Positions 1-64,000 of a stretch of DNA of 64,000 nt are shown one piece after another. The stretch is from Chloroherpetonaceae bacterium. GTDB lineage: Bacteria > Bacteroidota > Chlorobiia > Chlorobiales > Thermochlorobacteraceae. A program made the position numbers and the translations under genes. The stretch's first letter is position 1. The number at the start of each line of letters is the position of its first letter. The DNA lies in assembly GCA_025055975.1 (NCBI GenBank), contig JANWWM010000016.1, forward strand, positions 1 through 64,000, written 5' to 3'. Below the pieces are notes generated by a model. It had not been told where the DNA came from, searched no databases, and saw only the letters and a list, made by a program, of their open reading frames with translations.

Positions 1-856
1 CTTCCTGCGTTCCGCCAATTTCGACATTATAGAACGTGAGATTTCCTTTGATTCTTGCTGTCGCTGTTACGTTTCCTGATGTTGAGTTCTTGTCGACATT
101 CGCTCTAAACACGAATTTGGAAGTTCCTGCCGAGAAAGTTCCTGAAACAAGATGTATCGCGGTTGCAGTGACACTGTAACTTGACGTTCCGGATGTTCTT
201 CGCGCTCTCACAAGCAAGTTGTATGTCGTGTTTGTTCCCGCGTTAAATGTTGCTCCCGCGCCGTTGATTGAAATTAGCGTATAGGTGTCAGACTGATCTG
301 CATCGGCAACTGTATAGTTTCTGGTGTATGTCGCGCCTGTTCCACCGTTGAAGGTTCCGCCCGTTACGGAAATTTTCGTAAATCCGATTGTCCCTGCTCC
401 GTTGAAGGTTCCTGAACTTAGCGTGAAATCTCCAAGTTCGTGAGAACCCGAGTTCAGCGTCAGCGTGCCGCCGTTTATTGTGAGCGTTCCCGCCAAGAAG
501 TTAGCGCCTGAATTGACTTGAAGCGTGCCTGTGGTAAGGGTTACGGTTCCATTGCACTCAAAGTTCGCCCCGATTTGCACCGTGCCTGTAAAACCATTGA
601 TGGTGAAGTTACCGTCCCAAGCGGGAATGTTCGTGAGCGGACCGCCAGGCGTGGGAGACAATCCGTTAAATAAGGCTTCATCACTGCCGTCTGGATAGCC
701 GTTTTCACCATCATCCGTGCCGCTTTCAAGAAACCAGTTTGCGCCGATTTGCCAATCGTTCCCTGTCGAGGAATTCCAGCGGAATGTGCCTTGAGCAAGA
801 GAAACGCCGTAATTTGACAAGCACAGCAGCAAAGCGAGTAGTAGGGTTCGGGTCAT
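1..856 (-). CDS. Secreted/surface beta-strand-rich protein, N-terminal part (3' end outside window)
   Basis: Read manually: open frame on the minus strand from ATG at 856 to the window edge with no stop; starts MTRTLLLALLLCLSNYGVSLAQGTFRWNSSTGNDWQIGANW (signal peptide), then G/T/N-rich repeats. Not in the supplied ORF track because it is truncated. Confidence 0.8.
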   Translation of the reverse strand, partial: MTRTLLLALLLCLSNYGVSLAQGTFRWNSSTGNDWQIGANWFLESGTDDGENGYPDGSDEALFNGLSPTPGGPLTNIPAWDGNFTINGFTGTVQIGANFECNGTVTLTTGTLQVNSGANFLAGTLTINGGTLTLNSGSHELGDFTLSSGTFNGAGTIGFTKISVTGGTFNGGTGATYTRNYTVADADQSDTYTLISINGAGATFNAGTNTTYNLLVRARRTSGTSSYSVTATAIHLVSGTFSAGTSKFVFRANVDKNSTSGNVTATARIKGNLTFYNVEIGGTQE

Positions 857-1151
857 AAAGGGAAAAAGGGAAGTTTTGCGTTTTTGTTCCGTAAAGCCGT
901 TTTTGGGTTTGCGCAGCAGAGCAAATATAACTTGATTTTTCTTCTCGTCAAACTTTCCATCAAAATCCGTTCCAATCGCAAAAAGCGCGTCTTTTTGTCG
1001 GTTTTTTGGTTTAGGTCGGCAAAAAAGTGTTACGAGAAGTAAAAGCGGTAATGCCGCCTTGCGCTTTTTCATTGGGGGCGCGTTTCGGGGGCAGGGTTGG
1101 CGCTTTGTCGGAATCGGGGGCGAGGCTATTTTGCGCTCGCCACTGCGCTTT

Positions 1152-1512
1152 TGTGGATTCCTCGCTTTCGCTCGGAATGACAAAAGAACGCTCCAAACGA
1201 TGTCATTCTGAACGGAGCGCAGCGAAGTGAAGAATCCATCTTTCGCATTCACGATTTGCGACGTTCGTGGATTCCTCGCTTTCGCTCGGAATGACAATTC
1301 GCAATTGACAATTCGCAATTCGCACTCTTTATGGATTCCTCGCTACGCTCGGAATGACAAGGAACGCTCCAAAACGATGTCATTCTGAGCGGAGCGCAGC
1401 GGAGTGAAGAATCCACGTGTGGATTCCTCGCTACGCTCGGAATGACAATTCGCAATTGACAATTCGCAATTCGCAATCTTTATGGATTACTCGCTACGCT
1501 CGGAATGACGAA
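1152..1512. repeat. Cluster of short palindromic intergenic repeats
   Basis: Five copies of TGGATT(C/A)CTCGCT(T/A)(T/C)CGCTCGGAATGAC (near 1153, 1267, 1332, 1419, 1482) and two inverted-type copies GTCATTCTGA(A/G)CGGAGCGCAGCG(A/G)AGTGAAGAATCCA (near 1202, 1379), with AATTCGCAATTGACAATTCGCAATTCGCA blocks between. Confidence 0.85.
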
Positions 1513-1555
1513 AGAACGCTCAAAACGACAATTCGCAATCCAATCGTCCAACAAG

Positions 1556-2335
1556 ATGACCTACCAGCACATCATCGTTTCGAAGGAGACGGAGCGAAAG
1601 TTCGCCGTCGCGCAACTGAATCGTCCGCAGGCGCTCAACGCGCTCAATTTTGAGTTGATGACGGAGCTTGTCTCGGCGTTTCGGGATTTCGCCAAAGACC
1701 CAGTGGTCAACGCCGTCGTGCTTGCGGGGAACGAAAAAGCCTTTGCCGCCGGCGCCGACATCAAAGAAATGGCGACCGCCACGAGCGTCGAAATGCTCAC
1801 GAAGGGCTACTTGGAAATGTGGGACGAGCTGCACGCCTTCAAGAAGCCCATCGTCGTGGCGGTTTCGGGCTATTGCTTGGGCGGCGGCTTGGAACTGGCG
1901 ATGATTGGCGACATCATCATCGCTTCCGAGACGGCGAAGTTCGGTCAGCCCGAAATCAACATCGGCGTGATTCCTGGCGCGGGCGGCACGCAACGCCTCG
2001 CGCGTCTTGCGGGCAAAATGAAAGCGATGGAACTCATCTTGACGGGGCGACAATTCGGCGCGGAAGAAGCCTTGCAAATGGGTCTTGCAAACAAAATTTT
2101 TCCCGTCGACTCCTATCTCGACGAAGCCAAAAAACTTGCGGCGGAAATCGCCTCAAAGCCGCCGATGGCGGTTCGCCTCGCCAAAGAAGCCGTGCTTCGC
2201 GCCGCCTCGACGAACTTGCAAAACGACGTGGAGTTCGAGCGCCGACTTTTCGCCTTGCTCTTTGCGACCGAAGACATGCGCGAAGGCATGCAAGCCTTCA
2301 TCGAGAAGCGAAAGCCCGTTTGGAAAGGCAGGTAG
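1556..2335 (+). CDS. Enoyl-CoA hydratase/isomerase family protein
   Basis: Crotonase motifs AGADIKEMA, SGYCLGGGLELAM, PEINIGVIPGAGGTQRLARL. ATG at 1556 (MTYQHIIV) chosen over the longer ORF, which translates repeat DNA. Confidence 0.9.
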   Translation: MTYQHIIVSKETERKFAVAQLNRPQALNALNFELMTELVSAFRDFAKDPVVNAVVLAGNEKAFAAGADIKEMATATSVEMLTKGYLEMWDELHAFKKPIVVAVSGYCLGGGLELAMIGDIIIASETAKFGQPEINIGVIPGAGGTQRLARLAGKMKAMELILTGRQFGAEEALQMGLANKIFPVDSYLDEAKKLAAEIASKPPMAVRLAKEAVLRAASTNLQNDVEFERRLFALLFATEDMREGMQAFIEKRKPVWKGR

Positions 2336-2342
2336 GAACGAC

Positions 2343-2975
2343 TTACGCGACCCGTTGAACGACGATGGAAGCGTCGCGCATTGAGCGGAGCTTTTCCAAC
2401 GCCTCGATTCCGCTCAACTGCTTGAAGCGCGCGCTGGCGAGTTTTCCCGACAGATATTCCAACGCGCCCACGCCGTCGGGGGTTTGAGCGAGAATTTGTC
2501 CCGTGCCGCGCGAGTAGGTCATTTCCGCCATCGCCCTCGTGAGCGAGAGCGGCGCGACGGGCGGAGCGAGTTCGACGGGCAGGCGAGTCGCCGCTCTTGG
2601 CGCGGTCAGCGACAGACAATCGTGAATCGCGGCAAGCAATTGCGCGCCAGTGACAGGCTTGATGAGGTAGCCGCTCGCGCCCAATTTCAAGCACTCCATC
2701 ACGTAGTTTTCGCCTGAAATCGCGCTGCACACGATCGTGAGCGGAAGCGTTACGCCCTCTCGCTCGGCGCGCCTGAGCAATTCAAGACCGCTCGCGTTGG
2801 GCAAGAGCAAATCCATGAGCGCCAAGTCGTAAGAATGGCTTTTGAGCCGTTCAAAAGCCGCGTTGCCGTCGCTCACGACATCGATGTCGAGCGAAAGTGG
2901 CGACAGAGTCGCTCGGAACAGTTGGGCATCGACGGGATTGTCCTCGACGATGAGCATGCGGACGGAATCGGACAT
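2343..2975 (-). CDS. Response regulator (REC domain plus C-terminal tail)
   Basis: MLIVEDNPVDAQLF, LALMDLLLPNASG, YLIKPV: REC acidic pocket, phospho-Asp and Lys conserved. Confidence 0.85.
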   Translation of the reverse strand: MSDSVRMLIVEDNPVDAQLFRATLSPLSLDIDVVSDGNAAFERLKSHSYDLALMDLLLPNASGLELLRRAEREGVTLPLTIVCSAISGENYVMECLKLGASGYLIKPVTGAQLLAAIHDCLSLTAPRAATRLPVELAPPVAPLSLTRAMAEMTYSRGTGQILAQTPDGVGALEYLSGKLASARFKQLSGIEALEKLRSMRDASIVVQRVA

Positions 2976-3074
2976 GCGTCGCTATGCGATTTTTCGGCGA
3001 AATTGCCTTATGTTTCCCTCGCCCAATCACGACGGAGCGGGCAAATATAGCGGTTCAACCCGACATTATTTACG

Positions 3075-3569
3075 TTGAAAAAATTTTCTCGACGATATCC
3101 AAGTCCGACCCTGAACGATCTTTTGGCGCAAGCGCGCGAAGCGATGTCGGAAGCCATCGCGCCCTACTCGAACTTTCGCGTTGGCGCGGCGTTGCTGACG
3201 AAGAACGGAGCGATTTATCGCGGGCACAACATCGAGGTCGCTTCGTATTCGCTGACGATGTGCGCCGAGCGCGTGGCGCTGTTCAAAGCCCTCAGCGAAG
3301 GCGAGCGCGAGTTCGAGTCGATTCTCATCGTCGCCAGTTCGGGCGACTTCTGCGCGCCGTGCGGCGCGTGCCGACAGGTCTTGATGGAATTCGCCCCCTC
3401 GCTCGTGGCGCATCTTGTCGACAAGGACGGTCGCTTCAAATCGTTTTCCATTTCCGAACTTCTGCCCGAATCCTTTTCCAAGCGCAACCTTGACCATCTC
3501 TTCCGAAACGCCAATGCCAAAACTTCGCGCAAAGCCCGTCAATCCAAAGGCGCTCACGGGAAAAATTGA
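3075..3569 (+). CDS. cdd: Cytidine deaminase
   Basis: Zn-deaminase motifs [10 protein letters not shown] and [15 protein letters not shown] start (MKKFSRRYP). Confidence 0.9.
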
Positions 3570-4098
3570 AGTCATCGCGGGCTGCATGTTTAGCGGCAAG
3601 TCCGAAGAGTTGATTCGCCGATTGCGTCGAGCGCAGATTGCGAAACAAAAAGTGGCGATTTTCAAGCCCGCGATCGACACTCGATACAGCAAGGACGAAA
3701 TCGTTTCGCACAGCGCGGCGAAGATCGCTTCGAAGGTCGTTTCGCATTCGAGGGAGATTTTGGAAAAATCGCGCGACGCGGAAGTCGTTGGCATCGATGA
3801 AGCGCAATTTTTCGACGACGGCATCGTCGATGCGTGCGAAACGCTCGCCAACGAGGGCAAGCGCGTCATCGTCGCCGGGCTCGACTTGGACTATCGCGGC
3901 AAACCCTTCGGCGCGATGCCGTTCTTGCTCGCCATCGCCGACGAGGTGTTGAAGACTCAAGCCGTGTGCATGAAATCGGGCTTGCCCGCCACGCGCACGC
4001 AACGCCTGACGGAAAGCGATCAACTCGTGCTCATCGGGCACTCGAACGTCTACGAAGCGCGCCACCGCGCCTTTTTCGATCCGCCGAAAGAGTCGTAA
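3514..4098 (+). CDS. tdk: Thymidine kinase (type II)
   Basis: P-loop [50 protein letters not shown] at 3514 overlaps the cdd 3' end. Confidence 0.9.
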
Positions 4099-4209
4099 CG
4101 ACGCGAGGCGGAACTTAACGATTTCGTTATGCGCTCGCGCTCGCGTTTTGCCGATAAAATTCAATATCTTTCTCGCGTCTCTTTCAACGAACAGCGAAGG
4201 AGCGAAGAC

Positions 4210-5406
4210 ATGCACGCCGAACAAACGCATCGCGATCGCGCCTTTGGCTTTGCGACGCGCGCCATTCACTATGGGCAAGAGCCTGACGCGACGACGGGCG
4301 CCGTCGCGCCGATTCTCTCGCTCGCCACCACCTACAAGCAAGACGGCGTCAATCAACCGCGCGGCGGCTTTGAATACTCCCGCGCTCAAAATCCCACGCG
4401 CGCCCAATTGGAAACGGTTTTGGCAGGCTTGGAAAACGCCGAGTTCGCCAACGCTTTCGCGTCGGGACTCGCCGCGCTGGCGGGCTTGATGAGCCTTTTT
4501 GCCCCTGGCGATCACATCATCGCGGGCGACGACCTTTACGGCGGAACGGCGCGTTACTTCGACCAAGTTCTGTCGAAATACGGCATCGAGTTTTCATACA
4601 TCGACGCGACCAATCTCGACGCGCTCGAACGCGCCATCGCTCCCAATACGAAGCTCATCTACTTGGAATCGCCGACGAACCCGATGCTTCGCCTTGCCGA
4701 CATTCGCGCCGTTTCGGAACTGGCGAAACGGCGCAACGTTCTTCTTGCCGTCGACAACACCTTCGCCACGCCGTATCTGCAACGCCCGCTCGAACTCGGC
4801 GCGGACGTGGTTTTGCACAGCTCGACGAAATACTTGGGCGGACATAGCGACATCGTGGGCGGCGCGTTGATGACGAACCGACGCGACCTCTACGAAAAAT
4901 TCCAGTTCCATCAAAAAGCCGTCGGCGCCGTGCCATCGCCCTTCGACTGCTGGCTCTTGATGCGCTCGATCAAAACGCTCGCGCTTCGAATGGAAAAACA
5001 TTGCGAAAACGCGCTTGCCGTCGCGCAGTTTCTCGAGCGCAGCGGCGCGGCAAAAAAGGTTTATTACCCCGGCTTGCCCTCCAATCCGTTTCACGAGCTT
5101 GCCAAGCGACAAATGCCCAAGGGCTTTGGCGGAATGGTCAGCGTCGACTTGGGCGGCAGAGCCGAAGCGGAAGCCTTCATCAAGGAGTTGCGCCTCTTCA
5201 TCTTCGCCGAAAGTCTCGGCGGCGTGGAAAGTTTGGCTTGTTTTCCTTGGGAGATGACGCACGCTTCCGTGCCCATCGAGCGCCGGCTCAAACTGGGCTT
5301 GACCGAAGGATTGATTCGCCTCTCCGTTGGCATCGAGGACAAAGAGGATTTAATCAATGAGCTGGAACGCGCGCTTTCCGCCGCGCAAGTCGCCGTGGCG
5401 ACCTAA
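4210..5406 (+). CDS. Cys/Met-metabolism PLP-dependent enzyme (cystathionine gamma-synthase/lyase family)
   Basis: SSTKYLGGHSDIVGGALMT (PLP-Lys), FASGLAALAGLMSLFAPGDHII, YLESPTNPMLRLADI. Confidence 0.9.
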   Translation: MHAEQTHRDRAFGFATRAIHYGQEPDATTGAVAPILSLATTYKQDGVNQPRGGFEYSRAQNPTRAQLETVLAGLENAEFANAFASGLAALAGLMSLFAPGDHIIAGDDLYGGTARYFDQVLSKYGIEFSYIDATNLDALERAIAPNTKLIYLESPTNPMLRLADIRAVSELAKRRNVLLAVDNTFATPYLQRPLELGADVVLHSSTKYLGGHSDIVGGALMTNRRDLYEKFQFHQKAVGAVPSPFDCWLLMRSIKTLALRMEKHCENALAVAQFLERSGAAKKVYYPGLPSNPFHELAKRQMPKGFGGMVSVDLGGRAEAEAFIKELRLFIFAESLGGVESLACFPWEMTHASVPIERRLKLGLTEGLIRLSVGIEDKEDLINELERALSAAQVAVAT

Positions 5407-5429
5407 AATCGCTTAACCATGCCTTAACT

Positions 5430-5744
5430 ATGCAAAACATCGACAAGCTTTTGGACTTGCTTTCCATTCACGCCGAAGTGCAACACAAGTTCATCGCGGA
5501 GCAAGACGCCATCAACGCCGAAATCCGCCAACTGCGCTCCGACGCGCAAGACTTGCGCACGGACTTGCTTCAATTGCGGGCGGAGTTCCAACAACTGCAC
5601 AACGATCTGTCCAAAATCTGCATGATTCTCGCCACGCCCAAGGCGAACCGAATGGAATTCGCCGTGTCCATCTTCGGCGATGAGTTTGAGAGAATGAAGG
5701 AATCCGAAAACAACGCTCAACCCAATCCCAACAATGCAACCTGA
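5430..5744 (+). CDS. Small predicted coiled-coil protein (paralog 1)
   Basis: 104-aa ORF MQNIDKLLDLLSIHAEVQ...LRTDLLQLRAEFQQLHNDL; aligns without gaps to the next ORF. Confidence 0.65.
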   Translation: MQNIDKLLDLLSIHAEVQHKFIAEQDAINAEIRQLRSDAQDLRTDLLQLRAEFQQLHNDLSKICMILATPKANRMEFAVSIFGDEFERMKESENNAQPNPNNAT

Positions 5745-5973
5745 AGACAAACTCTTGGATGCGTTTGGCATCTTGGCGGATTTGCAACAGCGCGCCTACG
5801 AAAAAGCGCATGCGATAACGGAAACCATCGGCGACCTGCGGCGCGACGTGCAAGAGATTCGCATCGATATGCTTCAAATTCGCACCGCGCTCCAACAACT
5901 GCATTCCGACTTTGTGCGCGTGGCGTATCTTTTGGCGGAGCAAGCCGAGCAAGAAAAAGCGAAGCAAGCGTAA
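5734..5973 (+). CDS. Small predicted coiled-coil protein (paralog 2)
   Basis: 79-aa ORF MQPEDKLLDAFGILADLQ...IRIDMLQIRTALQQLHSDF; start overlaps the paralog 1 stop by 11 nt. Confidence 0.65.
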   Translation: MQPEDKLLDAFGILADLQQRAYEKAHAITETIGDLRRDVQEIRIDMLQIRTALQQLHSDFVRVAYLLAEQAEQEKAKQA

Positions 5974-6069
5974 CCTTGTTTCTTTTTGCATTTCGCGGGT
6001 TGAAACTTATATTCGGCGCGAATTCCGCAGCCAAGTCATCGCCAAACTTCTAAACAGCCCAAAATCGCA

Positions 6070-7182
6070 ATGTCGTTCACGGGTAGCATCAAAGGTTGGA
6101 CGATTACCGAAATGTTGCAACTCATCCGCCAGCTCAAAAAAACGGGCGCGATGATCGCCGAAGTCTCCACCTCCTACGGAGACGTGACGAAAACAGTATA
6201 CTTCCGCAACGGGCTTGTCATCGCCGTCGATACGGGCAGCGACGACTTGGGCGCGGTTCTTCTCGAAGAAAATCTCATCACGCGGCAAGATCTCGACGAA
6301 GCCATCGCGCTTCAAAAAGCCAAATACCCCGACAAACGCATCGAGCAGATTCTTTTGGCGACCAAAAAAGTCGACGCGCCGAAAGTCGTCAAAGCCATTC
6401 GCATTCAGATTGAGCGCACCATCACGTCGCTCCTGCAAGAAAAGAGCGTCAAGGTCAACTTCGATCCCGACGCGCCGCTCACCGTGCAGGCGTTGAGCAC
6501 GGGCGTGGACATTCAGGGCATTATGCTCTCCGCGTCGGTCAAAGTCGACGAACTCGGTCTCGTCAAACAGCGCATTCCCAGCACGACCCTCGTTCCCAAA
6601 ATCACCAAACGCGGCGAAGAGGAAAAAAACGAAATCGCGCTCAAGCTCGTCGAGTGGAAAGTCTTTCTCGCCATCGATGGCAAGACCGACATCAAGACGC
6701 TGGCGCTCAAGCTCAAAATGGACGAGGTGCAAGTGATGAAAGCGCTCGTCGTGCTTTTGGACGGCAAGTGGGTCGAATTGCCCCAAGCCGCCGCTACGGA
6801 GCGCAAGCGCGTCCTCATCGTCGATGACAGCGCCGTGATTCGCATGGCGGTCAAAAAAGCCCTCGCCGATTCGGGCTACGAACTCTTGGACGCGGGCACG
6901 GGCGAAATCGGCTTGAAACTCGCCAAAGAAAAACAACCGCACCTCATTCTGCTCGACGTGATGCTTCCCGACACGACGGGCTTGAAAGTTTGCAAAACGC
7001 TCCGAACCGAACTGGAAATCACCACGCCCATCGTGATGCTCTCCGCCAAAGACGCGGAAATCGACCGAAACCTTGGCATTCACGCGGGCGCCAACGACTA
7101 CGTCACCAAACCCTTCAAAGACGCGGACTTGGTGAGCGTGGTCGACAAATACTTAAAACAAGCCGAAGGCTCGTCGTCCTGA
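6070..7182 (+). CDS. DUF4388/PATAN-like domain fused to C-terminal REC domain
   Basis: N-terminus MSFTGSIKGWTITEMLQLIRQLKKTGAMIAE...TVYFRNGLVIAV is DUF4388-like; C-terminus VLIVDDSAVIRMAVKKAL...LILLDVMLPDTTGLKV...YVTKPF is REC. Confidence 0.85.
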   Translation: MSFTGSIKGWTITEMLQLIRQLKKTGAMIAEVSTSYGDVTKTVYFRNGLVIAVDTGSDDLGAVLLEENLITRQDLDEAIALQKAKYPDKRIEQILLATKKVDAPKVVKAIRIQIERTITSLLQEKSVKVNFDPDAPLTVQALSTGVDIQGIMLSASVKVDELGLVKQRIPSTTLVPKITKRGEEEKNEIALKLVEWKVFLAIDGKTDIKTLALKLKMDEVQVMKALVVLLDGKWVELPQAAATERKRVLIVDDSAVIRMAVKKALADSGYELLDAGTGEIGLKLAKEKQPHLILLDVMLPDTTGLKVCKTLRTELEITTPIVMLSAKDAEIDRNLGIHAGANDYVTKPFKDADLVSVVDKYLKQAEGSSS

Positions 7183-7247
7183 CCGCTTGATCAAAAGACG
7201 ATTTTCAAACATAATCTCTTAAACAGAACGCCCGTTCAATACAACTT

Positions 7248-7613
7248 ATGCCGAAGGCTCTCATTATCGACGACAGCGCGGTAGAGCGCACGATCATCTC
7301 CAAAGTGATGATTGCGCTGGGCTACACCATTCTCGAAGCCAACGATGGCGAAGAGGGCGAAGAAAAAGCCCGCACGATGAAACCCGACGTCATCTTGCTC
7401 GATGTCGTGATGCCCAAAAAAGACGGCTTCCAAGTGTGCCGAAACCTCAAAAAAGACGCGACGACGGGGAAAATCCCCATCATTATGATCACCTCGAAAA
7501 ACCAAGAAAGCGACAAGTTCTGGGGCATGAAACAAGGCGCCGACGTCTATCTCGTCAAGCCTTTCACCGAAGAAGATCTCGTTTCCGCCGTCAAGAAGGC
7601 GACGAGTAGCTAA
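7248..7613 (+). CDS. CheY-like response regulator (PilH/PixH-like)
   Basis: LIIDDSAVERTII, VILLDVVMPKKDGFQVCRNLK, VYLVKPFTEEDL. Confidence 0.9.
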   Translation: MPKALIIDDSAVERTIISKVMIALGYTILEANDGEEGEEKARTMKPDVILLDVVMPKKDGFQVCRNLKKDATTGKIPIIMITSKNQESDKFWGMKQGADVYLVKPFTEEDLVSAVKKATSS

Positions 7614-7648
7614 CGACCTTTGCGGACTTTATCAACCCGTTTGACGCG

Positions 7649-8284
7649 ATGAACAACGAGCAACTCGCTGAACAACTGGCGCGACTAAACTTTACCATTC
7701 CCGCCGGCGTGTCGCTGCGCGACTTGGAGGGCATGGCAAGCGTTCTGGAACGGCTCAAAGCTCTCGGAGCCGACAAAACTGACGCCGCCACGCGCGAAGA
7801 CGAAGAGGCGCGCGAACAGTTCATCGCCGTCCTCATCGGCGAAAGAGAAGTTGGGTTTCGCGTCGTGGACATCGAAGCGATTTTGGACGTGCAGAAAATC
7901 ACGCCCGTTCCTGGACTGCCGAACTTCGTGCTTGGCGTGTGCAACGTGCGCGGCGAAATCACTTCCGTCGTCGACATTCATCGCATTTTCGGCATCGAGG
8001 CTCGACGACAAAAAACGCGCCGCCAAAAAGCCGCCGAAAAAATGGTGATTCTGCGCAACAACAAGTTCTCCGTCGCCTGCGTCGTCGATGCCGTCTTGGA
8101 CGTGTTCCGCGTCGCCGAACCCGACATCGAGAAGGTCAACGCCGCCGATGGCGAAATGGAGCGGCTTGCGCCGTTTGCGCGCGGCTTGTATGTTCGCCCC
8201 GACGCGGCGGGCAAACGCGACGAGGTGATTTTGATTGACACCAAGAAACTATTGGATTCGCCCGAAATGACGCAATTCCAATAG
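7649..8284 (+). CDS. CheW-like coupling protein (PilI/PixI-like)
   Basis: FIAVLIGEREVGFRVVDIEAILDVQKITPVPGLPNFVLGVCNVRGEITSVVDIHRIFG is a CheW signature. Confidence 0.88.
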   Translation: MNNEQLAEQLARLNFTIPAGVSLRDLEGMASVLERLKALGADKTDAATREDEEAREQFIAVLIGEREVGFRVVDIEAILDVQKITPVPGLPNFVLGVCNVRGEITSVVDIHRIFGIEARRQKTRRQKAAEKMVILRNNKFSVACVVDAVLDVFRVAEPDIEKVNAADGEMERLAPFARGLYVRPDAAGKRDEVILIDTKKLLDSPEMTQFQ

Positions 8285-8350
8285 TCCGCGTCTCAAAACG
8301 CGATGAAAACCCGTTAGGCGCAATTTTTCTCAACTTCAAATTTTCCGACA

Positions 8351-9829
8351 ATGGCAACGAATCCGCAACAATCCAGCGAGCAAAGCAAAGACGCATTGAA
8401 TCTGGGCATTGACCTCGACAGCATCTTGGGCGACGTGCTGAGCAACGAGCAACAAGCCGCCGCCGTCTTCTCGACCGACGACGAGGGCATTCTCCGCATC
8501 GATGGCGACCGCATCATCTTGGAAGTCGACGAAGAACTCGAGCAAGGCATCGATGAAGAAGCCAAGATGTTCCAAGCCAACGACTACTACAAAAACAAGG
8601 ATTGGTTCAACGCGCTCATCGTCGCGCTCGCGCTCAACATCCGTTTCAAGCAAGGCGTGGGCAAGCGTAGCGACGCCATCGTGCGCCGTCAAGACGAGAT
8701 TCTCTTCGAGTGCAACTATCACATCGCCGCCGACCATCTCAACAAAGTCAAAACCACCAAAGGCGACGAGCAGATAGAACACAAACTCGCCGCCATTATG
8801 CACCTCTACACCGCCCTCGACCAAACGCCGCTCAAAGGTCAGGAGCAATACCGCGAAAAAGCCAAGCAAATCATCGAAAGCATGGTGTCGCGCGACCGAG
8901 CGGGCGGACAAGCCTACATCAAAGCGGGCTTCTTCAAGAAAATCGTCGTTCCGTCGCTCGAAGACAAAGCCCAAAAAGCGTTCTATTGGAAAGACCGAGC
9001 GGCAAACGAAAAAGACCCCGTCCGCAAGGAGTTCTACCTCTTGATGACGTTCGCTTCTGACATCGGCTACTTCCCCTACCAACTCGCTCTCGCCAACTTT
9101 TACCTTGAAGCGGGACGATTGGACGAAGCCTGCCGCTACATCAAAGTCGCCCTCCCGCTCATCAAAGACGAGGGCGCGAATTTCCTGCTTGGCGTGCGCA
9201 AAAAAGATCCGAATTACAGCGACAATTTCATCGAGCGTCGCTTGAAATCCGACATCAAGCAATTGCGCGGTCGCTTCGAAAACCCCGACGCGAAAGAAGC
9301 CAACGAAAAAGACGAAGCGCGAAAAGCGCAGATGACCAAGCAACGCATTCGCAAATTCCTCGAAACCGTCGACCTTTGGGAAAAACAAATGGAGGGAATG
9401 AAAGTCGACGTGCCTTTCAAAAACTCCACGTTGCGCGTCGCTTACTTCAGCGCCCTCGTGGATTTGATGGATGAGGTAACGAAGAAAATGCCTGGCATCG
9501 TCGTTCAAGATTACATCGATCGATACAAGACGACCGAAGTGCGCAGCGTGCAGAACCCCAACATCTTGAACTTCATCGATTTCAGCTTCAAAAATTGCAT
9601 CGTCCCCGACGAAAAAACCGTGCAAGGTCTCGTCGTGGAAGGCGACGCGGAAGCCAAGCTCGACAAACTGATGAAGTCGGTGGTCGATTATTTCAACGCG
9701 GAACTTGGCATCTCAAGCAAACCGCTCCCTGAAATGAAGGCGAATGTCGCCCGCGACGTCGACGAACTCGTCAGAGCGATGAAGGCGCAGGGCTACAAGT
9801 TCAAATCCACCCCTGCGCTGACGAAGTAA
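8351..9829 (+). CDS. Hypothetical protein, charged and mostly helical
   Basis: 492-aa ORF co-directional with the PATAN-REC/CheY/CheW genes; possibly TPR-like (DYYKNKDWFNALIVALALN, LALANFYLEAGRLDEACRYIKVALPL); no family recognised. Confidence 0.8.
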   Translation: MATNPQQSSEQSKDALNLGIDLDSILGDVLSNEQQAAAVFSTDDEGILRIDGDRIILEVDEELEQGIDEEAKMFQANDYYKNKDWFNALIVALALNIRFKQGVGKRSDAIVRRQDEILFECNYHIAADHLNKVKTTKGDEQIEHKLAAIMHLYTALDQTPLKGQEQYREKAKQIIESMVSRDRAGGQAYIKAGFFKKIVVPSLEDKAQKAFYWKDRAANEKDPVRKEFYLLMTFASDIGYFPYQLALANFYLEAGRLDEACRYIKVALPLIKDEGANFLLGVRKKDPNYSDNFIERRLKSDIKQLRGRFENPDAKEANEKDEARKAQMTKQRIRKFLETVDLWEKQMEGMKVDVPFKNSTLRVAYFSALVDLMDEVTKKMPGIVVQDYIDRYKTTEVRSVQNPNILNFIDFSFKNCIVPDEKTVQGLVVEGDAEAKLDKLMKSVVDYFNAELGISSKPLPEMKANVARDVDELVRAMKAQGYKFKSTPALTK

Positions 9830-9857
9830 CCCCCTCGCGCGCAACGAAATGCGAAAC

Positions 9858-9893
9858 GGGATAGGTCGCAGGCGGTCGCTTGCGACTTGTCCC
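9858..9893 (+). other. Intergenic hairpin, candidate structured leader or terminator
   Basis: GGGATAGGTCGCA - GGCGGTCGCT - TGCGACTTGTCCC: 13 consecutive pairs including two G-U on the + transcript, 10-nt loop. Confidence 0.6.
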
Positions 9894-10069
9894 CTTCTCA
9901 ATCGCCAAACGCTTCTCGCCCGCAAAACCGACGACGCTCAAACGCATAAAGCGCGACATGAACGCGCGCTTGGGTCTCTTGCGTCGACTTTGTTTTGCGC
10001 ATCAAATTTTTTCTTACTTTCAAGCGTTGAACCGCTTGCAAAGTTGCCTCAAATTCAAGATTGAAGTTT

Positions 10070-11170
10070 ATGGATTACCGATTTACCAAGTGGGACGAGC
10101 GAAGCCAAAAGCGCCAATCGTCGCTCGAAAAAATGCTCAAAGCGTTCAATCAGCTTTTGATTTACACCAACGGCGACGCGAACCAAGCGCTGCAATGGCT
10201 CACCGAGATGGATCGCCAATACGGACTGGGCGACGACGAAATGGGCATCGGCGATTTCATCGAATATCTCAAACGCGAGGGCTACCTCGAAGAACCCTCG
10301 CGCGACGGGATGTTCAGCATCACGAGCAAAACCACCAAGAAAATTCGAGAAGAATCGCTCAACGAAATTTTCACCTCGCTTCGCAAGCAATCGCAGTTTG
10401 GCAATCACAAAATCCCCAAGACGGGATCTTCCGACGAGCGCGTTCCCGAAACGCGCAACTGGAAGTTCGGCGACTCTCTGCAAAATCTCGACCTGACGCA
10501 AACCCTTCAAAACGCGCTCAAACACAGCGACCTTGACGACATCGTCCTTTCCGAAGACGACTTCCGCGTCTATGAAACCGAACATCAAACCACCTGCGCC
10601 ACGGTTTTGATGATCGATGTTTCGCACTCGATGATTCTCTACGGCGAAGACCGCATCACGCCCGCCAAGAAAGTCGCCATGGCGCTCGCCGAGCTGATTC
10701 TCACGCGCTATCCGAAAGACAGCCTCGACATTCTGCTCTTCGGCGACGAAGCTTGGCAAGTCGAAGTGAAAGATTTGCCCTTCATCAGCGTCGGACCGTA
10801 TCACACCAACACGAAAGCGGGGCTTGCGCTCGCGCGCCAAATTTTGAAGCGCAAGAAAAATCAAAACAAACAGATTTTTATGATTACCGACGGCAAGCCC
10901 TCCGCCATCAACGAAGGCGCGAAGATCTACAAAAACTCCTTCGGGCTCGACCGCAAAATCGTCAACAAAACCCTCGACGAAGCCGTGATGTGTCGGCGCG
11001 ACAAAATCACCATCACGACCTTTATGGTAACGAGCGATCCGTATTTGCAAGGCTTCGTCAACGAACTTACGCAAGCCAATCAAGGACGCGCCTATTTCAG
11101 CGGCTTGGACAATCTGGGCGAGTATATGTTCGTCGATTACATCAGAAATCGACGCAAGAAATTGCGATGA
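10070..11170 (+). CDS. VWA (von Willebrand factor A) domain protein
   Basis: MIDAS motif VLMIDVSHSM (DxSxS), later IFMITDGKPS. Confidence 0.88.
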   Translation: MDYRFTKWDERSQKRQSSLEKMLKAFNQLLIYTNGDANQALQWLTEMDRQYGLGDDEMGIGDFIEYLKREGYLEEPSRDGMFSITSKTTKKIREESLNEIFTSLRKQSQFGNHKIPKTGSSDERVPETRNWKFGDSLQNLDLTQTLQNALKHSDLDDIVLSEDDFRVYETEHQTTCATVLMIDVSHSMILYGEDRITPAKKVAMALAELILTRYPKDSLDILLFGDEAWQVEVKDLPFISVGPYHTNTKAGLALARQILKRKKNQNKQIFMITDGKPSAINEGAKIYKNSFGLDRKIVNKTLDEAVMCRRDKITITTFMVTSDPYLQGFVNELTQANQGRAYFSGLDNLGEYMFVDYIRNRRKKLR

Positions 11171-11736
11171 GGAGACGACCAATGATCGCGACGGAAAAAT
11201 CGCTCACGGGCGAGGCGTTGTTGGAGTTGCAACGAGCGACGGGCAAACGCTACGAGCTCGTCAAGGGAATTCCCGTTGAAACGATGCCCGCAGGCGGCAA
11301 GCACGGCTATATCGCGTCCAAGATTGAGCGCAAACTTGGCACGTTTGTCGAGGAACGACATCTCGGTTTCGTTTTCACGGCGGAGACGGGGGTGTATTTG
11401 GAGCGCAATCCCGACACGGTGCGTGGCGCCGATGTTACCTTCGTCTCCCGAACCAAAATCCACGCCTACGACGACATCGATTCGGGCTTCCTAACCGCGA
11501 TTCCCGACCTCGTCGTTGAGGTCGTCTCGCAACCCAATCAACTCGCCGACGCGCTCAACAAAGTCCAAGAATGGCGGCGCGCGGGCGTGTCCGAAGTCTG
11601 GCTCGTCGATGCGGAGCGAAAAACGGTCTCGGTTTATTCAAACGACGGCGTCCAAACGCTCAACGAAACCGACACCCTCGTCGGCAAGAACCTTCTTGAC
11701 GGCTTCTCGCTCCCCATCAAAACGATTTTTAGTTAA
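11167..11736 (+). CDS. Uma2-family (DUF820) PD-(D/E)XK nuclease-like protein
   Basis: GKRYELVKGIPVETMPAGGKHGYIASKIERKL, AIPDLVVEVVSQPNQLADALNKVQEWRRAGVSEVWLVDAERKTVSVY. ATGA overlap with the VWA stop. Confidence 0.85.
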   Translation: MRRRPMIATEKSLTGEALLELQRATGKRYELVKGIPVETMPAGGKHGYIASKIERKLGTFVEERHLGFVFTAETGVYLERNPDTVRGADVTFVSRTKIHAYDDIDSGFLTAIPDLVVEVVSQPNQLADALNKVQEWRRAGVSEVWLVDAERKTVSVYSNDGVQTLNETDTLVGKNLLDGFSLPIKTIFS

Positions 11737-11755
11737 GACAACAACGCATCGGTTT

Positions 11756-13237
11756 ATGAAAGACATCACGAAAATCAGAACGCTCGGAGAATTGAAGCGC
11801 GCAGGGTATCGCACGCGCTCCGTCAAGGACGAGATCCGCGAGAATTTGATTCAAAAGATGAAGGATGGGGAAAATCCCTTTCCCGGCATCATCGGCTACG
11901 AGCGCACGGTGATTCCGCAGCTGCAAAACGCCATTCTCTCCAAGCACGACATCATTCTGCTTGGGCTTCGCGGACAAGCCAAAACCAAAATGATTCGCTT
12001 GATGGTCAACTTGCTCGACGAGTTCATTCCCGTCATCAAAGGCTCGGAAATCAACGACGACCCGTTCAAGCCCATTTCGAAATACGCGCGCGAGAAAGTC
12101 CTGCACGAAGGCGACGAGACCGAAATCGCATGGCTTCATCGCTCCGAGCGTTACGGCGAAAAACTCGCCACGCCCGACGTGACGATCGCCGACCTCATCG
12201 GCGACATCGACCCCATCAAAGCCGCCTCGCAAAAGCTCACCTACGCCGACGAGAACGTCATTCATTACGGCATCATTCCGCGCACGAATCGCGGCATTTT
12301 CGCCATCAACGAGCTGCCCGACTTGCAACCGCGCATTCAAGTTGGCTTGCTCAACATTATGCAGGAAAAAGACATTCAAATTCGCGGCTTTCAAGTGCGA
12401 ATCCCGCTTGATATTTTCATCATCTACTCCGCAAACCCCGAAGATTACACCAATCGCGGCAACATCATCACGCCTTTGAAAGACCGCATCGATTCTCAAA
12501 TCATCACGCACTATCCGAAGACGATCGAAATCGGCATCAAAATCACGGAGCAGGAAGCATGGACGAAGCGTCCGTCGGAAGTCGAGGTGCGCGTGCCGCA
12601 TTACTTCAAGGAAATCATCGAGCACATCGCCTTCGAAGCGCGTCGGAGCGAATATGTCGACCAAAAGTCGGGCGTTTCGGCGCGGCTCACGATTACCGCC
12701 ATGGAAAACCTCGTCAGCAGCGCGGAACGGCGCGCCATTATGCACGACGAATCCGAATCCTGCGTGAGAATTTCGGACCTGTTCCTCGTCGTGCCCGCCA
12801 TCACGGGCAAGGTCGAACTCGTCTACGAAGGCGAGCAAGAGGGCGCGATCAACGTGGCGAAGTTGCTCATCGGCAAAGCCATCAACCAAGTTTTCAAGAA
12901 ATACTGCCCCGACCCCAACAAGAAACTTCAAGGACAAAGCCCTTACGCGACCATTACGGGATGGTTCTCGCAAGGCAACCACGTCGACATTTACGACGAT
13001 ATGAAGTTCGAGGAGTATTTCAAGGCGCTCGATAAGGTCAAAGGCTTGCGCGAGTTCGCGGAAAAGACTTTCCAAACCAAAGACAAGCAAGAGCTTGCTT
13101 CCGCGATGGAGTTCGTTCTGGAAGGCTTGCACCAAAACTCGATGGTGGGCAAAGACGAATTGGAAGCCTCGCGCACGTATAGCGATATGATTGGCAAGAT
13201 TATGTCGAGCGTCGGCGGCTCCAAGTTCGAGCGATGA
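11756..13237 (+). CDS. MoxR/Mg-chelatase-like AAA+ ATPase
   Basis: GLRGQAKTKMIRLM (Walker A-like), RGIFAINELPDLQPRIQVGLLNIMQEKDIQIRG, FIIYSANPEDYTNRGNIITPLKDRID. ATG at 11756. Confidence 0.88.
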   Translation: MKDITKIRTLGELKRAGYRTRSVKDEIRENLIQKMKDGENPFPGIIGYERTVIPQLQNAILSKHDIILLGLRGQAKTKMIRLMVNLLDEFIPVIKGSEINDDPFKPISKYAREKVLHEGDETEIAWLHRSERYGEKLATPDVTIADLIGDIDPIKAASQKLTYADENVIHYGIIPRTNRGIFAINELPDLQPRIQVGLLNIMQEKDIQIRGFQVRIPLDIFIIYSANPEDYTNRGNIITPLKDRIDSQIITHYPKTIEIGIKITEQEAWTKRPSEVEVRVPHYFKEIIEHIAFEARRSEYVDQKSGVSARLTITAMENLVSSAERRAIMHDESESCVRISDLFLVVPAITGKVELVYEGEQEGAINVAKLLIGKAINQVFKKYCPDPNKKLQGQSPYATITGWFSQGNHVDIYDDMKFEEYFKALDKVKGLREFAEKTFQTKDKQELASAMEFVLEGLHQNSMVGKDELEASRTYSDMIGKIMSSVGGSKFER

Positions 13238-13387
13238 ATTTTTGAGACCAACGTTTCTCGCCTGCGTTGCGGACGAAACGACGCATTTTCTCGCCCCGCT
13301 CCGCTTGTGCGCTGCGTCACAGCCCTTGCGCGACGCTTCTCATATACTTAACGGGCGCAGTTTCCAATTGAGAACAGAAACATTTTA

Positions 13388-14506
13388 ATGCGTTTGGACG
13401 CGGACATATTAGACGCGAGCGCATGCGTTATGCTTGCAGAAGCGGCGGCGCAAAACGTTTTATCCCACGAGGGCGCGGAGATGACGGAACGGTTGCTTTT
13501 GAATGTTTTGCAGGCGCTTCCCGAGCCTGTGCTCGTTGCGACGCTTGAACAGACGATTTGCTTCGCAAACGATTCCGCCCGCGCCACCCTTGTTCCTTCG
13601 ACGCGCGACGACATCGTTGGGTCACCGCTCTCTTCCCTCGTGACATCTGGCTCGGAGACTTTCAGCGATTGGCTTAAAAAGCCTCTCTGTTCCACGTCCT
13701 TCGTTTCCGAACAATTTGATTTTGCCACCTGTCAAGGCTCAAAGTCTTTTTGGATCGACGCTTGCTCAATACGCGACGACATGCGCGCGTATCTTTTGAT
13801 TCGTTTGAGAGCTCCCGACGCGCAACAGTCAGCGGTGCAATCGCTCGCGGTTCGCGTCGATATGCTTCAACAAGAAATCGCCATGCGTCGGGCGGCGGAA
13901 GCGCGACTTCAAGAAAGCCTAATCGAGTTAGAACGCGCCAAAAAACAATTGGAACAGCTTGCGACCGTCGATAGCCTGACGGGCATTCCGAATCGGCGCA
14001 GCATCGACGAAACCTTGCGACGCGAGTGGTCAAAAGCGATGCGCAACGGCGAACCGCTCGCGGCGATAATGGTCGATATCGATCATTTCAAGGACTATAA
14101 CGACGCTTACGGACACCAAGCGGGCGATCTCTGTTTGAAGCAAGTCGCAAACGCGATTCGCGCTTCGCTCCGACGCTCGACCGATTTCGTCGGGCGATAC
14201 GGCGGCGAAGAGTTCCTCGTCTTGCTCGAAAACTCCGATTGGGAAAAGGCGGCGAAAATGGCGGAAAAAATCTGCGAAGCCGTGCGCGAGCTGCGCATTC
14301 CGCACTCGGCTTCTGCGACGGCAAAGGTCGTTACCGTGAGCGCGGGCGTCAACGTTACGATTCCAAAGCCGCAATCGTCGATTGAAAAGTTCATCGGCGA
14401 CGCGGACGCGGCGCTCTACCAAGCCAAACGCAAAGGACGCAAGCAGTTCGTTCTGCATCAGAGAGCGGTTAAAGCTCGTTTGCAACGCCGAAAAGTTCGT
14501 TCATAA
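13388..14506 (+). CDS. Diguanylate cyclase (PAS-like N-terminus plus GGDEF)
   Basis: DSLTGIPNRRSIDE, VDIDHFKDYNDAYGHQAGD, RYGGEEFLVLL. Confidence 0.92.
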   Translation: MRLDADILDASACVMLAEAAAQNVLSHEGAEMTERLLLNVLQALPEPVLVATLEQTICFANDSARATLVPSTRDDIVGSPLSSLVTSGSETFSDWLKKPLCSTSFVSEQFDFATCQGSKSFWIDACSIRDDMRAYLLIRLRAPDAQQSAVQSLAVRVDMLQQEIAMRRAAEARLQESLIELERAKKQLEQLATVDSLTGIPNRRSIDETLRREWSKAMRNGEPLAAIMVDIDHFKDYNDAYGHQAGDLCLKQVANAIRASLRRSTDFVGRYGGEEFLVLLENSDWEKAAKMAEKICEAVRELRIPHSASATAKVVTVSAGVNVTIPKPQSSIEKFIGDADAALYQAKRKGRKQFVLHQRAVKARLQRRKVRS

Positions 14507-14526
14507 AGCGGGTTTGCCGCGAAACG

Positions 14527-14560
14527 AAAAAGCCCATCGCAAGATGGGCTTTTTGATTTT
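14527..14560 (+). terminator. Rho-independent terminator
   Basis: AAAAAGCCCATC-GCAA-GATGGGCTTTTT followed by GATTTT, 21 nt after the GGDEF stop. Confidence 0.88.
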
Positions 14561-14868
14561 GCGCCGTGGCGTCCAGCGCGTCATCGCAATGAGGTTGCCC
14601 GTCATCGTGGCGAAAAAAACGCATTCAATCGCGCCACTCGCGCAATTCATTGAGCGATTTCTTCGCAACGGAGAGAGCGGGTTTGGGTTTTCGCGCAAAA
14701 CTTCGGCATTGGTTGCGCGACTTTGGCGCAAGTCGTAACTTTTTTGACGGCTCGTTCATCAATGGAACGCCAGCCCAAACGCGAGAACGTTTTGCGCGTC
14801 CACGTTCCTTCAAGATTCGAGAAAGCGCGTTTCATTCCCATCTTGGCGCAACGCTCACGAGACTGACG

Positions 14869-15729
14869 ATGAAAGAAAATTTTTTCCCTTTTGAGTTCGA
14901 GAGCGGCAAAACGGCGGCATGTCGCTACGCCGAATTCGGCGACGATGGCAATCCGCCGATGCTGTTCATTCACGGTTATGGGGCGATGTGGCAACATTGG
15001 GAGCGCAACATCGCCGCGTTTGAAGGCGACCACAAAATTTACGCGCTTGATTTGCTCGGCTTTGGCGAATCCGAGAAGCCCAACGCGCGTTACGGCTTGT
15101 CGCTATGGGCGCAGCAAATCGCGGCGTTTTCGCGCTTCAAGAATTTGCGGCAGATGATTCTCGTCGGACACTCGATGGGCGCGGCATCGAGCCTGTGGTT
15201 CGCAAACGACCATCCCGAATCGCTCTTGTCGCTCGTTCTCGTCGATTCGTCGGGCATTTTTCCCGATGAGGTCGGAACGTTTGAACGCTTGCTGTATCGC
15301 GCCGTTGGCAGTCCGATCATCGGGGAAGCGCTGTTCGTTTTGTTCGCCAATGAGTTCGGGGCGCGGCAGAGTTTGTCGCCCACTTATCTTGACCAATCGC
15401 ACGTAACCGACGAGCTGGTGGCGCAATTCGCCAAGCCGCTGCGCAGTCCGGGCGCGATATACGCCTACCTTGCGCCTTCGCGCAACCCTGAACGATTTTT
15501 GCTTGACCAATTTCCGCGCCCGTGTCGCTACGGCGGAAACGCTCTTATCGTTTGGGGCGCGGAAGATTTGGCGTTTCCGCCCGCGAAGGTTCTGCCAAAG
15601 TTCAAGGAAATTTTGCCGCAGGCTCAGACCGTCGTATTGCCCAACGCGCGCCACTGCCCCCACCACGAAATCGCCGAATCGTTCAACGCCGTTCTGAAAG
15701 AATTTCTTGCAGAGACGGCGCGTTGCTAA
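14869..15729 (+). CDS. Alpha/beta hydrolase
   Basis: FIHGYGAMWQHW, LVGHSMGAASSLW (nucleophile elbow), NARHCPHHEI. ATG at 14869. Confidence 0.85.
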   Translation: MKENFFPFEFESGKTAACRYAEFGDDGNPPMLFIHGYGAMWQHWERNIAAFEGDHKIYALDLLGFGESEKPNARYGLSLWAQQIAAFSRFKNLRQMILVGHSMGAASSLWFANDHPESLLSLVLVDSSGIFPDEVGTFERLLYRAVGSPIIGEALFVLFANEFGARQSLSPTYLDQSHVTDELVAQFAKPLRSPGAIYAYLAPSRNPERFLLDQFPRPCRYGGNALIVWGAEDLAFPPAKVLPKFKEILPQAQTVVLPNARHCPHHEIAESFNAVLKEFLAETARC

Positions 15730-15819
15730 TTTTGCGCATTGCGCGCTTGGCGCGATCGCATCGCTTCGCTTGACGCGAAAAATGAACCGCCTCGTCAACC
15801 TAAACGCAAGCGCAACGCT

Positions 15820-17670
15820 ATGCAAGAAATCGTAACCAACAGAGCGAAGCCGAACTCCGCCGAAATCGCGGAAAAGTGGAAAACCATCGTCTATGGCATC
15901 ATTGACCACGCCTTCGAACCCATCGTGAACATTCACACGGGCGCGACCTTCGGCTACGAAGCCTTGCTACGCAATTATCAAGCGGCGGGGTTCGAGACCG
16001 TTTGGGAGTTCTTCGAGTCGGCTTACAAAGAGGGCGCGCTCTATCAGGTGGAACTGATGCTCCGCGAAAAAGCCATCGAGAAGTTTTGCCGAATCGGTCT
16101 TCAAGAGCGCATCAAACTGTTTCTCAACGTCGATAATCGCGTGCTCGAAATGCCCGACTACCAGCAGGGCAACACGGCGAAGATTTTGGCGCGCTACAAA
16201 ATGCCCACGAGCGCCATCTGCTTCGAAATCTCCGAAATGCATCGCATCAGCGGCAGCGACGCGGTGTTGCAAATTCTTCAACTCACCAAAAGTCAGAACT
16301 ACAAAATCGCCATCGATGATTTCGGCACGGGCTTTTCGGGCTTTCAATTGATGTATTACGCCAGCGCCGATTTCATCAAAATCGATCGCTTCTTCATCTC
16401 CAACATCTCCAACGATTCCAAAAAGCGCTTCTTCGTCGCCAGCATCATCAACATGGCGCACCTGTTGGGCATCACGGTCATCGCCGAAGGAGTCGAGACC
16501 GAACAAGAATTTTACATCTGCCGCGACTTGGGGTGCGACCTCATTCAAGGGCACTACATTCAAAAAGCCACGACGAACATCCGCGAATTGAAAATGAAAT
16601 ACGACATCGTCGAGATGCTCGTCCGCAAAGACCGTCGCAAAATCTCGCAAGATCAAGAAATCATCTACAACCAATCCGAGTTCATTCCCCAAATTCCGAT
16701 CACGGCGACGATGGAAGAGGTCTTCAACAAGTTTTTGGAGTTCGAGAATTACAGCTTCTTTCCCGTAACGACCGAAAACAACGAGCCTGTGGGCATCGTG
16801 CGCGAAAGAGACCTCAAAGCCTACACCTATTCGATGTATGGACGGCAGCTCTTGAAAAACAAGTCGTTTGGGAAAACCCTCAAAGACTTCATCGTCAAGT
16901 GCCCCATCGTCGACATCAACACGAAGGCGGAAAAAATGTTGGAAATTTTTTCCGTCGATGAAACCGTCGAGGGCATCATCGTTACGGCGCAGATGGAATA
17001 CATCGGCTTTTTGAGCGCCAAAGCGCTCCTGCGCGTCTTGAACGAGAAAAACTTGATGGCGGCGCGAGACCAAAATCCGCTCACGAAACTCCCCGGCAAC
17101 ACGCTTATTTATGGCTACGTCTCCGAGGCGCTCGCCGACACGGAATCCGACTATGCGTTCGTCTATTACGACTTCGACAACTTCAAGCCTTACAACGACC
17201 GCTACGGATTTCGCAACGGCGACCGCGTCATTTTGCTCTTTGCCGAAATTCTCCAAAAGCGCTTCGCGCGAGAGAGCTGTTTCGTCGGACATGTCGGGGG
17301 CGACGATTTCTTCGTGGGGTTCAAAAACTTGCGCTTCGACGAAGCCCGCGAACTGACGGCGATGGCGATCCAAGAATTTACCGATGGCGTCAAACCCTAC
17401 TACGACGAAACCGATCGCCATCGCGGTTACATCGAAGCCAAAGACCGCGACGGCAATTTCAAGCGATTCCCGCTTTTGACCGTTAGCGCGGCGATGCTCG
17501 AAATCCCCAAGAATCGCGTGCCGCTCACGATGGACGAAATCAGCGCGATTCTCGCCGATATGAAAAAAGCCGCCAAAGGCGCGCAAGGCAGCATTTGCGC
17601 TTCAACCATCGTGCCCGCCTTCGCCTTCGAGTATGCCAAACCCAAACCCATTGAACCGCAGAAAGCGTAA
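15820..17670 (+). CDS. EAL - CBS pair - GGDEF-type protein
   Basis: EAL residues GYEALLR, LFLNVDNRVLE, IDDFGTGFSG, IKIDRFFI, VIAEGVETE; CBS-like FFPVTTENNEPVGIVRERDL; C-terminal FVYYDFDNFKPYNDRYGF and HVGGDDFFVGF. Confidence 0.88.
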   Translation: MQEIVTNRAKPNSAEIAEKWKTIVYGIIDHAFEPIVNIHTGATFGYEALLRNYQAAGFETVWEFFESAYKEGALYQVELMLREKAIEKFCRIGLQERIKLFLNVDNRVLEMPDYQQGNTAKILARYKMPTSAICFEISEMHRISGSDAVLQILQLTKSQNYKIAIDDFGTGFSGFQLMYYASADFIKIDRFFISNISNDSKKRFFVASIINMAHLLGITVIAEGVETEQEFYICRDLGCDLIQGHYIQKATTNIRELKMKYDIVEMLVRKDRRKISQDQEIIYNQSEFIPQIPITATMEEVFNKFLEFENYSFFPVTTENNEPVGIVRERDLKAYTYSMYGRQLLKNKSFGKTLKDFIVKCPIVDINTKAEKMLEIFSVDETVEGIIVTAQMEYIGFLSAKALLRVLNEKNLMAARDQNPLTKLPGNTLIYGYVSEALADTESDYAFVYYDFDNFKPYNDRYGFRNGDRVILLFAEILQKRFARESCFVGHVGGDDFFVGFKNLRFDEARELTAMAIQEFTDGVKPYYDETDRHRGYIEAKDRDGNFKRFPLLTVSAAMLEIPKNRVPLTMDEISAILADMKKAAKGAQGSICASTIVPAFAFEYAKPKPIEPQKA

Positions 17671-17715
17671 CGCTCGACGCTGTTCGTTCCGAAACGGAGG
17701 CGACAAAACGCCAAC

Positions 17716-17745
17716 AAAAAAGCCGACCTTAAAAGTCGGCTTAAA
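17716..17745. terminator. Bidirectional terminator between the EAL/GGDEF gene and korB
   Basis: AAGCCGAC-CTTAAAA-GTCGGCTT flanked by A-tract and TTAAAAA. Confidence 0.75.
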
Positions 17746-17770
17746 AACGCGCTGACCAAAAACGTCGCTT

Positions 17771-18826
17771 TTAATCAACCACCCAAGTTTCCTTGCCGCG
17801 CAGCAGCGCGTCCAAATCGCCTTCGCCTTTTTCTTTGGCGAGATTGATTTGATCGAGCATCGCGTCTTCGTAGCAGAAGCGTTCTTCCGCGTAGAACACG
17901 CCAAACGGGCGCGGCATGTAATGCTCCGACCCTGGCTCGTCGAAAAAGCGCGTCAAGATGCTTGCCTTCGTTCTGTCGCGCTCGTCGTGAATCCAAAGGT
18001 CGTCTTTGGACACGTCGGAAAGCGTGAGGTCAACGACCATAGGCTTCAAGCCAAACAGTTTGATGCCTTTGTCGTTGTTCTTGCCAAAGACGAGCGGCTT
18101 GCCGTGTTCGAGGAACAGGTCGTTTTCGGCTTTGACGTCTTTTTCCGTGAAGGCTTCAAACGCGCCGTCGTTGAAGATGACGCAGTTTTGATAGATCTCG
18201 ACAAACGAAGCGCCTTTGTGCTTGTGAGCGCGTTTGAGAATTTCGCGCATGTGCTTGACGTCGCGATCCATCGTCCGAGCGATGAACGTGCCGTCCGCGC
18301 CCAACGCAAAGGCGAGCGGATTGATGGGGTGATCGATCGCGCCGTAGGGCGTTGATTTTGCGACGAACCCGACGGGCGACGTGGGCGAGTATTGCCCTTT
18401 CGTCAAGCCGTAAATTTCGTTGTTGAAAAGCAGGATGTTGACGTTGAGATTGCGTCGCAAGATGTGAAGCGTGTGATTGCCGCCGATGGACAGCAAGTCG
18501 CCATCGCCCCCAACGATCCACACGTCCAAGTCGGGACGCGAGGCTTTCAACCCCGTGGCGATCGCCGTCGCTCGCCCGTGAATGCCATGAATCCCAAAGG
18601 TCTCCATGTAGTAGGGGAAGCGCGACGAGCAGCCGATTCCCGACACGAAGACGATGTTTTCGCGCGGAACGCCGAGTTCGGGCAAGACAGATTGCACTTG
18701 TTTCAAGATGGAATAATCGCCGCACCCCGGACACCAGCGCACCTCTTGCTCCGAAGCGAAATCTTTTGCGGTCAGAACGGGCAAGTCGCTTTTCTTTCCG
18801 TTTCCTCCTAAATCCAACGCGGGCAT
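17771..18826 (-). CDS. korB: 2-oxoacid (2-oxoglutarate):ferredoxin oxidoreductase, beta subunit
   Basis: WCPGCGDYSILKQVQ, VSGIGCSSRFPYYM, HGIHGRATAIATGLK, GGDGDLLSIGGNH (TPP site). Confidence 0.9.
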   Translation of the reverse strand: MPALDLGGNGKKSDLPVLTAKDFASEQEVRWCPGCGDYSILKQVQSVLPELGVPRENIVFVSGIGCSSRFPYYMETFGIHGIHGRATAIATGLKASRPDLDVWIVGGDGDLLSIGGNHTLHILRRNLNVNILLFNNEIYGLTKGQYSPTSPVGFVAKSTPYGAIDHPINPLAFALGADGTFIARTMDRDVKHMREILKRAHKHKGASFVEIYQNCVIFNDGAFEAFTEKDVKAENDLFLEHGKPLVFGKNNDKGIKLFGLKPMVVDLTLSDVSKDDLWIHDERDRTKASILTRFFDEPGSEHYMPRPFGVFYAEERFCYEDAMLDQINLAKEKGEGDLDALLRGKETWVVD

Positions 18827-18827
18827 T

Positions 18828-20699
18828 TTACTTCTCCTTTTCGGTTAAAATTGCGATGATTTTTTCTTTGAGTTCCGATTCCATAAAGGGCATTCCTTGC
18901 ACCTTGTTGAACTGAATGACGGGCGCGAGGAATTTGTCGCGGATGAGCCGCGCCAGTTGCCCCGAGTTGAGTTCGGGAATCAGAATTTTGTCGAAGTTGT
19001 AGATGAGTTCGCCGAGATTCTTCGGGAACGGGTTGAGATACGTAAGATGCGCATGCGACACGTCGTATCCTTCAAGGCGCAAGTCGCGCACGACGGTCTT
19101 AATCGTGCCGTAAGTCGAGCCCCAGCCCAAGACGAGCAATTTGCCTTTTTCGGAGCCGTTGTCGATGGTTTGAAGCGGAATCGCGTCGGCGATTTTCTCG
19201 ATTTTTTCGGCGCGCAGTTTCGTCATCAAGGCGTGATTTTCCGCGTCGTAAGAAACGGCGCCCGTTTCGTGTTGTTTTTCCAAGCCGCCGATGCGGTGCT
19301 CCAAGCCTTTCGTGCCCGGAATCGCCCATTCGCGCGCGCCCTTGTCGTTGCGTTTGTAGGGCAGGTATTTCGGGTCGCCCGCGTTGCGCGGCGCGGCGAA
19401 CTTGACCGTGATGTCGGGCAAATCTTTCGCGGTTGGAAATTTCCACGGCTCCGAGCCATTGGCGATGTAGCCGTCGGTCAGGCAAATGACGGGAGTCATA
19501 AATTCAATTGCGAGGCGACAGGCTTCGAAGGTTGCGTCGAAACAGCCCGCGGGCGAATTGGCGGCGATGATGGGAACGGGCGATTCGCCGTGCCGACCAA
19601 ACATCGCCATCAGCAAATCCGACTGCTCCGTCTTCGTTGGCAAGCCCGTCGAGGGTCCGCCGCGTTGCACGTCGATAATCACGACGGGCAATTCAAGCGA
19701 AACGGCAAGTCCGATGGCTTCTTCTTTCAAATCCATTCCCGGACCCGACGTGGACGTCGCCGCGAGACTGCCGCCGTAAGCCGCGCCAATCGCCGCGCAC
19801 ATCGCCGCGATTTCGTCTTCGGCTTGGAACGTTCTCACGCCGAAGTTTTTGTGCTTGGAAAGCTCGTGCAGAATGTCGGAAGCGGGCGTAATCGGATACG
19901 AGCCTAAAAAGAGCGGCAAGCCCGATTTCTTCGAAGCGGCAATCAGGGCGTAGGCGGTGGCTTGATTGCCCATAATGTGCCGATACGTGCCCGCGGGCAG
20001 TTTGGCTTTTTTGACCTCGTAGCGCGTCGTGAAAATCTCCGTCGCCTCGCCGTAGGAATAGCCCGCTTGCAACGCCTTGATGTTGGCTTCGGCGATTTCG
20101 GGCTTCTTTTTGAACTTCTCCCGAATGTTGTTGATGGTATGGTCGAGCGGGCGCGTGTATAGCCAAAAGAGCAAGCCGAGCACGAACATATTTTTCGAGC
20201 GATCGATTTCTTTCGTGCTCAAGCCCGTGCCTTCCAGCGCCGAGCGCGTCAGTTTGCCAATTTCAATCGGATAGACGTGATACTTGGCAAGCGAGCCATC
20301 TTCGAGCGGATTGGTTTTGCACCCCGCCAGTTGAAGATTCTTCTCGTCGAAGCCATCGACATTGGCGATGATGATTTTGCCTTCTTTGAGCAGTTTGAGA
20401 TTGGCTTTGAGCGCGGCGGCGTTCATGGCGACAAGCACGTCGATTTTGTCGCCGGGCGTGAAAATCTCTTTGCTTCCAAATTGAACTTGGAATCCCGAAA
20501 CGCCGGGCAGAGTGCCTGCGGGAGCGCGGATTTCGGCGGGATAGTTGGGAAACGTGTTGAGGTCGTTTCCTAAAATCGCGGCGGTTTCGCTGAACTGCGT
20601 TCCAGTGAGTTGCATTCCGTCGCCGGAATCGCCCGCGAATAGAATCGTTACGTCTTGCTTCGTCTCGACGCGAATCGGACGGCTATGAACTTCGCTCAT
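18828..20699 (-). CDS. korA: 2-oxoacid:ferredoxin oxidoreductase, alpha subunit (gamma-alpha fusion)
   Basis: N-terminal gamma-like [18 protein letters not shown]; alpha part [56 protein letters not shown]. Confidence 0.9.
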
Positions 20700-20939
20700 C
20701 GTTATTCTCCTTTTTACTGCTAGTTTGAAAATCGCTTGTCCGAAATGTCGAGCGATATGCGAAAGAACCGTCGGAACAAGCGAGGTTGTGAAACAAGTTG
20801 GGGCAAAATTATGCAAACGACGTAGAATTTCCTATTTGAGAAAACGAGACGATTCTTTCCGTCGTCATCGGTCTCTTTGGCGACGACAAATTTTCGCTAT
20901 TTTGCGCGGCTAAGTCCTCGAATTCCAAACGCTCGCGCC

Positions 20940-23900
20940 ATGTCGCATGGCTTGATTGATTTTTGCGCCACGATTTTTGAGCGATGCGCCGACGGAATCG
21001 CGCTGACCGACGCCAACGGCTTGATTTTGCAAGCCAACCAAGCTTTCGCCGACATTTACGCCGCCGACCCTTCCGCTCTTGTCGGGGCGACCTTCTGGAG
21101 TCTCCTGCCACCCAGCCAACAAGACGCGGCGCGCGCGCAGTATTTCGAACTTTTCAACGGACCCGCGTCGAGCGCGAAGTTTGAAATCGTCATTCCGACG
21201 GGCGGTCCGTCAAGCGCGCTCATCGAGACGACCGTTTGTTTCAACGAACCCGTTGGCTCTCGCACCAAAGCGCTTTTTATCGCCCGCGACATCACCGAGA
21301 AAATGACCCGAGCGCGCCGCGAGTTTCTTGAAGCGGAGTTGCAGATGATTCGAGAGCAGTTTCATCAACTTCTCGCCGAGCAAAAGCGCGTCGAGAAAAG
21401 TTTGCTCGATTCGCAAACCGAATTGCGCAAAACCCAGCAACTCTTTGAATCGATTGCCAAAAATTTTCCCAACGGCGCGATCAACGTTCTCGACAAAAAC
21501 CATCGCATCGTTTTCACCGACGGGCAAGAGTATCGCAAACACAATCTCAATCCCGCCGATTTCATTGGATTGCCGATTGAAGCGCTTTTTCCGAACAAAG
21601 ATCTTTCCGTCTCAAAAGCCGCCTACGAAAAGGTTTTTCAGGGCGAGCCGCAACGCTTCGAGTTCGATTACGCGGGAATGTTCTATGAAAACATCGCCGT
21701 GCCGCTTCCCGACGAGCATGGCGAGATTCGTCAAATTCTCACCGTTACGCTTAACATCACGGAGAAAAAACGCGCCGAAGCTCAAGTCCAAGAATCTCAA
21801 TCGCGTCTTCGCGCCCTCGTGAATAACATTCCAGGAGCCGTTTTTCGAGCCGAAACGCAACCCGATGGTTCGCGCAAGATCACTTTCGTCGGCGAGAGCA
21901 TTCGTCAATTTGGGGTCGATCCCGAAGAAATGCTTGGACATGCGAACACATCGGCGCGATTTCTTCACCCTGAAGATCGGCAAAGTTTTTCGAACGCGCT
22001 CAATCAATCGTCGCTATCGCTCAAATCATTTCGCTGGGAAGGCAGAACTTTGATTCGCGGAAAAAGCGATTGGATTGAAATCGCCGCCACGCCGCGCCGC
22101 GCCGAAGACGGAAAAATTTATTGGGAAGGCATCATTCTCGACATTTCCGAGCGCAAAGCGTTGGAATCGGCGTTGCGCGAACTCAACGAATCGTTGGAAC
22201 GTCAAGTCCAAGAGCGGACGGCGGAATTGCGTCAAAGCGAAAGCCTCTATCGCGCCATCGCCGAAAATTATCCCAGCGGCGTGATAGGCATCTACGATCG
22301 CGCCCTCACGCTTCTTTTCACCGACGGAACCGAGTATCAACGCTTGGGCATCGACGCGGGTTGTCTCATCGGCAGAAATCTTTTCGACATCTATCCTGAA
22401 CGCGAAGGCAGAATCATCGCCGAACATCTTGAAAAAGCGTTCAAAGGCGAAACGACGAACTTTGAAGTTCATCTCGGCGACGACGACTACTTCTACATCC
22501 TCTCGCCCATCCGCGAAGAAAACGGCGCGATTGAGCGAATTCTCGTCATCACGCAAAACATAACCGAGCGCAAGCAAGCCGATCGACTCCTGCGCGAGAA
22601 CGAGGAGCGATATCGTCTCGTGCTTGAGCAAACGGGGCAACTTGTCTACGACTGGGACATGCTCGCCAACCGTTTGAAATGGGCAGGCGCGATTGAACGA
22701 CTCACGGGCTACGCGCCCGAAGAGCATCAAATCACCCTCGACGAATGGGCAAACAACATTCACCCCGAAGACCGCGAGCGAGCGACGCGACTGCTTGAAG
22801 AGACGCTTAAAAGCGGCGCGCCCTACCGCGCCGAGTATCGCTATCGTCGCAAAGACGGCTCTTACTTTTGGGTCGAGGACAACGGCGTTTATCTCAAAGA
22901 TTCTTCGGGCAAGACCGTCCGAATGCTTGGCGCGATGAAAGACATCACCGCTCAAAAAGAAATCGAAATCGAAAAACGTCGCCTCGCCGAAAAGGCGCTG
23001 CACTCGCAAAAAATGGAATCGATTGGCACGCTGGCGAGCGGCGTCGCGCACGAGTTCAACAATTTGCTCGCCATCATTTCGCTTGCCAACGAACAACTCA
23101 AATCGCAGACGAAAAGTCAAGCCATTCTCAAAAACGCGCAGACGATTCGAAAGTCCGTCGAACGCGGCTCGCACATCGCTCGTCAATTGCTCGACTTCTC
23201 GCGCTCGGAGCAAACCGAAAAACAGCCCATTGAGCTTTCTCGAATCATCGATGAAATCGCCAATACGCTCCGACGTTTGCTCAAAAAGAACGTCACGGTT
23301 CAAGTCTCTCAATCCGTCGAGCAGGCGTGGATAATGGGCAACGACAAGCAGATTTATCAAGTCCTGCTCAATCTTGGCATCAACGCGGGCGACGCGATGC
23401 CCAACGGCGGCGTTTTGAGCTTCAGCCTCTCGACCTCGCGCTACGGCGAAAAAGATTGCGCCATCATTCGCGTCAGGGACACGGGGACGGGCATTCCGCC
23501 CGACGTCAAAGCTCGAATGTTCGAGCCTTTCTTCACCACGAAAGGTCTGGGCAAAGGCACGGGGCTTGGGCTTGCCATCGCGCACGGCATCGTTGCGGCG
23601 CACGACGGACAGATCGAAGTCGACACCGAACTCGGCAAAGGCACGACCTTCACGCTCGCCTTTCCGCTTTTGGAACTCCCCAAAGCGCTCGATTCCGAAG
23701 AACCGCCGCTCTCCGACGAAGGCGGCAGCGAAACCTTGCTCCTCGTCGAGGACGAGCCGTTTCTAAGAAATCTTCTCGCCAAAACGCTCCGCTCCAAAGG
23801 CTACAAAGTCATTGAAGCCGCCGATGGCGAAGAAGCCCTGAACGTTTTTGAAAAACGCCACCACGAGATCGACCTCGTGTTGACCGACATGGGGATGCCA

Positions 23901-24089
23901 AACATCGATGGTTACGAATTGCTCAAAAAAATTCGTCGCAAGAAAAAAGACGCGCGAGTCGTGGTGATGTCGGGCTATATGGATTCCGAGCAAGCGCAAA
24001 AGCTCGCCAAAGAGAACATCGATGTGGTCTCCAAACCGTTTGAGATGGCGGAACTTTCGGCGACGATTCGCAACGCCTTGATGCGATAG
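20940..24089 (+). CDS. Multi-PAS hybrid histidine kinase with C-terminal REC
   Basis: Several PAS/PAC units (EEMLGHANTSARFLHPEDR, DITEKK-type ends), H-box [59 protein letters not shown]...VLTDMGMPNIDG. Confidence 0.92.
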   Translation: MSHGLIDFCATIFERCADGIALTDANGLILQANQAFADIYAADPSALVGATFWSLLPPSQQDAARAQYFELFNGPASSAKFEIVIPTGGPSSALIETTVCFNEPVGSRTKALFIARDITEKMTRARREFLEAELQMIREQFHQLLAEQKRVEKSLLDSQTELRKTQQLFESIAKNFPNGAINVLDKNHRIVFTDGQEYRKHNLNPADFIGLPIEALFPNKDLSVSKAAYEKVFQGEPQRFEFDYAGMFYENIAVPLPDEHGEIRQILTVTLNITEKKRAEAQVQESQSRLRALVNNIPGAVFRAETQPDGSRKITFVGESIRQFGVDPEEMLGHANTSARFLHPEDRQSFSNALNQSSLSLKSFRWEGRTLIRGKSDWIEIAATPRRAEDGKIYWEGIILDISERKALESALRELNESLERQVQERTAELRQSESLYRAIAENYPSGVIGIYDRALTLLFTDGTEYQRLGIDAGCLIGRNLFDIYPEREGRIIAEHLEKAFKGETTNFEVHLGDDDYFYILSPIREENGAIERILVITQNITERKQADRLLRENEERYRLVLEQTGQLVYDWDMLANRLKWAGAIERLTGYAPEEHQITLDEWANNIHPEDRERATRLLEETLKSGAPYRAEYRYRRKDGSYFWVEDNGVYLKDSSGKTVRMLGAMKDITAQKEIEIEKRRLAEKALHSQKMESIGTLASGVAHEFNNLLAIISLANEQLKSQTKSQAILKNAQTIRKSVERGSHIARQLLDFSRSEQTEKQPIELSRIIDEIANTLRRLLKKNVTVQVSQSVEQAWIMGNDKQIYQVLLNLGINAGDAMPNGGVLSFSLSTSRYGEKDCAIIRVRDTGTGIPPDVKARMFEPFFTTKGLGKGTGLGLAIAHGIVAAHDGQIEVDTELGKGTTFTLAFPLLELPKALDSEEPPLSDEGGSETLLLVEDEPFLRNLLAKTLRSKGYKVIEAADGEEALNVFEKRHHEIDLVLTDMGMPNIDGYELLKKIRRKKKDARVVVMSGYMDSEQAQKLAKENIDVVSKPFEMAELSATIRNALMR

Positions 24090-24148
24090 GTCGGCGCGAG
24101 ACAAAAGCGCTATTTTTGCCGCCTTAACCGACAATCGTTCAGTCGCGC

Positions 24149-25822
24149 ATGCGAGCCTTTCGCGCTTTTCTTCTCGCCATCAGCCTGCTCAGCCTGTCGT
24201 GTTCGCCGCGCAAAGATGCGTCTTCCATTCGCTCCGAAACCGTCGTCATCGGCATCGCCAACGATTTCGACCACCTGAATCCCTTGCTCATTCAGTTCTC
24301 GCTTTCGCGCGAGGTCTGCATGTTGCTTTTTCCGAAGCTCGTTCAAGCCGACCTTGACGCGACGAGCGGCGAGGTTCGCTTTTTGCCTTCGCTTGCGACG
24401 CGATGGGAATTTTCAAGCGACGGCAAGCGCGCCACGTTTTTCCTGCGAAGCGACGCGAAGTGGCAAGACGGCGTTCCAATCACCGCCGCCGACCTGAAAT
24501 TTTCCTACCGCCTTTACGCCGAACCCGCCGTTGCCAGCACGCGCCAGCATTACGTTGGCGATCTTGTTCGTGACCAAAACGGCGCGATCGATTTCGAGAC
24601 TGGCGTTCAAACTCCAAACGACACGACGCTCGTCTTGAACTTCTCTCGCCCGCTCGCGCCAAACGTCGTTCTTGACCATTTCCACGACTTGATGCCCGTT
24701 CCCAAGCACGTTTTCGAGAAGATTGAGCCGAAAGACTTGCGCGCCAAATCGGCGGAACTGCCCGTCGTGGCGGCAGGTCCGTTCAAGGTGGAAAAGTGGG
24801 CGCGTCAAAGCGAGCTCGTCTTGGTTCGCAACGATTCCTGCGCGTTGCCGCGTCCCGCTCGGCTCAAAAGGCTAATCTTTCGCGTCATTCCCGATTACGT
24901 GACGCGCCTTGCGGCGTTCAAATCGGGCGAAATCGACGCGATGATTGGCGCGGGCGGAGTCGCTCCAAAAGACGCGCAAGACATTGAGCGAAACTATCCC
25001 GACAAAAAAATTTACTCCGTGCGCGACCGCTTGTTCGATAGCGTCGTATGGCTCTGCGTCGATGGCGACGCTTACCGCGAGCGCAAAGAACTCAAACCGC
25101 ATTTTCTCTTTGGCGACAAGCGCGTCCGCCAAGCGATGACCTACGCCATCAACCGCGACGCCATCATTGAGGGCTACATCGGCGCGGGCAAGGCGACCGT
25201 CGTCAACACTTCGCTTTCGCCCGCATACAAGAAACTTCAAAACCCGTCGCTTCACGCCTATTCCTACAATCCCGAAAAAGCCCTCGCGTTGCTCAAAGAA
25301 GCGGGCTGGACGAGAGGCAACGACGGCTTTCTGCAAAAAGACGGCAAACGCTTTTCCTTCGCGCTTGCCGCGCCCAAAGGCAACGAGCGACGCGCCTACG
25401 CGGGCGCCATCATTCAACAAAACCTGCGCGACATCGGCATCGAGTGCCAATTGGAAACGATGGAAATGGCGCTTTTCAATCAGCGACAAAACGAATATCG
25501 CTTGGACGCGGCGCTGTCGGGGCTTTCCGCCGAAACTCTGCCGTTTCAACTCGTCATCTGGGCGGAAGATTCGCCGTTCAATTCGTCGGTCTTTCGCCAC
25601 GAGCGGTTTTCCAAAGTCATCGAAGAACTCGGCTTGCCGCAACCGCCCGAAAAAGAACTTGCGCTCTGGCGCGAGTATCAAGCCATTCAACACGAAGAGC
25701 AACCGCGCACCTTTCTCTACTACTACGACGAACTCGAAGCCTTCAGCGCTCGCGTCAAGAACGTGAAGGTTTCGACGCTGGCGATTCTTTTCAACGCGGG
25801 CGAATGGGAAATCGGCGAATAG
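24149..25822 (+). CDS. ABC-transporter substrate-binding lipoprotein (SBP_bac_5 family)
   Basis: Lipobox-like N-terminus LLAISLLSLSCSPRK; LATRWEFSSDGKRATFFLRSDAKWQDGVPITAADLKFSY, VRQAMTYAINRDAIIEGYIG. Confidence 0.9.
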   Translation: MRAFRAFLLAISLLSLSCSPRKDASSIRSETVVIGIANDFDHLNPLLIQFSLSREVCMLLFPKLVQADLDATSGEVRFLPSLATRWEFSSDGKRATFFLRSDAKWQDGVPITAADLKFSYRLYAEPAVASTRQHYVGDLVRDQNGAIDFETGVQTPNDTTLVLNFSRPLAPNVVLDHFHDLMPVPKHVFEKIEPKDLRAKSAELPVVAAGPFKVEKWARQSELVLVRNDSCALPRPARLKRLIFRVIPDYVTRLAAFKSGEIDAMIGAGGVAPKDAQDIERNYPDKKIYSVRDRLFDSVVWLCVDGDAYRERKELKPHFLFGDKRVRQAMTYAINRDAIIEGYIGAGKATVVNTSLSPAYKKLQNPSLHAYSYNPEKALALLKEAGWTRGNDGFLQKDGKRFSFALAAPKGNERRAYAGAIIQQNLRDIGIECQLETMEMALFNQRQNEYRLDAALSGLSAETLPFQLVIWAEDSPFNSSVFRHERFSKVIEELGLPQPPEKELALWREYQAIQHEEQPRTFLYYYDELEAFSARVKNVKVSTLAILFNAGEWEIGE

Positions 25823-25826
25823 GTTT

Positions 25827-26516
25827 TCATTTGCTTCGCTCGCCGAAAATCGCCGTGCCGAGGCGCAAGAGCGTCGCGCCTTCCTCGATGGCGATGTCGA
25901 AGTCGCCGCTCATTCCCATCGAAAGTTCGGTGATTTGGTCGGGCTTCGGCGCGAGAGATTTGAGTTTTTCGAACAGTCGGCGCATTTCCTTGAACTCGCT
26001 TTTGACCTTTTCCCTGTCGGGCGACGCGATGGTCATCAAGCCTTTGAGTTCGATGTTCGGGAGAGGGAAAATTTTCTCGGCTTCGGCGAAAAGCGCGTCG
26101 GGTTTTAATCCGTGCTTGGTGACTTCGTTGGAGATGTTGACTTCGAGCAGAATCGGAATCGAGCGATTGCGTTGCTTGGCGCGCTTGGAGATTTCCTCGG
26201 CGAGCGAGAGTTTGTCCACGCCGTGAATCATTGCGATTTTTTCGGCGAGATAACGGGCTTTGTTGGATTGCAAATGTCCGACGAAGTGCCACTCGATTGG
26301 CAAGTTTTGCAGGGTTGCGTCGGCGAATTTGGCGAGCAGTTCTTGCACGTAGTTTTCGCCGAAAACTCTCTGCCCCGCTTCGTAGGCTTTGAGCACGTCG
26401 GAGGCGGGCTTGGTTTTGGAGACGGCGATGAGTTTGACGCTTTCGGGCGCTCTGCCCGCGCGGACGCAGGCTTCGGCGATTTCCGCTTTGATGCGTTTGA
26501 GATTGTCGGCAATCAT
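25827..26516 (-). CDS. YggS-family PLP-binding protein
   Basis: LIAVSKTKPASDV, FGENYVQELLAKF, WHFVGHLQSNKARYL, LSMGMSGDFDIAIEEGATLLRLGTAIFG. Confidence 0.92.
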   Translation of the reverse strand: MIADNLKRIKAEIAEACVRAGRAPESVKLIAVSKTKPASDVLKAYEAGQRVFGENYVQELLAKFADATLQNLPIEWHFVGHLQSNKARYLAEKIAMIHGVDKLSLAEEISKRAKQRNRSIPILLEVNISNEVTKHGLKPDALFAEAEKIFPLPNIELKGLMTIASPDREKVKSEFKEMRRLFEKLKSLAPKPDQITELSMGMSGDFDIAIEEGATLLRLGTAIFGERSK

Positions 26517-26544
26517 TTCGCGTGTCGTGGAAACTCGCGCAAAG

Positions 26545-27318
26545 TTATCGCTTCTTTTGGGCAAAGAGCCACTCGTAAAGTTCTTCGGTCGCAAACGCGG
26601 GCGACCATGCGTTGTGTCCGACGTAGGGGAACTCCGTGTAGCGCGGCGAGCCGCCCGCGGCTTTGAGCGAATCGACCATCTGGCGCGACCATTGAACTTT
26701 GATGATTTGGTCGTCCGCGCCGTGAAAGACCCAAACGGGCAAATGCTTGATGAGCCGCGCCTTCGTCGCGTCGCCGCCGCCGCAAATTGGAACCGCCGCC
26801 GCGAATAGCGACGGATTGCGCATGGCGAGTTCCCATGCCCCAAATCCGCCCATTGATAAGCCCACCACATAGACGCGCGAACTATCGACGGCGCGCTGCG
26901 ACTGAATGAACTTGACGAGTTCGGCGACCGCCTCTTGAATCGCGGAAGCCGTGTCGGCAAGGCGGTAGTAGCCGAGTTCTTTTTGGTAGGGCGACCATTT
27001 CATCTCTTTCGGGCACTGCGGCGCGAGCACGTAGCACGGGAATCGATCTTGCCGCTTGGCGAATTCGAGCGCGCCGTGTTTGAGCACGAGGTCGCTTCCG
27101 TCGTTGCCGCGCTCGCCCGCGCCGTGCAAATACAAGACGAGCGGATAACGCGCCTCCTTCGATGACGCGCGCGGGCTCAACAGGCGATAGGGGATTTTCA
27201 GCCCGCGACGCTCGAAGAAATGCTTTTCAAACGTCGCCTCCGCTTGTTGAGCCTTTGCGACGACGGTCAAAGACGCGCAAACGATCGAGACGAGAACGAT
27301 GAGCGAACGTTTTTTCAC
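26545..27318 (-). CDS. Secreted alpha/beta hydrolase (esterase/peptidase-like)
   Basis: GTG start, signal peptide KKRSLIVLVSIVCASLTVVAKAQQ; LYLHGAGERGNDG, VVGLSMGGFGAWELA, VFHGADDQIIKV. Confidence 0.88.
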   Translation of the reverse strand: MKKRSLIVLVSIVCASLTVVAKAQQAEATFEKHFFERRGLKIPYRLLSPRASSKEARYPLVLYLHGAGERGNDGSDLVLKHGALEFAKRQDRFPCYVLAPQCPKEMKWSPYQKELGYYRLADTASAIQEAVAELVKFIQSQRAVDSSRVYVVGLSMGGFGAWELAMRNPSLFAAAVPICGGGDATKARLIKHLPVWVFHGADDQIIKVQWSRQMVDSLKAAGGSPRYTEFPYVGHNAWSPAFATEELYEWLFAQKKR

Positions 27319-27400
27319 GAGCGTAGTTTCTTGGCGCGAAAAAATAGCGCTTGCGCCGCTCAACGCCGTTTCGCGTCGGAAGCCAAGCGCGAGACTCCGA

Positions 27401-28564
27401 CTACGCCTGCGCCGCTTTGCGCTTTCCTTCCATCACGAATCGAATCGCCTTGACGAAATCTTCTTCCTCGACGATTTGCTTGCCTTTGGGCTTCGTAGCG
27501 GCGTAGGAAGCGGCGAGCAAAACGGCGTTTTTGATGTCGCCGCCCGACGCGCCCTCGCTCGCTTCGACAAGGCGATCGAAGTTCAAGTCGGGTTGAACGG
27601 GCAATTGCGGCGGCAGGTGCGCCTTCCAAATTTTCAAGCGCAGGTCGGCGCTGGGAAGCGGAAACTCGATGTGCGCGAGCATTCGGCGCAGAAACGCGCC
27701 ATCGTAGTTCCGAACCAAGTTCGAAGCGAAAATCACGACGCCATCGAAGCGATCGAGTTCGAGCAGCATCGTGCTTCGGGCGAGATTGACGCTATGGTCG
27801 CTCGATTGCGCCACGTGCGTGAGGCGCTTGCCCAAGATGGAATCGGCTTCGTCGAAAAACAGCACGGCTTGCGTTTCGCTCGCTTTTCGGAACGCGGCTC
27901 TAATGTTTTTCGGCGTTTCTCCGACATACTTCGATTCCATCTCGGCGTAACTCGCAATCAAGATTTCCTTGCCCAATCGATTGGCGATGGCGTCGGCGGC
28001 GAGCGTTTTGCCCGTGCCCGGCTCGCCGTAAAAATTGAGCGCGATTTTTCTGCCCGTTCTGTCGATGGATTGCAAGTTCCAAGTTTCGTAGATGAGCTTT
28101 TGTTGTTCCAAGAGCGCAAGCGCATGGCGCAATTGCGACATCGTCTCGTCGCTCAAAACGAGCCTATCGAGCGAGTAGAGCGGCTTTTGCGGAACGAAGT
28201 TATCGAGCCGAGCGGCGATGTCTTCGTCGAAGTCGCGGCGCTTGGCGGCGCGCGACGCTTCGCCATCGAGCGTCGCTCTGACGGGATTGAACCGAACCGC
28301 AACGTTCGGCTTGCCAAGATGTTCGGAAAAATCGCTCTTTTCGATGAGCGCGCGCAGTTTTGCGATGAACGCGCCGCTTTTGGGCGCGTCGAGTTCTTGC
28401 GCGCTGTCTTTGCCCTGCGCGAAGCAAATCGGGCAATAGCGCATCGGCAATCCCTCGACCACGATGTTCGGACAATCGGGAAACGTCTTCTTGCCCCGAT
28501 AAGCGATTTCAAGCGGGACTTGATGAATCGGGCACAAGTCGGGCGACGACGATCGAAACGGCAT
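27401..28564 (-). CDS. AAA+ ATPase with N-terminal Cys/His cluster
   Basis: Walker A GEPGTGKTLAADAIA, Walker B AVLFFDEADSILGKR, FASNLVRNYDGAFLRRMLAHIEFPLP; N-terminus CPIH...CPNI...CPIC. Confidence 0.88.
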   Translation of the reverse strand: MPFRSSSPDLCPIHQVPLEIAYRGKKTFPDCPNIVVEGLPMRYCPICFAQGKDSAQELDAPKSGAFIAKLRALIEKSDFSEHLGKPNVAVRFNPVRATLDGEASRAAKRRDFDEDIAARLDNFVPQKPLYSLDRLVLSDETMSQLRHALALLEQQKLIYETWNLQSIDRTGRKIALNFYGEPGTGKTLAADAIANRLGKEILIASYAEMESKYVGETPKNIRAAFRKASETQAVLFFDEADSILGKRLTHVAQSSDHSVNLARSTMLLELDRFDGVVIFASNLVRNYDGAFLRRMLAHIEFPLPSADLRLKIWKAHLPPQLPVQPDLNFDRLVEASEGASGGDIKNAVLLAASYAATKPKGKQIVEEEDFVKAIRFVMEGKRKAAQA

Positions 28565-29328
28565 TACTTTTGCGCGATGAGAATTAAACGAGGCGACGAC
28601 TCCATGTCAAACGGCTCGCCGCGATAATCGCCAAAGCGATGACGAATCTGAAAGCCCGCCTCCGCAAGCATTTCGGACAGCTCGTCGGCGGAATACAGCC
28701 TGACGGATTCAATGAAACGATGCGCTCTGCCGTTTTCCGCGATCGTGATGGATTTGACGACGCGCTCGCCGAAGATGATGCGCTGTTCGAGAATGTCCAA
28801 GCCGTCAATCGTTCGGCGCGTTTCGGGTTGCAAGCGTTTTCGCACATAATTGGCGTTGAAAAAATCCAAGACATACCAACCCTTCGGTTTCAAGGCGCGA
28901 GCGACGCAACGCAGCGTTAGCCTATCGTCGTCGTCTCTTTCAAAGTAGCCGAAGCTCGTGAAGAGTTGAACGACCAAATCGAACTCGTTTTCGAACGGCA
29001 GGTCGCGCATGTCGTAGCGGGCGAAACGGAGCGCGACGTTTTTTTTCGCGGCGAGTTTTCGCGCTTCCGCCAAGAGCGATTCAGATAGGTCGTTGGCGGT
29101 TACCTCGAAGCCGTTTTCGGCAAGGGCGACGGCGTGCCTGCCCGAACCGCAAGCGACATCGAGCGCTCTGGGCGGTCGTGAATCTATCGTGATGACTTCA
29201 AGCAACATCGCCACGGTTCGCTCGGCTTCTTCGAGCGAGCGATGCGCGTAAAGTTTCAGATACGCGGGGTGATTGAACCATTCCTTGAACCAATCGGAAT
29301 GAACGGCGACGTCGGACGGCGAAAACAT
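28564..29328 (-). CDS. Class I SAM-dependent methyltransferase
   Basis: ALDVACGSGRHAVALAENGFEVTANDLSESLLAEA. Stop overlaps the next start (TAATG). Confidence 0.88.
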   Translation of the reverse strand: MFSPSDVAVHSDWFKEWFNHPAYLKLYAHRSLEEAERTVAMLLEVITIDSRPPRALDVACGSGRHAVALAENGFEVTANDLSESLLAEARKLAAKKNVALRFARYDMRDLPFENEFDLVVQLFTSFGYFERDDDDRLTLRCVARALKPKGWYVLDFFNANYVRKRLQPETRRTIDGLDILEQRIIFGERVVKSITIAENGRAHRFIESVRLYSADELSEMLAEAGFQIRHRFGDYRGEPFDMESSPRLILIAQK

Positions 29329-29494
29329 CGTCGGCGATTTTTCAAAGTTACTTGAATTTTCTCGCCTCGAAAACCGCGCGTTGCGAGCTTGACGCGCAAT
29401 CAAGAAGCGCATTCGCATTTCGCTCGTCTCGCGGAGCGTTGTTCGTTGCGAGATTTGGAACGTATTTTCGCCGCATCTTTCAACCAAAATCGAA

Positions 29495-30385
29495 ATGACG
29501 GAAACCGAACCTTACGCGCCGCCCGTTCTGGAAACGACGAGCGATCTTGCCGAAATGGCGCGTCAGATCAGGCGCGACATTATCCGAATGCTCACGATGG
29601 CGCAATCGGGACACACGGGCGGCTCGCTCGGAATGGCGGACGTGTTCACGGCGCTTTATTTCAAACTGCTGAAACACAATCCCGAAAAATTTTGGGACGA
29701 CCTCGACCAAGATTTTCTGTTTCTTTCCAACGGACACATCTCGCCCGTTTGGTATGCGACGCTCGCCAGAGCGGGTTACTTTCCGCTTTCGGAACTTGCG
29801 ACGTTTCGCAAAATCAACTCGCGCCTTCAAGGGCACCCCGCGACCGACACGCATTTGCCCGGCATTCGCGTCGCGTCAGGCTCGCTCGGACAAGGGCTTT
29901 CAGTCGCCGTTGGCGCGGCGTTGGGCTTTCGCTTGAACAAAAGCCCAAATCTCGTCTATTGCTTGATGGGCGATGGCGAATGTCAGGAAGGGCAAATTTG
30001 GGAAGCGGCGATGTCGGCGGCGCATCACAAAGTCGATAACCTCATCGGCATCGTCGATTTCAACAATCAGCAAATCGACGGCGAAGTGCGCAAGGTGATG
30101 AACATCGAGCCGTTTGCGGACAAATGGAAGGCGTTTGGTTGGATCGCGTTGGAATGCGACGGAAACGACATTGAGGAGTTCATCGGAACGGTTCGCTTGG
30201 CGCAATCGCTCCTGCGCAAGCAAAAACCCGTCGTCATCATCGCGCGCACCGTGATGGGCAAAGGCGTGTCGTTCTTCGAGGGCACGATGCCCGACGGCTC
30301 GAATTGGCACGGCAAGCCGCCCACGAAAGATCACGAAGCCCGCGCCCTGCTCGAACTTCCGCCAACGCGATTCGGCGATTTCTGA
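29495..30385 (+). CDS. Transketolase, N-terminal (TPP-binding) subunit
   Basis: SGHTGGSLGMADVFTALYF, GSLGQGLSVAVGAALGF, GDGECQEGQIWEAAMSAAHHKVDNLIGIVDFN. Confidence 0.92.
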   Translation: MTETEPYAPPVLETTSDLAEMARQIRRDIIRMLTMAQSGHTGGSLGMADVFTALYFKLLKHNPEKFWDDLDQDFLFLSNGHISPVWYATLARAGYFPLSELATFRKINSRLQGHPATDTHLPGIRVASGSLGQGLSVAVGAALGFRLNKSPNLVYCLMGDGECQEGQIWEAAMSAAHHKVDNLIGIVDFNNQQIDGEVRKVMNIEPFADKWKAFGWIALECDGNDIEEFIGTVRLAQSLLRKQKPVVIIARTVMGKGVSFFEGTMPDGSNWHGKPPTKDHEARALLELPPTRFGDF

Positions 30386-31527
30386 TGCGCTTCGAGCTTC
30401 AAGCCAAAGATTCGCAAACGAGGGCGCGCGCGGGCAGGCTCGTCTTGGCGCATGGCGAGGTTCTCACGCCCGTCTTCATGCCCGTCGGCACGCGCGGAAG
30501 CGTCAAGGCTATCGAGCAACGCGAACTGCTCGAAATCGGCGCGCAAATCATTCTCGGCAACGCCTATCATCTCTACTTGCGCCCTGGAACCGAGATTCTC
30601 TTCGAGGCGGGCGGCTTGCACAAGTTCATCGGTTGGTCGCGCCCGATTCTGACCGATAGCGGCGGCTATCAAGTTTTCTCGCTTTCCGACCTGCGCGAAA
30701 TCAGCGAGGACGGCGTGGCGTTCAAATCGCATCTCGACGGCTCAAAGCATTTCTTCACGCCCGAAAGCGTCGTCGAAACGCAACGCCTCATCGGGAGCGA
30801 CATTATGATGGTTCTCGACGAGTGTCCGCCTCACGACGCGCCGCTCGATTACCTTGAAAAATCTCATCGGCTCACGCTTCGTTGGGCGGAGCGTTCCAAA
30901 ATTCATTTCGAGAAGACCTCGGCGCTCTACGGCTACGAGCAAACGCTTTTTGCCATCACGCAAGGCGGAACGAATGAACGCTTGCGCGCCGAATCTTCGC
31001 AATGCCTCGCGGAAATGGACTTCGAAGGCTACGCAATTGGCGGACTTGCCGTCGGCGAGCCTGCCGAAGCGATGTATCGGATGCTGGAACTTTCCGACGC
31101 GCATCTGCCCGAAAACAAGCCTCGTTACTTGATGGGCGTGGGCACGCCCGAAAACATCTTGAACGCCATCGAGCGCGGCGTGGATATGTTCGATTGCGTT
31201 ATGCCCACGCGCGAAGGGCGCAACGGGCGCGTCTATGCCCGAATGGGAACGCTCAACTTGCGCTCCGCTCGTTACGCGCGCGACTTCCGCCCCATCGATG
31301 AAGGCTTCGACAACTACGTCTGTCGCGCCTTCTCTCGCGCCTACATTCGCCACCTTTTGAACGTCAATGAAATTTTGGGATTGCAACTCTGTTCGCTTCA
31401 CAACGTCTCGTTCTATCTCTGGCTGACGAGAACGGCGAGAGAAAAAATTTTGAGCGGCGAGTTCAAAGCGTGGAAGGAAGAGTTTTTGGCGAACTTCAAG
31501 ACCGACAAGCCCGAATCCGTCGTCTGA
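30385..31527 (+). CDS. tgt: tRNA-guanine transglycosylase
   Basis: TPVFMPVGTRGSVKAI, TDSGGYQVFSL, ITQGGTNERLR, GGLAVGEP, FDCVMPTREGRNGRVY. TGATG overlap with the upstream stop. Confidence 0.92.
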   Translation: MRFELQAKDSQTRARAGRLVLAHGEVLTPVFMPVGTRGSVKAIEQRELLEIGAQIILGNAYHLYLRPGTEILFEAGGLHKFIGWSRPILTDSGGYQVFSLSDLREISEDGVAFKSHLDGSKHFFTPESVVETQRLIGSDIMMVLDECPPHDAPLDYLEKSHRLTLRWAERSKIHFEKTSALYGYEQTLFAITQGGTNERLRAESSQCLAEMDFEGYAIGGLAVGEPAEAMYRMLELSDAHLPENKPRYLMGVGTPENILNAIERGVDMFDCVMPTREGRNGRVYARMGTLNLRSARYARDFRPIDEGFDNYVCRAFSRAYIRHLLNVNEILGLQLCSLHNVSFYLWLTRTAREKILSGEFKAWKEEFLANFKTDKPESVV

Positions 31528-31537
31528 CGCTCAAACG

Positions 31538-33031
31538 ATGAAACGCATCGCGCACGTTTGCTTCGGACTGTTCTTCGTCGTTGGCGCGTCGGGAATTTTG
31601 TTCGAGGTTGAAAATCTCGCGCTTCTCTCGCTTATCTACTCGCTCATTGGCGGCGCGCTTTTGGCGCTGAATCGCGCGGAAGCCCGACGCGAAACGCCCG
31701 ATTCCATCAGCGTCTTGGTCAAGCCGCTTGGCGCCGTCTTGTTGATGTTCGGCATTTACGACGTTCTCTCGCTGCTGCCCGCGATTTTCGAGATGAAGAC
31801 GCTCGAACACCCGCTTCCGAAAGACGTCGTGGAGAAAACGATATGGCTTTTTCTTGGAGGCGTATTGTGTTTTTGGGTCGGATTTTTTTTGAATTTCGGG
31901 CGCGCCGTCGCCAATTCCATCGCGCTAAACGCGGCGCGCGGATTTAGTTTCGATCCCGTCGCGATCGTTCAAGTCTCGAAAGGCTACTTGGCGCTCGCGC
32001 TTGCGCTGTATTTGCTCGCGGTTTGGACGGCGGGATACGCCACGCCCGTTCAAGCCGCGCTCGATATGACGGAGTTTCGTCGCAAAGCCTTCTCGCTTGG
32101 CGCGACGACGGCGATCGCGACCTTTATGGTCTTCGCGCTGATGATTCCGAAAACGCTTTTCTTCGCTTTTCTCGCCAACGCCAAACATCGCTTCGAGAGA
32201 ACGGAATGGCGATTCTGGATTCTTTTCTTCGCGCTCGAAGCGGCGATTTGGCTCAGTTTCGGCATTCGCGGTCAGTTCGTCATCACGGGCTTTTTCGTGG
32301 TCGTGACGTGGTATCATCGCCATCGGAAAATTCCCGTTCTGACCATCGTTTCGTTGGGAATCTTGTTGGGCGGAATCGTCGTGGCGTTGGGCGAACTGCG
32401 CGACGTGATCGCGATGACTCCGTCGGAACGCGCCGCGCTGGAGCGCGCCCGCGAGCGACTGGATCTTTCTTGGCATGACATCGCGTTCGGAACGATGCTC
32501 AAACGCATCGACGCGATGCATCGCTTCGGCGAAATCGTCGAGGGTTTCTCAACGATTTATTCCGAGCGCGACTTGCTCTACGGCAAAGGCACGCTTGGCG
32601 ACCTCATCGCGTATTTTCCGCGCCAATTGCTCCCGTTTGAAAAGCCGTATCAAACCACCTACTACTTTATGGAGATGTTCTACCCGAAAATCCTCGCCAT
32701 TTTCAGTTTTGAGATGTCCATTTTCGGCGAGGGCTATATGAACTTTGGCGCGGCGGGCACGTTTGTCACGCTGTTCGTCTTCGGCGTTTTCATTCGGGTT
32801 TTGAACGAACTCTTCCGCGAAGAGCGGTTGCTGCAAAACAGCAAGTTCTACTTTTGGTATTTCTTGCTCTTTTTTCCGACGTTTTTGCTCGTCAATCAAG
32901 GCTTGACGGGCGGATTGCCGAACTTCGCGCTTACGGCGGTTTGGGGCGCGATCGCGTTGGGATTCCTTGACCGAGCCTCGTCTCGCTTCGCCGCAAGCGC
33001 AAACGTCGCAACTTCAACTTCGCAACCTTGA
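31538..33031 (+). CDS. Polytopic membrane protein, O-antigen/oligosaccharide polymerase-like
   Basis: Many hydrophobic helices; YLALALALYLLAVWTAGY, IRGQFVITGFFVVVTW, EMSIFGEGYMNFGAAGTFVTLFVFGVFI; followed by two glycosyltransferase genes. Confidence 0.7.
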   Translation: MKRIAHVCFGLFFVVGASGILFEVENLALLSLIYSLIGGALLALNRAEARRETPDSISVLVKPLGAVLLMFGIYDVLSLLPAIFEMKTLEHPLPKDVVEKTIWLFLGGVLCFWVGFFLNFGRAVANSIALNAARGFSFDPVAIVQVSKGYLALALALYLLAVWTAGYATPVQAALDMTEFRRKAFSLGATTAIATFMVFALMIPKTLFFAFLANAKHRFERTEWRFWILFFALEAAIWLSFGIRGQFVITGFFVVVTWYHRHRKIPVLTIVSLGILLGGIVVALGELRDVIAMTPSERAALERARERLDLSWHDIAFGTMLKRIDAMHRFGEIVEGFSTIYSERDLLYGKGTLGDLIAYFPRQLLPFEKPYQTTYYFMEMFYPKILAIFSFEMSIFGEGYMNFGAAGTFVTLFVFGVFIRVLNELFREERLLQNSKFYFWYFLLFFPTFLLVNQGLTGGLPNFALTAVWGAIALGFLDRASSRFAASANVATSTSQP

Positions 33032-33095
33032 CGAAGCGAGAGTCTGATTTGCGCCGAATCGACGCGCGAGAACTTGATTCAATCGCAATCGTTTG

Positions 33096-33173
33096 TGGAT
33101 CCCTCGCTTGCGCTTGGAATGACGACAAAGGCAATGTCATTCCGAACGAAGCGCATCGGAGCGAAGAATCCAC
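33096..33173. repeat. Second locus of the palindromic repeat family (facing pair)
   Basis: TGGATCCCTCGCTTGCGCTTGGAATGACG ... TGTCATTCCGAACGAAGCGCATCGGAGCGAAGAATCCA, related to the 1152..1512 copies. Confidence 0.75.
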
Positions 33174-33283
33174 TTCAAAAGAAGCAAATCGCGGAACGAA
33201 AAGTCGTTTCAATTCGCAATCTGAAATTCGCGGTTCTCTCGCTTGCGCTTGGAACGCGGGAACAAGCGTCGCTCTTAACGAAT

Positions 33284-34396
33284 ATGCGCATCGCCGTTGA
33301 CGCGCTGCTGCTCAAAAATCAAAACAGCGGAACGGGTTTCTATACGCATAACTTGCTTCGCGCCATTGCCGAAGAACGCTCGCCGCATCGTTTCTCGATT
33401 TTCGTCGGGGCGCATTACGAGCGCGCCAACGAGTTCAATGCGCCCAACATCGAGATTCGCAAAGTCAATTTTCGCAACGGCGTTCATCGAATCGCGTGGG
33501 AACAAACGACGCTCGTCGCCGAACTCAATCGCCTGAAACCCGATTTGCTCTTTTGCCCCTTTTTCATCAAGCCTCTTCTTTACAAGGGAAAAACCGTGAT
33601 TACGATGCATGACCTTTATCACCGCGTCGTGCCAAAAGCGATTCGGTGGGACAGGCGGATTTATCGGCGCGTTTTCATCGATCGATCCGCCGCGCAAGCG
33701 CATCACGTCATCGCCATTTCGGAACTGACCAAGCGCGACACGATGACGGCGTATCGCATTCCCGGCGACAAAATCAGCGTCGTCTACAACGGCATTGATG
33801 AGGCGTTTCGCGCCAGAGTTGGAGAGGAACATAAGCGCGCCGTCTTGAAAAAATTTGCGATTCCGTTTTCGGAATTTTTGCTTTCCGTCAGCACGCAACA
33901 TCGCAACAAAAATTTCGGGCAACTTTTGGAGGCGATTTGGAAATTGAAGTCGCGCGGGAAAATTTTTCCGCTCGTCATTGCCGGCAACAAAGGCGACGAC
34001 TCGGAGCGATTGAGCCGATTGACGTCGGATTATGACTTAAGCGACGTCGTCAAGTTCGTTGGCTTCGTGGGCGACGAGGATTTGCCCGCGCTGTATCAAT
34101 CGGCGAAGGCGTTTGTCTTTCCCAGTCTTTACGAGGGGTTCGGGATTCCGCTCGTCGAGGCGATGGCGAGCGGCGTTCCGACCATCTACGCCAATCGCGG
34201 CGCGCTCCCCGAAGTGTCGGGCGGTTCGGGCATCGCGTTTGAAACGACCGACGAACTTATGCAAGCCATCGAGCGACTGTGGCAAGACGAGGCTTTGAGA
34301 AAAGCCTTGATTGAAAAAGGACTTCAACGCTCAACTCTCTTTTCATGGCGCGAAGCGGCGAAAGCGACGATTCGCGTTTTTGAAAAACTTTGCTGA
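33284..34396 (+). CDS. Glycosyltransferase (GT4/GT-B)
   Basis: MRIAVDALLLKNQNSGTGFYTHNLLRAI, ISVVYNGIDEAF, FVFPSLYEGFGIPLVEAMASGVPTIYANRGALPEVSG. Confidence 0.9.
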   Translation: MRIAVDALLLKNQNSGTGFYTHNLLRAIAEERSPHRFSIFVGAHYERANEFNAPNIEIRKVNFRNGVHRIAWEQTTLVAELNRLKPDLLFCPFFIKPLLYKGKTVITMHDLYHRVVPKAIRWDRRIYRRVFIDRSAAQAHHVIAISELTKRDTMTAYRIPGDKISVVYNGIDEAFRARVGEEHKRAVLKKFAIPFSEFLLSVSTQHRNKNFGQLLEAIWKLKSRGKIFPLVIAGNKGDDSERLSRLTSDYDLSDVVKFVGFVGDEDLPALYQSAKAFVFPSLYEGFGIPLVEAMASGVPTIYANRGALPEVSGGSGIAFETTDELMQAIERLWQDEALRKALIEKGLQRSTLFSWREAAKATIRVFEKLC

Positions 34397-34398
34397 CG

Positions 34399-35529
34399 AT
34401 GAATCCGAAACGCAAAACCATCGCAATGGTCTCCAATACGGCATGGTATCTCTACAACCTGCGACTTGGCGTGATTCGGTTCTTGCGGTCCAAAGGGTTC
34501 GACATCATCGCCATCGCGCCGCGCGACGAGTTCATAGCGTCGCTTCAACGCGAGAACTGCAAGACGGTCGTCGTTGAAATGGACCGACGTGGCACGAATC
34601 CCATCGCCGACTTTGCGCTAATGTTCAAACTTTGGAAAATCTATCGCGCCGAAAAGCCCGCTTTCATCATTCACTACACCATCAAGCCAAACGTGTATGG
34701 CTCGCTTGCCGCGTGGTTGGCGGGAATTCCGTCGCTTGCCGTCGTGAGCGGCTTGGGCTATGCGTTCAGCAAGCGCGGTTGGCTTTATCGCGTCGCCGCG
34801 TCGCTGATGAAAATCGCGTTCTCGAAGGCGCAGGAAGTTTGGTTCGTCAACAAAGACGATCGCGACCTGTTGCTCGAGGCGCGCATCGTCGATGAGCGCA
34901 AAACTCGGCAACTGCCGGGCGAAGGCATCGACACGACGAAATTTTCTCCATCGCCAAAGCCCGCGTCAAACGGCAAGTTCGTTTTTCTGTTGAGCGCGCG
35001 ACTCTTGTGGGAGAAAGGCGTAGGCACGTTCGTCGAGGCGGCGCGTCGCTTGAAGCCGAAGTACCCAAACGCCGACTTTCAACTCTTGGGCTTCTTGACC
35101 GATGACGCGAGCGCGGGCGTAACGCAAGCGCAAATGGACGAGTGGCAACGCGAAGGCGTCGTCAAGTATCTTGGTTCGACAAGCGACGTCGTTCCGTTTC
35201 TTTCCGCCGCCGATTGCGTTTTGCTTCCATCGTTCTACCGCGAAGGCGTGCCGCGCGCGCTTTTGGAAGCGGCAAGCCTTGCCAAACCCATCATCACGAC
35301 CGACAACGTGGGTTGCCGCGACGTTGTCGAGGACGGCGTTACGGGCTTTTTGGCAAAACCCAACGACGTGGCAAGTCTGGCGGAGAAAATGGAAGCGATG
35401 CTCAATCTTCCCGAATCGGCGCGACTGGAAATGGGCAGAAAGGCGCGCGAAAAGGCGATTCGTGAATTTGATGAGCGACTCGTCTTGCAAGAATACGACG
35501 CGATGCTCAAACGCTTTGGGCTTGCGTAG
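34399..35529 (+). CDS. Glycosyltransferase family 4
   Basis: TIAMVSNTAWYLYNLRLGVIRFLRSKGFDI, VLLPSFYREGVPRALLEAASLAKPIITTDNVGCRDVVEDGVTGFL. Confidence 0.9.
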   Translation: MNPKRKTIAMVSNTAWYLYNLRLGVIRFLRSKGFDIIAIAPRDEFIASLQRENCKTVVVEMDRRGTNPIADFALMFKLWKIYRAEKPAFIIHYTIKPNVYGSLAAWLAGIPSLAVVSGLGYAFSKRGWLYRVAASLMKIAFSKAQEVWFVNKDDRDLLLEARIVDERKTRQLPGEGIDTTKFSPSPKPASNGKFVFLLSARLLWEKGVGTFVEAARRLKPKYPNADFQLLGFLTDDASAGVTQAQMDEWQREGVVKYLGSTSDVVPFLSAADCVLLPSFYREGVPRALLEAASLAKPIITTDNVGCRDVVEDGVTGFLAKPNDVASLAEKMEAMLNLPESARLEMGRKAREKAIREFDERLVLQEYDAMLKRFGLA

Positions 35530-36313
35530 CGCGTTTGCGCGCCGCCACCGCGTCCAAAAAGCCTTTGAGCAAATGGCGCGAGAAGGCGTTGTCTTTGCCC
35601 TCGATCCACATTCGTTCAGGGTGCCATTGCACGAGATAAATCGGGCGGTCGTCGTCCGCTTCCAACGCTTCAATGATGCCATCGTCGGATTTGGCGACGA
35701 TGCGCAAGCCTTTTGCGACCTTCTCCGCCGCTTGATGATGGCGCGTGCTGACTTCCGCTCTCGCTTCGCCAATCATCTTGCCGATTTTCGAGTCGAGGTT
35801 TATCGTGAGCGGATGGGTGTTGCTCAAGCCGCGCTCGCGGTTGTGTTTCTCGGTTTCGTGTCCTTTTGCGCCCGTTTGTCGCTCAATGTCCAAAATCAGC
35901 GTGCCGCCCATTGCGACGTTCACCAGTTGCAATCCCCGACAAATGCCGAGAATTGGCAACTCGCGCTCAATGCTTTTTTGAGCGAGCCAAATTTCCATCT
36001 CGTCTCGTTCAGGCAGAGAGCGCACGCGAAATTTCTCCAACTCGTCGTCCGAAAGCGTTTTGCCGAAAAACGAAGGCTTCACGTCTTGACCGCCCGAAAA
36101 GACGATTGCGTCGAGGCGAGCGAGCCAATCAAGATTCTCGGCTCGGAGTTGGTCAAGGGTTTTCCCGTTGGCTTCGTAGGGCAGTTTGACGCAATCGATG
36201 TCGTAGCCAAATTCTTCGCCCGATTTGAGCCAAGCGACATATTCGTCGGTTTTGGTCGCGTAGGGCGAAGTTCCTTCGTGGAGATACTCGGTAACGCCGA
36301 TGACGAGTTTCAT
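35507..36313 (-). CDS. Class I glutamine amidotransferase-like / gamma-glutamyl-GABA hydrolase-like (PuuD family)
   Basis: DAIVFSGGQDVKPSFFG, PILGICRGLQLVNVAMGGTL (nucleophile Cys), YLVQWHPERM. Confidence 0.88.
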   Translation of the reverse strand: MKLVIGVTEYLHEGTSPYATKTDEYVAWLKSGEEFGYDIDCVKLPYEANGKTLDQLRAENLDWLARLDAIVFSGGQDVKPSFFGKTLSDDELEKFRVRSLPERDEMEIWLAQKSIERELPILGICRGLQLVNVAMGGTLILDIERQTGAKGHETEKHNRERGLSNTHPLTINLDSKIGKMIGEARAEVSTRHHQAAEKVAKGLRIVAKSDDGIIEALEADDDRPIYLVQWHPERMWIEGKDNAFSRHLLKGFLDAVAARKRATQAQSV

Positions 36314-36472
36314 TTTGATTGAAGTTTGACATTGGTCGAGTCATGGAGCGCAAATTTCTCCAAAATGGCGATAATCGCACAACGCGCCGACGCGAACTCG
36401 TTATTTCCCTTGCGCTTCCGTATTTTTCCAAAATCGCCACGTCGTTTCTGGCGGCTTTTTCAATTCATCGCT

Positions 36473-39229
36473 ATGGCTGAAACGCTTTCCGAACAGCGAC
36501 TCGATAAAGTCTACGATCCGCAAACCGTCGAGAGCAAGTGGAGCGTCTCGCGCTTTGAGACGCTTGGATTGTTTCGCGCCGAGAGCGCGCCCGTTTTGCG
36601 CGGCGAAAAAAAGCCCTTCGTGATTCTGATGCCGCCGCCCAACATCACGGGCAGTCTCACGATGGGGCACGTGCTCAACAATTCCATTCAAGACATCTTC
36701 ATTCGTTACCATCGAATGATGGGCTACGAATCGCTTTGGCTCCCAGGCACCGACCATGCGGGCATCGCCACGCAAACCCGCGTCGAGCGCGAACTGCGCA
36801 AAGAAAAGCTCACGCGATACGACTTGGGGCGCGAGAAATTCTTGGAGCGCGTTTGGCGGTGGCGCAACGAATATGGCGACCTCATCTTGAAACAACTTCG
36901 CCGACTTGGCGCGTCTGCCGATTGGCGACGCAACCTTTTCACGATGGACGAGAGCGCCTCCAACGCCGTCAAGCGCGCTTTCATCAAGCTCCATAACGAC
37001 GGTCTAATCTATCGCGGCAAGCGCATCATCAATTGGTGTCCCGTCTCGCAAACCGCGCTCTCCGACGAAGAAGTGGTTATGAAAACGCAGACGGACAAGC
37101 TCTACTTCGTCCGCTACTTCTTCAAAGACGAGCCTGAAAAATTCATCACGATCGCGACCGTCCGCCCCGAAACGATGCTCGCCGACGTCGCCGTCGCCGT
37201 CAATCCCAACGACGAGCGATACAAAGCCTTCATCGGCAAAATCGTTCTCGAACCGCTCACGAAACGCGAACTGCCCATTATCGCCGATGACTATGTGGAA
37301 ATGGAGTTTGGCACGGGCGCGCTCAAAATCACGCCCGCGCACGACGCTAACGACTACGAAATCGGACGGCGACACAACTTGCCCTTCATTTGCGCCATTG
37401 ACAAAACGGGCAAAATCGAGCAAGGCTTCGGCGTTTTTTCGGGCTTGGACAGATTCGCCGCGCGAAAAAAAGCGGAAGACATCTTGCGCGACCAAGGTCA
37501 CTTGGAAAAGATAGAGGACTACGCGCACAACGTCGGCTATTCGGAACGCGCCGACGTCGTCGTCGAGCCGTATCTCTCGGAGCAATGGTTCGTGAAAATG
37601 AAACCGCTCGCCGAACCCGCGCTAAAAGCCGTCGAGGAAGGCAGAATCAAATTCTACCCTGAACGGTGGGTGAACACGTATCGGCATTGGATGACGAACG
37701 TTCAAGATTGGTGCATTTCGCGCCAATTGTGGTGGGGGCATCGCATTCCCGCCTACTACGCGCCCGATGGCTCGTTTGCCGTCGCCGAAACCAAAGAAGA
37801 AGCCTTCGAGAAACTTCGCTCGAAACTTCCCTCGCTTCGCATCGACGAAGTCGCGCAAGACGAAGACGTGCTCGACACGTGGTTTTCGTCGTGGCTCTGG
37901 CCCCTTACCACGCTGGGTTGGGACGGCGCCAATTCAATGGAAACCGACGATTTTAAGGCGTTCTATCCGACGACGACGCTCGTTACGGGTCCCGACATCA
38001 TTTTCTTTTGGGTTGCGCGAATGATCATCGCAGGGCTTTATTTCAAGGGCGAGATCCCGTTTCGCAACGTTTATTTCACGAGCATCATTCGAGACGGGCA
38101 AGGGCGCAAGATGTCCAAATCGCTTGGCAATTCGCCCAATCCGCTCGATGTGATTGAAAAATACGGGGCGGACGCGCTGCGCTTCACGGTCATCTACCTT
38201 GCGCCCATTGGGCAAGACGTGCGAATGGAAGTAACCAAAGACCAAGACGCGCCGCAGGTCGCGCAAGGGCGCAACTTCGCCACGAAAGTTTGGAACGCGG
38301 CTCGATTTCTTTTGATGAATCGCGCCGAAATCTTCGAAAGCCTCGACGATTTCGCCTCGCGCCACAAAGCCTTCGCGCCCGACCCCGCGCGATTCAACTT
38401 GACGGAGCGATGGCTCTTTTCTCGCCTGAATCGCGCGCTGCGCGCCTACCACAAAGCGCAGGAGCAATTGCGCGTCAATGAGCTGGCGAAACTCGCCTAC
38501 GATTTCATCTGGGACGATTATTGCGATTGGTTCATTGAGGCGATGAAAGTTCATCTTCAAGCGACGGAATCGGAGGAAGAAAAGCGGGCGATTTTGTTGC
38601 GCGCCTTCTTCGCGTTTGAAGAAGCCTTGAAGATGCTTCACCCGATCATGCCGTTTATCACGGAGGAAATTTGGCAAAACCTCGCGCCGCGCGCCGATGG
38701 CGAGTTTTTGGACAGAACGCCCATCTCGTTTGGCGATTCGGCGTGGAACGACGAAAGCTCGGAAGCGGAGTTCGAGCTCATCAAGAAACTCATCGCGGAA
38801 ATTCGGAGCGTTCGGGCGACGCTTGGCGTTCCGCCCGCGCCGATTGCGCACGTTCAAATCAAGGCGAGTTCCGAAAAGGTCGCCAGTTTGCTTTCGCGCG
38901 AATCGGCTCTCGTTGAGCGGCTTGCGCGCGTCTCGCTCTCGACGTCGCTTCATCTCGTCAAGCCCGTCCGCGCCTCGTCCGCCATCGTGGAGGGCAACGA
39001 ACTTTATCTGTTGCTGGAAGGGTTGATTGACTTCGAGAAAGAAAAAGCGCGCCTTGCCAAAGAGATTCAGAAGACCGAGGGCTACGTTCGACAATTGGAG
39101 GCGAAACTTTCAAACGAGGGGTTCGTTTCGCGCGCGCCGAAGGAAGTGATTGACGCGGAACGCGAAAAGTTGGCAAACGCTCGCGGCGCTCTTGCCAAGT
39201 TGCGCGAGAGTCTGGCGAGCTTGACCTGA
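36473..39229 (+). CDS. valS: Valyl-tRNA synthetase
   Basis: PPPNITGSLTMGHVLNNSIQD (HIGH region), WLPGTDHAGIATQ, KMSKSLGNSPNPLDVI (KMSKS), C-terminal coiled-coil. ATG at 36473. Confidence 0.94.
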   Translation: MAETLSEQRLDKVYDPQTVESKWSVSRFETLGLFRAESAPVLRGEKKPFVILMPPPNITGSLTMGHVLNNSIQDIFIRYHRMMGYESLWLPGTDHAGIATQTRVERELRKEKLTRYDLGREKFLERVWRWRNEYGDLILKQLRRLGASADWRRNLFTMDESASNAVKRAFIKLHNDGLIYRGKRIINWCPVSQTALSDEEVVMKTQTDKLYFVRYFFKDEPEKFITIATVRPETMLADVAVAVNPNDERYKAFIGKIVLEPLTKRELPIIADDYVEMEFGTGALKITPAHDANDYEIGRRHNLPFICAIDKTGKIEQGFGVFSGLDRFAARKKAEDILRDQGHLEKIEDYAHNVGYSERADVVVEPYLSEQWFVKMKPLAEPALKAVEEGRIKFYPERWVNTYRHWMTNVQDWCISRQLWWGHRIPAYYAPDGSFAVAETKEEAFEKLRSKLPSLRIDEVAQDEDVLDTWFSSWLWPLTTLGWDGANSMETDDFKAFYPTTTLVTGPDIIFFWVARMIIAGLYFKGEIPFRNVYFTSIIRDGQGRKMSKSLGNSPNPLDVIEKYGADALRFTVIYLAPIGQDVRMEVTKDQDAPQVAQGRNFATKVWNAARFLLMNRAEIFESLDDFASRHKAFAPDPARFNLTERWLFSRLNRALRAYHKAQEQLRVNELAKLAYDFIWDDYCDWFIEAMKVHLQATESEEEKRAILLRAFFAFEEALKMLHPIMPFITEEIWQNLAPRADGEFLDRTPISFGDSAWNDESSEAEFELIKKLIAEIRSVRATLGVPPAPIAHVQIKASSEKVASLLSRESALVERLARVSLSTSLHLVKPVRASSAIVEGNELYLLLEGLIDFEKEKARLAKEIQKTEGYVRQLEAKLSNEGFVSRAPKEVIDAEREKLANARGALAKLRESLASLT

Positions 39230-39382
39230 AATCAAGGCATGTTGCGGACTTCGTCGCTTTGGAAAACGGCAACGCGCCCTTTGTTTGCTCCGCGGCGTCA
39301 ATCGTCTCTTGCGCAATCGCCAAGATATCCGTTTGAGACTTGCGATTTCCGACATCGTTCTAACCGCAATTAACCGACGCAC

Positions 39383-41230
39383 ATGACAAACGACATCGCG
39401 CTTGAATCGCCCCAGCAATTTTCTCCGCCCGTGTTTCTTCGGCGCAACAAGTTCGATTACGAATCGACCTACAAGGCTTCGATTGAAAACCCATTGGAGT
39501 TTTGGAGCGGCGTCGCCGAACAGCTCTTGTGGGAAACGAAGTGGAGCAAGGTTTTCGAGTTCGACCCGCCGAAGCACGAGTGGTTCATCGGCGCGAAAAC
39601 CAACATCGCTTTGAACGCGCTCGATCGGCACATCGTCGGCGAGCGTCGCAACAAGGTGGCGTTGATTTGGTCGGGCGAATCGGGTCCTGAAAACTACGTG
39701 ACTTTCGATCGCTTGATTCGGCGCGTCTCGCAAGTCGCCAACGCGATGAAATCCATCGGCGTCAGAAAAGGCGACGCGGTTTTGATTTTTATGCCCAACG
39801 TGGTCGAAGCCGTCTATGCGATGTTGGCATGCGCTCGGATTGGGGCGATTCACGCGGTCGTTCACGAAACGGCGGGGTCAAGGGCGCTCAAAACGCGCAT
39901 TGAGGACATTCAGCCGAAAGTGGTTTTTTGCGCCGACGCCAGTTACGCCGAAGCGACGCATTTTCCGATGAAAAGCGTGCTGAACGACGCTTTGCGCGCC
40001 TGCGCGAGCGTCGAGAAAATCGTCGTGCTTCGTCGCCAAACTCCCAAACTGCGTCTCTCGTCCGAGCGCGAGGTTGATTTCTACGACTTCATTTCGGGGC
40101 AGTCGCAATTTTGCAATCCCGAAATCGTCGAAGCCTCTCACCCGCTTTTCGCCCTCTACACGAGCAGCACGAGCGGCAAGCCGAAAGGCGTCGTGCATTC
40201 GCATGGCGGCTATATGGTTGGCGCTTACTACGCCACGAAATTTTTGATGGACATTCAAGACAACGACGTTTTGTGGAACTGCTTTCACGTTGGCTCCGCG
40301 CCCGGTCATCTTTTCTCGGTTTATGGCACGCTGCTGGCGGGCGCGACGATTCTGATGCACGAAGGCGCGATTGATTATCCGAGCGTCGAAACTTTTTGGC
40401 GGCGCATCGAGCGTCATGGGGTCAATATGCTCGTCGCGCATCCGTCTTTGTTGCGCCGACTGCGCCGGCATGGCACGGAGGCGATGAAAAAATACGACAA
40501 CTCGACGTTGCGGCTGATTCTCACGACGGGCGGCGCGCTTTCGCCCGACCTGCACGAATGGGCGCAAAGAGAGGTTGTCGGCAAAATCGGAAGCGTCGTC
40601 GAAGCGTGGCTTCAAAACGAAATTCCGATTCCCGTCATCGGCAATTCGCTCAATTTTCCCGCGCGCGTGGGCAAGGTTGGCAAGGCGATGCCGGGCGCGA
40701 AATTCGAGGTGCGCAACTTGGATTGCTCGCCCGTCTCGCCCAATCAAGAAGGCTTGCTCGTCTTGTCGCACCCCCTGCCGTTCTTGATGAAAACGATTTG
40801 GAACAACGAGGAGCGCTACGCGAAATACTGGCGACACGTCGAGAATTGCTTTAACACGGGCGACCTTGCGACGCGAGACGAGCACGGCTACTTCAAAATC
40901 GTGGGCAGAATCGATGACGTGATGAAGGTGAGCGGCTATCGCATCTCTTACGCCGAACTCGAAGAAACCCTTTGCGAACATCCTCTCGTCAAAGAAGCCG
41001 CCGTGATTGGCTTGCCCGACGCCATCAAAGGCGAAAAGATCAAAGCCTTCGTCGTGTTGCGAAACGCGCTTGGCGTTGCCGACGCGCTCAAAGCCGTTCT
41101 GCGCGACTATGTGCGGCACGAACTCGGCGCGCTCGTCGCGCCCGATGAAATCGAGTTCCGCGCCGAACTGCCGCGCCATCCCGATGGCTCGATTTCTCAC
41201 TCGACGCTCAAAGCCGAATCGCAAGCGTAG
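39383..41230 (+). CDS. ANL-superfamily acyl-CoA synthetase-like protein
   Basis: LYTSSTSGKPKGVVHSHGGYMVGAYY, FNTGDLATRDEHGYFKIVGRIDDVMKVSGYRIS; atypical A5 and A10 motifs. Confidence 0.85.
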   Translation: MTNDIALESPQQFSPPVFLRRNKFDYESTYKASIENPLEFWSGVAEQLLWETKWSKVFEFDPPKHEWFIGAKTNIALNALDRHIVGERRNKVALIWSGESGPENYVTFDRLIRRVSQVANAMKSIGVRKGDAVLIFMPNVVEAVYAMLACARIGAIHAVVHETAGSRALKTRIEDIQPKVVFCADASYAEATHFPMKSVLNDALRACASVEKIVVLRRQTPKLRLSSEREVDFYDFISGQSQFCNPEIVEASHPLFALYTSSTSGKPKGVVHSHGGYMVGAYYATKFLMDIQDNDVLWNCFHVGSAPGHLFSVYGTLLAGATILMHEGAIDYPSVETFWRRIERHGVNMLVAHPSLLRRLRRHGTEAMKKYDNSTLRLILTTGGALSPDLHEWAQREVVGKIGSVVEAWLQNEIPIPVIGNSLNFPARVGKVGKAMPGAKFEVRNLDCSPVSPNQEGLLVLSHPLPFLMKTIWNNEERYAKYWRHVENCFNTGDLATRDEHGYFKIVGRIDDVMKVSGYRISYAELEETLCEHPLVKEAAVIGLPDAIKGEKIKAFVVLRNALGVADALKAVLRDYVRHELGALVAPDEIEFRAELPRHPDGSISHSTLKAESQA

Positions 41231-41370
41231 CCTTTTTGCCGCGTCGTTCCAAGCTTTTCCTCGTCGTTCCGAACGTTTTCCAGTCCAAGCGCGGGAATCC
41301 ACGCCTTGCGAATCGAGAAGCGTCGGACGAGCGTTACTTTTGCGCCATCGAATGAAACCTTTTCGCGCCG

Positions 41371-42516
41371 ATGAAGCACGCGCTCGCGCTGTTGTGCGGA
41401 CTTTTGATGACGGCATTCTCGCAGGCTCAAAGCGTCGTTTGCGCTCGTCAAGCGGCGCTCGATGGGCACTTCTTCGCGCCTCTTTATCCCGTTCCCGAAT
41501 CCATCGTCTCTGAACTGAACGAATGTTATCGCTTCACGTATCAGGACGCGAGCCAGAAACGCTTGTTGCGCGTCGAGCGACTCTTTCGCGGAAAACTTTC
41601 CGACGAATTGAGTCAAATCAACGCGGCGAAAGCGGAGTTCAAATACGACGCGAAGGGCAACCTGACGGAAAAACGGCAACTCGATGCCCAAGGCAAGACG
41701 CAATCCGTCAGGCGATTTCGTTACAAGAATGGGCAGGTCGTCGAGGAAGCGCTCTTCGACGGCGCCAACAAACTTTTCAGCCGAACGCTCTTCCGATACG
41801 ACAAGCAAGGACGCTTGATTGAAATCGCCTTCGTCGACGACAAAAATCGGCGACAAAACACCTCGCTTGGCTACGCCATCGAGCGACGCGAATACGACGA
41901 AAAAGGTCGCCCAACGCTCGTGGCTTGGTTCGACCACTACGGCGACCTTTCGCGCAAAACCTACACGCGCTACGACGACAAAGGCAACGCCATCGAACTG
42001 CGCCACGTCTTTTTCCCCGACACGACCGAATTTCAAATCGTCAAGTTCCAATACGACGCCAACGGACGATGGACGGAGAAAATCGAGACCGATTCAAAAG
42101 GCTCGACATTCCAAAAGACGCTCCGCCGCTACGACGCCAATGGCAATTTGATTGAGGAAGCCACCTACGACAATCTCGGTCGCCTCGTCGAGAACGTCGT
42201 CGAAATCGCTCGAACCGTCATCGAATACCGCGACGGCAAAAAAATTCGAGAGCGATGCTACAACGCGGCGAACGTTCTGCGCACCGACGCGCAATACGGC
42301 GAGTTCGGACAAATCATTGAACGCGCCCAATACGCCAGCGACGGTTCTCTGCTTGAAATCAAGCGCGCCAAATACGACGACTTTGGCAACGTGGTCGAAG
42401 AAACTTTCTTCGCGCCCGACAAGAAGAAAAACGAAATCCCCGTCGAAACCCGCCGATACGAGAAGGGCAAACTGATTCAACGAATCCGATACGGCAAAGA
42501 CGGCAAGCCGCTCTGA
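41371..42516 (+). CDS. Secreted YD/RHS-type repeat protein
   Basis: Signal-like MKHALALLCGLLMTAFSQAQS; serial units YDAKGNLTEK, YDKQGRLIEI, YDEKGRPTLV, YDDKGNAIEL, YDANGRWTEK, YDANGNLIEE, YDDFGNVVEE. Confidence 0.8.
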   Translation: MKHALALLCGLLMTAFSQAQSVVCARQAALDGHFFAPLYPVPESIVSELNECYRFTYQDASQKRLLRVERLFRGKLSDELSQINAAKAEFKYDAKGNLTEKRQLDAQGKTQSVRRFRYKNGQVVEEALFDGANKLFSRTLFRYDKQGRLIEIAFVDDKNRRQNTSLGYAIERREYDEKGRPTLVAWFDHYGDLSRKTYTRYDDKGNAIELRHVFFPDTTEFQIVKFQYDANGRWTEKIETDSKGSTFQKTLRRYDANGNLIEEATYDNLGRLVENVVEIARTVIEYRDGKKIRERCYNAANVLRTDAQYGEFGQIIERAQYASDGSLLEIKRAKYDDFGNVVEETFFAPDKKKNEIPVETRRYEKGKLIQRIRYGKDGKPL

Positions 42517-42563
42517 ACGCACGTCTCGCAACGGGATGGCGTTCAATTCCCTTCTGCCCAAAA

Positions 42564-42592
42564 CAAAAGGGCGAGTTCGCGCTCGCCCTTTC
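42564..42592. terminator. Bidirectional terminator between convergent genes
   Basis: AAAAGGGCGAG-TTCG-CGCTCGCCCTTT between the YD-repeat gene and the metalloprotease gene. Confidence 0.8.
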
Positions 42593-42610
42593 AAACGTTT
42601 CCGTTTTCGC

Positions 42611-45600
42611 TCACTTGACGAGCAACATCTTCATCACTTTGGAATAACTGCTCTGCGCCGACCGCGCCTGCAAGCGATAGAAGTAGACGCCGCTCGATAG
42701 CGCGCTCGCGTCGAAGAGCGCCTCGTAGCGTCCCGCGTCTTGTTCGCCATCGACGAGCAAGGCGACGCGCCGACCGACCATATCGAAGACTTCCAACTTC
42801 ACCGCGCTCATCGCGGGCAATTGGTAGCGAATGATGGTGCTTGGGTTAAACGGGTTTGGATAGTTTTGCTCCAAGCCGTATTCGCGCGGGCGCTCGGCGA
42901 TCGAGTTGATGGGCGTTGAGAGCGAAGCGGTATCGACGCTCACGCTGTCTAGAATCAAGATGCCTTGCCCTTGCTCGTTGTAGTGGAAGCCGATGAAGAT
43001 GTTTTGATTTTGGAACGAGCCGAGGTCGAGTTGATAGCGTTGTCCCGCCGCGTCGGTCGTGGGCAAGATGCTGGCGATGGGCGCGCCGTAGTTGAGCGGT
43101 CCTGCACCCGTGGTGGAAATTCTGACGCGCAGCGTGTCTTGCCTAAACTGCCCGCCAAGCGTGGCGCGCTTTGCCCAGAAAACGAGCCGCGAGCTGCCGA
43201 AGACGCGCGTGCGCGGCGAGACGAGCCAAGCGTCGTTGCGAATCGTCGGCGTGAGTTCGGCACGCACCAACGCGACCGCGTTGCCAAAGATGCGATACGC
43301 CGACGAGGTCGAGCGCGTCCAACTTTGCTGACCCGGCGGCGAATACGTCAGCCAATCCGCAGGCGGAAAGTTCGTTTCTTCAAAGCCCGTCGACCAGCGC
43401 GCGATGGGCGTTGCGAGCGGAATGACATTGACCGTAACGCTCAACGTGTCGTTGGTCGCAACCGTGTCGCCCGACACTTGAATGCGTCCCGTCAAAATTC
43501 GCGTGCCGGGCTGCGGCGACGCCCAATCAAACTGCACCGTGTCTTCTTGGTTGACCGAGAGCGGTCGGTTGATGGTTCGGGTCTGCTGCAGATTGCCGTC
43601 GATGAGCCACGAGGCATTGTAGGAAGCGAAGTTGACCGTGCCCGCGTTTCGCACTCTTATGGTTACGCGGTTTGCGTCGGCTTCGCGCGGCGGGTTGAGC
43701 GTCGAGACGCTTACGACTCGCCCATCGAAGTAGGAGAGAATCACGTTGAAGACTTGCGTCGTGGTGTCGTTTGAGCGAACCGTGTCCGCCGCCAGCGTCG
43801 TCCAAGCCCTCACGGTTTGCGAGCCTGCGGGCGGATTAGCCCATGCGAATCGCGCGGTGTCGGTTTGGTTGCGATTGAGCGGGCGATTGATGGTTCGCGT
43901 CTCTTGCGTAACGCCATTGAGCGACCAGCTCACGTTGTAGCTTGGAACGGTCAACGTGCCGAAATTGCGCGTCGTTACGACAAGCACGTTCGGGAAGCCC
44001 GACAAGAGCGACGACTGCGCCGCGATTTGCGTCGCGCCCATGTCTTGATAGGCGGGCAGAACGGTTCGCGTGATGGTCGCCGTGTCGTTGGTTCTTACGG
44101 TGTCGGCGGCGAGAATCGTCCACGCCCGAATGGTGTTCAGTCCGCTCGTCGTCGGAATCCATGTGATTTGCACGGTGTCGGTCGCGCCCGCGTTGGAAAG
44201 CGGACGATTGACCTGAATCGGCGTTTGCGGCACGTTATTGACCGACCAGCCCACTTGGTAGTTCGGAACGGCTAACGTGCCAAAACTGCGCGTGCTCACG
44301 GTGAGCGTCGTCGGCAACGTGGCGATAATCGTTCCGACTTGTCCGATGCCCGTAACGCCAATGTCTTGAAAATCCACGAGCACGTTGACCGACGCTCTTG
44401 CCGTGTCGTTGATGGGAATCGTGTCGTTTGCGATGCTTGTCCATGCTCGCAATTGTCGCAAGCCCGTTCTCGGATTTTGCCACGGAAATTGAACCGTATC
44501 GGTCGCAACGCTTGCCAGCGGTCGCGTAATCACGCGCGTCGCCAGCACGGAATCATCGACCGCCCAAGTAACCGAGTAGTTGTTGGCGACGTTTAAGCCT
44601 TCGTTGCGAACCGTTACGACCACCGTATTCGGCACGTTGTTCACGACGGGCGTAACGCGCGGCGCGATTGAAACGGCGCTCATATCCACGTCGGTGAGCG
44701 GGCGCAGGATGCGGAAGTTGAAGTCGGAAATGTCGAAGAAGATGTTATCCGCCGCCTCGACCCTGATGCGCGCCGCGTTGGTGATGGCAAAGGGAACCGT
44801 GATGCTATCGAGACCGTCATTCGGCGTGTTCTGCGCGAGCAAAATCGGGAAGGTGACGCCGCCGTCGGTGGAGAGTCGGATATTGACGTTTTGGCAATTG
44901 ACGGGCGCGACGTTGGTGTTCGCCACGTTCCAAGTTACCGCTCGGCGTTCCGTCGCGCGCCACTCGACCGACGCCGTGTTTGGGTTCGTTACGCGGAACG
45001 GTCCCGCGCTGGCGACGACGTTGACCGTGTAGAGATTCGTCGAGTAATCCACGCCGCCCCTGCGGTCGCGCACCGTGAGGCGAAAGTTCAACGCGCGCGA
45101 GACGGTCGGGAAGGTTTCGCCGATGTTCGTCGTGTTGTTGAGCAAATCTTGTTGGCGCGGGAACGTGCGCGATGAGCTAAGCGACGGCTGGAATGAGCGA
45201 AATAGCGGACCTTGCGTCGCCGTCGGGCTTGGCGGACCAGCGGGTCCCAAATCATATTGCTCCCAGCAATACGTCAGCGTGTCGTTGTCCGCATCCGTTC
45301 CTGACCCCGTAATCGTGAAAGGCGTTTGAATTGGAATTGAAAAGCCGCTTGCGCCGACGGTGGCGACGGGTTGCGCGTTGCCCGTGTTGGTGATTTGCGG
45401 ACATTGACCGCCCGCGCCCGCGATGTAGGCGCGCATTTCAATGATGCTGTGCACGTGGAAGTAATCGTCGCTGTTTGGTTGCAGGTCGGGCGGACAGATG
45501 CCCGCGTAGCCCATAATCGTCGAGGCGCTGCCGGGTTCGTAGGCGGCGGAAGCGACGCGGTTGCAGTTGTTGTTTTGCGTATGGTTCGCGCCGAATTGAT

Positions 45601-46654
45601 GCCCGATTTCGTGCGCCACGTAGTCAATGTCAAACGGGTCGCCAACGGGTTGCGGTCTGCCCGTCGCGCCGCGCGCTTTGTTCCCTGCGCGGCACACCAC
45701 GCCTAAGCCCGCGATGCCTCCGTCGCCCGTGCTCACGACATGCCCAATGTCGTAATTGGCGCTCCCGATTCTGTCATCGATGAACGTTTGATTTTGGGTG
45801 AGCATCGTCGAGCTGGGATTGTCGCTCGTGAAAGGATACGGATTGGTGGCGTTGGTGAGAATGAGCGTGTCGTTGTTCGGAATCAAGACCATTCGCACGG
45901 CAAGGTCGCGTTCATAAACGCCCGTCACGCGATTGACCGTAACCGCAAGGGCGGCGGAAGCGGCGGCAACGCTCCCAAAGAAGTTCGTGTAAGAGCGCGT
46001 CGCCGTGCACGCCAAGCGATACGTGCGCAGTTGCGGACCCGTGCGCGGAAGCTCGCCGCTCTTGATGAGTTCTTCAATCTGCTTTTTTACCGACTCTTCC
46101 ATCTGCTCGTTGGTTCGGCATTCCCAATATGAGCTTGCTTTGCCACGTTGGGCTTCGATGAAATCTTTTTTGTAGTAACTGATGTAATGCTCCAAGTCGC
46201 CGCGTTGATAGGGGTCGATGAAAACCGCGCTATGTTTCGCGGAAAGAATCATCGCATGAAAGCCAAGCGGGGTCACGTCCATTCGAAGCGTCGCCGTGCC
46301 GTCATCGATGCCGTATCCGCGATAGGTTTTGACGTCGGGATGTTTGCGCGCAAGGTCGGGGTGCATCACGGGCGATTCTTCGACTTGAAACTTCTCGAAG
46401 GAGCCGTCGGGCATTGGGAGTTCGATGACGAACGTGCCGCGCTTGGCTTCCGCCGTGAATTCCATTGGCGCGTCGGCAAGTTTGGCTTTCATCGCGTCAA
46501 AGTCGAGCGCGAGCAATCGGTAACGCGCAGGCTCGATGAACCGCTCGCCGCGAGATTCAACCGCCGAAACGTCTTGCCAATAGGAGCGCGTTTGCGCAGC
46601 CGCGGAAGCAAACGTGAGCAGAAGCAGCGCAGTGATGAGCGAGTGCCGATGCAT
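42611..46654 (-). CDS. Secreted zinc metalloprotease (reprolysin/metzincin-like) with CARDB-like repeats and T9SS sorting tail
   Basis: Signal peptide MHRHSLITALLLLTFASAAAQ; HEIGHQFGANHTQNNNCN (HExxHxxGxxH); tandem RPL...DTVQFxW...RAWT...DTVxxNDT units; C-terminus LEQNYPNPFNPSTIIRYQLP...VFDMVGRRVALLVDGEQDAGRY...GVYFYRLQA. Confidence 0.93.
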   Translation of the reverse strand: MHRHSLITALLLLTFASAAAQTRSYWQDVSAVESRGERFIEPARYRLLALDFDAMKAKLADAPMEFTAEAKRGTFVIELPMPDGSFEKFQVEESPVMHPDLARKHPDVKTYRGYGIDDGTATLRMDVTPLGFHAMILSAKHSAVFIDPYQRGDLEHYISYYKKDFIEAQRGKASSYWECRTNEQMEESVKKQIEELIKSGELPRTGPQLRTYRLACTATRSYTNFFGSVAAASAALAVTVNRVTGVYERDLAVRMVLIPNNDTLILTNATNPYPFTSDNPSSTMLTQNQTFIDDRIGSANYDIGHVVSTGDGGIAGLGVVCRAGNKARGATGRPQPVGDPFDIDYVAHEIGHQFGANHTQNNNCNRVASAAYEPGSASTIMGYAGICPPDLQPNSDDYFHVHSIIEMRAYIAGAGGQCPQITNTGNAQPVATVGASGFSIPIQTPFTITGSGTDADNDTLTYCWEQYDLGPAGPPSPTATQGPLFRSFQPSLSSSRTFPRQQDLLNNTTNIGETFPTVSRALNFRLTVRDRRGGVDYSTNLYTVNVVASAGPFRVTNPNTASVEWRATERRAVTWNVANTNVAPVNCQNVNIRLSTDGGVTFPILLAQNTPNDGLDSITVPFAITNAARIRVEAADNIFFDISDFNFRILRPLTDVDMSAVSIAPRVTPVVNNVPNTVVVTVRNEGLNVANNYSVTWAVDDSVLATRVITRPLASVATDTVQFPWQNPRTGLRQLRAWTSIANDTIPINDTARASVNVLVDFQDIGVTGIGQVGTIIATLPTTLTVSTRSFGTLAVPNYQVGWSVNNVPQTPIQVNRPLSNAGATDTVQITWIPTTSGLNTIRAWTILAADTVRTNDTATITRTVLPAYQDMGATQIAAQSSLLSGFPNVLVVTTRNFGTLTVPSYNVSWSLNGVTQETRTINRPLNRNQTDTARFAWANPPAGSQTVRAWTTLAADTVRSNDTTTQVFNVILSYFDGRVVSVSTLNPPREADANRVTIRVRNAGTVNFASYNASWLIDGNLQQTRTINRPLSVNQEDTVQFDWASPQPGTRILTGRIQVSGDTVATNDTLSVTVNVIPLATPIARWSTGFEETNFPPADWLTYSPPGQQSWTRSTSSAYRIFGNAVALVRAELTPTIRNDAWLVSPRTRVFGSSRLVFWAKRATLGGQFRQDTLRVRISTTGAGPLNYGAPIASILPTTDAAGQRYQLDLGSFQNQNIFIGFHYNEQGQGILILDSVSVDTASLSTPINSIAERPREYGLEQNYPNPFNPSTIIRYQLPAMSAVKLEVFDMVGRRVALLVDGEQDAGRYEALFDASALSSGVYFYRLQARSAQSSYSKVMKMLLVK
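43420..44690 (-). repeat. Tandem CARDB/Ig-like repeats inside the metalloprotease (approximate bounds)
   Basis: About five ~90-100-aa units sharing NRPL, DTVQFxW, GxxTxRAWTxxAxDTVxxNDT. Confidence 0.75.
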
Positions 46655-46755
46655 TGTTCTCCTTTGTTGGTTTGTTGAAAAATTCGAACCGCGAAAATGG
46701 GCGGTAATGTAAGCAAAAAACTATATTCGGAAGAACCGCTTAACCTTTTCTTCAA

Positions 46756-47838
46756 ATGACGACCGAACTCGAACTTTCCGTCAAACTTCACGCGCTTCGT
46801 CAAAAAATGGCGTCGCTCAATCTCGACGCGATGCTTCTGACGTTCCTGCCCGACGTGCGTTGGCTTACGCGCTTCAGCGGCTCAAACGGGACGGTTCTGC
46901 TCTCGCGCGAAAACGCTTGGCTCTTCACGGATTTTCGCTATCAAGAGCAGGTCAAAATCGAAGTCGAAAACGCCGAACCCGTCATCACGTCCGATGGCTA
47001 CGTCGCCGAAATGAAGTCGGGGAAATTTCCGCTCGGAACGCGGGTCGGATTTCAAGCCGATAAGCTCGCTTACGCGACGGTTGAAAAGTTAAGGACGGAA
47101 CTGCCCGACGTGGAGTTCGTTCCCGTCTCGCAGTTCTGCGAAGAGTTCGTCGCCGTCAAAGATTCCGACGAGCTCGACAAGATGCGTCGGGCGGTGGCGA
47201 TTACGGACAAGGTGTTCGAGAAAATTTTGGACGTCATTTCGCCGAAAGTAACCGAGCGCGAGGTCGCCGCCGAAATTTCGTATTGGAACAAGCGTTTCGG
47301 CGCGGAGAAAGACTCCTTCGACCCCATCGTCGCGTCGGGTCCGAGAGGCGCGTTTCCGCATGCGAGAGCGACCGACAACCGCATTCAAAACAACTCGCTC
47401 GTCGTGATTGACATGGGTTGCGTCGTGGAAGGCTATTGCTCCGACCAGACGCGCACGGTCGCCGTCGGCAAAATCGATGACGAAGCGCGAAAGGTCTACA
47501 ACCTCGTGCTTGAAGCGCACTGGCTTGGCATTCGTTCCGCCAAAGCGGGCATGACGGGACGCGAATTGGACGCGATTCCGAGAGAGTTCCTGACGGCGCG
47601 CGGTTACGGCGAAGCGTTTGGACATTCGCTCGGACATGCCGTCGGCTTGCAAGTGCACGAACTTCCCACGATTGGCAGAAAAGGCGAGATGAAAATTCCC
47701 GTCGGCGCGGTCATCACGATCGAGCCGGGCATCTACTTGCCGGGCAAATTCGGCGTGAGAATCGAGGATATGGCGTTGATTACGGAGAATGGCGCCGAAC
47801 CGTTGCCGAAAGCGACGAAGGAATTGATTGAGTTGTAG
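46756..47838 (+). CDS. Xaa-Pro peptidase (M24 family)
   Basis: VVIDMGCVVEGYCSDQTRTVAVG, GEAFGHSLGHAVGLQVHELPTI, VITIEPGIYLPGKFGVRIEDMALIT. Confidence 0.92.
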   Translation: MTTELELSVKLHALRQKMASLNLDAMLLTFLPDVRWLTRFSGSNGTVLLSRENAWLFTDFRYQEQVKIEVENAEPVITSDGYVAEMKSGKFPLGTRVGFQADKLAYATVEKLRTELPDVEFVPVSQFCEEFVAVKDSDELDKMRRAVAITDKVFEKILDVISPKVTEREVAAEISYWNKRFGAEKDSFDPIVASGPRGAFPHARATDNRIQNNSLVVIDMGCVVEGYCSDQTRTVAVGKIDDEARKVYNLVLEAHWLGIRSAKAGMTGRELDAIPREFLTARGYGEAFGHSLGHAVGLQVHELPTIGRKGEMKIPVGAVITIEPGIYLPGKFGVRIEDMALITENGAEPLPKATKELIEL

Positions 47839-47839
47839 C

Positions 47840-48340
47840 CTACTCGATTTGGCGCATCGCTCTTGCGGGCACGCCCGCGACGATGGTTTTCGGCGGCACG
47901 TCTTTGGTAACGACCGCCCCCGCGCCCACGATCGCGCCTTCGCCAATCGTTACGCCCGCGAGAATCGTGGCGTTTGAGCCAATCGATGCGCCTTTTTTGA
48001 CAAGGGTCGGAATCACCTTCCAATCGGCTTCGGTCTGCATTGAGCCGTCGGGGTTGGCGGCTCGCGGATAGGTATCGTTGATGAACATTACGCCGTGTCC
48101 GACGAACACATAATCCTCGATGGTTACGCCTTCGCAAATGAAGGTGTGGCTTGAAATTTTGCAATTCTTTCCAATGACGGCGTTTTTCTGAATCTCCACA
48201 AACGTGCCGATTTTCGTGCCGTCGCCAATCTCGCACCCGTAGGCGTTGACGAAGCCGAAAATTTTTACGTCTTTGCCGAGCTTGACGTTGCTTAACCGAA
48301 TGAAGTTCTCTTTGAGATACTCTTCCGCGAAGGTTGTCAT
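47840..48340 (-). CDS. Left-handed beta-helix (hexapeptide) acyltransferase, WlbB/WbpD-like
   Basis: [54 protein letters not shown]...[33 protein letters not shown]. Confidence 0.88.
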
Positions 48341-48352
48341 AACGCGACGGGT

Positions 48353-49366
48353 TTAGTCGTGATAATGCAGTTTGATTTCTTTTCCGTTTTGCTTGATGGA
48401 TTTTTCCGCCGCTTCCAAAATCCGCACGACGTTCAAGCCTGAGATGCCGTCGGTGATGGGTCGCTTGTTATGCTTGACGCAATCCAAAAAATGCGCCGTC
48501 GCAATCGAGAGCGCTTCGGTTTGGTCAAGTTTCGGCGAGCGCATGTCGCCCGTCCGATATTGCACGAGCATTTCGTAAACGCCCTCTTTCGTTTTGACCT
48601 CCACGCCCTTGTCGTAGATTTTCACCTTTTCGCTGTTCTCCATGTCGTCGAACACAATCATTGATTTTGAGCCGCCAATCAAAATTTTGCGAATCTTGAC
48701 GGGCGCGAGCCAATTGACATGAAAGTGCGCGATAAGATTGTTCTCGAAGAAAACCGTGAGATAGGCGACGTTTTCCAAATCGTTGCCGACGTGGCAACTG
48801 CCGACGGCAGAGACGGATTTCGGACGCTCGCGCAAGAGATGATCCATAATCGAGAGATCGTGCGGCGCAAGATCCCAGACCACATTGACATCGTGCTGAA
48901 ACAATCCCAAGTTGACGCGCACGGAATCAAAGTAATACACTTCCCCCAACTCGCCACTATCGACGATTTCCTTCATTTTGCGGACCGCGCCCGTGTAAAT
49001 GAAGGTGTGATCGACGATGATTTTCAGCCCTTTCCTTTCGGCAAGTTCAATGAGCGACTCGGCTTCGGAGACTTTCGCCGTGAAGGGCTTTTCAACCCAC
49101 AGATGCTTGCCCGATTCCAACACTTTTTTTCCGAGCGGATAATGCGACGAGACGGGCGTGGCGAGCGCGACGGCGACCACGTCGTCGTCTCTCAACGCAT
49201 CGTCAAGACAAGCGGACGTTTCAAGGTCGGGGAAACGCTGTTTGGCTTTGACAAGGCGCGTCTCGTCTTTGTCAATGCCCATCACGCGCTTGACGTCGGG
49301 AAGCGCTTGAAAGTTTCGGACAAGATTCGGACCCCAATAGCCAAGTCCGACAACGGCGATTTTCAT
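48353..49366 (-). CDS. Gfo/Idh/MocA-family oxidoreductase, WlbA/WbpB-like
   Basis: MKIAVVGLGYWGPNLVRNFQ (Rossmann), KHLWVEKPFTAKVSEAESLIELA (EKP motif). Confidence 0.88.
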   Translation of the reverse strand: MKIAVVGLGYWGPNLVRNFQALPDVKRVMGIDKDETRLVKAKQRFPDLETSACLDDALRDDDVVAVALATPVSSHYPLGKKVLESGKHLWVEKPFTAKVSEAESLIELAERKGLKIIVDHTFIYTGAVRKMKEIVDSGELGEVYYFDSVRVNLGLFQHDVNVVWDLAPHDLSIMDHLLRERPKSVSAVGSCHVGNDLENVAYLTVFFENNLIAHFHVNWLAPVKIRKILIGGSKSMIVFDDMENSEKVKIYDKGVEVKTKEGVYEMLVQYRTGDMRSPKLDQTEALSIATAHFLDCVKHNKRPITDGISGLNVVRILEAAEKSIKQNGKEIKLHYHD

Positions 49367-49379
49367 AATGAACGCGAGT

Positions 49380-50840
49380 TTAGTAGCCGCCTCTCGAAAA
49401 TAGCATCACAGGGAAGGTTTTGAGAATGAGTTTCAAATCGAACATTGGCGACATGTTTTCAATGTAGAACAAATCCAAGATAACCATATCGTTGAACCCG
49501 ACGGCGCTTCGCCCCGACACCTGCCACAATCCCGTGCACCCAGGCAACACCGAAAGCCGACGTCGATGCCAATCTTCATACTCTTCCCACTCGTAAGGCA
49601 GGCACGGACGCGGACCAACCAAACTCATATCGCCTTTGAGCACGTTGAACAATTGCGGCAGTTCATCGAGGCTTGTCCTGCGCAAGAATCGTCCGATGGG
49701 CGTAACGCGCGGATCATTGACGATTTTCTTCACCTCCAACTTGCCCTCGCCATTGACGACCATCTGCTTGGATTCTCGAATCAAATTCTTTGTGAATTCG
49801 CGGTGAATGCTGTCGTCGTTATTGACATACATTGAGCGAAACTTGTAGAACTCGAATGGCTTGCCATCTTTTCCGATGCGAATTTGCTTGAAGAACACAG
49901 GTCCCTTCGAGGTGAGTTTGATGAGCACAGCGATGACGAGAAACGGAATCGCCAGCAGAATGAGACCAATGAGCGAGAGCGTGACGTCAACGACGCGCTT
50001 GTAGAGCATAAACGCCACGTTCTTGTGATTTTCCATCACGGCGATGACGGGAATTTCGGCGTATTGTTCGATCCAAACCTTGTCGGGCACGATGCCATAG
50101 AGTTCGGAGGCGACTTTGACGACGGCTTTCGTTTGCTTGGCTTGGTCGATGATATCGATCAGTTTTTGATGCGAAACGTCGCTCGCGGCGACGATGATTT
50201 CCTCAATGTTTTCACGCTCCACGATGTCTTTCATCTGATTCAAAGAACCAATGACATAAAGATCTCCGAAGACGCGCTCGCCGATTTTGGCTTCGTCGGC
50301 GATGAACCCGACGACGTTCAAGCCGAGCGACGATTCCACGACCAATTTCGCCGCCACCATTCGCGCCGAGCGATCCGAGCCGACAATCAACACCTTGCGT
50401 TGCAGAAGTTTCTTTTCCGCAAAGAGCGCGTAAAGATTTCGGAAAACAAGCAAGCGAAACGCAATCAAGTTCAGCGAACCTGCGCCAAAAAAGTAGGCGA
50501 TGATCAAGCGGCTATCGAAATACGACATTCCCTTGACGATGAACGACAAGACGATTAGCCCCACGACTCCATAGCCTACCGCTCTGAGAATCGCGATCGC
50601 TTGCGGGATCAGGCTCAAAAACACGTTGATTTTGTAGAGGTGGAAATGTTGAAAGACGGCGATCCACGCTATCGAGACGAGCGCGAAAATCAAGACTTGG
50701 TCGTTCCAGATCGCTTGCGGGATTTCGCTTAATTCAAAGCCGAAGCGCAGTTGAATCGCCGCAAGAAACGAGAGCTGCAAGATTACGTAGTCGCACAGAG
50801 CCAGCAGATATTTGTGCTTTGGTATTTTGTTCAGCATCAT
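49380..50840 (-). CDS. Undecaprenyl-phosphate sugar phosphotransferase (polyprenyl glycosylphosphotransferase)
   Basis: N-terminal helices, middle [19 protein letters not shown]-terminal [57 protein letters not shown]...[27 protein letters not shown]. Confidence 0.92.
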
Positions 50841-51940
50841 AACGACGAGTTTGATGAACGAAGAAAATCCGATACGACGTCTCGCACGCGACGCTCGACC
50901 GCGTCCGTGATGATTCTCGGCGGTTGAGTCGCGCATCGCTTTTTCAAGACGATTTTCTCGATGTCGGCTTCGGAGCGAATGAACCGAATCATTCCGCGGT
51001 TTTCCATATCCTTGTCCAAAGCTCCTTGTTTGCCCGCGAAGATGCTGTAGACCGGCACGCCCAAAAGGGCGGCTTCGCGGTTCATCGTCCCTCCGCCCGA
51101 AATGAGCAAATCCGAATGAAACGCGAGGTCGAGCCCATTCACGGCGCGCTTGGGAATGAGGTAGGACGAGAGGGAATAATTTTTCTCCGCAAGATGTCGT
51201 CGCAACGCTTCCTTTTGTTCGCTCCCGCGCGGCAGAATGAACGTGAAGACGTCGGGTTGGCGAAGCAGTTTCTCCAAAAGTTTTTCCAAGATGCGCTCGC
51301 TCGCCTCGTTGTGGTAGTTGGCGGCGGAAGCGGGCGGACGGAGCGTTACGATGACCTTGCTTCGAGGAATTTCGATGCCGTTTTCTTCGCCGACCGTTTC
51401 CAGAAATCGCTCGTCGGCTTCGTAGTGGCGCAGGTAGATTTCTTCCTTGTAGCCCTCGTATTTGACGCGCTTTTTGGGCGAAAGCCCGATTTTGTCAAGC
51501 GTTTCGTCGGGGATTTTTTCGGGCACGAGCACCCTGTCGGAGAAAGCGTTGAAGATGAAGGTCTCGGTAAATTCGTAGTCATACATCGTAATCACGGGCA
51601 GTTTGAGCCACTTTGCCGCCAAGACCATTGAGCGCGAGCCGTGACTGAGCGCCACGCCGATTTCGATTCCGCGCTTGCGCAACGAGCGCACATGCGAGGC
51701 GAGTTCTTGGGCGCGAATCGCCAAGCCGAAAATTTTTTTGAGCTTGTTTTTTCCGTAGTGCCTGCCAATCACATCGAACTCCCCCTTCAAGCCCGATCTC
51801 TCCAAGAGTTCGACGGTCTGCGCAAAGTCGCGCGCCGTGAGCACGACGGGCTGACCTTCGGCGCGATACCGCTTCACGAGGGGCGCGAACAGCGGCACAT
51901 GCGGCGAATTGTCCAAATCAATCCATATCGCTTTCCTCAT
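50837..51940 (-). CDS. DUF354-family GT-B-fold protein
   Basis: IWIDLDNSPHVPLFAPLVKRYRAEGQPVVLTARDFAQTVELLERSGL, SDLLISGGGTMNREAALLGVPVYSIFAGKQGALD. Confidence 0.82.
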   Translation of the reverse strand: MRKAIWIDLDNSPHVPLFAPLVKRYRAEGQPVVLTARDFAQTVELLERSGLKGEFDVIGRHYGKNKLKKIFGLAIRAQELASHVRSLRKRGIEIGVALSHGSRSMVLAAKWLKLPVITMYDYEFTETFIFNAFSDRVLVPEKIPDETLDKIGLSPKKRVKYEGYKEEIYLRHYEADERFLETVGEENGIEIPRSKVIVTLRPPASAANYHNEASERILEKLLEKLLRQPDVFTFILPRGSEQKEALRRHLAEKNYSLSSYLIPKRAVNGLDLAFHSDLLISGGGTMNREAALLGVPVYSIFAGKQGALDKDMENRGMIRFIRSEADIEKIVLKKRCATQPPRIITDAVERRVRDVVSDFLRSSNSSL

Positions 51941-53067
51941 ACCGAATCCGTTTGGGTTGCGGCAATGGCTTGAACGGCTTGCTTCAAACTCTCGCAGACG
52001 CGCTCAATCATCTCTTCCGTCAGTTCCGCATACATCGGCAGCGAGAGCAACCGCGACATCTGCCTATGAGCGACGGGAAAATCCGACGGCTGATGCTTGA
52101 AACGCCGATAGGCTTCCGTGAACGGCAACGCGGTTGGATAATGAATGCCCGTCTCGATGCCATCGGCTTTGAGCTTGGCGATGACTTCGTCGCGGTTCGG
52201 GACTTGAACGACGTAGAGATGATAAACGTGGCGCGAGTGAGTTGGCTCAATGGGCAACTGAATGTCGAGGTCGGAAAGCCATTCGTCGTAGAGAGCGGCG
52301 TTTCGGCGTCGCGCTTCCGTCCATTCGTCGAGGCGTTTGAGTTTGACGGAAAGCACGGCGGCTTGAATGCCGTCCAATCGGCTATTTCTACCCTCGATTT
52401 TATGCACATTCTTGGCGACCTGTCCGTGATTGGCAATCATCCGCGCCTTTTGCGCGATGTCGTCGTCGTTGGTAACCATTCCGCCCGCGTCGCCGTAAGC
52501 GCCAAGATTTTTGCCCGGATAAAAACTGAACGAGGCGCAATCCCCCATCGTGCCCGCTTTGCGACCCTTGTAGGTTGCGCCGTGCGCTTGGGCGCAATCT
52601 TCCAAGACCTTTAAGTTATGCTTTCGGGCAATCGCCATAATCTCGTCCATCTCCGCGGGCAAGCCGTAAAGATGAACGGGAATGATGGCTTTGGTTCGCG
52701 GCGTGATTTTTTCCTCGATTTTGCCGATGTCTATCGTATAAGTTTCGGGGTGATTGTCGACGAAGACGGGCGTTGCGCCAACGGTCGTAACCGCTTCCGC
52801 CGTTGAAATCCAAGTGTTCGCGGGGACGAGGACTTCGTCGCCGCGTCCGATGCCCATCGCTTGCAAAAGAATCTCGATGGAGTCCGTTCCATTCGCGCAA
52901 GAAACGCAATGTTTAACTCCGAGATAGGCGGCAAACTCGTCTTCAAAAATTTTGGCGTATTTGCCGCTGATGAACGCCGTTTCGGAGATGACTTTGGCGA
53001 TGGCATCATCTATTTCGCGCCGAATCGTGAGATACTGCGCCTTCAAATCCACGAAAGGAACGGTCAT
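51937..53067 (-). CDS. DegT/DnrJ/EryC1/StrS aminotransferase, WlbC/WbpE-like
   Basis: VPFVDLKAQYLTIRREIDDAI, CVSCANGTDSIEILLQAMGIGRGDEVLVPANTWISTAEAVTTVGATPVFVD, SFYPGKNLGAYGDAGGMVTND (PLP-Lys). Confidence 0.92.
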   Translation of the reverse strand: MTVPFVDLKAQYLTIRREIDDAIAKVISETAFISGKYAKIFEDEFAAYLGVKHCVSCANGTDSIEILLQAMGIGRGDEVLVPANTWISTAEAVTTVGATPVFVDNHPETYTIDIGKIEEKITPRTKAIIPVHLYGLPAEMDEIMAIARKHNLKVLEDCAQAHGATYKGRKAGTMGDCASFSFYPGKNLGAYGDAGGMVTNDDDIAQKARMIANHGQVAKNVHKIEGRNSRLDGIQAAVLSVKLKRLDEWTEARRRNAALYDEWLSDLDIQLPIEPTHSRHVYHLYVVQVPNRDEVIAKLKADGIETGIHYPTALPFTEAYRRFKHQPSDFPVAHRQMSRLLSLPMYAELTEEMIERVCESLKQAVQAIAATQTDSV

Positions 53068-53078
53068 AAAGAAACGAG

Positions 53079-54230
53079 TTAAGAGTGAAACAGAAAAAAA
53101 CTCAATGCCGCGAACATCCACGCACTCGACCACCGCATATATGGGATTCTGTTCAATCCATATTTTCCGCGTTGATAGTAGATGTAGCCGCTTTCGTCCT
53201 GCATGTTGTTCAACGCCCAATTCACGACGCGCGTCGCCAATTCCATCTTGCCGAATCGGGTCAAGGTCAGAATCGACTGCGCGATGGCGGTGGCATCGAT
53301 CGGATACAGGTTTTTGTCGTAGTATTTCGGAATCTCGCCTCGCTCAAAGAAATTTTCCTCGTAGTATCGCAAGCCCTTTTCCAACGCTTCGCTAAAACTC
53401 CGGTCGCCCGAATGCTTTTGGTAGTCGTCCAAGCAATCGAGCACATAGCCCGTGTGAAAGTTATCCGCCCATGTTCGAGCGTCGCCTTTTTTGGTCGCGT
53501 AAGCCCATGCGCCGTTTGGTTGCTGTTTTCTGACGACGAACTCGACCGTCTTTCGCGCCTCTCGAATCAACCTGTCGTCTTTGGTTACGGAATAGACTTG
53601 CGCCAGAAGTCTTGCGCCTTTCATCGTCGCGTTGAGAACCACTTGCCTGTCGAGTGGCGAATACGAGTAACAGAACACGTCGCCCTCGTAGGTTTTGTTC
53701 AGGTCGTTTAGAACGAATCTCGTGGCGCTTTCGCACAGGGCGAAGGCTTTTTGACACCCTGTAATTTGGTAATACCCGAAGAGCGCGTTGGTAATAAATC
53801 CCGTCGCCACGACCGTCGGCGCGAAAGCGGGAATTCGCGCATATCGGGCTTCCCAATCAAAATCGTAACCCCAGCATGCGCCCGAATACCCTTCGGATTT
53901 CAGACGCTCCAACTCCCGCAATAAGAAATCAAATTTCATACCATAGTTTTCATCGGGGCGTAGGCGCGATAGGTAGGCGTATCCTTGCAAGCAAAGACCC
54001 AGCGTAACGGGGTTGTAGCCTTTCGAAATGCCGAGCCAAGGTCGGATGTTGACTGGCAGTCGTTTCAAAACCTGCTGAAATCCCCATCGAAGCGCTTTGT
54101 TGCGATTGAGAATCGGCAAGCGAAAGATTGGCGAAGTTAGCGCGTCGTAGGGGTCGTAGCCGCGATACGATTCGCGCTCAATGTATCGTTGCAGCCGAAA
54201 GAGCCGTTCTGAAATCAAGTCCGTTTCCAT
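53079..54230 (-). CDS. Hypothetical alpha/alpha-toroid-like protein in polysaccharide locus
   Basis: Helical repeats VVRKQQPNGAWAYATKKGDARTWADNFHTGYVLDCLDDYQKHSGD, AIAQSILTLTRFGKMELATRVVNWALNNMQDESGYIYYQRGKYGLNRIPYMRWSSAWMFAALS. Confidence 0.75.
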   Translation of the reverse strand: METDLISERLFRLQRYIERESYRGYDPYDALTSPIFRLPILNRNKALRWGFQQVLKRLPVNIRPWLGISKGYNPVTLGLCLQGYAYLSRLRPDENYGMKFDFLLRELERLKSEGYSGACWGYDFDWEARYARIPAFAPTVVATGFITNALFGYYQITGCQKAFALCESATRFVLNDLNKTYEGDVFCYSYSPLDRQVVLNATMKGARLLAQVYSVTKDDRLIREARKTVEFVVRKQQPNGAWAYATKKGDARTWADNFHTGYVLDCLDDYQKHSGDRSFSEALEKGLRYYEENFFERGEIPKYYDKNLYPIDATAIAQSILTLTRFGKMELATRVVNWALNNMQDESGYIYYQRGKYGLNRIPYMRWSSAWMFAALSFFLFHS

Positions 54231-54317
54231 CTGTCGCTTGCGGCGGAGCGTCGGCAAATTTACGACTTTTGCTCGACTCGTCGCATCGCCGCAACGGGAT
54301 TCGCTTCCAAGTTTGGC

Positions 54318-55649
54318 TCAACGCTCAAAAATCGCCTTGCCAATCGCGCACTCCAAGCATCGAAACGCCTCGCAATACGATTTTTGAAGCTCAATCAGCC
54401 CTTGTTCCATCATTGCGGATTTGACTTGATAGACATCGCCCAAGAGTTCGCGCATTGCGGCGCTCGAAAGTTCGCTCGTCAAGCCCTTCGGGTAGGCGGC
54501 GTAGAGCGCGAAGACGTCGCGTCGTCTCGCGTCGTCGCCTCGCGTTTGATAGAAGCCGTAGAGCGCGGGCAGGAGCGCGTTTAGGACGATTTCGGCGGCG
54601 CGCGTTTTTCCAACGAGCGATTTTAGGGGCGTTTTCGCCTCTGCGCCAAAGCGGTAATGCGTTTGCCAATAGCCGCTCGCGTCGGCAAGGAAAAGGCTTT
54701 CAAGCAGGGCGAGTTTGCGCCTAATGGGCAGGCTCGTCTCAATGATGTCGGTCGCCGATTTGAGAAAGCCGCGTTCCAAATTTTTGGAGAGAATTTCGGC
54801 GAGCGCGGCGATTCGAAGCGTCGGAAAGTTCGCGGGGCGAAGCCGAAAGAAGACCCACTCGCTCGCTTGAAGTTTCGGAAGCGAGGCGAATTCCGTCCGC
54901 TCAAACTCGGCGCGAAGCGCGGTCGCGTAAGCCTCGCCGAGCGATTCGGGAACGAGACCCGACAGCGAGAAGAAAATCGCTTCGAGTTTTTCTCGACGCG
55001 CCGCAAAACTTAGCGTCGCAAAGCTTTTCAGGCGTTCAAACGGAACCAGCGACGCGAGTTTTTCCATTGGCGCGGCGTTCTCGGCGTAGCCAAGCGCGCG
55101 AGCCAAAGCGCGATAAATTCGCTCGTCGTCGTTTTCGGAGAGTTCTTTCAAACGCTCGACCTTTCTTGAAAATCGCTCTTCCGCAAGCCGCCGAACCCAA
55201 TCCAGTTTCAACTCGTCGTCAACGCTCGCCAGCAACGAGGCGCAGTGCAGCGCGGGGCGATTCGTCAGAGCCGCCTCGTCTCGAATGCACCGAGCGAGAA
55301 CGCGATGCAAATCGTCGTTCAAATGTTTCGAAAGTTCCAAAACGGGCGGCGAATCGGGGATCGGTTCGTCGCGCTCGAAGACGACGTGCAGAATCACCTT
55401 GTCGTAATGCGCGCTTTCGCCATGCCGATGCCGCTTCCAATCCGACGCGCGCGCGTGAATTTCGACGTCTCCGAATCGCTCTTCGCCATCGATCAAAATT
55501 TTCGCGCCGAGAAAATCCGCGCCCTCGTTGCGATTGAGCGTTCCGACCGCGAGAATTTGAAGCGGCTTTGCGTCGACGGTTTGAAGCGTGGCGAGATTGA
55601 GGTAAAGATTTTTCCAAATGTGGCGGAGGTATTTTTCGGGAATGTTCAT
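54318..55649 (-). CDS. DUF2851-family protein
   Basis: MNIPEKYLRHIWKNLYLNLATLQTVDAKPLQILAVGTLNRNEGADFLGAKILIDGEERFGDVEIHARASDWKRHRH...YDKVILHVVFERD. Confidence 0.85.
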   Translation of the reverse strand: MNIPEKYLRHIWKNLYLNLATLQTVDAKPLQILAVGTLNRNEGADFLGAKILIDGEERFGDVEIHARASDWKRHRHGESAHYDKVILHVVFERDEPIPDSPPVLELSKHLNDDLHRVLARCIRDEAALTNRPALHCASLLASVDDELKLDWVRRLAEERFSRKVERLKELSENDDERIYRALARALGYAENAAPMEKLASLVPFERLKSFATLSFAARREKLEAIFFSLSGLVPESLGEAYATALRAEFERTEFASLPKLQASEWVFFRLRPANFPTLRIAALAEILSKNLERGFLKSATDIIETSLPIRRKLALLESLFLADASGYWQTHYRFGAEAKTPLKSLVGKTRAAEIVLNALLPALYGFYQTRGDDARRRDVFALYAAYPKGLTSELSSAAMRELLGDVYQVKSAMMEQGLIELQKSYCEAFRCLECAIGKAIFER

Positions 55650-55668
55650 CGCCGTCGACGCGAAAGCG

Positions 55669-55699
55669 AAAGGCGTTGCTCAAACGAACAACGCCTTTT
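55669..55699 (-). terminator. Terminator-like hairpin downstream of icd
   Basis: Minus-strand AAAAGGCGTTG-TTCGTTTGAG-CAACGCCTTT just after the icd stop. Confidence 0.6.
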
Positions 55700-55707
55700 C
55701 GAGACCA

Positions 55708-56982
<1,275 letters not shown>

Positions 56983-57015
56983 GCTGCGTTCATTTTTTAA
57001 GGTTATTGGAAAAAC

Positions 57016-57966
57016 TTACCAATTTCCGAGGTAATCCCACTCAAATTTTGTGAGAAAGCGACCGAGACGCTTGACGACTTTTTCGGCGGTATGCTTGCCT
57101 CTAAAATCGACCGTTCCGCCACGCCCCTCCTCTTCAATGACGGCGGCGATGTCCTTGAACTCCGATTCGGAAAGCGTTTGGTGTTGCCGTGCGCTTTCAG
57201 CGATTTCCATTGCGAAGTCAAAGTAACGATACTGCATCGTCAAAACAATCGCGCGGACGAGTTTATCTTTGGCGTAAAAAAGGCTGTCTTTCGGGAGTGC
57301 GGGAATGTCGCGGAAGTAAATCGCGTCGCCTGCGACGAGTTGCCCTTTCGGTCCGCCCAAGCGCGCGCCGCTTTTGCGCTTAAAGTAATTGCTTTTGGCT
57401 AAATCAAACAGAACAAAGCCCTGCTCGGCGAGAAGCGCGTCAATGTCGCGAAAGAGCGGCGCGTTGGAGAAAACGCGATTGAACCAGACCTCGACTTCGA
57501 CGGCAAAGACTCGTTTCAAGGTCTCGCCCGCGCCGTTGAGAATGTCGCGCTCGCACCCTTCGGTATCGATTTTCACGTAATCTACGTCGTCAATGCCCGC
57601 TTGTTTGAGCGCGTCGTCGAGCGCCTGCGTCGCAACGGGAACTTCTCGTTTGATGGCATAATTTGGGGCGGAAACGAAACGATTGACGAAGACGTAATTC
57701 GGACGGAAAAGCGAACTGCTTCCCTCGGCTTGGAGCAAGTGAAACGTGCGCGCTTCGCCGCGATTGCCAACGGCAAGTGGCAGATACTTCACGAAAGGGT
57801 CGCCTTTGGCGTTGAGCGTTGCGCACTCGGCTTCGTCAGGCTCAAACCCGATGATTCGCATCGGAACTTTCGACGGTAAATTTTTCCAACGCGCGTTGAT
57901 ACCTGCGCGCGCACCAATGTCAATGAGCGTAAGCGGCGCGGTAATGTATTTTTTGAGCGACTGCAT
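57016..57966 (-). CDS. FkbM-family methyltransferase
   Basis: LTLIDIGARAGINARWKNL, RIIGFEPDEAECATLN, DDVDYVKIDTEGCERDILNGAG. Confidence 0.86.
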   Translation of the reverse strand: MQSLKKYITAPLTLIDIGARAGINARWKNLPSKVPMRIIGFEPDEAECATLNAKGDPFVKYLPLAVGNRGEARTFHLLQAEGSSSLFRPNYVFVNRFVSAPNYAIKREVPVATQALDDALKQAGIDDVDYVKIDTEGCERDILNGAGETLKRVFAVEVEVWFNRVFSNAPLFRDIDALLAEQGFVLFDLAKSNYFKRKSGARLGGPKGQLVAGDAIYFRDIPALPKDSLFYAKDKLVRAIVLTMQYRYFDFAMEIAESARQHQTLSESEFKDIAAVIEEEGRGGTVDFRGKHTAEKVVKRLGRFLTKFEWDYLGNW

Positions 57967-57975
57967 TTATCCCAT

Positions 57976-58890
57976 TCATCCTTCTTTCTTCGCTTTCCAC
58001 TTTCCGCCTTTGAGGTGCGGCGGCAACATTTCTTCCAAGCCCGATTGGGCGACGAGTTCGTCGTTCTTCAACGCTTCGTGCAAGATGCGGAGAATCGGCA
58101 GCGACGATCCCATTGAGCTGTATCCGCCGTCGTGATAGAGGTTTTGCATCGTCACTTTGCGCGTCAGGTCGGAAAGCAGCGTAACCACGTAATCGGCGCA
58201 ATCTTCCGCCGTGGCGTTGCCGAGCGGCGCGAGCAGATGCGCGTGTTCATACATCAAATCGAAATTCTCGATGCCGCTTCCCGCTCGCGTGTAGGTTGGG
58301 CTTTGCGACACGGTGTTGATGCGAATGCCGCGCTTGCCGAGAATTTGCCCGTAACTGCGCGCGATGGATTCGAGCAAGGCTTTCGCGTCCGCCATATCGG
58401 TGTAGCCCGAATAGGCGCGCTGCGCGGCAATGTAGGTGAGCGCGACGATGCTTCCGTAGTCGTTCAAAACGTCTTGCTTCAACGCCGCCGTGATGATTTT
58501 GTGAAGCGACAATCCCGACACATCGAGCGTCTTTTGATACCACTCGTAGTTCAGGTCGTCGTAAGGCTTTTCTTTGCGAATGTTTTGCGACATCCCGATG
58601 GAATGCACGATGAAATCAATCTTGCCGAACTTCTCTTTAAGCTCGCCAAAGCCTTTGAACAGCTCGTCGAAGTTGCTCGCGTCGGCTTGAATGAACGGGG
58701 CGGAGAGCATTTCGCAGAGTTGATTGACCTTCCCGACGCGCTGCGCGATGGCGACGTTGGAAATCGCCAGTTGCGCGCCCTCTCGATGCGCCGCCAGCGC
58801 GATGCTCCATCCGATTGAGCTTTCATCGAGCGGACCAAAGACGATGCCTTTCTTGCCTTTGAGAAGCCCGTAGGATTTTTGTTCGCTCAT
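57976..58890 (-). CDS. fabI: Enoyl-ACP reductase (NADH)
   Basis: LLKGKKGIVFGPLDESSIGWSIAL, VHSIGMSQNIRKEKPYDD, LTYIAAQRAYSGYTDMADAKALLESIAR (Y-x6-K), NTVSQSPTYTRAG. Confidence 0.92.
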   Translation of the reverse strand: MSEQKSYGLLKGKKGIVFGPLDESSIGWSIALAAHREGAQLAISNVAIAQRVGKVNQLCEMLSAPFIQADASNFDELFKGFGELKEKFGKIDFIVHSIGMSQNIRKEKPYDDLNYEWYQKTLDVSGLSLHKIITAALKQDVLNDYGSIVALTYIAAQRAYSGYTDMADAKALLESIARSYGQILGKRGIRINTVSQSPTYTRAGSGIENFDLMYEHAHLLAPLGNATAEDCADYVVTLLSDLTRKVTMQNLYHDGGYSSMGSSLPILRILHEALKNDELVAQSGLEEMLPPHLKGGKWKAKKEG

Positions 58891-59031
58891 GATGCTGCGA
58901 CGGTTTTTTTCAAACGCGGATTTGAAGATACGCCTTGCGCAAGGAAAAGAAAAGCAATCTCGCTTGCGCTCGAAATGACGAGCGATTCGGCGCGGCTTAT
59001 CGCGCCGCCCAAACGCGAGGGAGGCGCGCGA

Positions 59032-60207
59032 TCACTTTTTCAGTTCCCAGAGTTTGACCGTCTTGTCGTCGCTGGCGGTAACGAAGTAACGCTCGTCGGG
59101 CGAGAGCGAAACGGCGTTGATGGTGAAGGCGTGTCCGCCCGCGTTGCGGTCGATCGTCTCGATGCACTGAGCTTTTTCAATGTCCCAGAGTTTGATGGTC
59201 TTGTCTTGGCTTACGGTGAGCAGTTCTTTTCCGCCGTTGAGAAAGGTCATTCCTTTGATGGAGAAGGTATGCGCGAGAATTTTGACTTTTGGTTTGATGG
59301 TTTTGCCCTCGACCGTCCAAACGCGCAAGCGCGCGTCTTTGCCGCCCGTGATGAAGTATTTGCCGTCGGGCGAAAAGCTTACGCAGAAGACGGAGTCGCC
59401 GTGCCCTTCGATGTTGTGCAGAACTTCAAAGGTTTTCGCGTCCAAAATTTTGACGAACCTATCGCTGCTGCCCGTGGCGAGCAATTCGCCGTTGGGCGAA
59501 AAGGCAATGGCGCGAATGTTGCCCGAATGAAGCGGAACGACGCGAGCGAGCGAAAAATCGGACGTTCGGAACGCTTTGAGCGCGCCGCCCGACGCGCCAA
59601 CGTAGAGTTCCGTTTCGTCGGGGTTGAGCGCGAGCGCGTAATTCGGCAAGAGTTGCGGATTGGAGAAGACGACCTCGCGTTCCGAAGCGGCTTTGCCCGC
59701 CTTCTCAAACGCCGCCTGAATGATGGCGCAATGCTTCTTGGTCTCCGAATCGGTTTTGTTGAGTTCGTAAAAAACGTAGCGAAGCGCGTCGTAGATGCCC
59801 GTCAAGCCCTCGACCTCGACGGTTTCTTTGCCGTCGGAGACCATCGCGCGACCGTCGCGTTCTTCGGGCTCGTGCAAGCGAGCGACGGAAATGTGGTTCG
59901 CGCCGAGTTGCGGCGAGAGAATCGTGGCGAGTTTGTCGAAGTTTTGCGCGTCGTAGACGATGGTCATTCCGTCGCGCCCCGTGGTGACGAAGTATTTGCC
60001 GCTTTTGGAAAAGAGCGTCGCGTAAACGGATTGACGATGGTCGGCAAGCCCGCCAATCGCTTCGGGTTTGCCGATTTCATAGACGAAGACGGAGCGCAAG
60101 CCGCCTGCCGCCGCGAACCGTTTTCCATTCGGCGCAAAGGCGACCGTGTAAGCGTTTTGTTTGTTCTCGAAAAACGTTTGAACGGGCGAAATTCTCGTTT
60201 CGCTCAT
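59032..60207 (-). CDS. WD40-repeat protein
   Basis: Repeats: HGDSVFCVSFSPDGKYFITGGKDARLRVWTVE, LNGGKELLTVSQDKTIKLWDIE, INAVSLSPDERYFVTASDDKTVKLWELKK. Confidence 0.92.
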   Translation of the reverse strand: MSETRISPVQTFFENKQNAYTVAFAPNGKRFAAAGGLRSVFVYEIGKPEAIGGLADHRQSVYATLFSKSGKYFVTTGRDGMTIVYDAQNFDKLATILSPQLGANHISVARLHEPEERDGRAMVSDGKETVEVEGLTGIYDALRYVFYELNKTDSETKKHCAIIQAAFEKAGKAASEREVVFSNPQLLPNYALALNPDETELYVGASGGALKAFRTSDFSLARVVPLHSGNIRAIAFSPNGELLATGSSDRFVKILDAKTFEVLHNIEGHGDSVFCVSFSPDGKYFITGGKDARLRVWTVEGKTIKPKVKILAHTFSIKGMTFLNGGKELLTVSQDKTIKLWDIEKAQCIETIDRNAGGHAFTINAVSLSPDERYFVTASDDKTVKLWELKK

Positions 60208-60659
60208 GGACGCAACGAACTGTTTTGAGACCTCGCGTCAGCGGGGTTGAACGCGCTGGCTTGCGCGCTCGTTTGAACGCGATTGAACCGATTAACCAAA
60301 AATTCGCGCGTTTTGTTCAACGCAAAGTTCGTCAGCGCTTGCAGGACGAACTCTTTGAGCGGCTGCCAAATCGGTGAAGCGGATTTCGAGGATCGGACGC
60401 TTGACGACATCGAGTCACGCGCGGCGTTTGGCTTTTCGGGAAATAGCGCCGCGCCGATCGCCCGTCCCAACAGCCACCCCGCGCCAAGCGCCAGCGCGAG
60501 CGTCGCAAACGGAAAACGCGAGACGACGCCTTTCAGCGCAAGACGCGCTTGGAGCGCGTCTTTGAGCGCCCGTTTGCGCGTTTTGAGCCGCGCCATTCGG
60601 ACTTCCGCGATTCGTTCAAGCTCGCGTCGTCGTCGCTCCAACTCGTCGAGTTCCGACAT
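60204..60659 (-). CDS. Small membrane-anchored protein, YqjK-like
   Basis: Charged helix MSELDELERRRRELERIAEVRMARLKTRKRALKDALQARLALKG then TM FATLALALGAGWLLGRAIGAALF; overlaps the WD40 start by 4 nt. Confidence 0.7.
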   Translation of the reverse strand: MSELDELERRRRELERIAEVRMARLKTRKRALKDALQARLALKGVVSRFPFATLALALGAGWLLGRAIGAALFPEKPNAARDSMSSSVRSSKSASPIWQPLKEFVLQALTNFALNKTREFLVNRFNRVQTSAQASAFNPADARSQNSSLRP

Positions 60660-60665
60660 CGCTTC

Positions 60666-61064
60666 TTACCGCTTCGCTGATTGACGGCGTTGATACTCGC
60701 GCCATAACAGTTTGAGGAACGTTTGGCGCAACCAATCGGGCTGAAGCCAGTTGAGAAACGCCATGCCCGCAAGGAGCGCGCCGCCCGTCGCCAAAAACCC
60801 AAGCGACCCTCGTCCAAACAGCTCGCCCAAATACAGCGCGAGCGCGACGAACAAGCACGACGCGCCAACGAACCATAGCAGCGCGACGGCAAGGCTCGCC
60901 GCGAAACTCGAAAGCAGCTCGATCGCGTCCAACTTGGCAAGCTCGATTTTGGCGGCGAGCAATTCCGATGCGTCGTCGAGAGATTGCGCGAAGGCTTCGT
61001 CGAGCGACTCGATGACGCTTTTTTCTCGCTCCGCGTCCGACGAAGCGCGACGATTCGGTTTCAT
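60666..61064 (-). CDS. Phage holin family / YqjE-like membrane protein
   Basis: KIELAKLDAIELLSSFAASLAVALLWFVGASCLFVALALYLGELFGRGSLGFLATGGALLAGMAFL. Confidence 0.78.
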   Translation of the reverse strand: MKPNRRASSDAEREKSVIESLDEAFAQSLDDASELLAAKIELAKLDAIELLSSFAASLAVALLWFVGASCLFVALALYLGELFGRGSLGFLATGGALLAGMAFLNWLQPDWLRQTFLKLLWREYQRRQSAKR

Positions 61065-61291
61065 CGCTCTCGGCTTTTGCGCGAAGAGAATAGCAACCCC
61101 AAAACGAATCCCGCGCCAAGCGCGATGAGCGCGGATTGAATCGGATGCTCTTTGATGTAGTGCGCCACTCGCTCTTTGGCGCGTTGCGCCGCTTGGTATT
61201 GCGGCGTTTCCTTCAAAAGCTCGTAGTAAGCTTCGAGCCGCGCTTGAAGGTCTGCGACGTCTTCTCGGTCGGAATTGGCGCGTTCCGTCAT
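61061..61291 (-). CDS. DUF883/YqjD-ElaB-like protein
   Basis: DLQARLEAYYELLKETPQYQAAQRAKERVAHYIKEHPIQSALIALGAGFVLGLLFSSRKSRER; overlaps the next start by 4 nt. Confidence 0.75.
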   Translation of the reverse strand: MTERANSDREDVADLQARLEAYYELLKETPQYQAAQRAKERVAHYIKEHPIQSALIALGAGFVLGLLFSSRKSRER

Positions 61292-61440
61292 TGGCTTTGA
61301 TGGCGAAAATTGACGAGACGACTCGATGCGTGGAGCAATTTAGAAAACTTTTCTATCTTCTCTCGCAAGTCGTCGGAGGCTTGCGCTCTCGGCGGCTTGC
61401 GTTTTCAAGCGTCGTTTGAGCAACCATTCGTTTTCGTCCA

Positions 61441-61815
61441 ATGTCAGCGCTTCCTTCTGTCGCCGCTGAAAACTTCGCCCAATGCGTTCCAATCATCGCC
61501 TCGTCGGAATTGACGGAAGGAATGTCCCATCTGTTCACGTTCGTCAAAGACGACGAGCGTTACGAAGCCTTCGTGATTCGCTTTGGCGGGCAGATTCGGG
61601 CGTATTTGAATTTGTGTCCGCATGCGGGCGAGCCTATCGCAACGAAAAATCAGTCGGCTTTCAATAGCGACAAGAGATATTTGCTGTGCCGCGAACATTT
61701 CGCGCTATTCGACCCCGACACGGGCAAGTGCGTTAGCGGTCCTTGCCCCATCGCCGATTTGCACAAGCTTTCCATCGTTCAACTCGATGGAACGATATGT
61801 TTGATGATGGGCTAA
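61441..61815 (+). CDS. Stand-alone Rieske [2Fe-2S] protein
   Basis: NLCPHAGEP...YLLCREHFALFDPDTGKCVSGPCP: CxH and CxxH cluster motifs. Confidence 0.85.
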   Translation: MSALPSVAAENFAQCVPIIASSELTEGMSHLFTFVKDDERYEAFVIRFGGQIRAYLNLCPHAGEPIATKNQSAFNSDKRYLLCREHFALFDPDTGKCVSGPCPIADLHKLSIVQLDGTICLMMG

Positions 61816-61985
61816 CGGCTCTCCGTCTTTGAAAATCTGTCGCCGCTTCTCTACTTTGCGTTAGCGGAATCGGTTGCGTCTCGTCAAAACCTCTCGTTTC
61901 ACCCAGTTTCAAACGATTTTGCTTTGGCGGTTGCGCCATGCGTCGTTGAAGTCGCGGTTTTTAACGCACAAACGTTCGCTCGGTC

Positions 61986-63698
61986 GTGTTGGGAAATCTT
62001 CAAAAGTATCGTGAAATCATCATCTCCGTCGCGCTCTTTTTGATTTTCGACCTGAGCGTGTTGGTGGTGAGTTCGCTGACGACGGGTCAGCTTAAAGACG
62101 ACGCCGTCGCCGTGAACCTTGCCTCGCGTCAGCGCGAACTTTCGCAGCGCATCGTCAAAACGCTTCTGCAAATTCAAATCGCGCAAAGCGCGGGGCAGAG
62201 CATCGAAGAGCCGCAAACGGAATTGGCGATGACCTTCAAAATTTTCGACGAAACCATCGAGGGATTGCGCGACGGCAAATACGTCACGGGCGGCGACTAC
62301 CAAACCGTGATGCTCATTCCCGTCGAAACCGACAGCGCGAAGGTGTATCTTGAACGCGCGTTTCTGATTTGGAATCCGTTCAAGGAAAAACTCTTTCGCG
62401 TCATCGCCGCCAAGCGCGCCGTGCCTCAGGAAGACTTGCAAGACGCGGTCGAATACGCCTCGAAAAACAACCTCTTGCTGCTGGAACTGATGAACGTCAT
62501 CACGTCGGAAGCGGAGAAAAAATTGGCGGACAAATCCAACACGCTGCGAATGATTCAAATTTCGGGCATCATCGCCGCGCTCATCAACTTCTTCGTTCTT
62601 CTTTTCCATTTTATTCGTAAGTTGCGCTCCCAAGACGCTGAAATCGCTCGGTATTCCGAAAACTTGGAGAAAATGGTCGAGATCCGCACGCGCGAACTGC
62701 GACGAGCGCAAGAGCAATTGCGAGCCACGAACGCCAGCTTGGAAAAAGCCAAAGGCGAGCTCGAAGTTCTCAACTCGCAATTGGAGCAAAAGGTCGAGGA
62801 GCGCACGGCGGAACTCCGAAACGCGCAAACGCAGCTCATTCAGTCCGAAAAAATGGCGGCGCTCGGTCAGATGGTCGCAGGGCTGGCGCACGAAGTCAAC
62901 ACGCCGCTCGCCTTCGTGAAAACGAACCTCGAAGGCATGCGAGAGTTCCACAAAGACCTCTTCAAGCTGGTCGAGGAATCGGAAAAACTATGCGACGCGC
63001 TCCAACGCGACGACCTTGACCGCATAGACGAGCATTTCGCGCGACTTGCGGAAATTCAGCGACATCTGAAAGAATCCAACAGAATTCAAGACATTAGCGA
63101 CATGCTGCGCGAATCGCTGACGGGAATGGACAGAATTCAGGAACTCGTCATCAACCTCAAAAACTTCTCGCGTCTCGACGAAGCCGAATACAAATACGCC
63201 GACATTCATGCGGGCATCGATTCCACGTTGCTCATCGCCAACAACATCATCAAAAACAAAGCCAAAGTCATCAAGGAATACGCGCCGAAAGTTTTTGCGG
63301 AGTGCTATCCCGCTCAGCTCAATCAAGTCTTCTTGAACTTGATTACCAACGCGGCGCAAGCCATCGAACATTCAAACGGCGAAATCAGAATCAAAACGGA
63401 GGTGGTCGACGGCTACGCCGTCATTCGCGTCAGCGACAACGGCAAAGGCATTCCGAAAGAACATCTGAACAAAATCTTCGAGCCCTTCTTCACGACGAAG
63501 CCCGTCGGGCAGGGCACGGGCTTGGGGCTAAGCATTTGCTATCAAATCATCGAGAAACATCACGGCAGCATCAAAGTCGAAAGCCAAGTCGGAGTCGGCA
63601 CGACCTTTACCATCAAGATTCCGACGAAGCAAACGCGACGCGACGACAAAGTTGGCGAGAACGTCCTCTCGCCCGCTTCCGAACTGCAACCAGCGTAA
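61986..63698 (+). CDS. Membrane sensor histidine kinase with PilJ/NarX-like sensor
   Basis: GTG start; TM then [17 protein letters not shown] (PilJ_N-like), second TM, long coiled-coil, H-box [65 protein letters not shown]. Confidence 0.92.
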
Positions 63699-63714
63699 AG
63701 TCAAGGAGTTGATT

Positions 63715-64000
63715 ATGGGCGCGCTTTCCAACATACTTTTGGTAGACGATGAGCCGCTGCTCCTTTCGTCGCTCAGCCGCGTGCTTCGCCTTCACTACAC
63801 GGTTTTCACGGCGGAGAACGGCATGCAAGCCTTGGACATCGTTCAACGGCACAACATCAAGGTCATCGTGAGCGATCAGCGCATGCCTGGAATGCTCGGA
63901 CACGAGCTTTTGGGCAAGGTCAAGGAAATCAGTCCGAACACCGTGCGATTGCTTCTGACCGGGTATAGCGATCTCGACGCGGTTCTCAACTCGGTGAACG
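63715..64000 (+). CDS. Response regulator, N-terminal REC (truncated by window end)
   Basis: Read manually: MGALSNILLVDDEPLLLSSLSRVLRLHYTVFTAENG...VIVSDQRMPGMLGHELLG...TVRLLLTGYSDLDAVLNSVN. 16 nt after the kinase stop; not in the ORF track. Confidence 0.88.
   Translation, partial: MGALSNILLVDDEPLLLSSLSRVLRLHYTVFTAENGMQALDIVQRHNIKVIVSDQRMPGMLGHELLGKVKEISPNTVRLLLTGYSDLDAVLNSVN

Follow-up and report, generated by a model that had tools for sequence, protein, structure and literature searches.

A Pix-like chemosensory cassette with an added conserved protein, and its one-genome junction with a VWA–AAA+ operon, in the Chlorobiales

In the Pix system of Synechocystis, the genes for a PATAN-REC regulator (PixG), a CheY (PixH), and a CheW (PixI) are followed by a gene for an MCP (PixJ). 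A similar trio is encoded in the window (the whole 64,000-nucleotide stretch analysed here, from a Chloroherpetonaceae bacterium), where it is followed by the gene for a protein designated p492 and then by genes for VWA, Uma2-family, and AAA+ proteins, raising the question of whether these consecutive genes form a single system. The first-pass annotation had treated them as one linked unit, a Pix-like regulator trio joined to a VWA/MoxR module, with p492 and the VWA–AAA+ pair standing in place of the MCP and CheA. Its nine consecutive open reading frames are all present as placed on the + strand:

5430..5744, + strand: CC1, a predicted coiled-coil protein of 104 aa, paralogue of CC2
5734..5973, + strand: CC2, a coiled-coil protein of 79 aa, paralogue of CC1
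6070..7182, + strand: PATAN-REC (DUF4388 plus response regulator), PixG-like, from Pfam and an alignment of relatives
7248..7613, + strand: CheY, PixH-like, with a single REC domain, from Pfam
7649..8284, + strand: CheW, PixI-like, from Pfam
8351..9829, + strand: p492, a conserved all-helical protein and candidate scaffold, from gene order and an AlphaFold2 model
9830..9990, no strand: breakpoint interval, from the end of cassette similarity to the start of VWA-block similarity
10070..11170, + strand: VWA_2 protein, from Pfam; separate operon, outside the che cassette
11167..11736, + strand: Uma2-family protein, from Pfam; a variable insertion between VWA and AAA+ in the family of the window genome
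11756..13237, + strand: AAA+ protein (ChlI/MoxR-like), partner of the VWA protein, from weak Pfam matches

The domain assignments made on first reading hold in Pfam, with E-values of 5e-17 for DUF4388, 1e-26 and 8e-27 for REC, 5e-24 for CheW, 1e-9 for VWA_2, and 1e-32 for Uma2; the AAA+ matches are weak and in the ChlI/MoxR range. The coiled-coil genes overlap by 11 bp, and cross-matches of ~30–37% identity between their products identify CC1 and CC2 as paralogues, as had been proposed. Copies of CC1 with 73–77% identity lie upstream of PATAN-REC in three other genomes of the window's genus (G001–G003); CC1 was seen only in this genus and was not found upstream of PATAN-REC in families other than the window's. 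The VWA ORF most likely starts at ATG 10070, the point at which one relative begins with MDYRF, and there is an in-frame TTG at 10061. Uma2 starts at 11167 and AAA+ at ATG 11756.

Conservation of gene order in relatives separates the nine genes into two unrelated blocks. Homologs of p492 were detected in 12 of 61 near relatives, comprising all of family f1 together with f2 and f3 members, and in none of the f4 genomes among the 61; family f4 is taken as Chlorobiaceae on kinship and is referred to here as Chlorobiaceae-type. PATAN-REC, CheY, CheW, and p492 are adjacent in a fixed order in all 12 Chlorobiales carriers, and searching 395 genomes of the phylum with a profile added four carriers from another family (f5) with the same gene order, so that CheY and CheW accompany PATAN-REC, order kept, in 16/16 carriers. 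Directly 3′ of p492, an MCP gene is found in every one of the 15 carriers other than the window genome, at a gap of ~50–162 bp in the nine genomes measured. The conserved unit is thus a five-gene cassette, PATAN-REC, CheY, CheW, p492, and MCP, of which positions 6070–9829 of the window hold the first four, and it encodes a Pix-like pathway to which p492 adds a conserved component not described before. The PATAN-REC protein is 67–93% identical across 10 aligned relatives, among which the acidic pair D252-D253, the phospho-site D296, and K347 are invariant; the phospho-site is intact. The Pix-like content and order of the trio are supported, and its linkage is conserved across relatives, as is not the case for the AAA+/VWA half of the proposed unit. 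We reject the suggestion that p492 stands in for the MCP: in all 15 other carriers p492 lies between CheW and the MCP, and it is an added part of a cassette whose MCP is merely displaced in the window genome.

The VWA, Uma2, and AAA+ genes (10070–13237) are a separate operon that is not part of the che system, whether their junction with the cassette arose by rearrangement or by misassembly. In the window's genus, the gene order is VWA-Uma2-AAA+-GGDEF-hydrolase-EAL, with which the window agrees to position 17670, and named AAA+ relatives at 95–97% protein identity come from Chlorobiales/Candidatus Thermochlorobacteriaceae bins. Adjoining VWA_2 and ChlI/MoxR-like AAA+ genes are widespread in Bacteroidota and neighbouring groups; the pair described here has an optional Uma2 insertion and, at the loci examined, differs in its Walker A motif, GLRGQAK[T/S], and in having NE in place of DE in Walker B. 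Of 80 AAA+ loci, 53 have a detected VWA gene within the fetched flanks and five a Uma2 gene. The same strand, the adjacency, and a p492–VWA gap of ~240 bp in the window genome could suggest regulation, in either direction, between the che trio with p492 and a VWA/AAA+ machine that together with p492 replaces MCP and CheA, but gene order in 11 relatives and at the 80 AAA+ loci led us to reject such a functional link. The two blocks are unlinked in all 11 other Chlorobiales carriers, the AAA+ gene lying on a contig other than that of the cassette or at a distance of more than 50 kb in every relative checked; none of the 80 AAA+ loci has CheW or p492 within ~8 kb; relatives that have no cassette at that place share the AT-rich segment immediately 5′ of VWA; and the MCP has been displaced, not replaced. 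This regulator–machine arrangement is already largely refuted by gene order, and we regard it as very improbable.

The junction itself is sharply defined. Nucleotide similarity to the cassette of genus-mate G001 extends as far as the stop of p492 at 9829, and from 9991/10001 onward the sequence matches the VWA block of relatives; on contig C30, which carries the displaced MCP, similarity begins exactly at the MCP start. We favour a true rearrangement between p492 and VWA. Misassembly of the metagenome bin would produce both the p492–VWA adjacency and the p492–MCP separation, and it is consistent with the 92-contig state of the genome and with an arrangement found in no other relative, but the junction sequence is single copy, leaving no detected repeat to mislead the assembler, both breaks fall in intergenic DNA with the genes intact, and species of the genus, at ~74–82% nucleotide identity, are divergent enough for rearrangements to be expected; we judge misassembly unlikely. 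Type IX-type proteins are encoded close both to the displaced MCP and to VWA; a reciprocal exchange marked by them was also considered and dropped, the 116-bp match appearing to be a shared sorting domain.

The orthologue of the cassette MCP in the window genome (C30, L138 2964–4916) is 78–81% identical to the copies in three genus-mates and contains a Tll0287-like haem-c Cache domain (PF11845), HAMP, and MCPsignal. Of the 16 cassette MCPs, 15 carry the CXXCH haem motif, and the one from G012 has lost that segment. A 2026 preprint describes the Tll0287-like domain as a covalent-haem Cache sensor with nitric oxide sensor properties (PMC12889525). The cassette MCP resembles the sCache_heme (DUF3365/Tll0287) receptors in combining a Tll0287-like domain and CXXCH with HAMP and an MCP signalling domain, and differs in the loss of the CXXCH segment in one cassette lineage (G012). 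The PF11845 domain and CXXCH motif mark it as a putative haem-c/NO receptor.

The p492 protein has a mean column identity of 64% in Chlorobiales, where homologs outside the window's genus carry ~100 extra N-terminal residues. An AlphaFold2 model built from 15 sequences (mean pLDDT 82.5, pTM 0.73) is nearly all helix apart from residues 1–59, which are of low confidence. TPR matches reached a best E-value of 0.02, below the Pfam cut-off, and Foldseek returned no match to solved structures at E ≤ 0.001 (best E 0.03, TM at most 0.28), the weak structural matches being helical-repeat proteins. Nothing usable came from a profile search of the sequences of solved structures, in which a CheA fragment appeared at a non-significant E of 0.39. 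From its fold type and gene position, our best guess is that p492 is a scaffold that ties CheW and the MCP to the response regulators.

No MCP or CheA lies near the window che genes, as originally observed, those found being on contigs C14 and C30. The draft assembly of the window genome (2.68 Mb, 92 contigs) is 85% complete, and a search of all of it for CheA and MCP detected only two MCP signalling domains (C14 and C30) and only two CheW domains, one in the window gene, the sole stand-alone CheW detected, and one inside a CheA on C14. This 2067-aa protein, with two Hpt domains, HATPase, CheW, and REC, is the only CheA found, which bears out the earlier suggestion that kinase input is borrowed from elsewhere. 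One CheA per genome was found via its CheW domain, and genus-mate G001, rated 100% complete, has a single CheA and a single stand-alone CheW. The 85% complete draft could lack a second CheA, although G001, too, shows only one.

The C14 locus encodes, in order, the MCP, CheA, a REC-DUF4388 protein, a Roadblock protein, and an MglA-like GTPase. The same order is found in G001, and CheA, REC-DUF4388, Roadblock, and MglA are found in G009; in G006, only the MCP and CheA were seen together. MglA-like GTPases and Roadblock proteins are relatives of surface-motility polarity regulators. As in Mgl/Frz polarity control of Myxococcus, the CheA hybrid kinase and MCP of C14 are encoded beside an MglA-like GTPase and a Roadblock/LC7 (MglB-like) protein, although the MglA assignment of this GTPase rests on weak Arf/Gtr Pfam matches and on gene pairing.

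Compared with Pix/Tax1 of Synechocystis (PixG, PixH, PixI, PixJ, and PixL), the system shares the order PATAN-REC, CheY, CheW, MCP and a CheA-REC hybrid kinase with Hpt domains, but the extra conserved p492 is inserted between CheW and MCP, CheA is encoded in a second locus, the Chlorobiales carriers are without PilB/PilT, and the MCP sensor is a haem-c Cache rather than the photoreceptor GAF/CBCR of PixJ. Because of this haem Cache sensor, the cassette is Pix-like in layout and is not a Pix photoreceptor system. Our preferred reading, to which we assign a probability of about 0.72, is that two unrelated transcription units lie side by side in one genome, a Pix/Tax-like cassette with its MCP moved to C30 and a VWA-Uma2-AAA+ operon, together with a signalling scheme for the cassette that we infer as follows. 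The haem of the MCP would detect nitric oxide or a redox cue, CheW would couple the MCP to the single CheA found, on C14, and CheA would phosphorylate CheY and PATAN-REC. The PATAN-REC protein and the MglA-like/Roadblock pair from the CheA locus would then act together on surface-gliding/polarity machinery.

The nature of the output was approached through the motility genes of the carriers. Type IV pili are the presumed target of PATAN domains, and one PATAN regulator of Synechocystis, PixE, is a binding partner of the pilus ATPase PilB1 (PMC7690835). No PF00437 ATPase exceeded the cut-off in any of the 12 Chlorobiales carriers, 13 of 14 control genomes being positive, and the four f5 carriers each have one; FliG was absent from all 24 genomes tested. 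A type IV pilus output and a flagellar output were accordingly both rejected for the Chlorobiales carriers, and since these carriers are without type IV pilus ATPases, their PATAN regulator cannot use PilB, the best-known partner. The cassette co-occurs with SprA, which was found in 16/16 carriers, and both are absent from the eight Chlorobiaceae-type (f4) genomes tested. Chloroherpeton glides and Thermochlorobacter is considered to glide, whereas the Chlorobiaceae are non-motile (PMC9318685). An earlier survey reported no type IX systems outside the Bacteroidetes (PMC4793230). By eye, no motility genes were seen in the SprA neighbourhoods. With NCBIfam models, no GldL or GldM was found over the cut-off, the control genomes giving none either, and one weak GldL match, inside the cassette MCP of G001, was set aside as a coiled-coil artefact. 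Gliding is linked to the cassette by correlation across a few lineages that share ancestry.

Control of pilus-independent gliding by the cassette is plausible on this correlative evidence, and we take a gliding apparatus as its most likely target. The fuller proposal, that in gliding Chlorobiales and a distant family a Pix-like pathway with a p492 scaffold and a haem-c receptor steers surface motility, and that in Chlorobiales the apparatus is without type IV pili or flagella and the PATAN target is not PilB, is tentative, and we put it at somewhat less than an even chance. The cassette might instead control something other than gliding direction, such as type IX secretion, exopolysaccharide, or gene expression. 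Neither che locus showed a motor gene, searches for GldL/GldM gave none, the protein that co-occurs in every carrier, SprA, is a secretion part, and the CheY-like domain of PorX binds GldL in Flavobacterium (PMC10951265), all of which would suit a non-gliding output; yet the second che locus includes the MglA-like GTPase and Roadblock protein, and presence of the cassette follows the division between gliding and non-motile members of one order, and we consider a non-gliding output improbable. Work published in 2025 on the type IX motor noted that evidence for a sensory transducer is absent and that none is known in the outer membrane for control of rotation (PMC12239597).

The adjacency of che and VWA/AAA+ genes is an accident of one genome, and recognising it as such averts a false functional association. 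What the cassette adds is a conserved component not previously described, in a gliding lineage with no detectable flagella or type IV pilus ATPases, of which one member, Chloroherpeton thalassium, is cultured. With p492, PATAN-REC, and the haem MCP named as components, the question of whether the direction of gliding is set chemosensorily outside type IV pili becomes testable.

The AAA+ protein encoded in the VWA operon (11756-13237, + strand; ChlI/MoxR-like) and its relatives at 80 loci (L019-L098) carry unusual nucleotide-binding motifs: Walker A reads GLRGQAK[T/S], with alanine preceding the lysine, and Walker B has NE rather than DE. Both deviations are found in essentially all AAA+ loci whose sequence spans those positions. 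Downstream of the AAA+ gene lie:

13388-17670, genes for PAS-GGDEF, alpha/beta hydrolase and EAL-CBS-GGDEF proteins

This order is the same across the window's genus, so c-di-GMP genes accompany the VWA/AAA+ block there.

The cassette itself (PATAN-REC, CheY, CheW, the 492-aa all-helical protein p492 and an MCP with a haem-c Cache domain) varies in single relatives. In genome G012 (L106, about 7229-9109) the MCP has lost its CXXCH segment, and the remaining Cache-HAMP-MCP protein is retained. In G007 (L109, about 9231-10654) p492 is broken across two frames with an in-frame stop, either a true frameshift or a sequencing error. In the window's genus the cassette is immediately preceded by a cystathionine gamma-synthase-like gene (4129-5406), and in the distant f5 genomes (L129-L132) a gene of this kind comes immediately downstream of the MCP; their presence in both groups may be coincidence.

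The CheA gene of the window's genome lies on another contig:

L003 10484-16687, CheA, contig C14

N-terminal to its two Hpt domains are ~1,100 acidic, Ser/Pro-rich residues, poorly conserved from genus to genus.

PF00437 secretion/pilus ATPases were detected in all eight presumed non-motile genomes assigned by kinship to the Chlorobiaceae type (G011, G013, G014, G022, G025, G028, G034 and G048), whereas none passed the cut-off in the gliding Chlorobiales, the 12 carriers of the cassette in that order. This distribution is the opposite of that expected under twitching-type motility.
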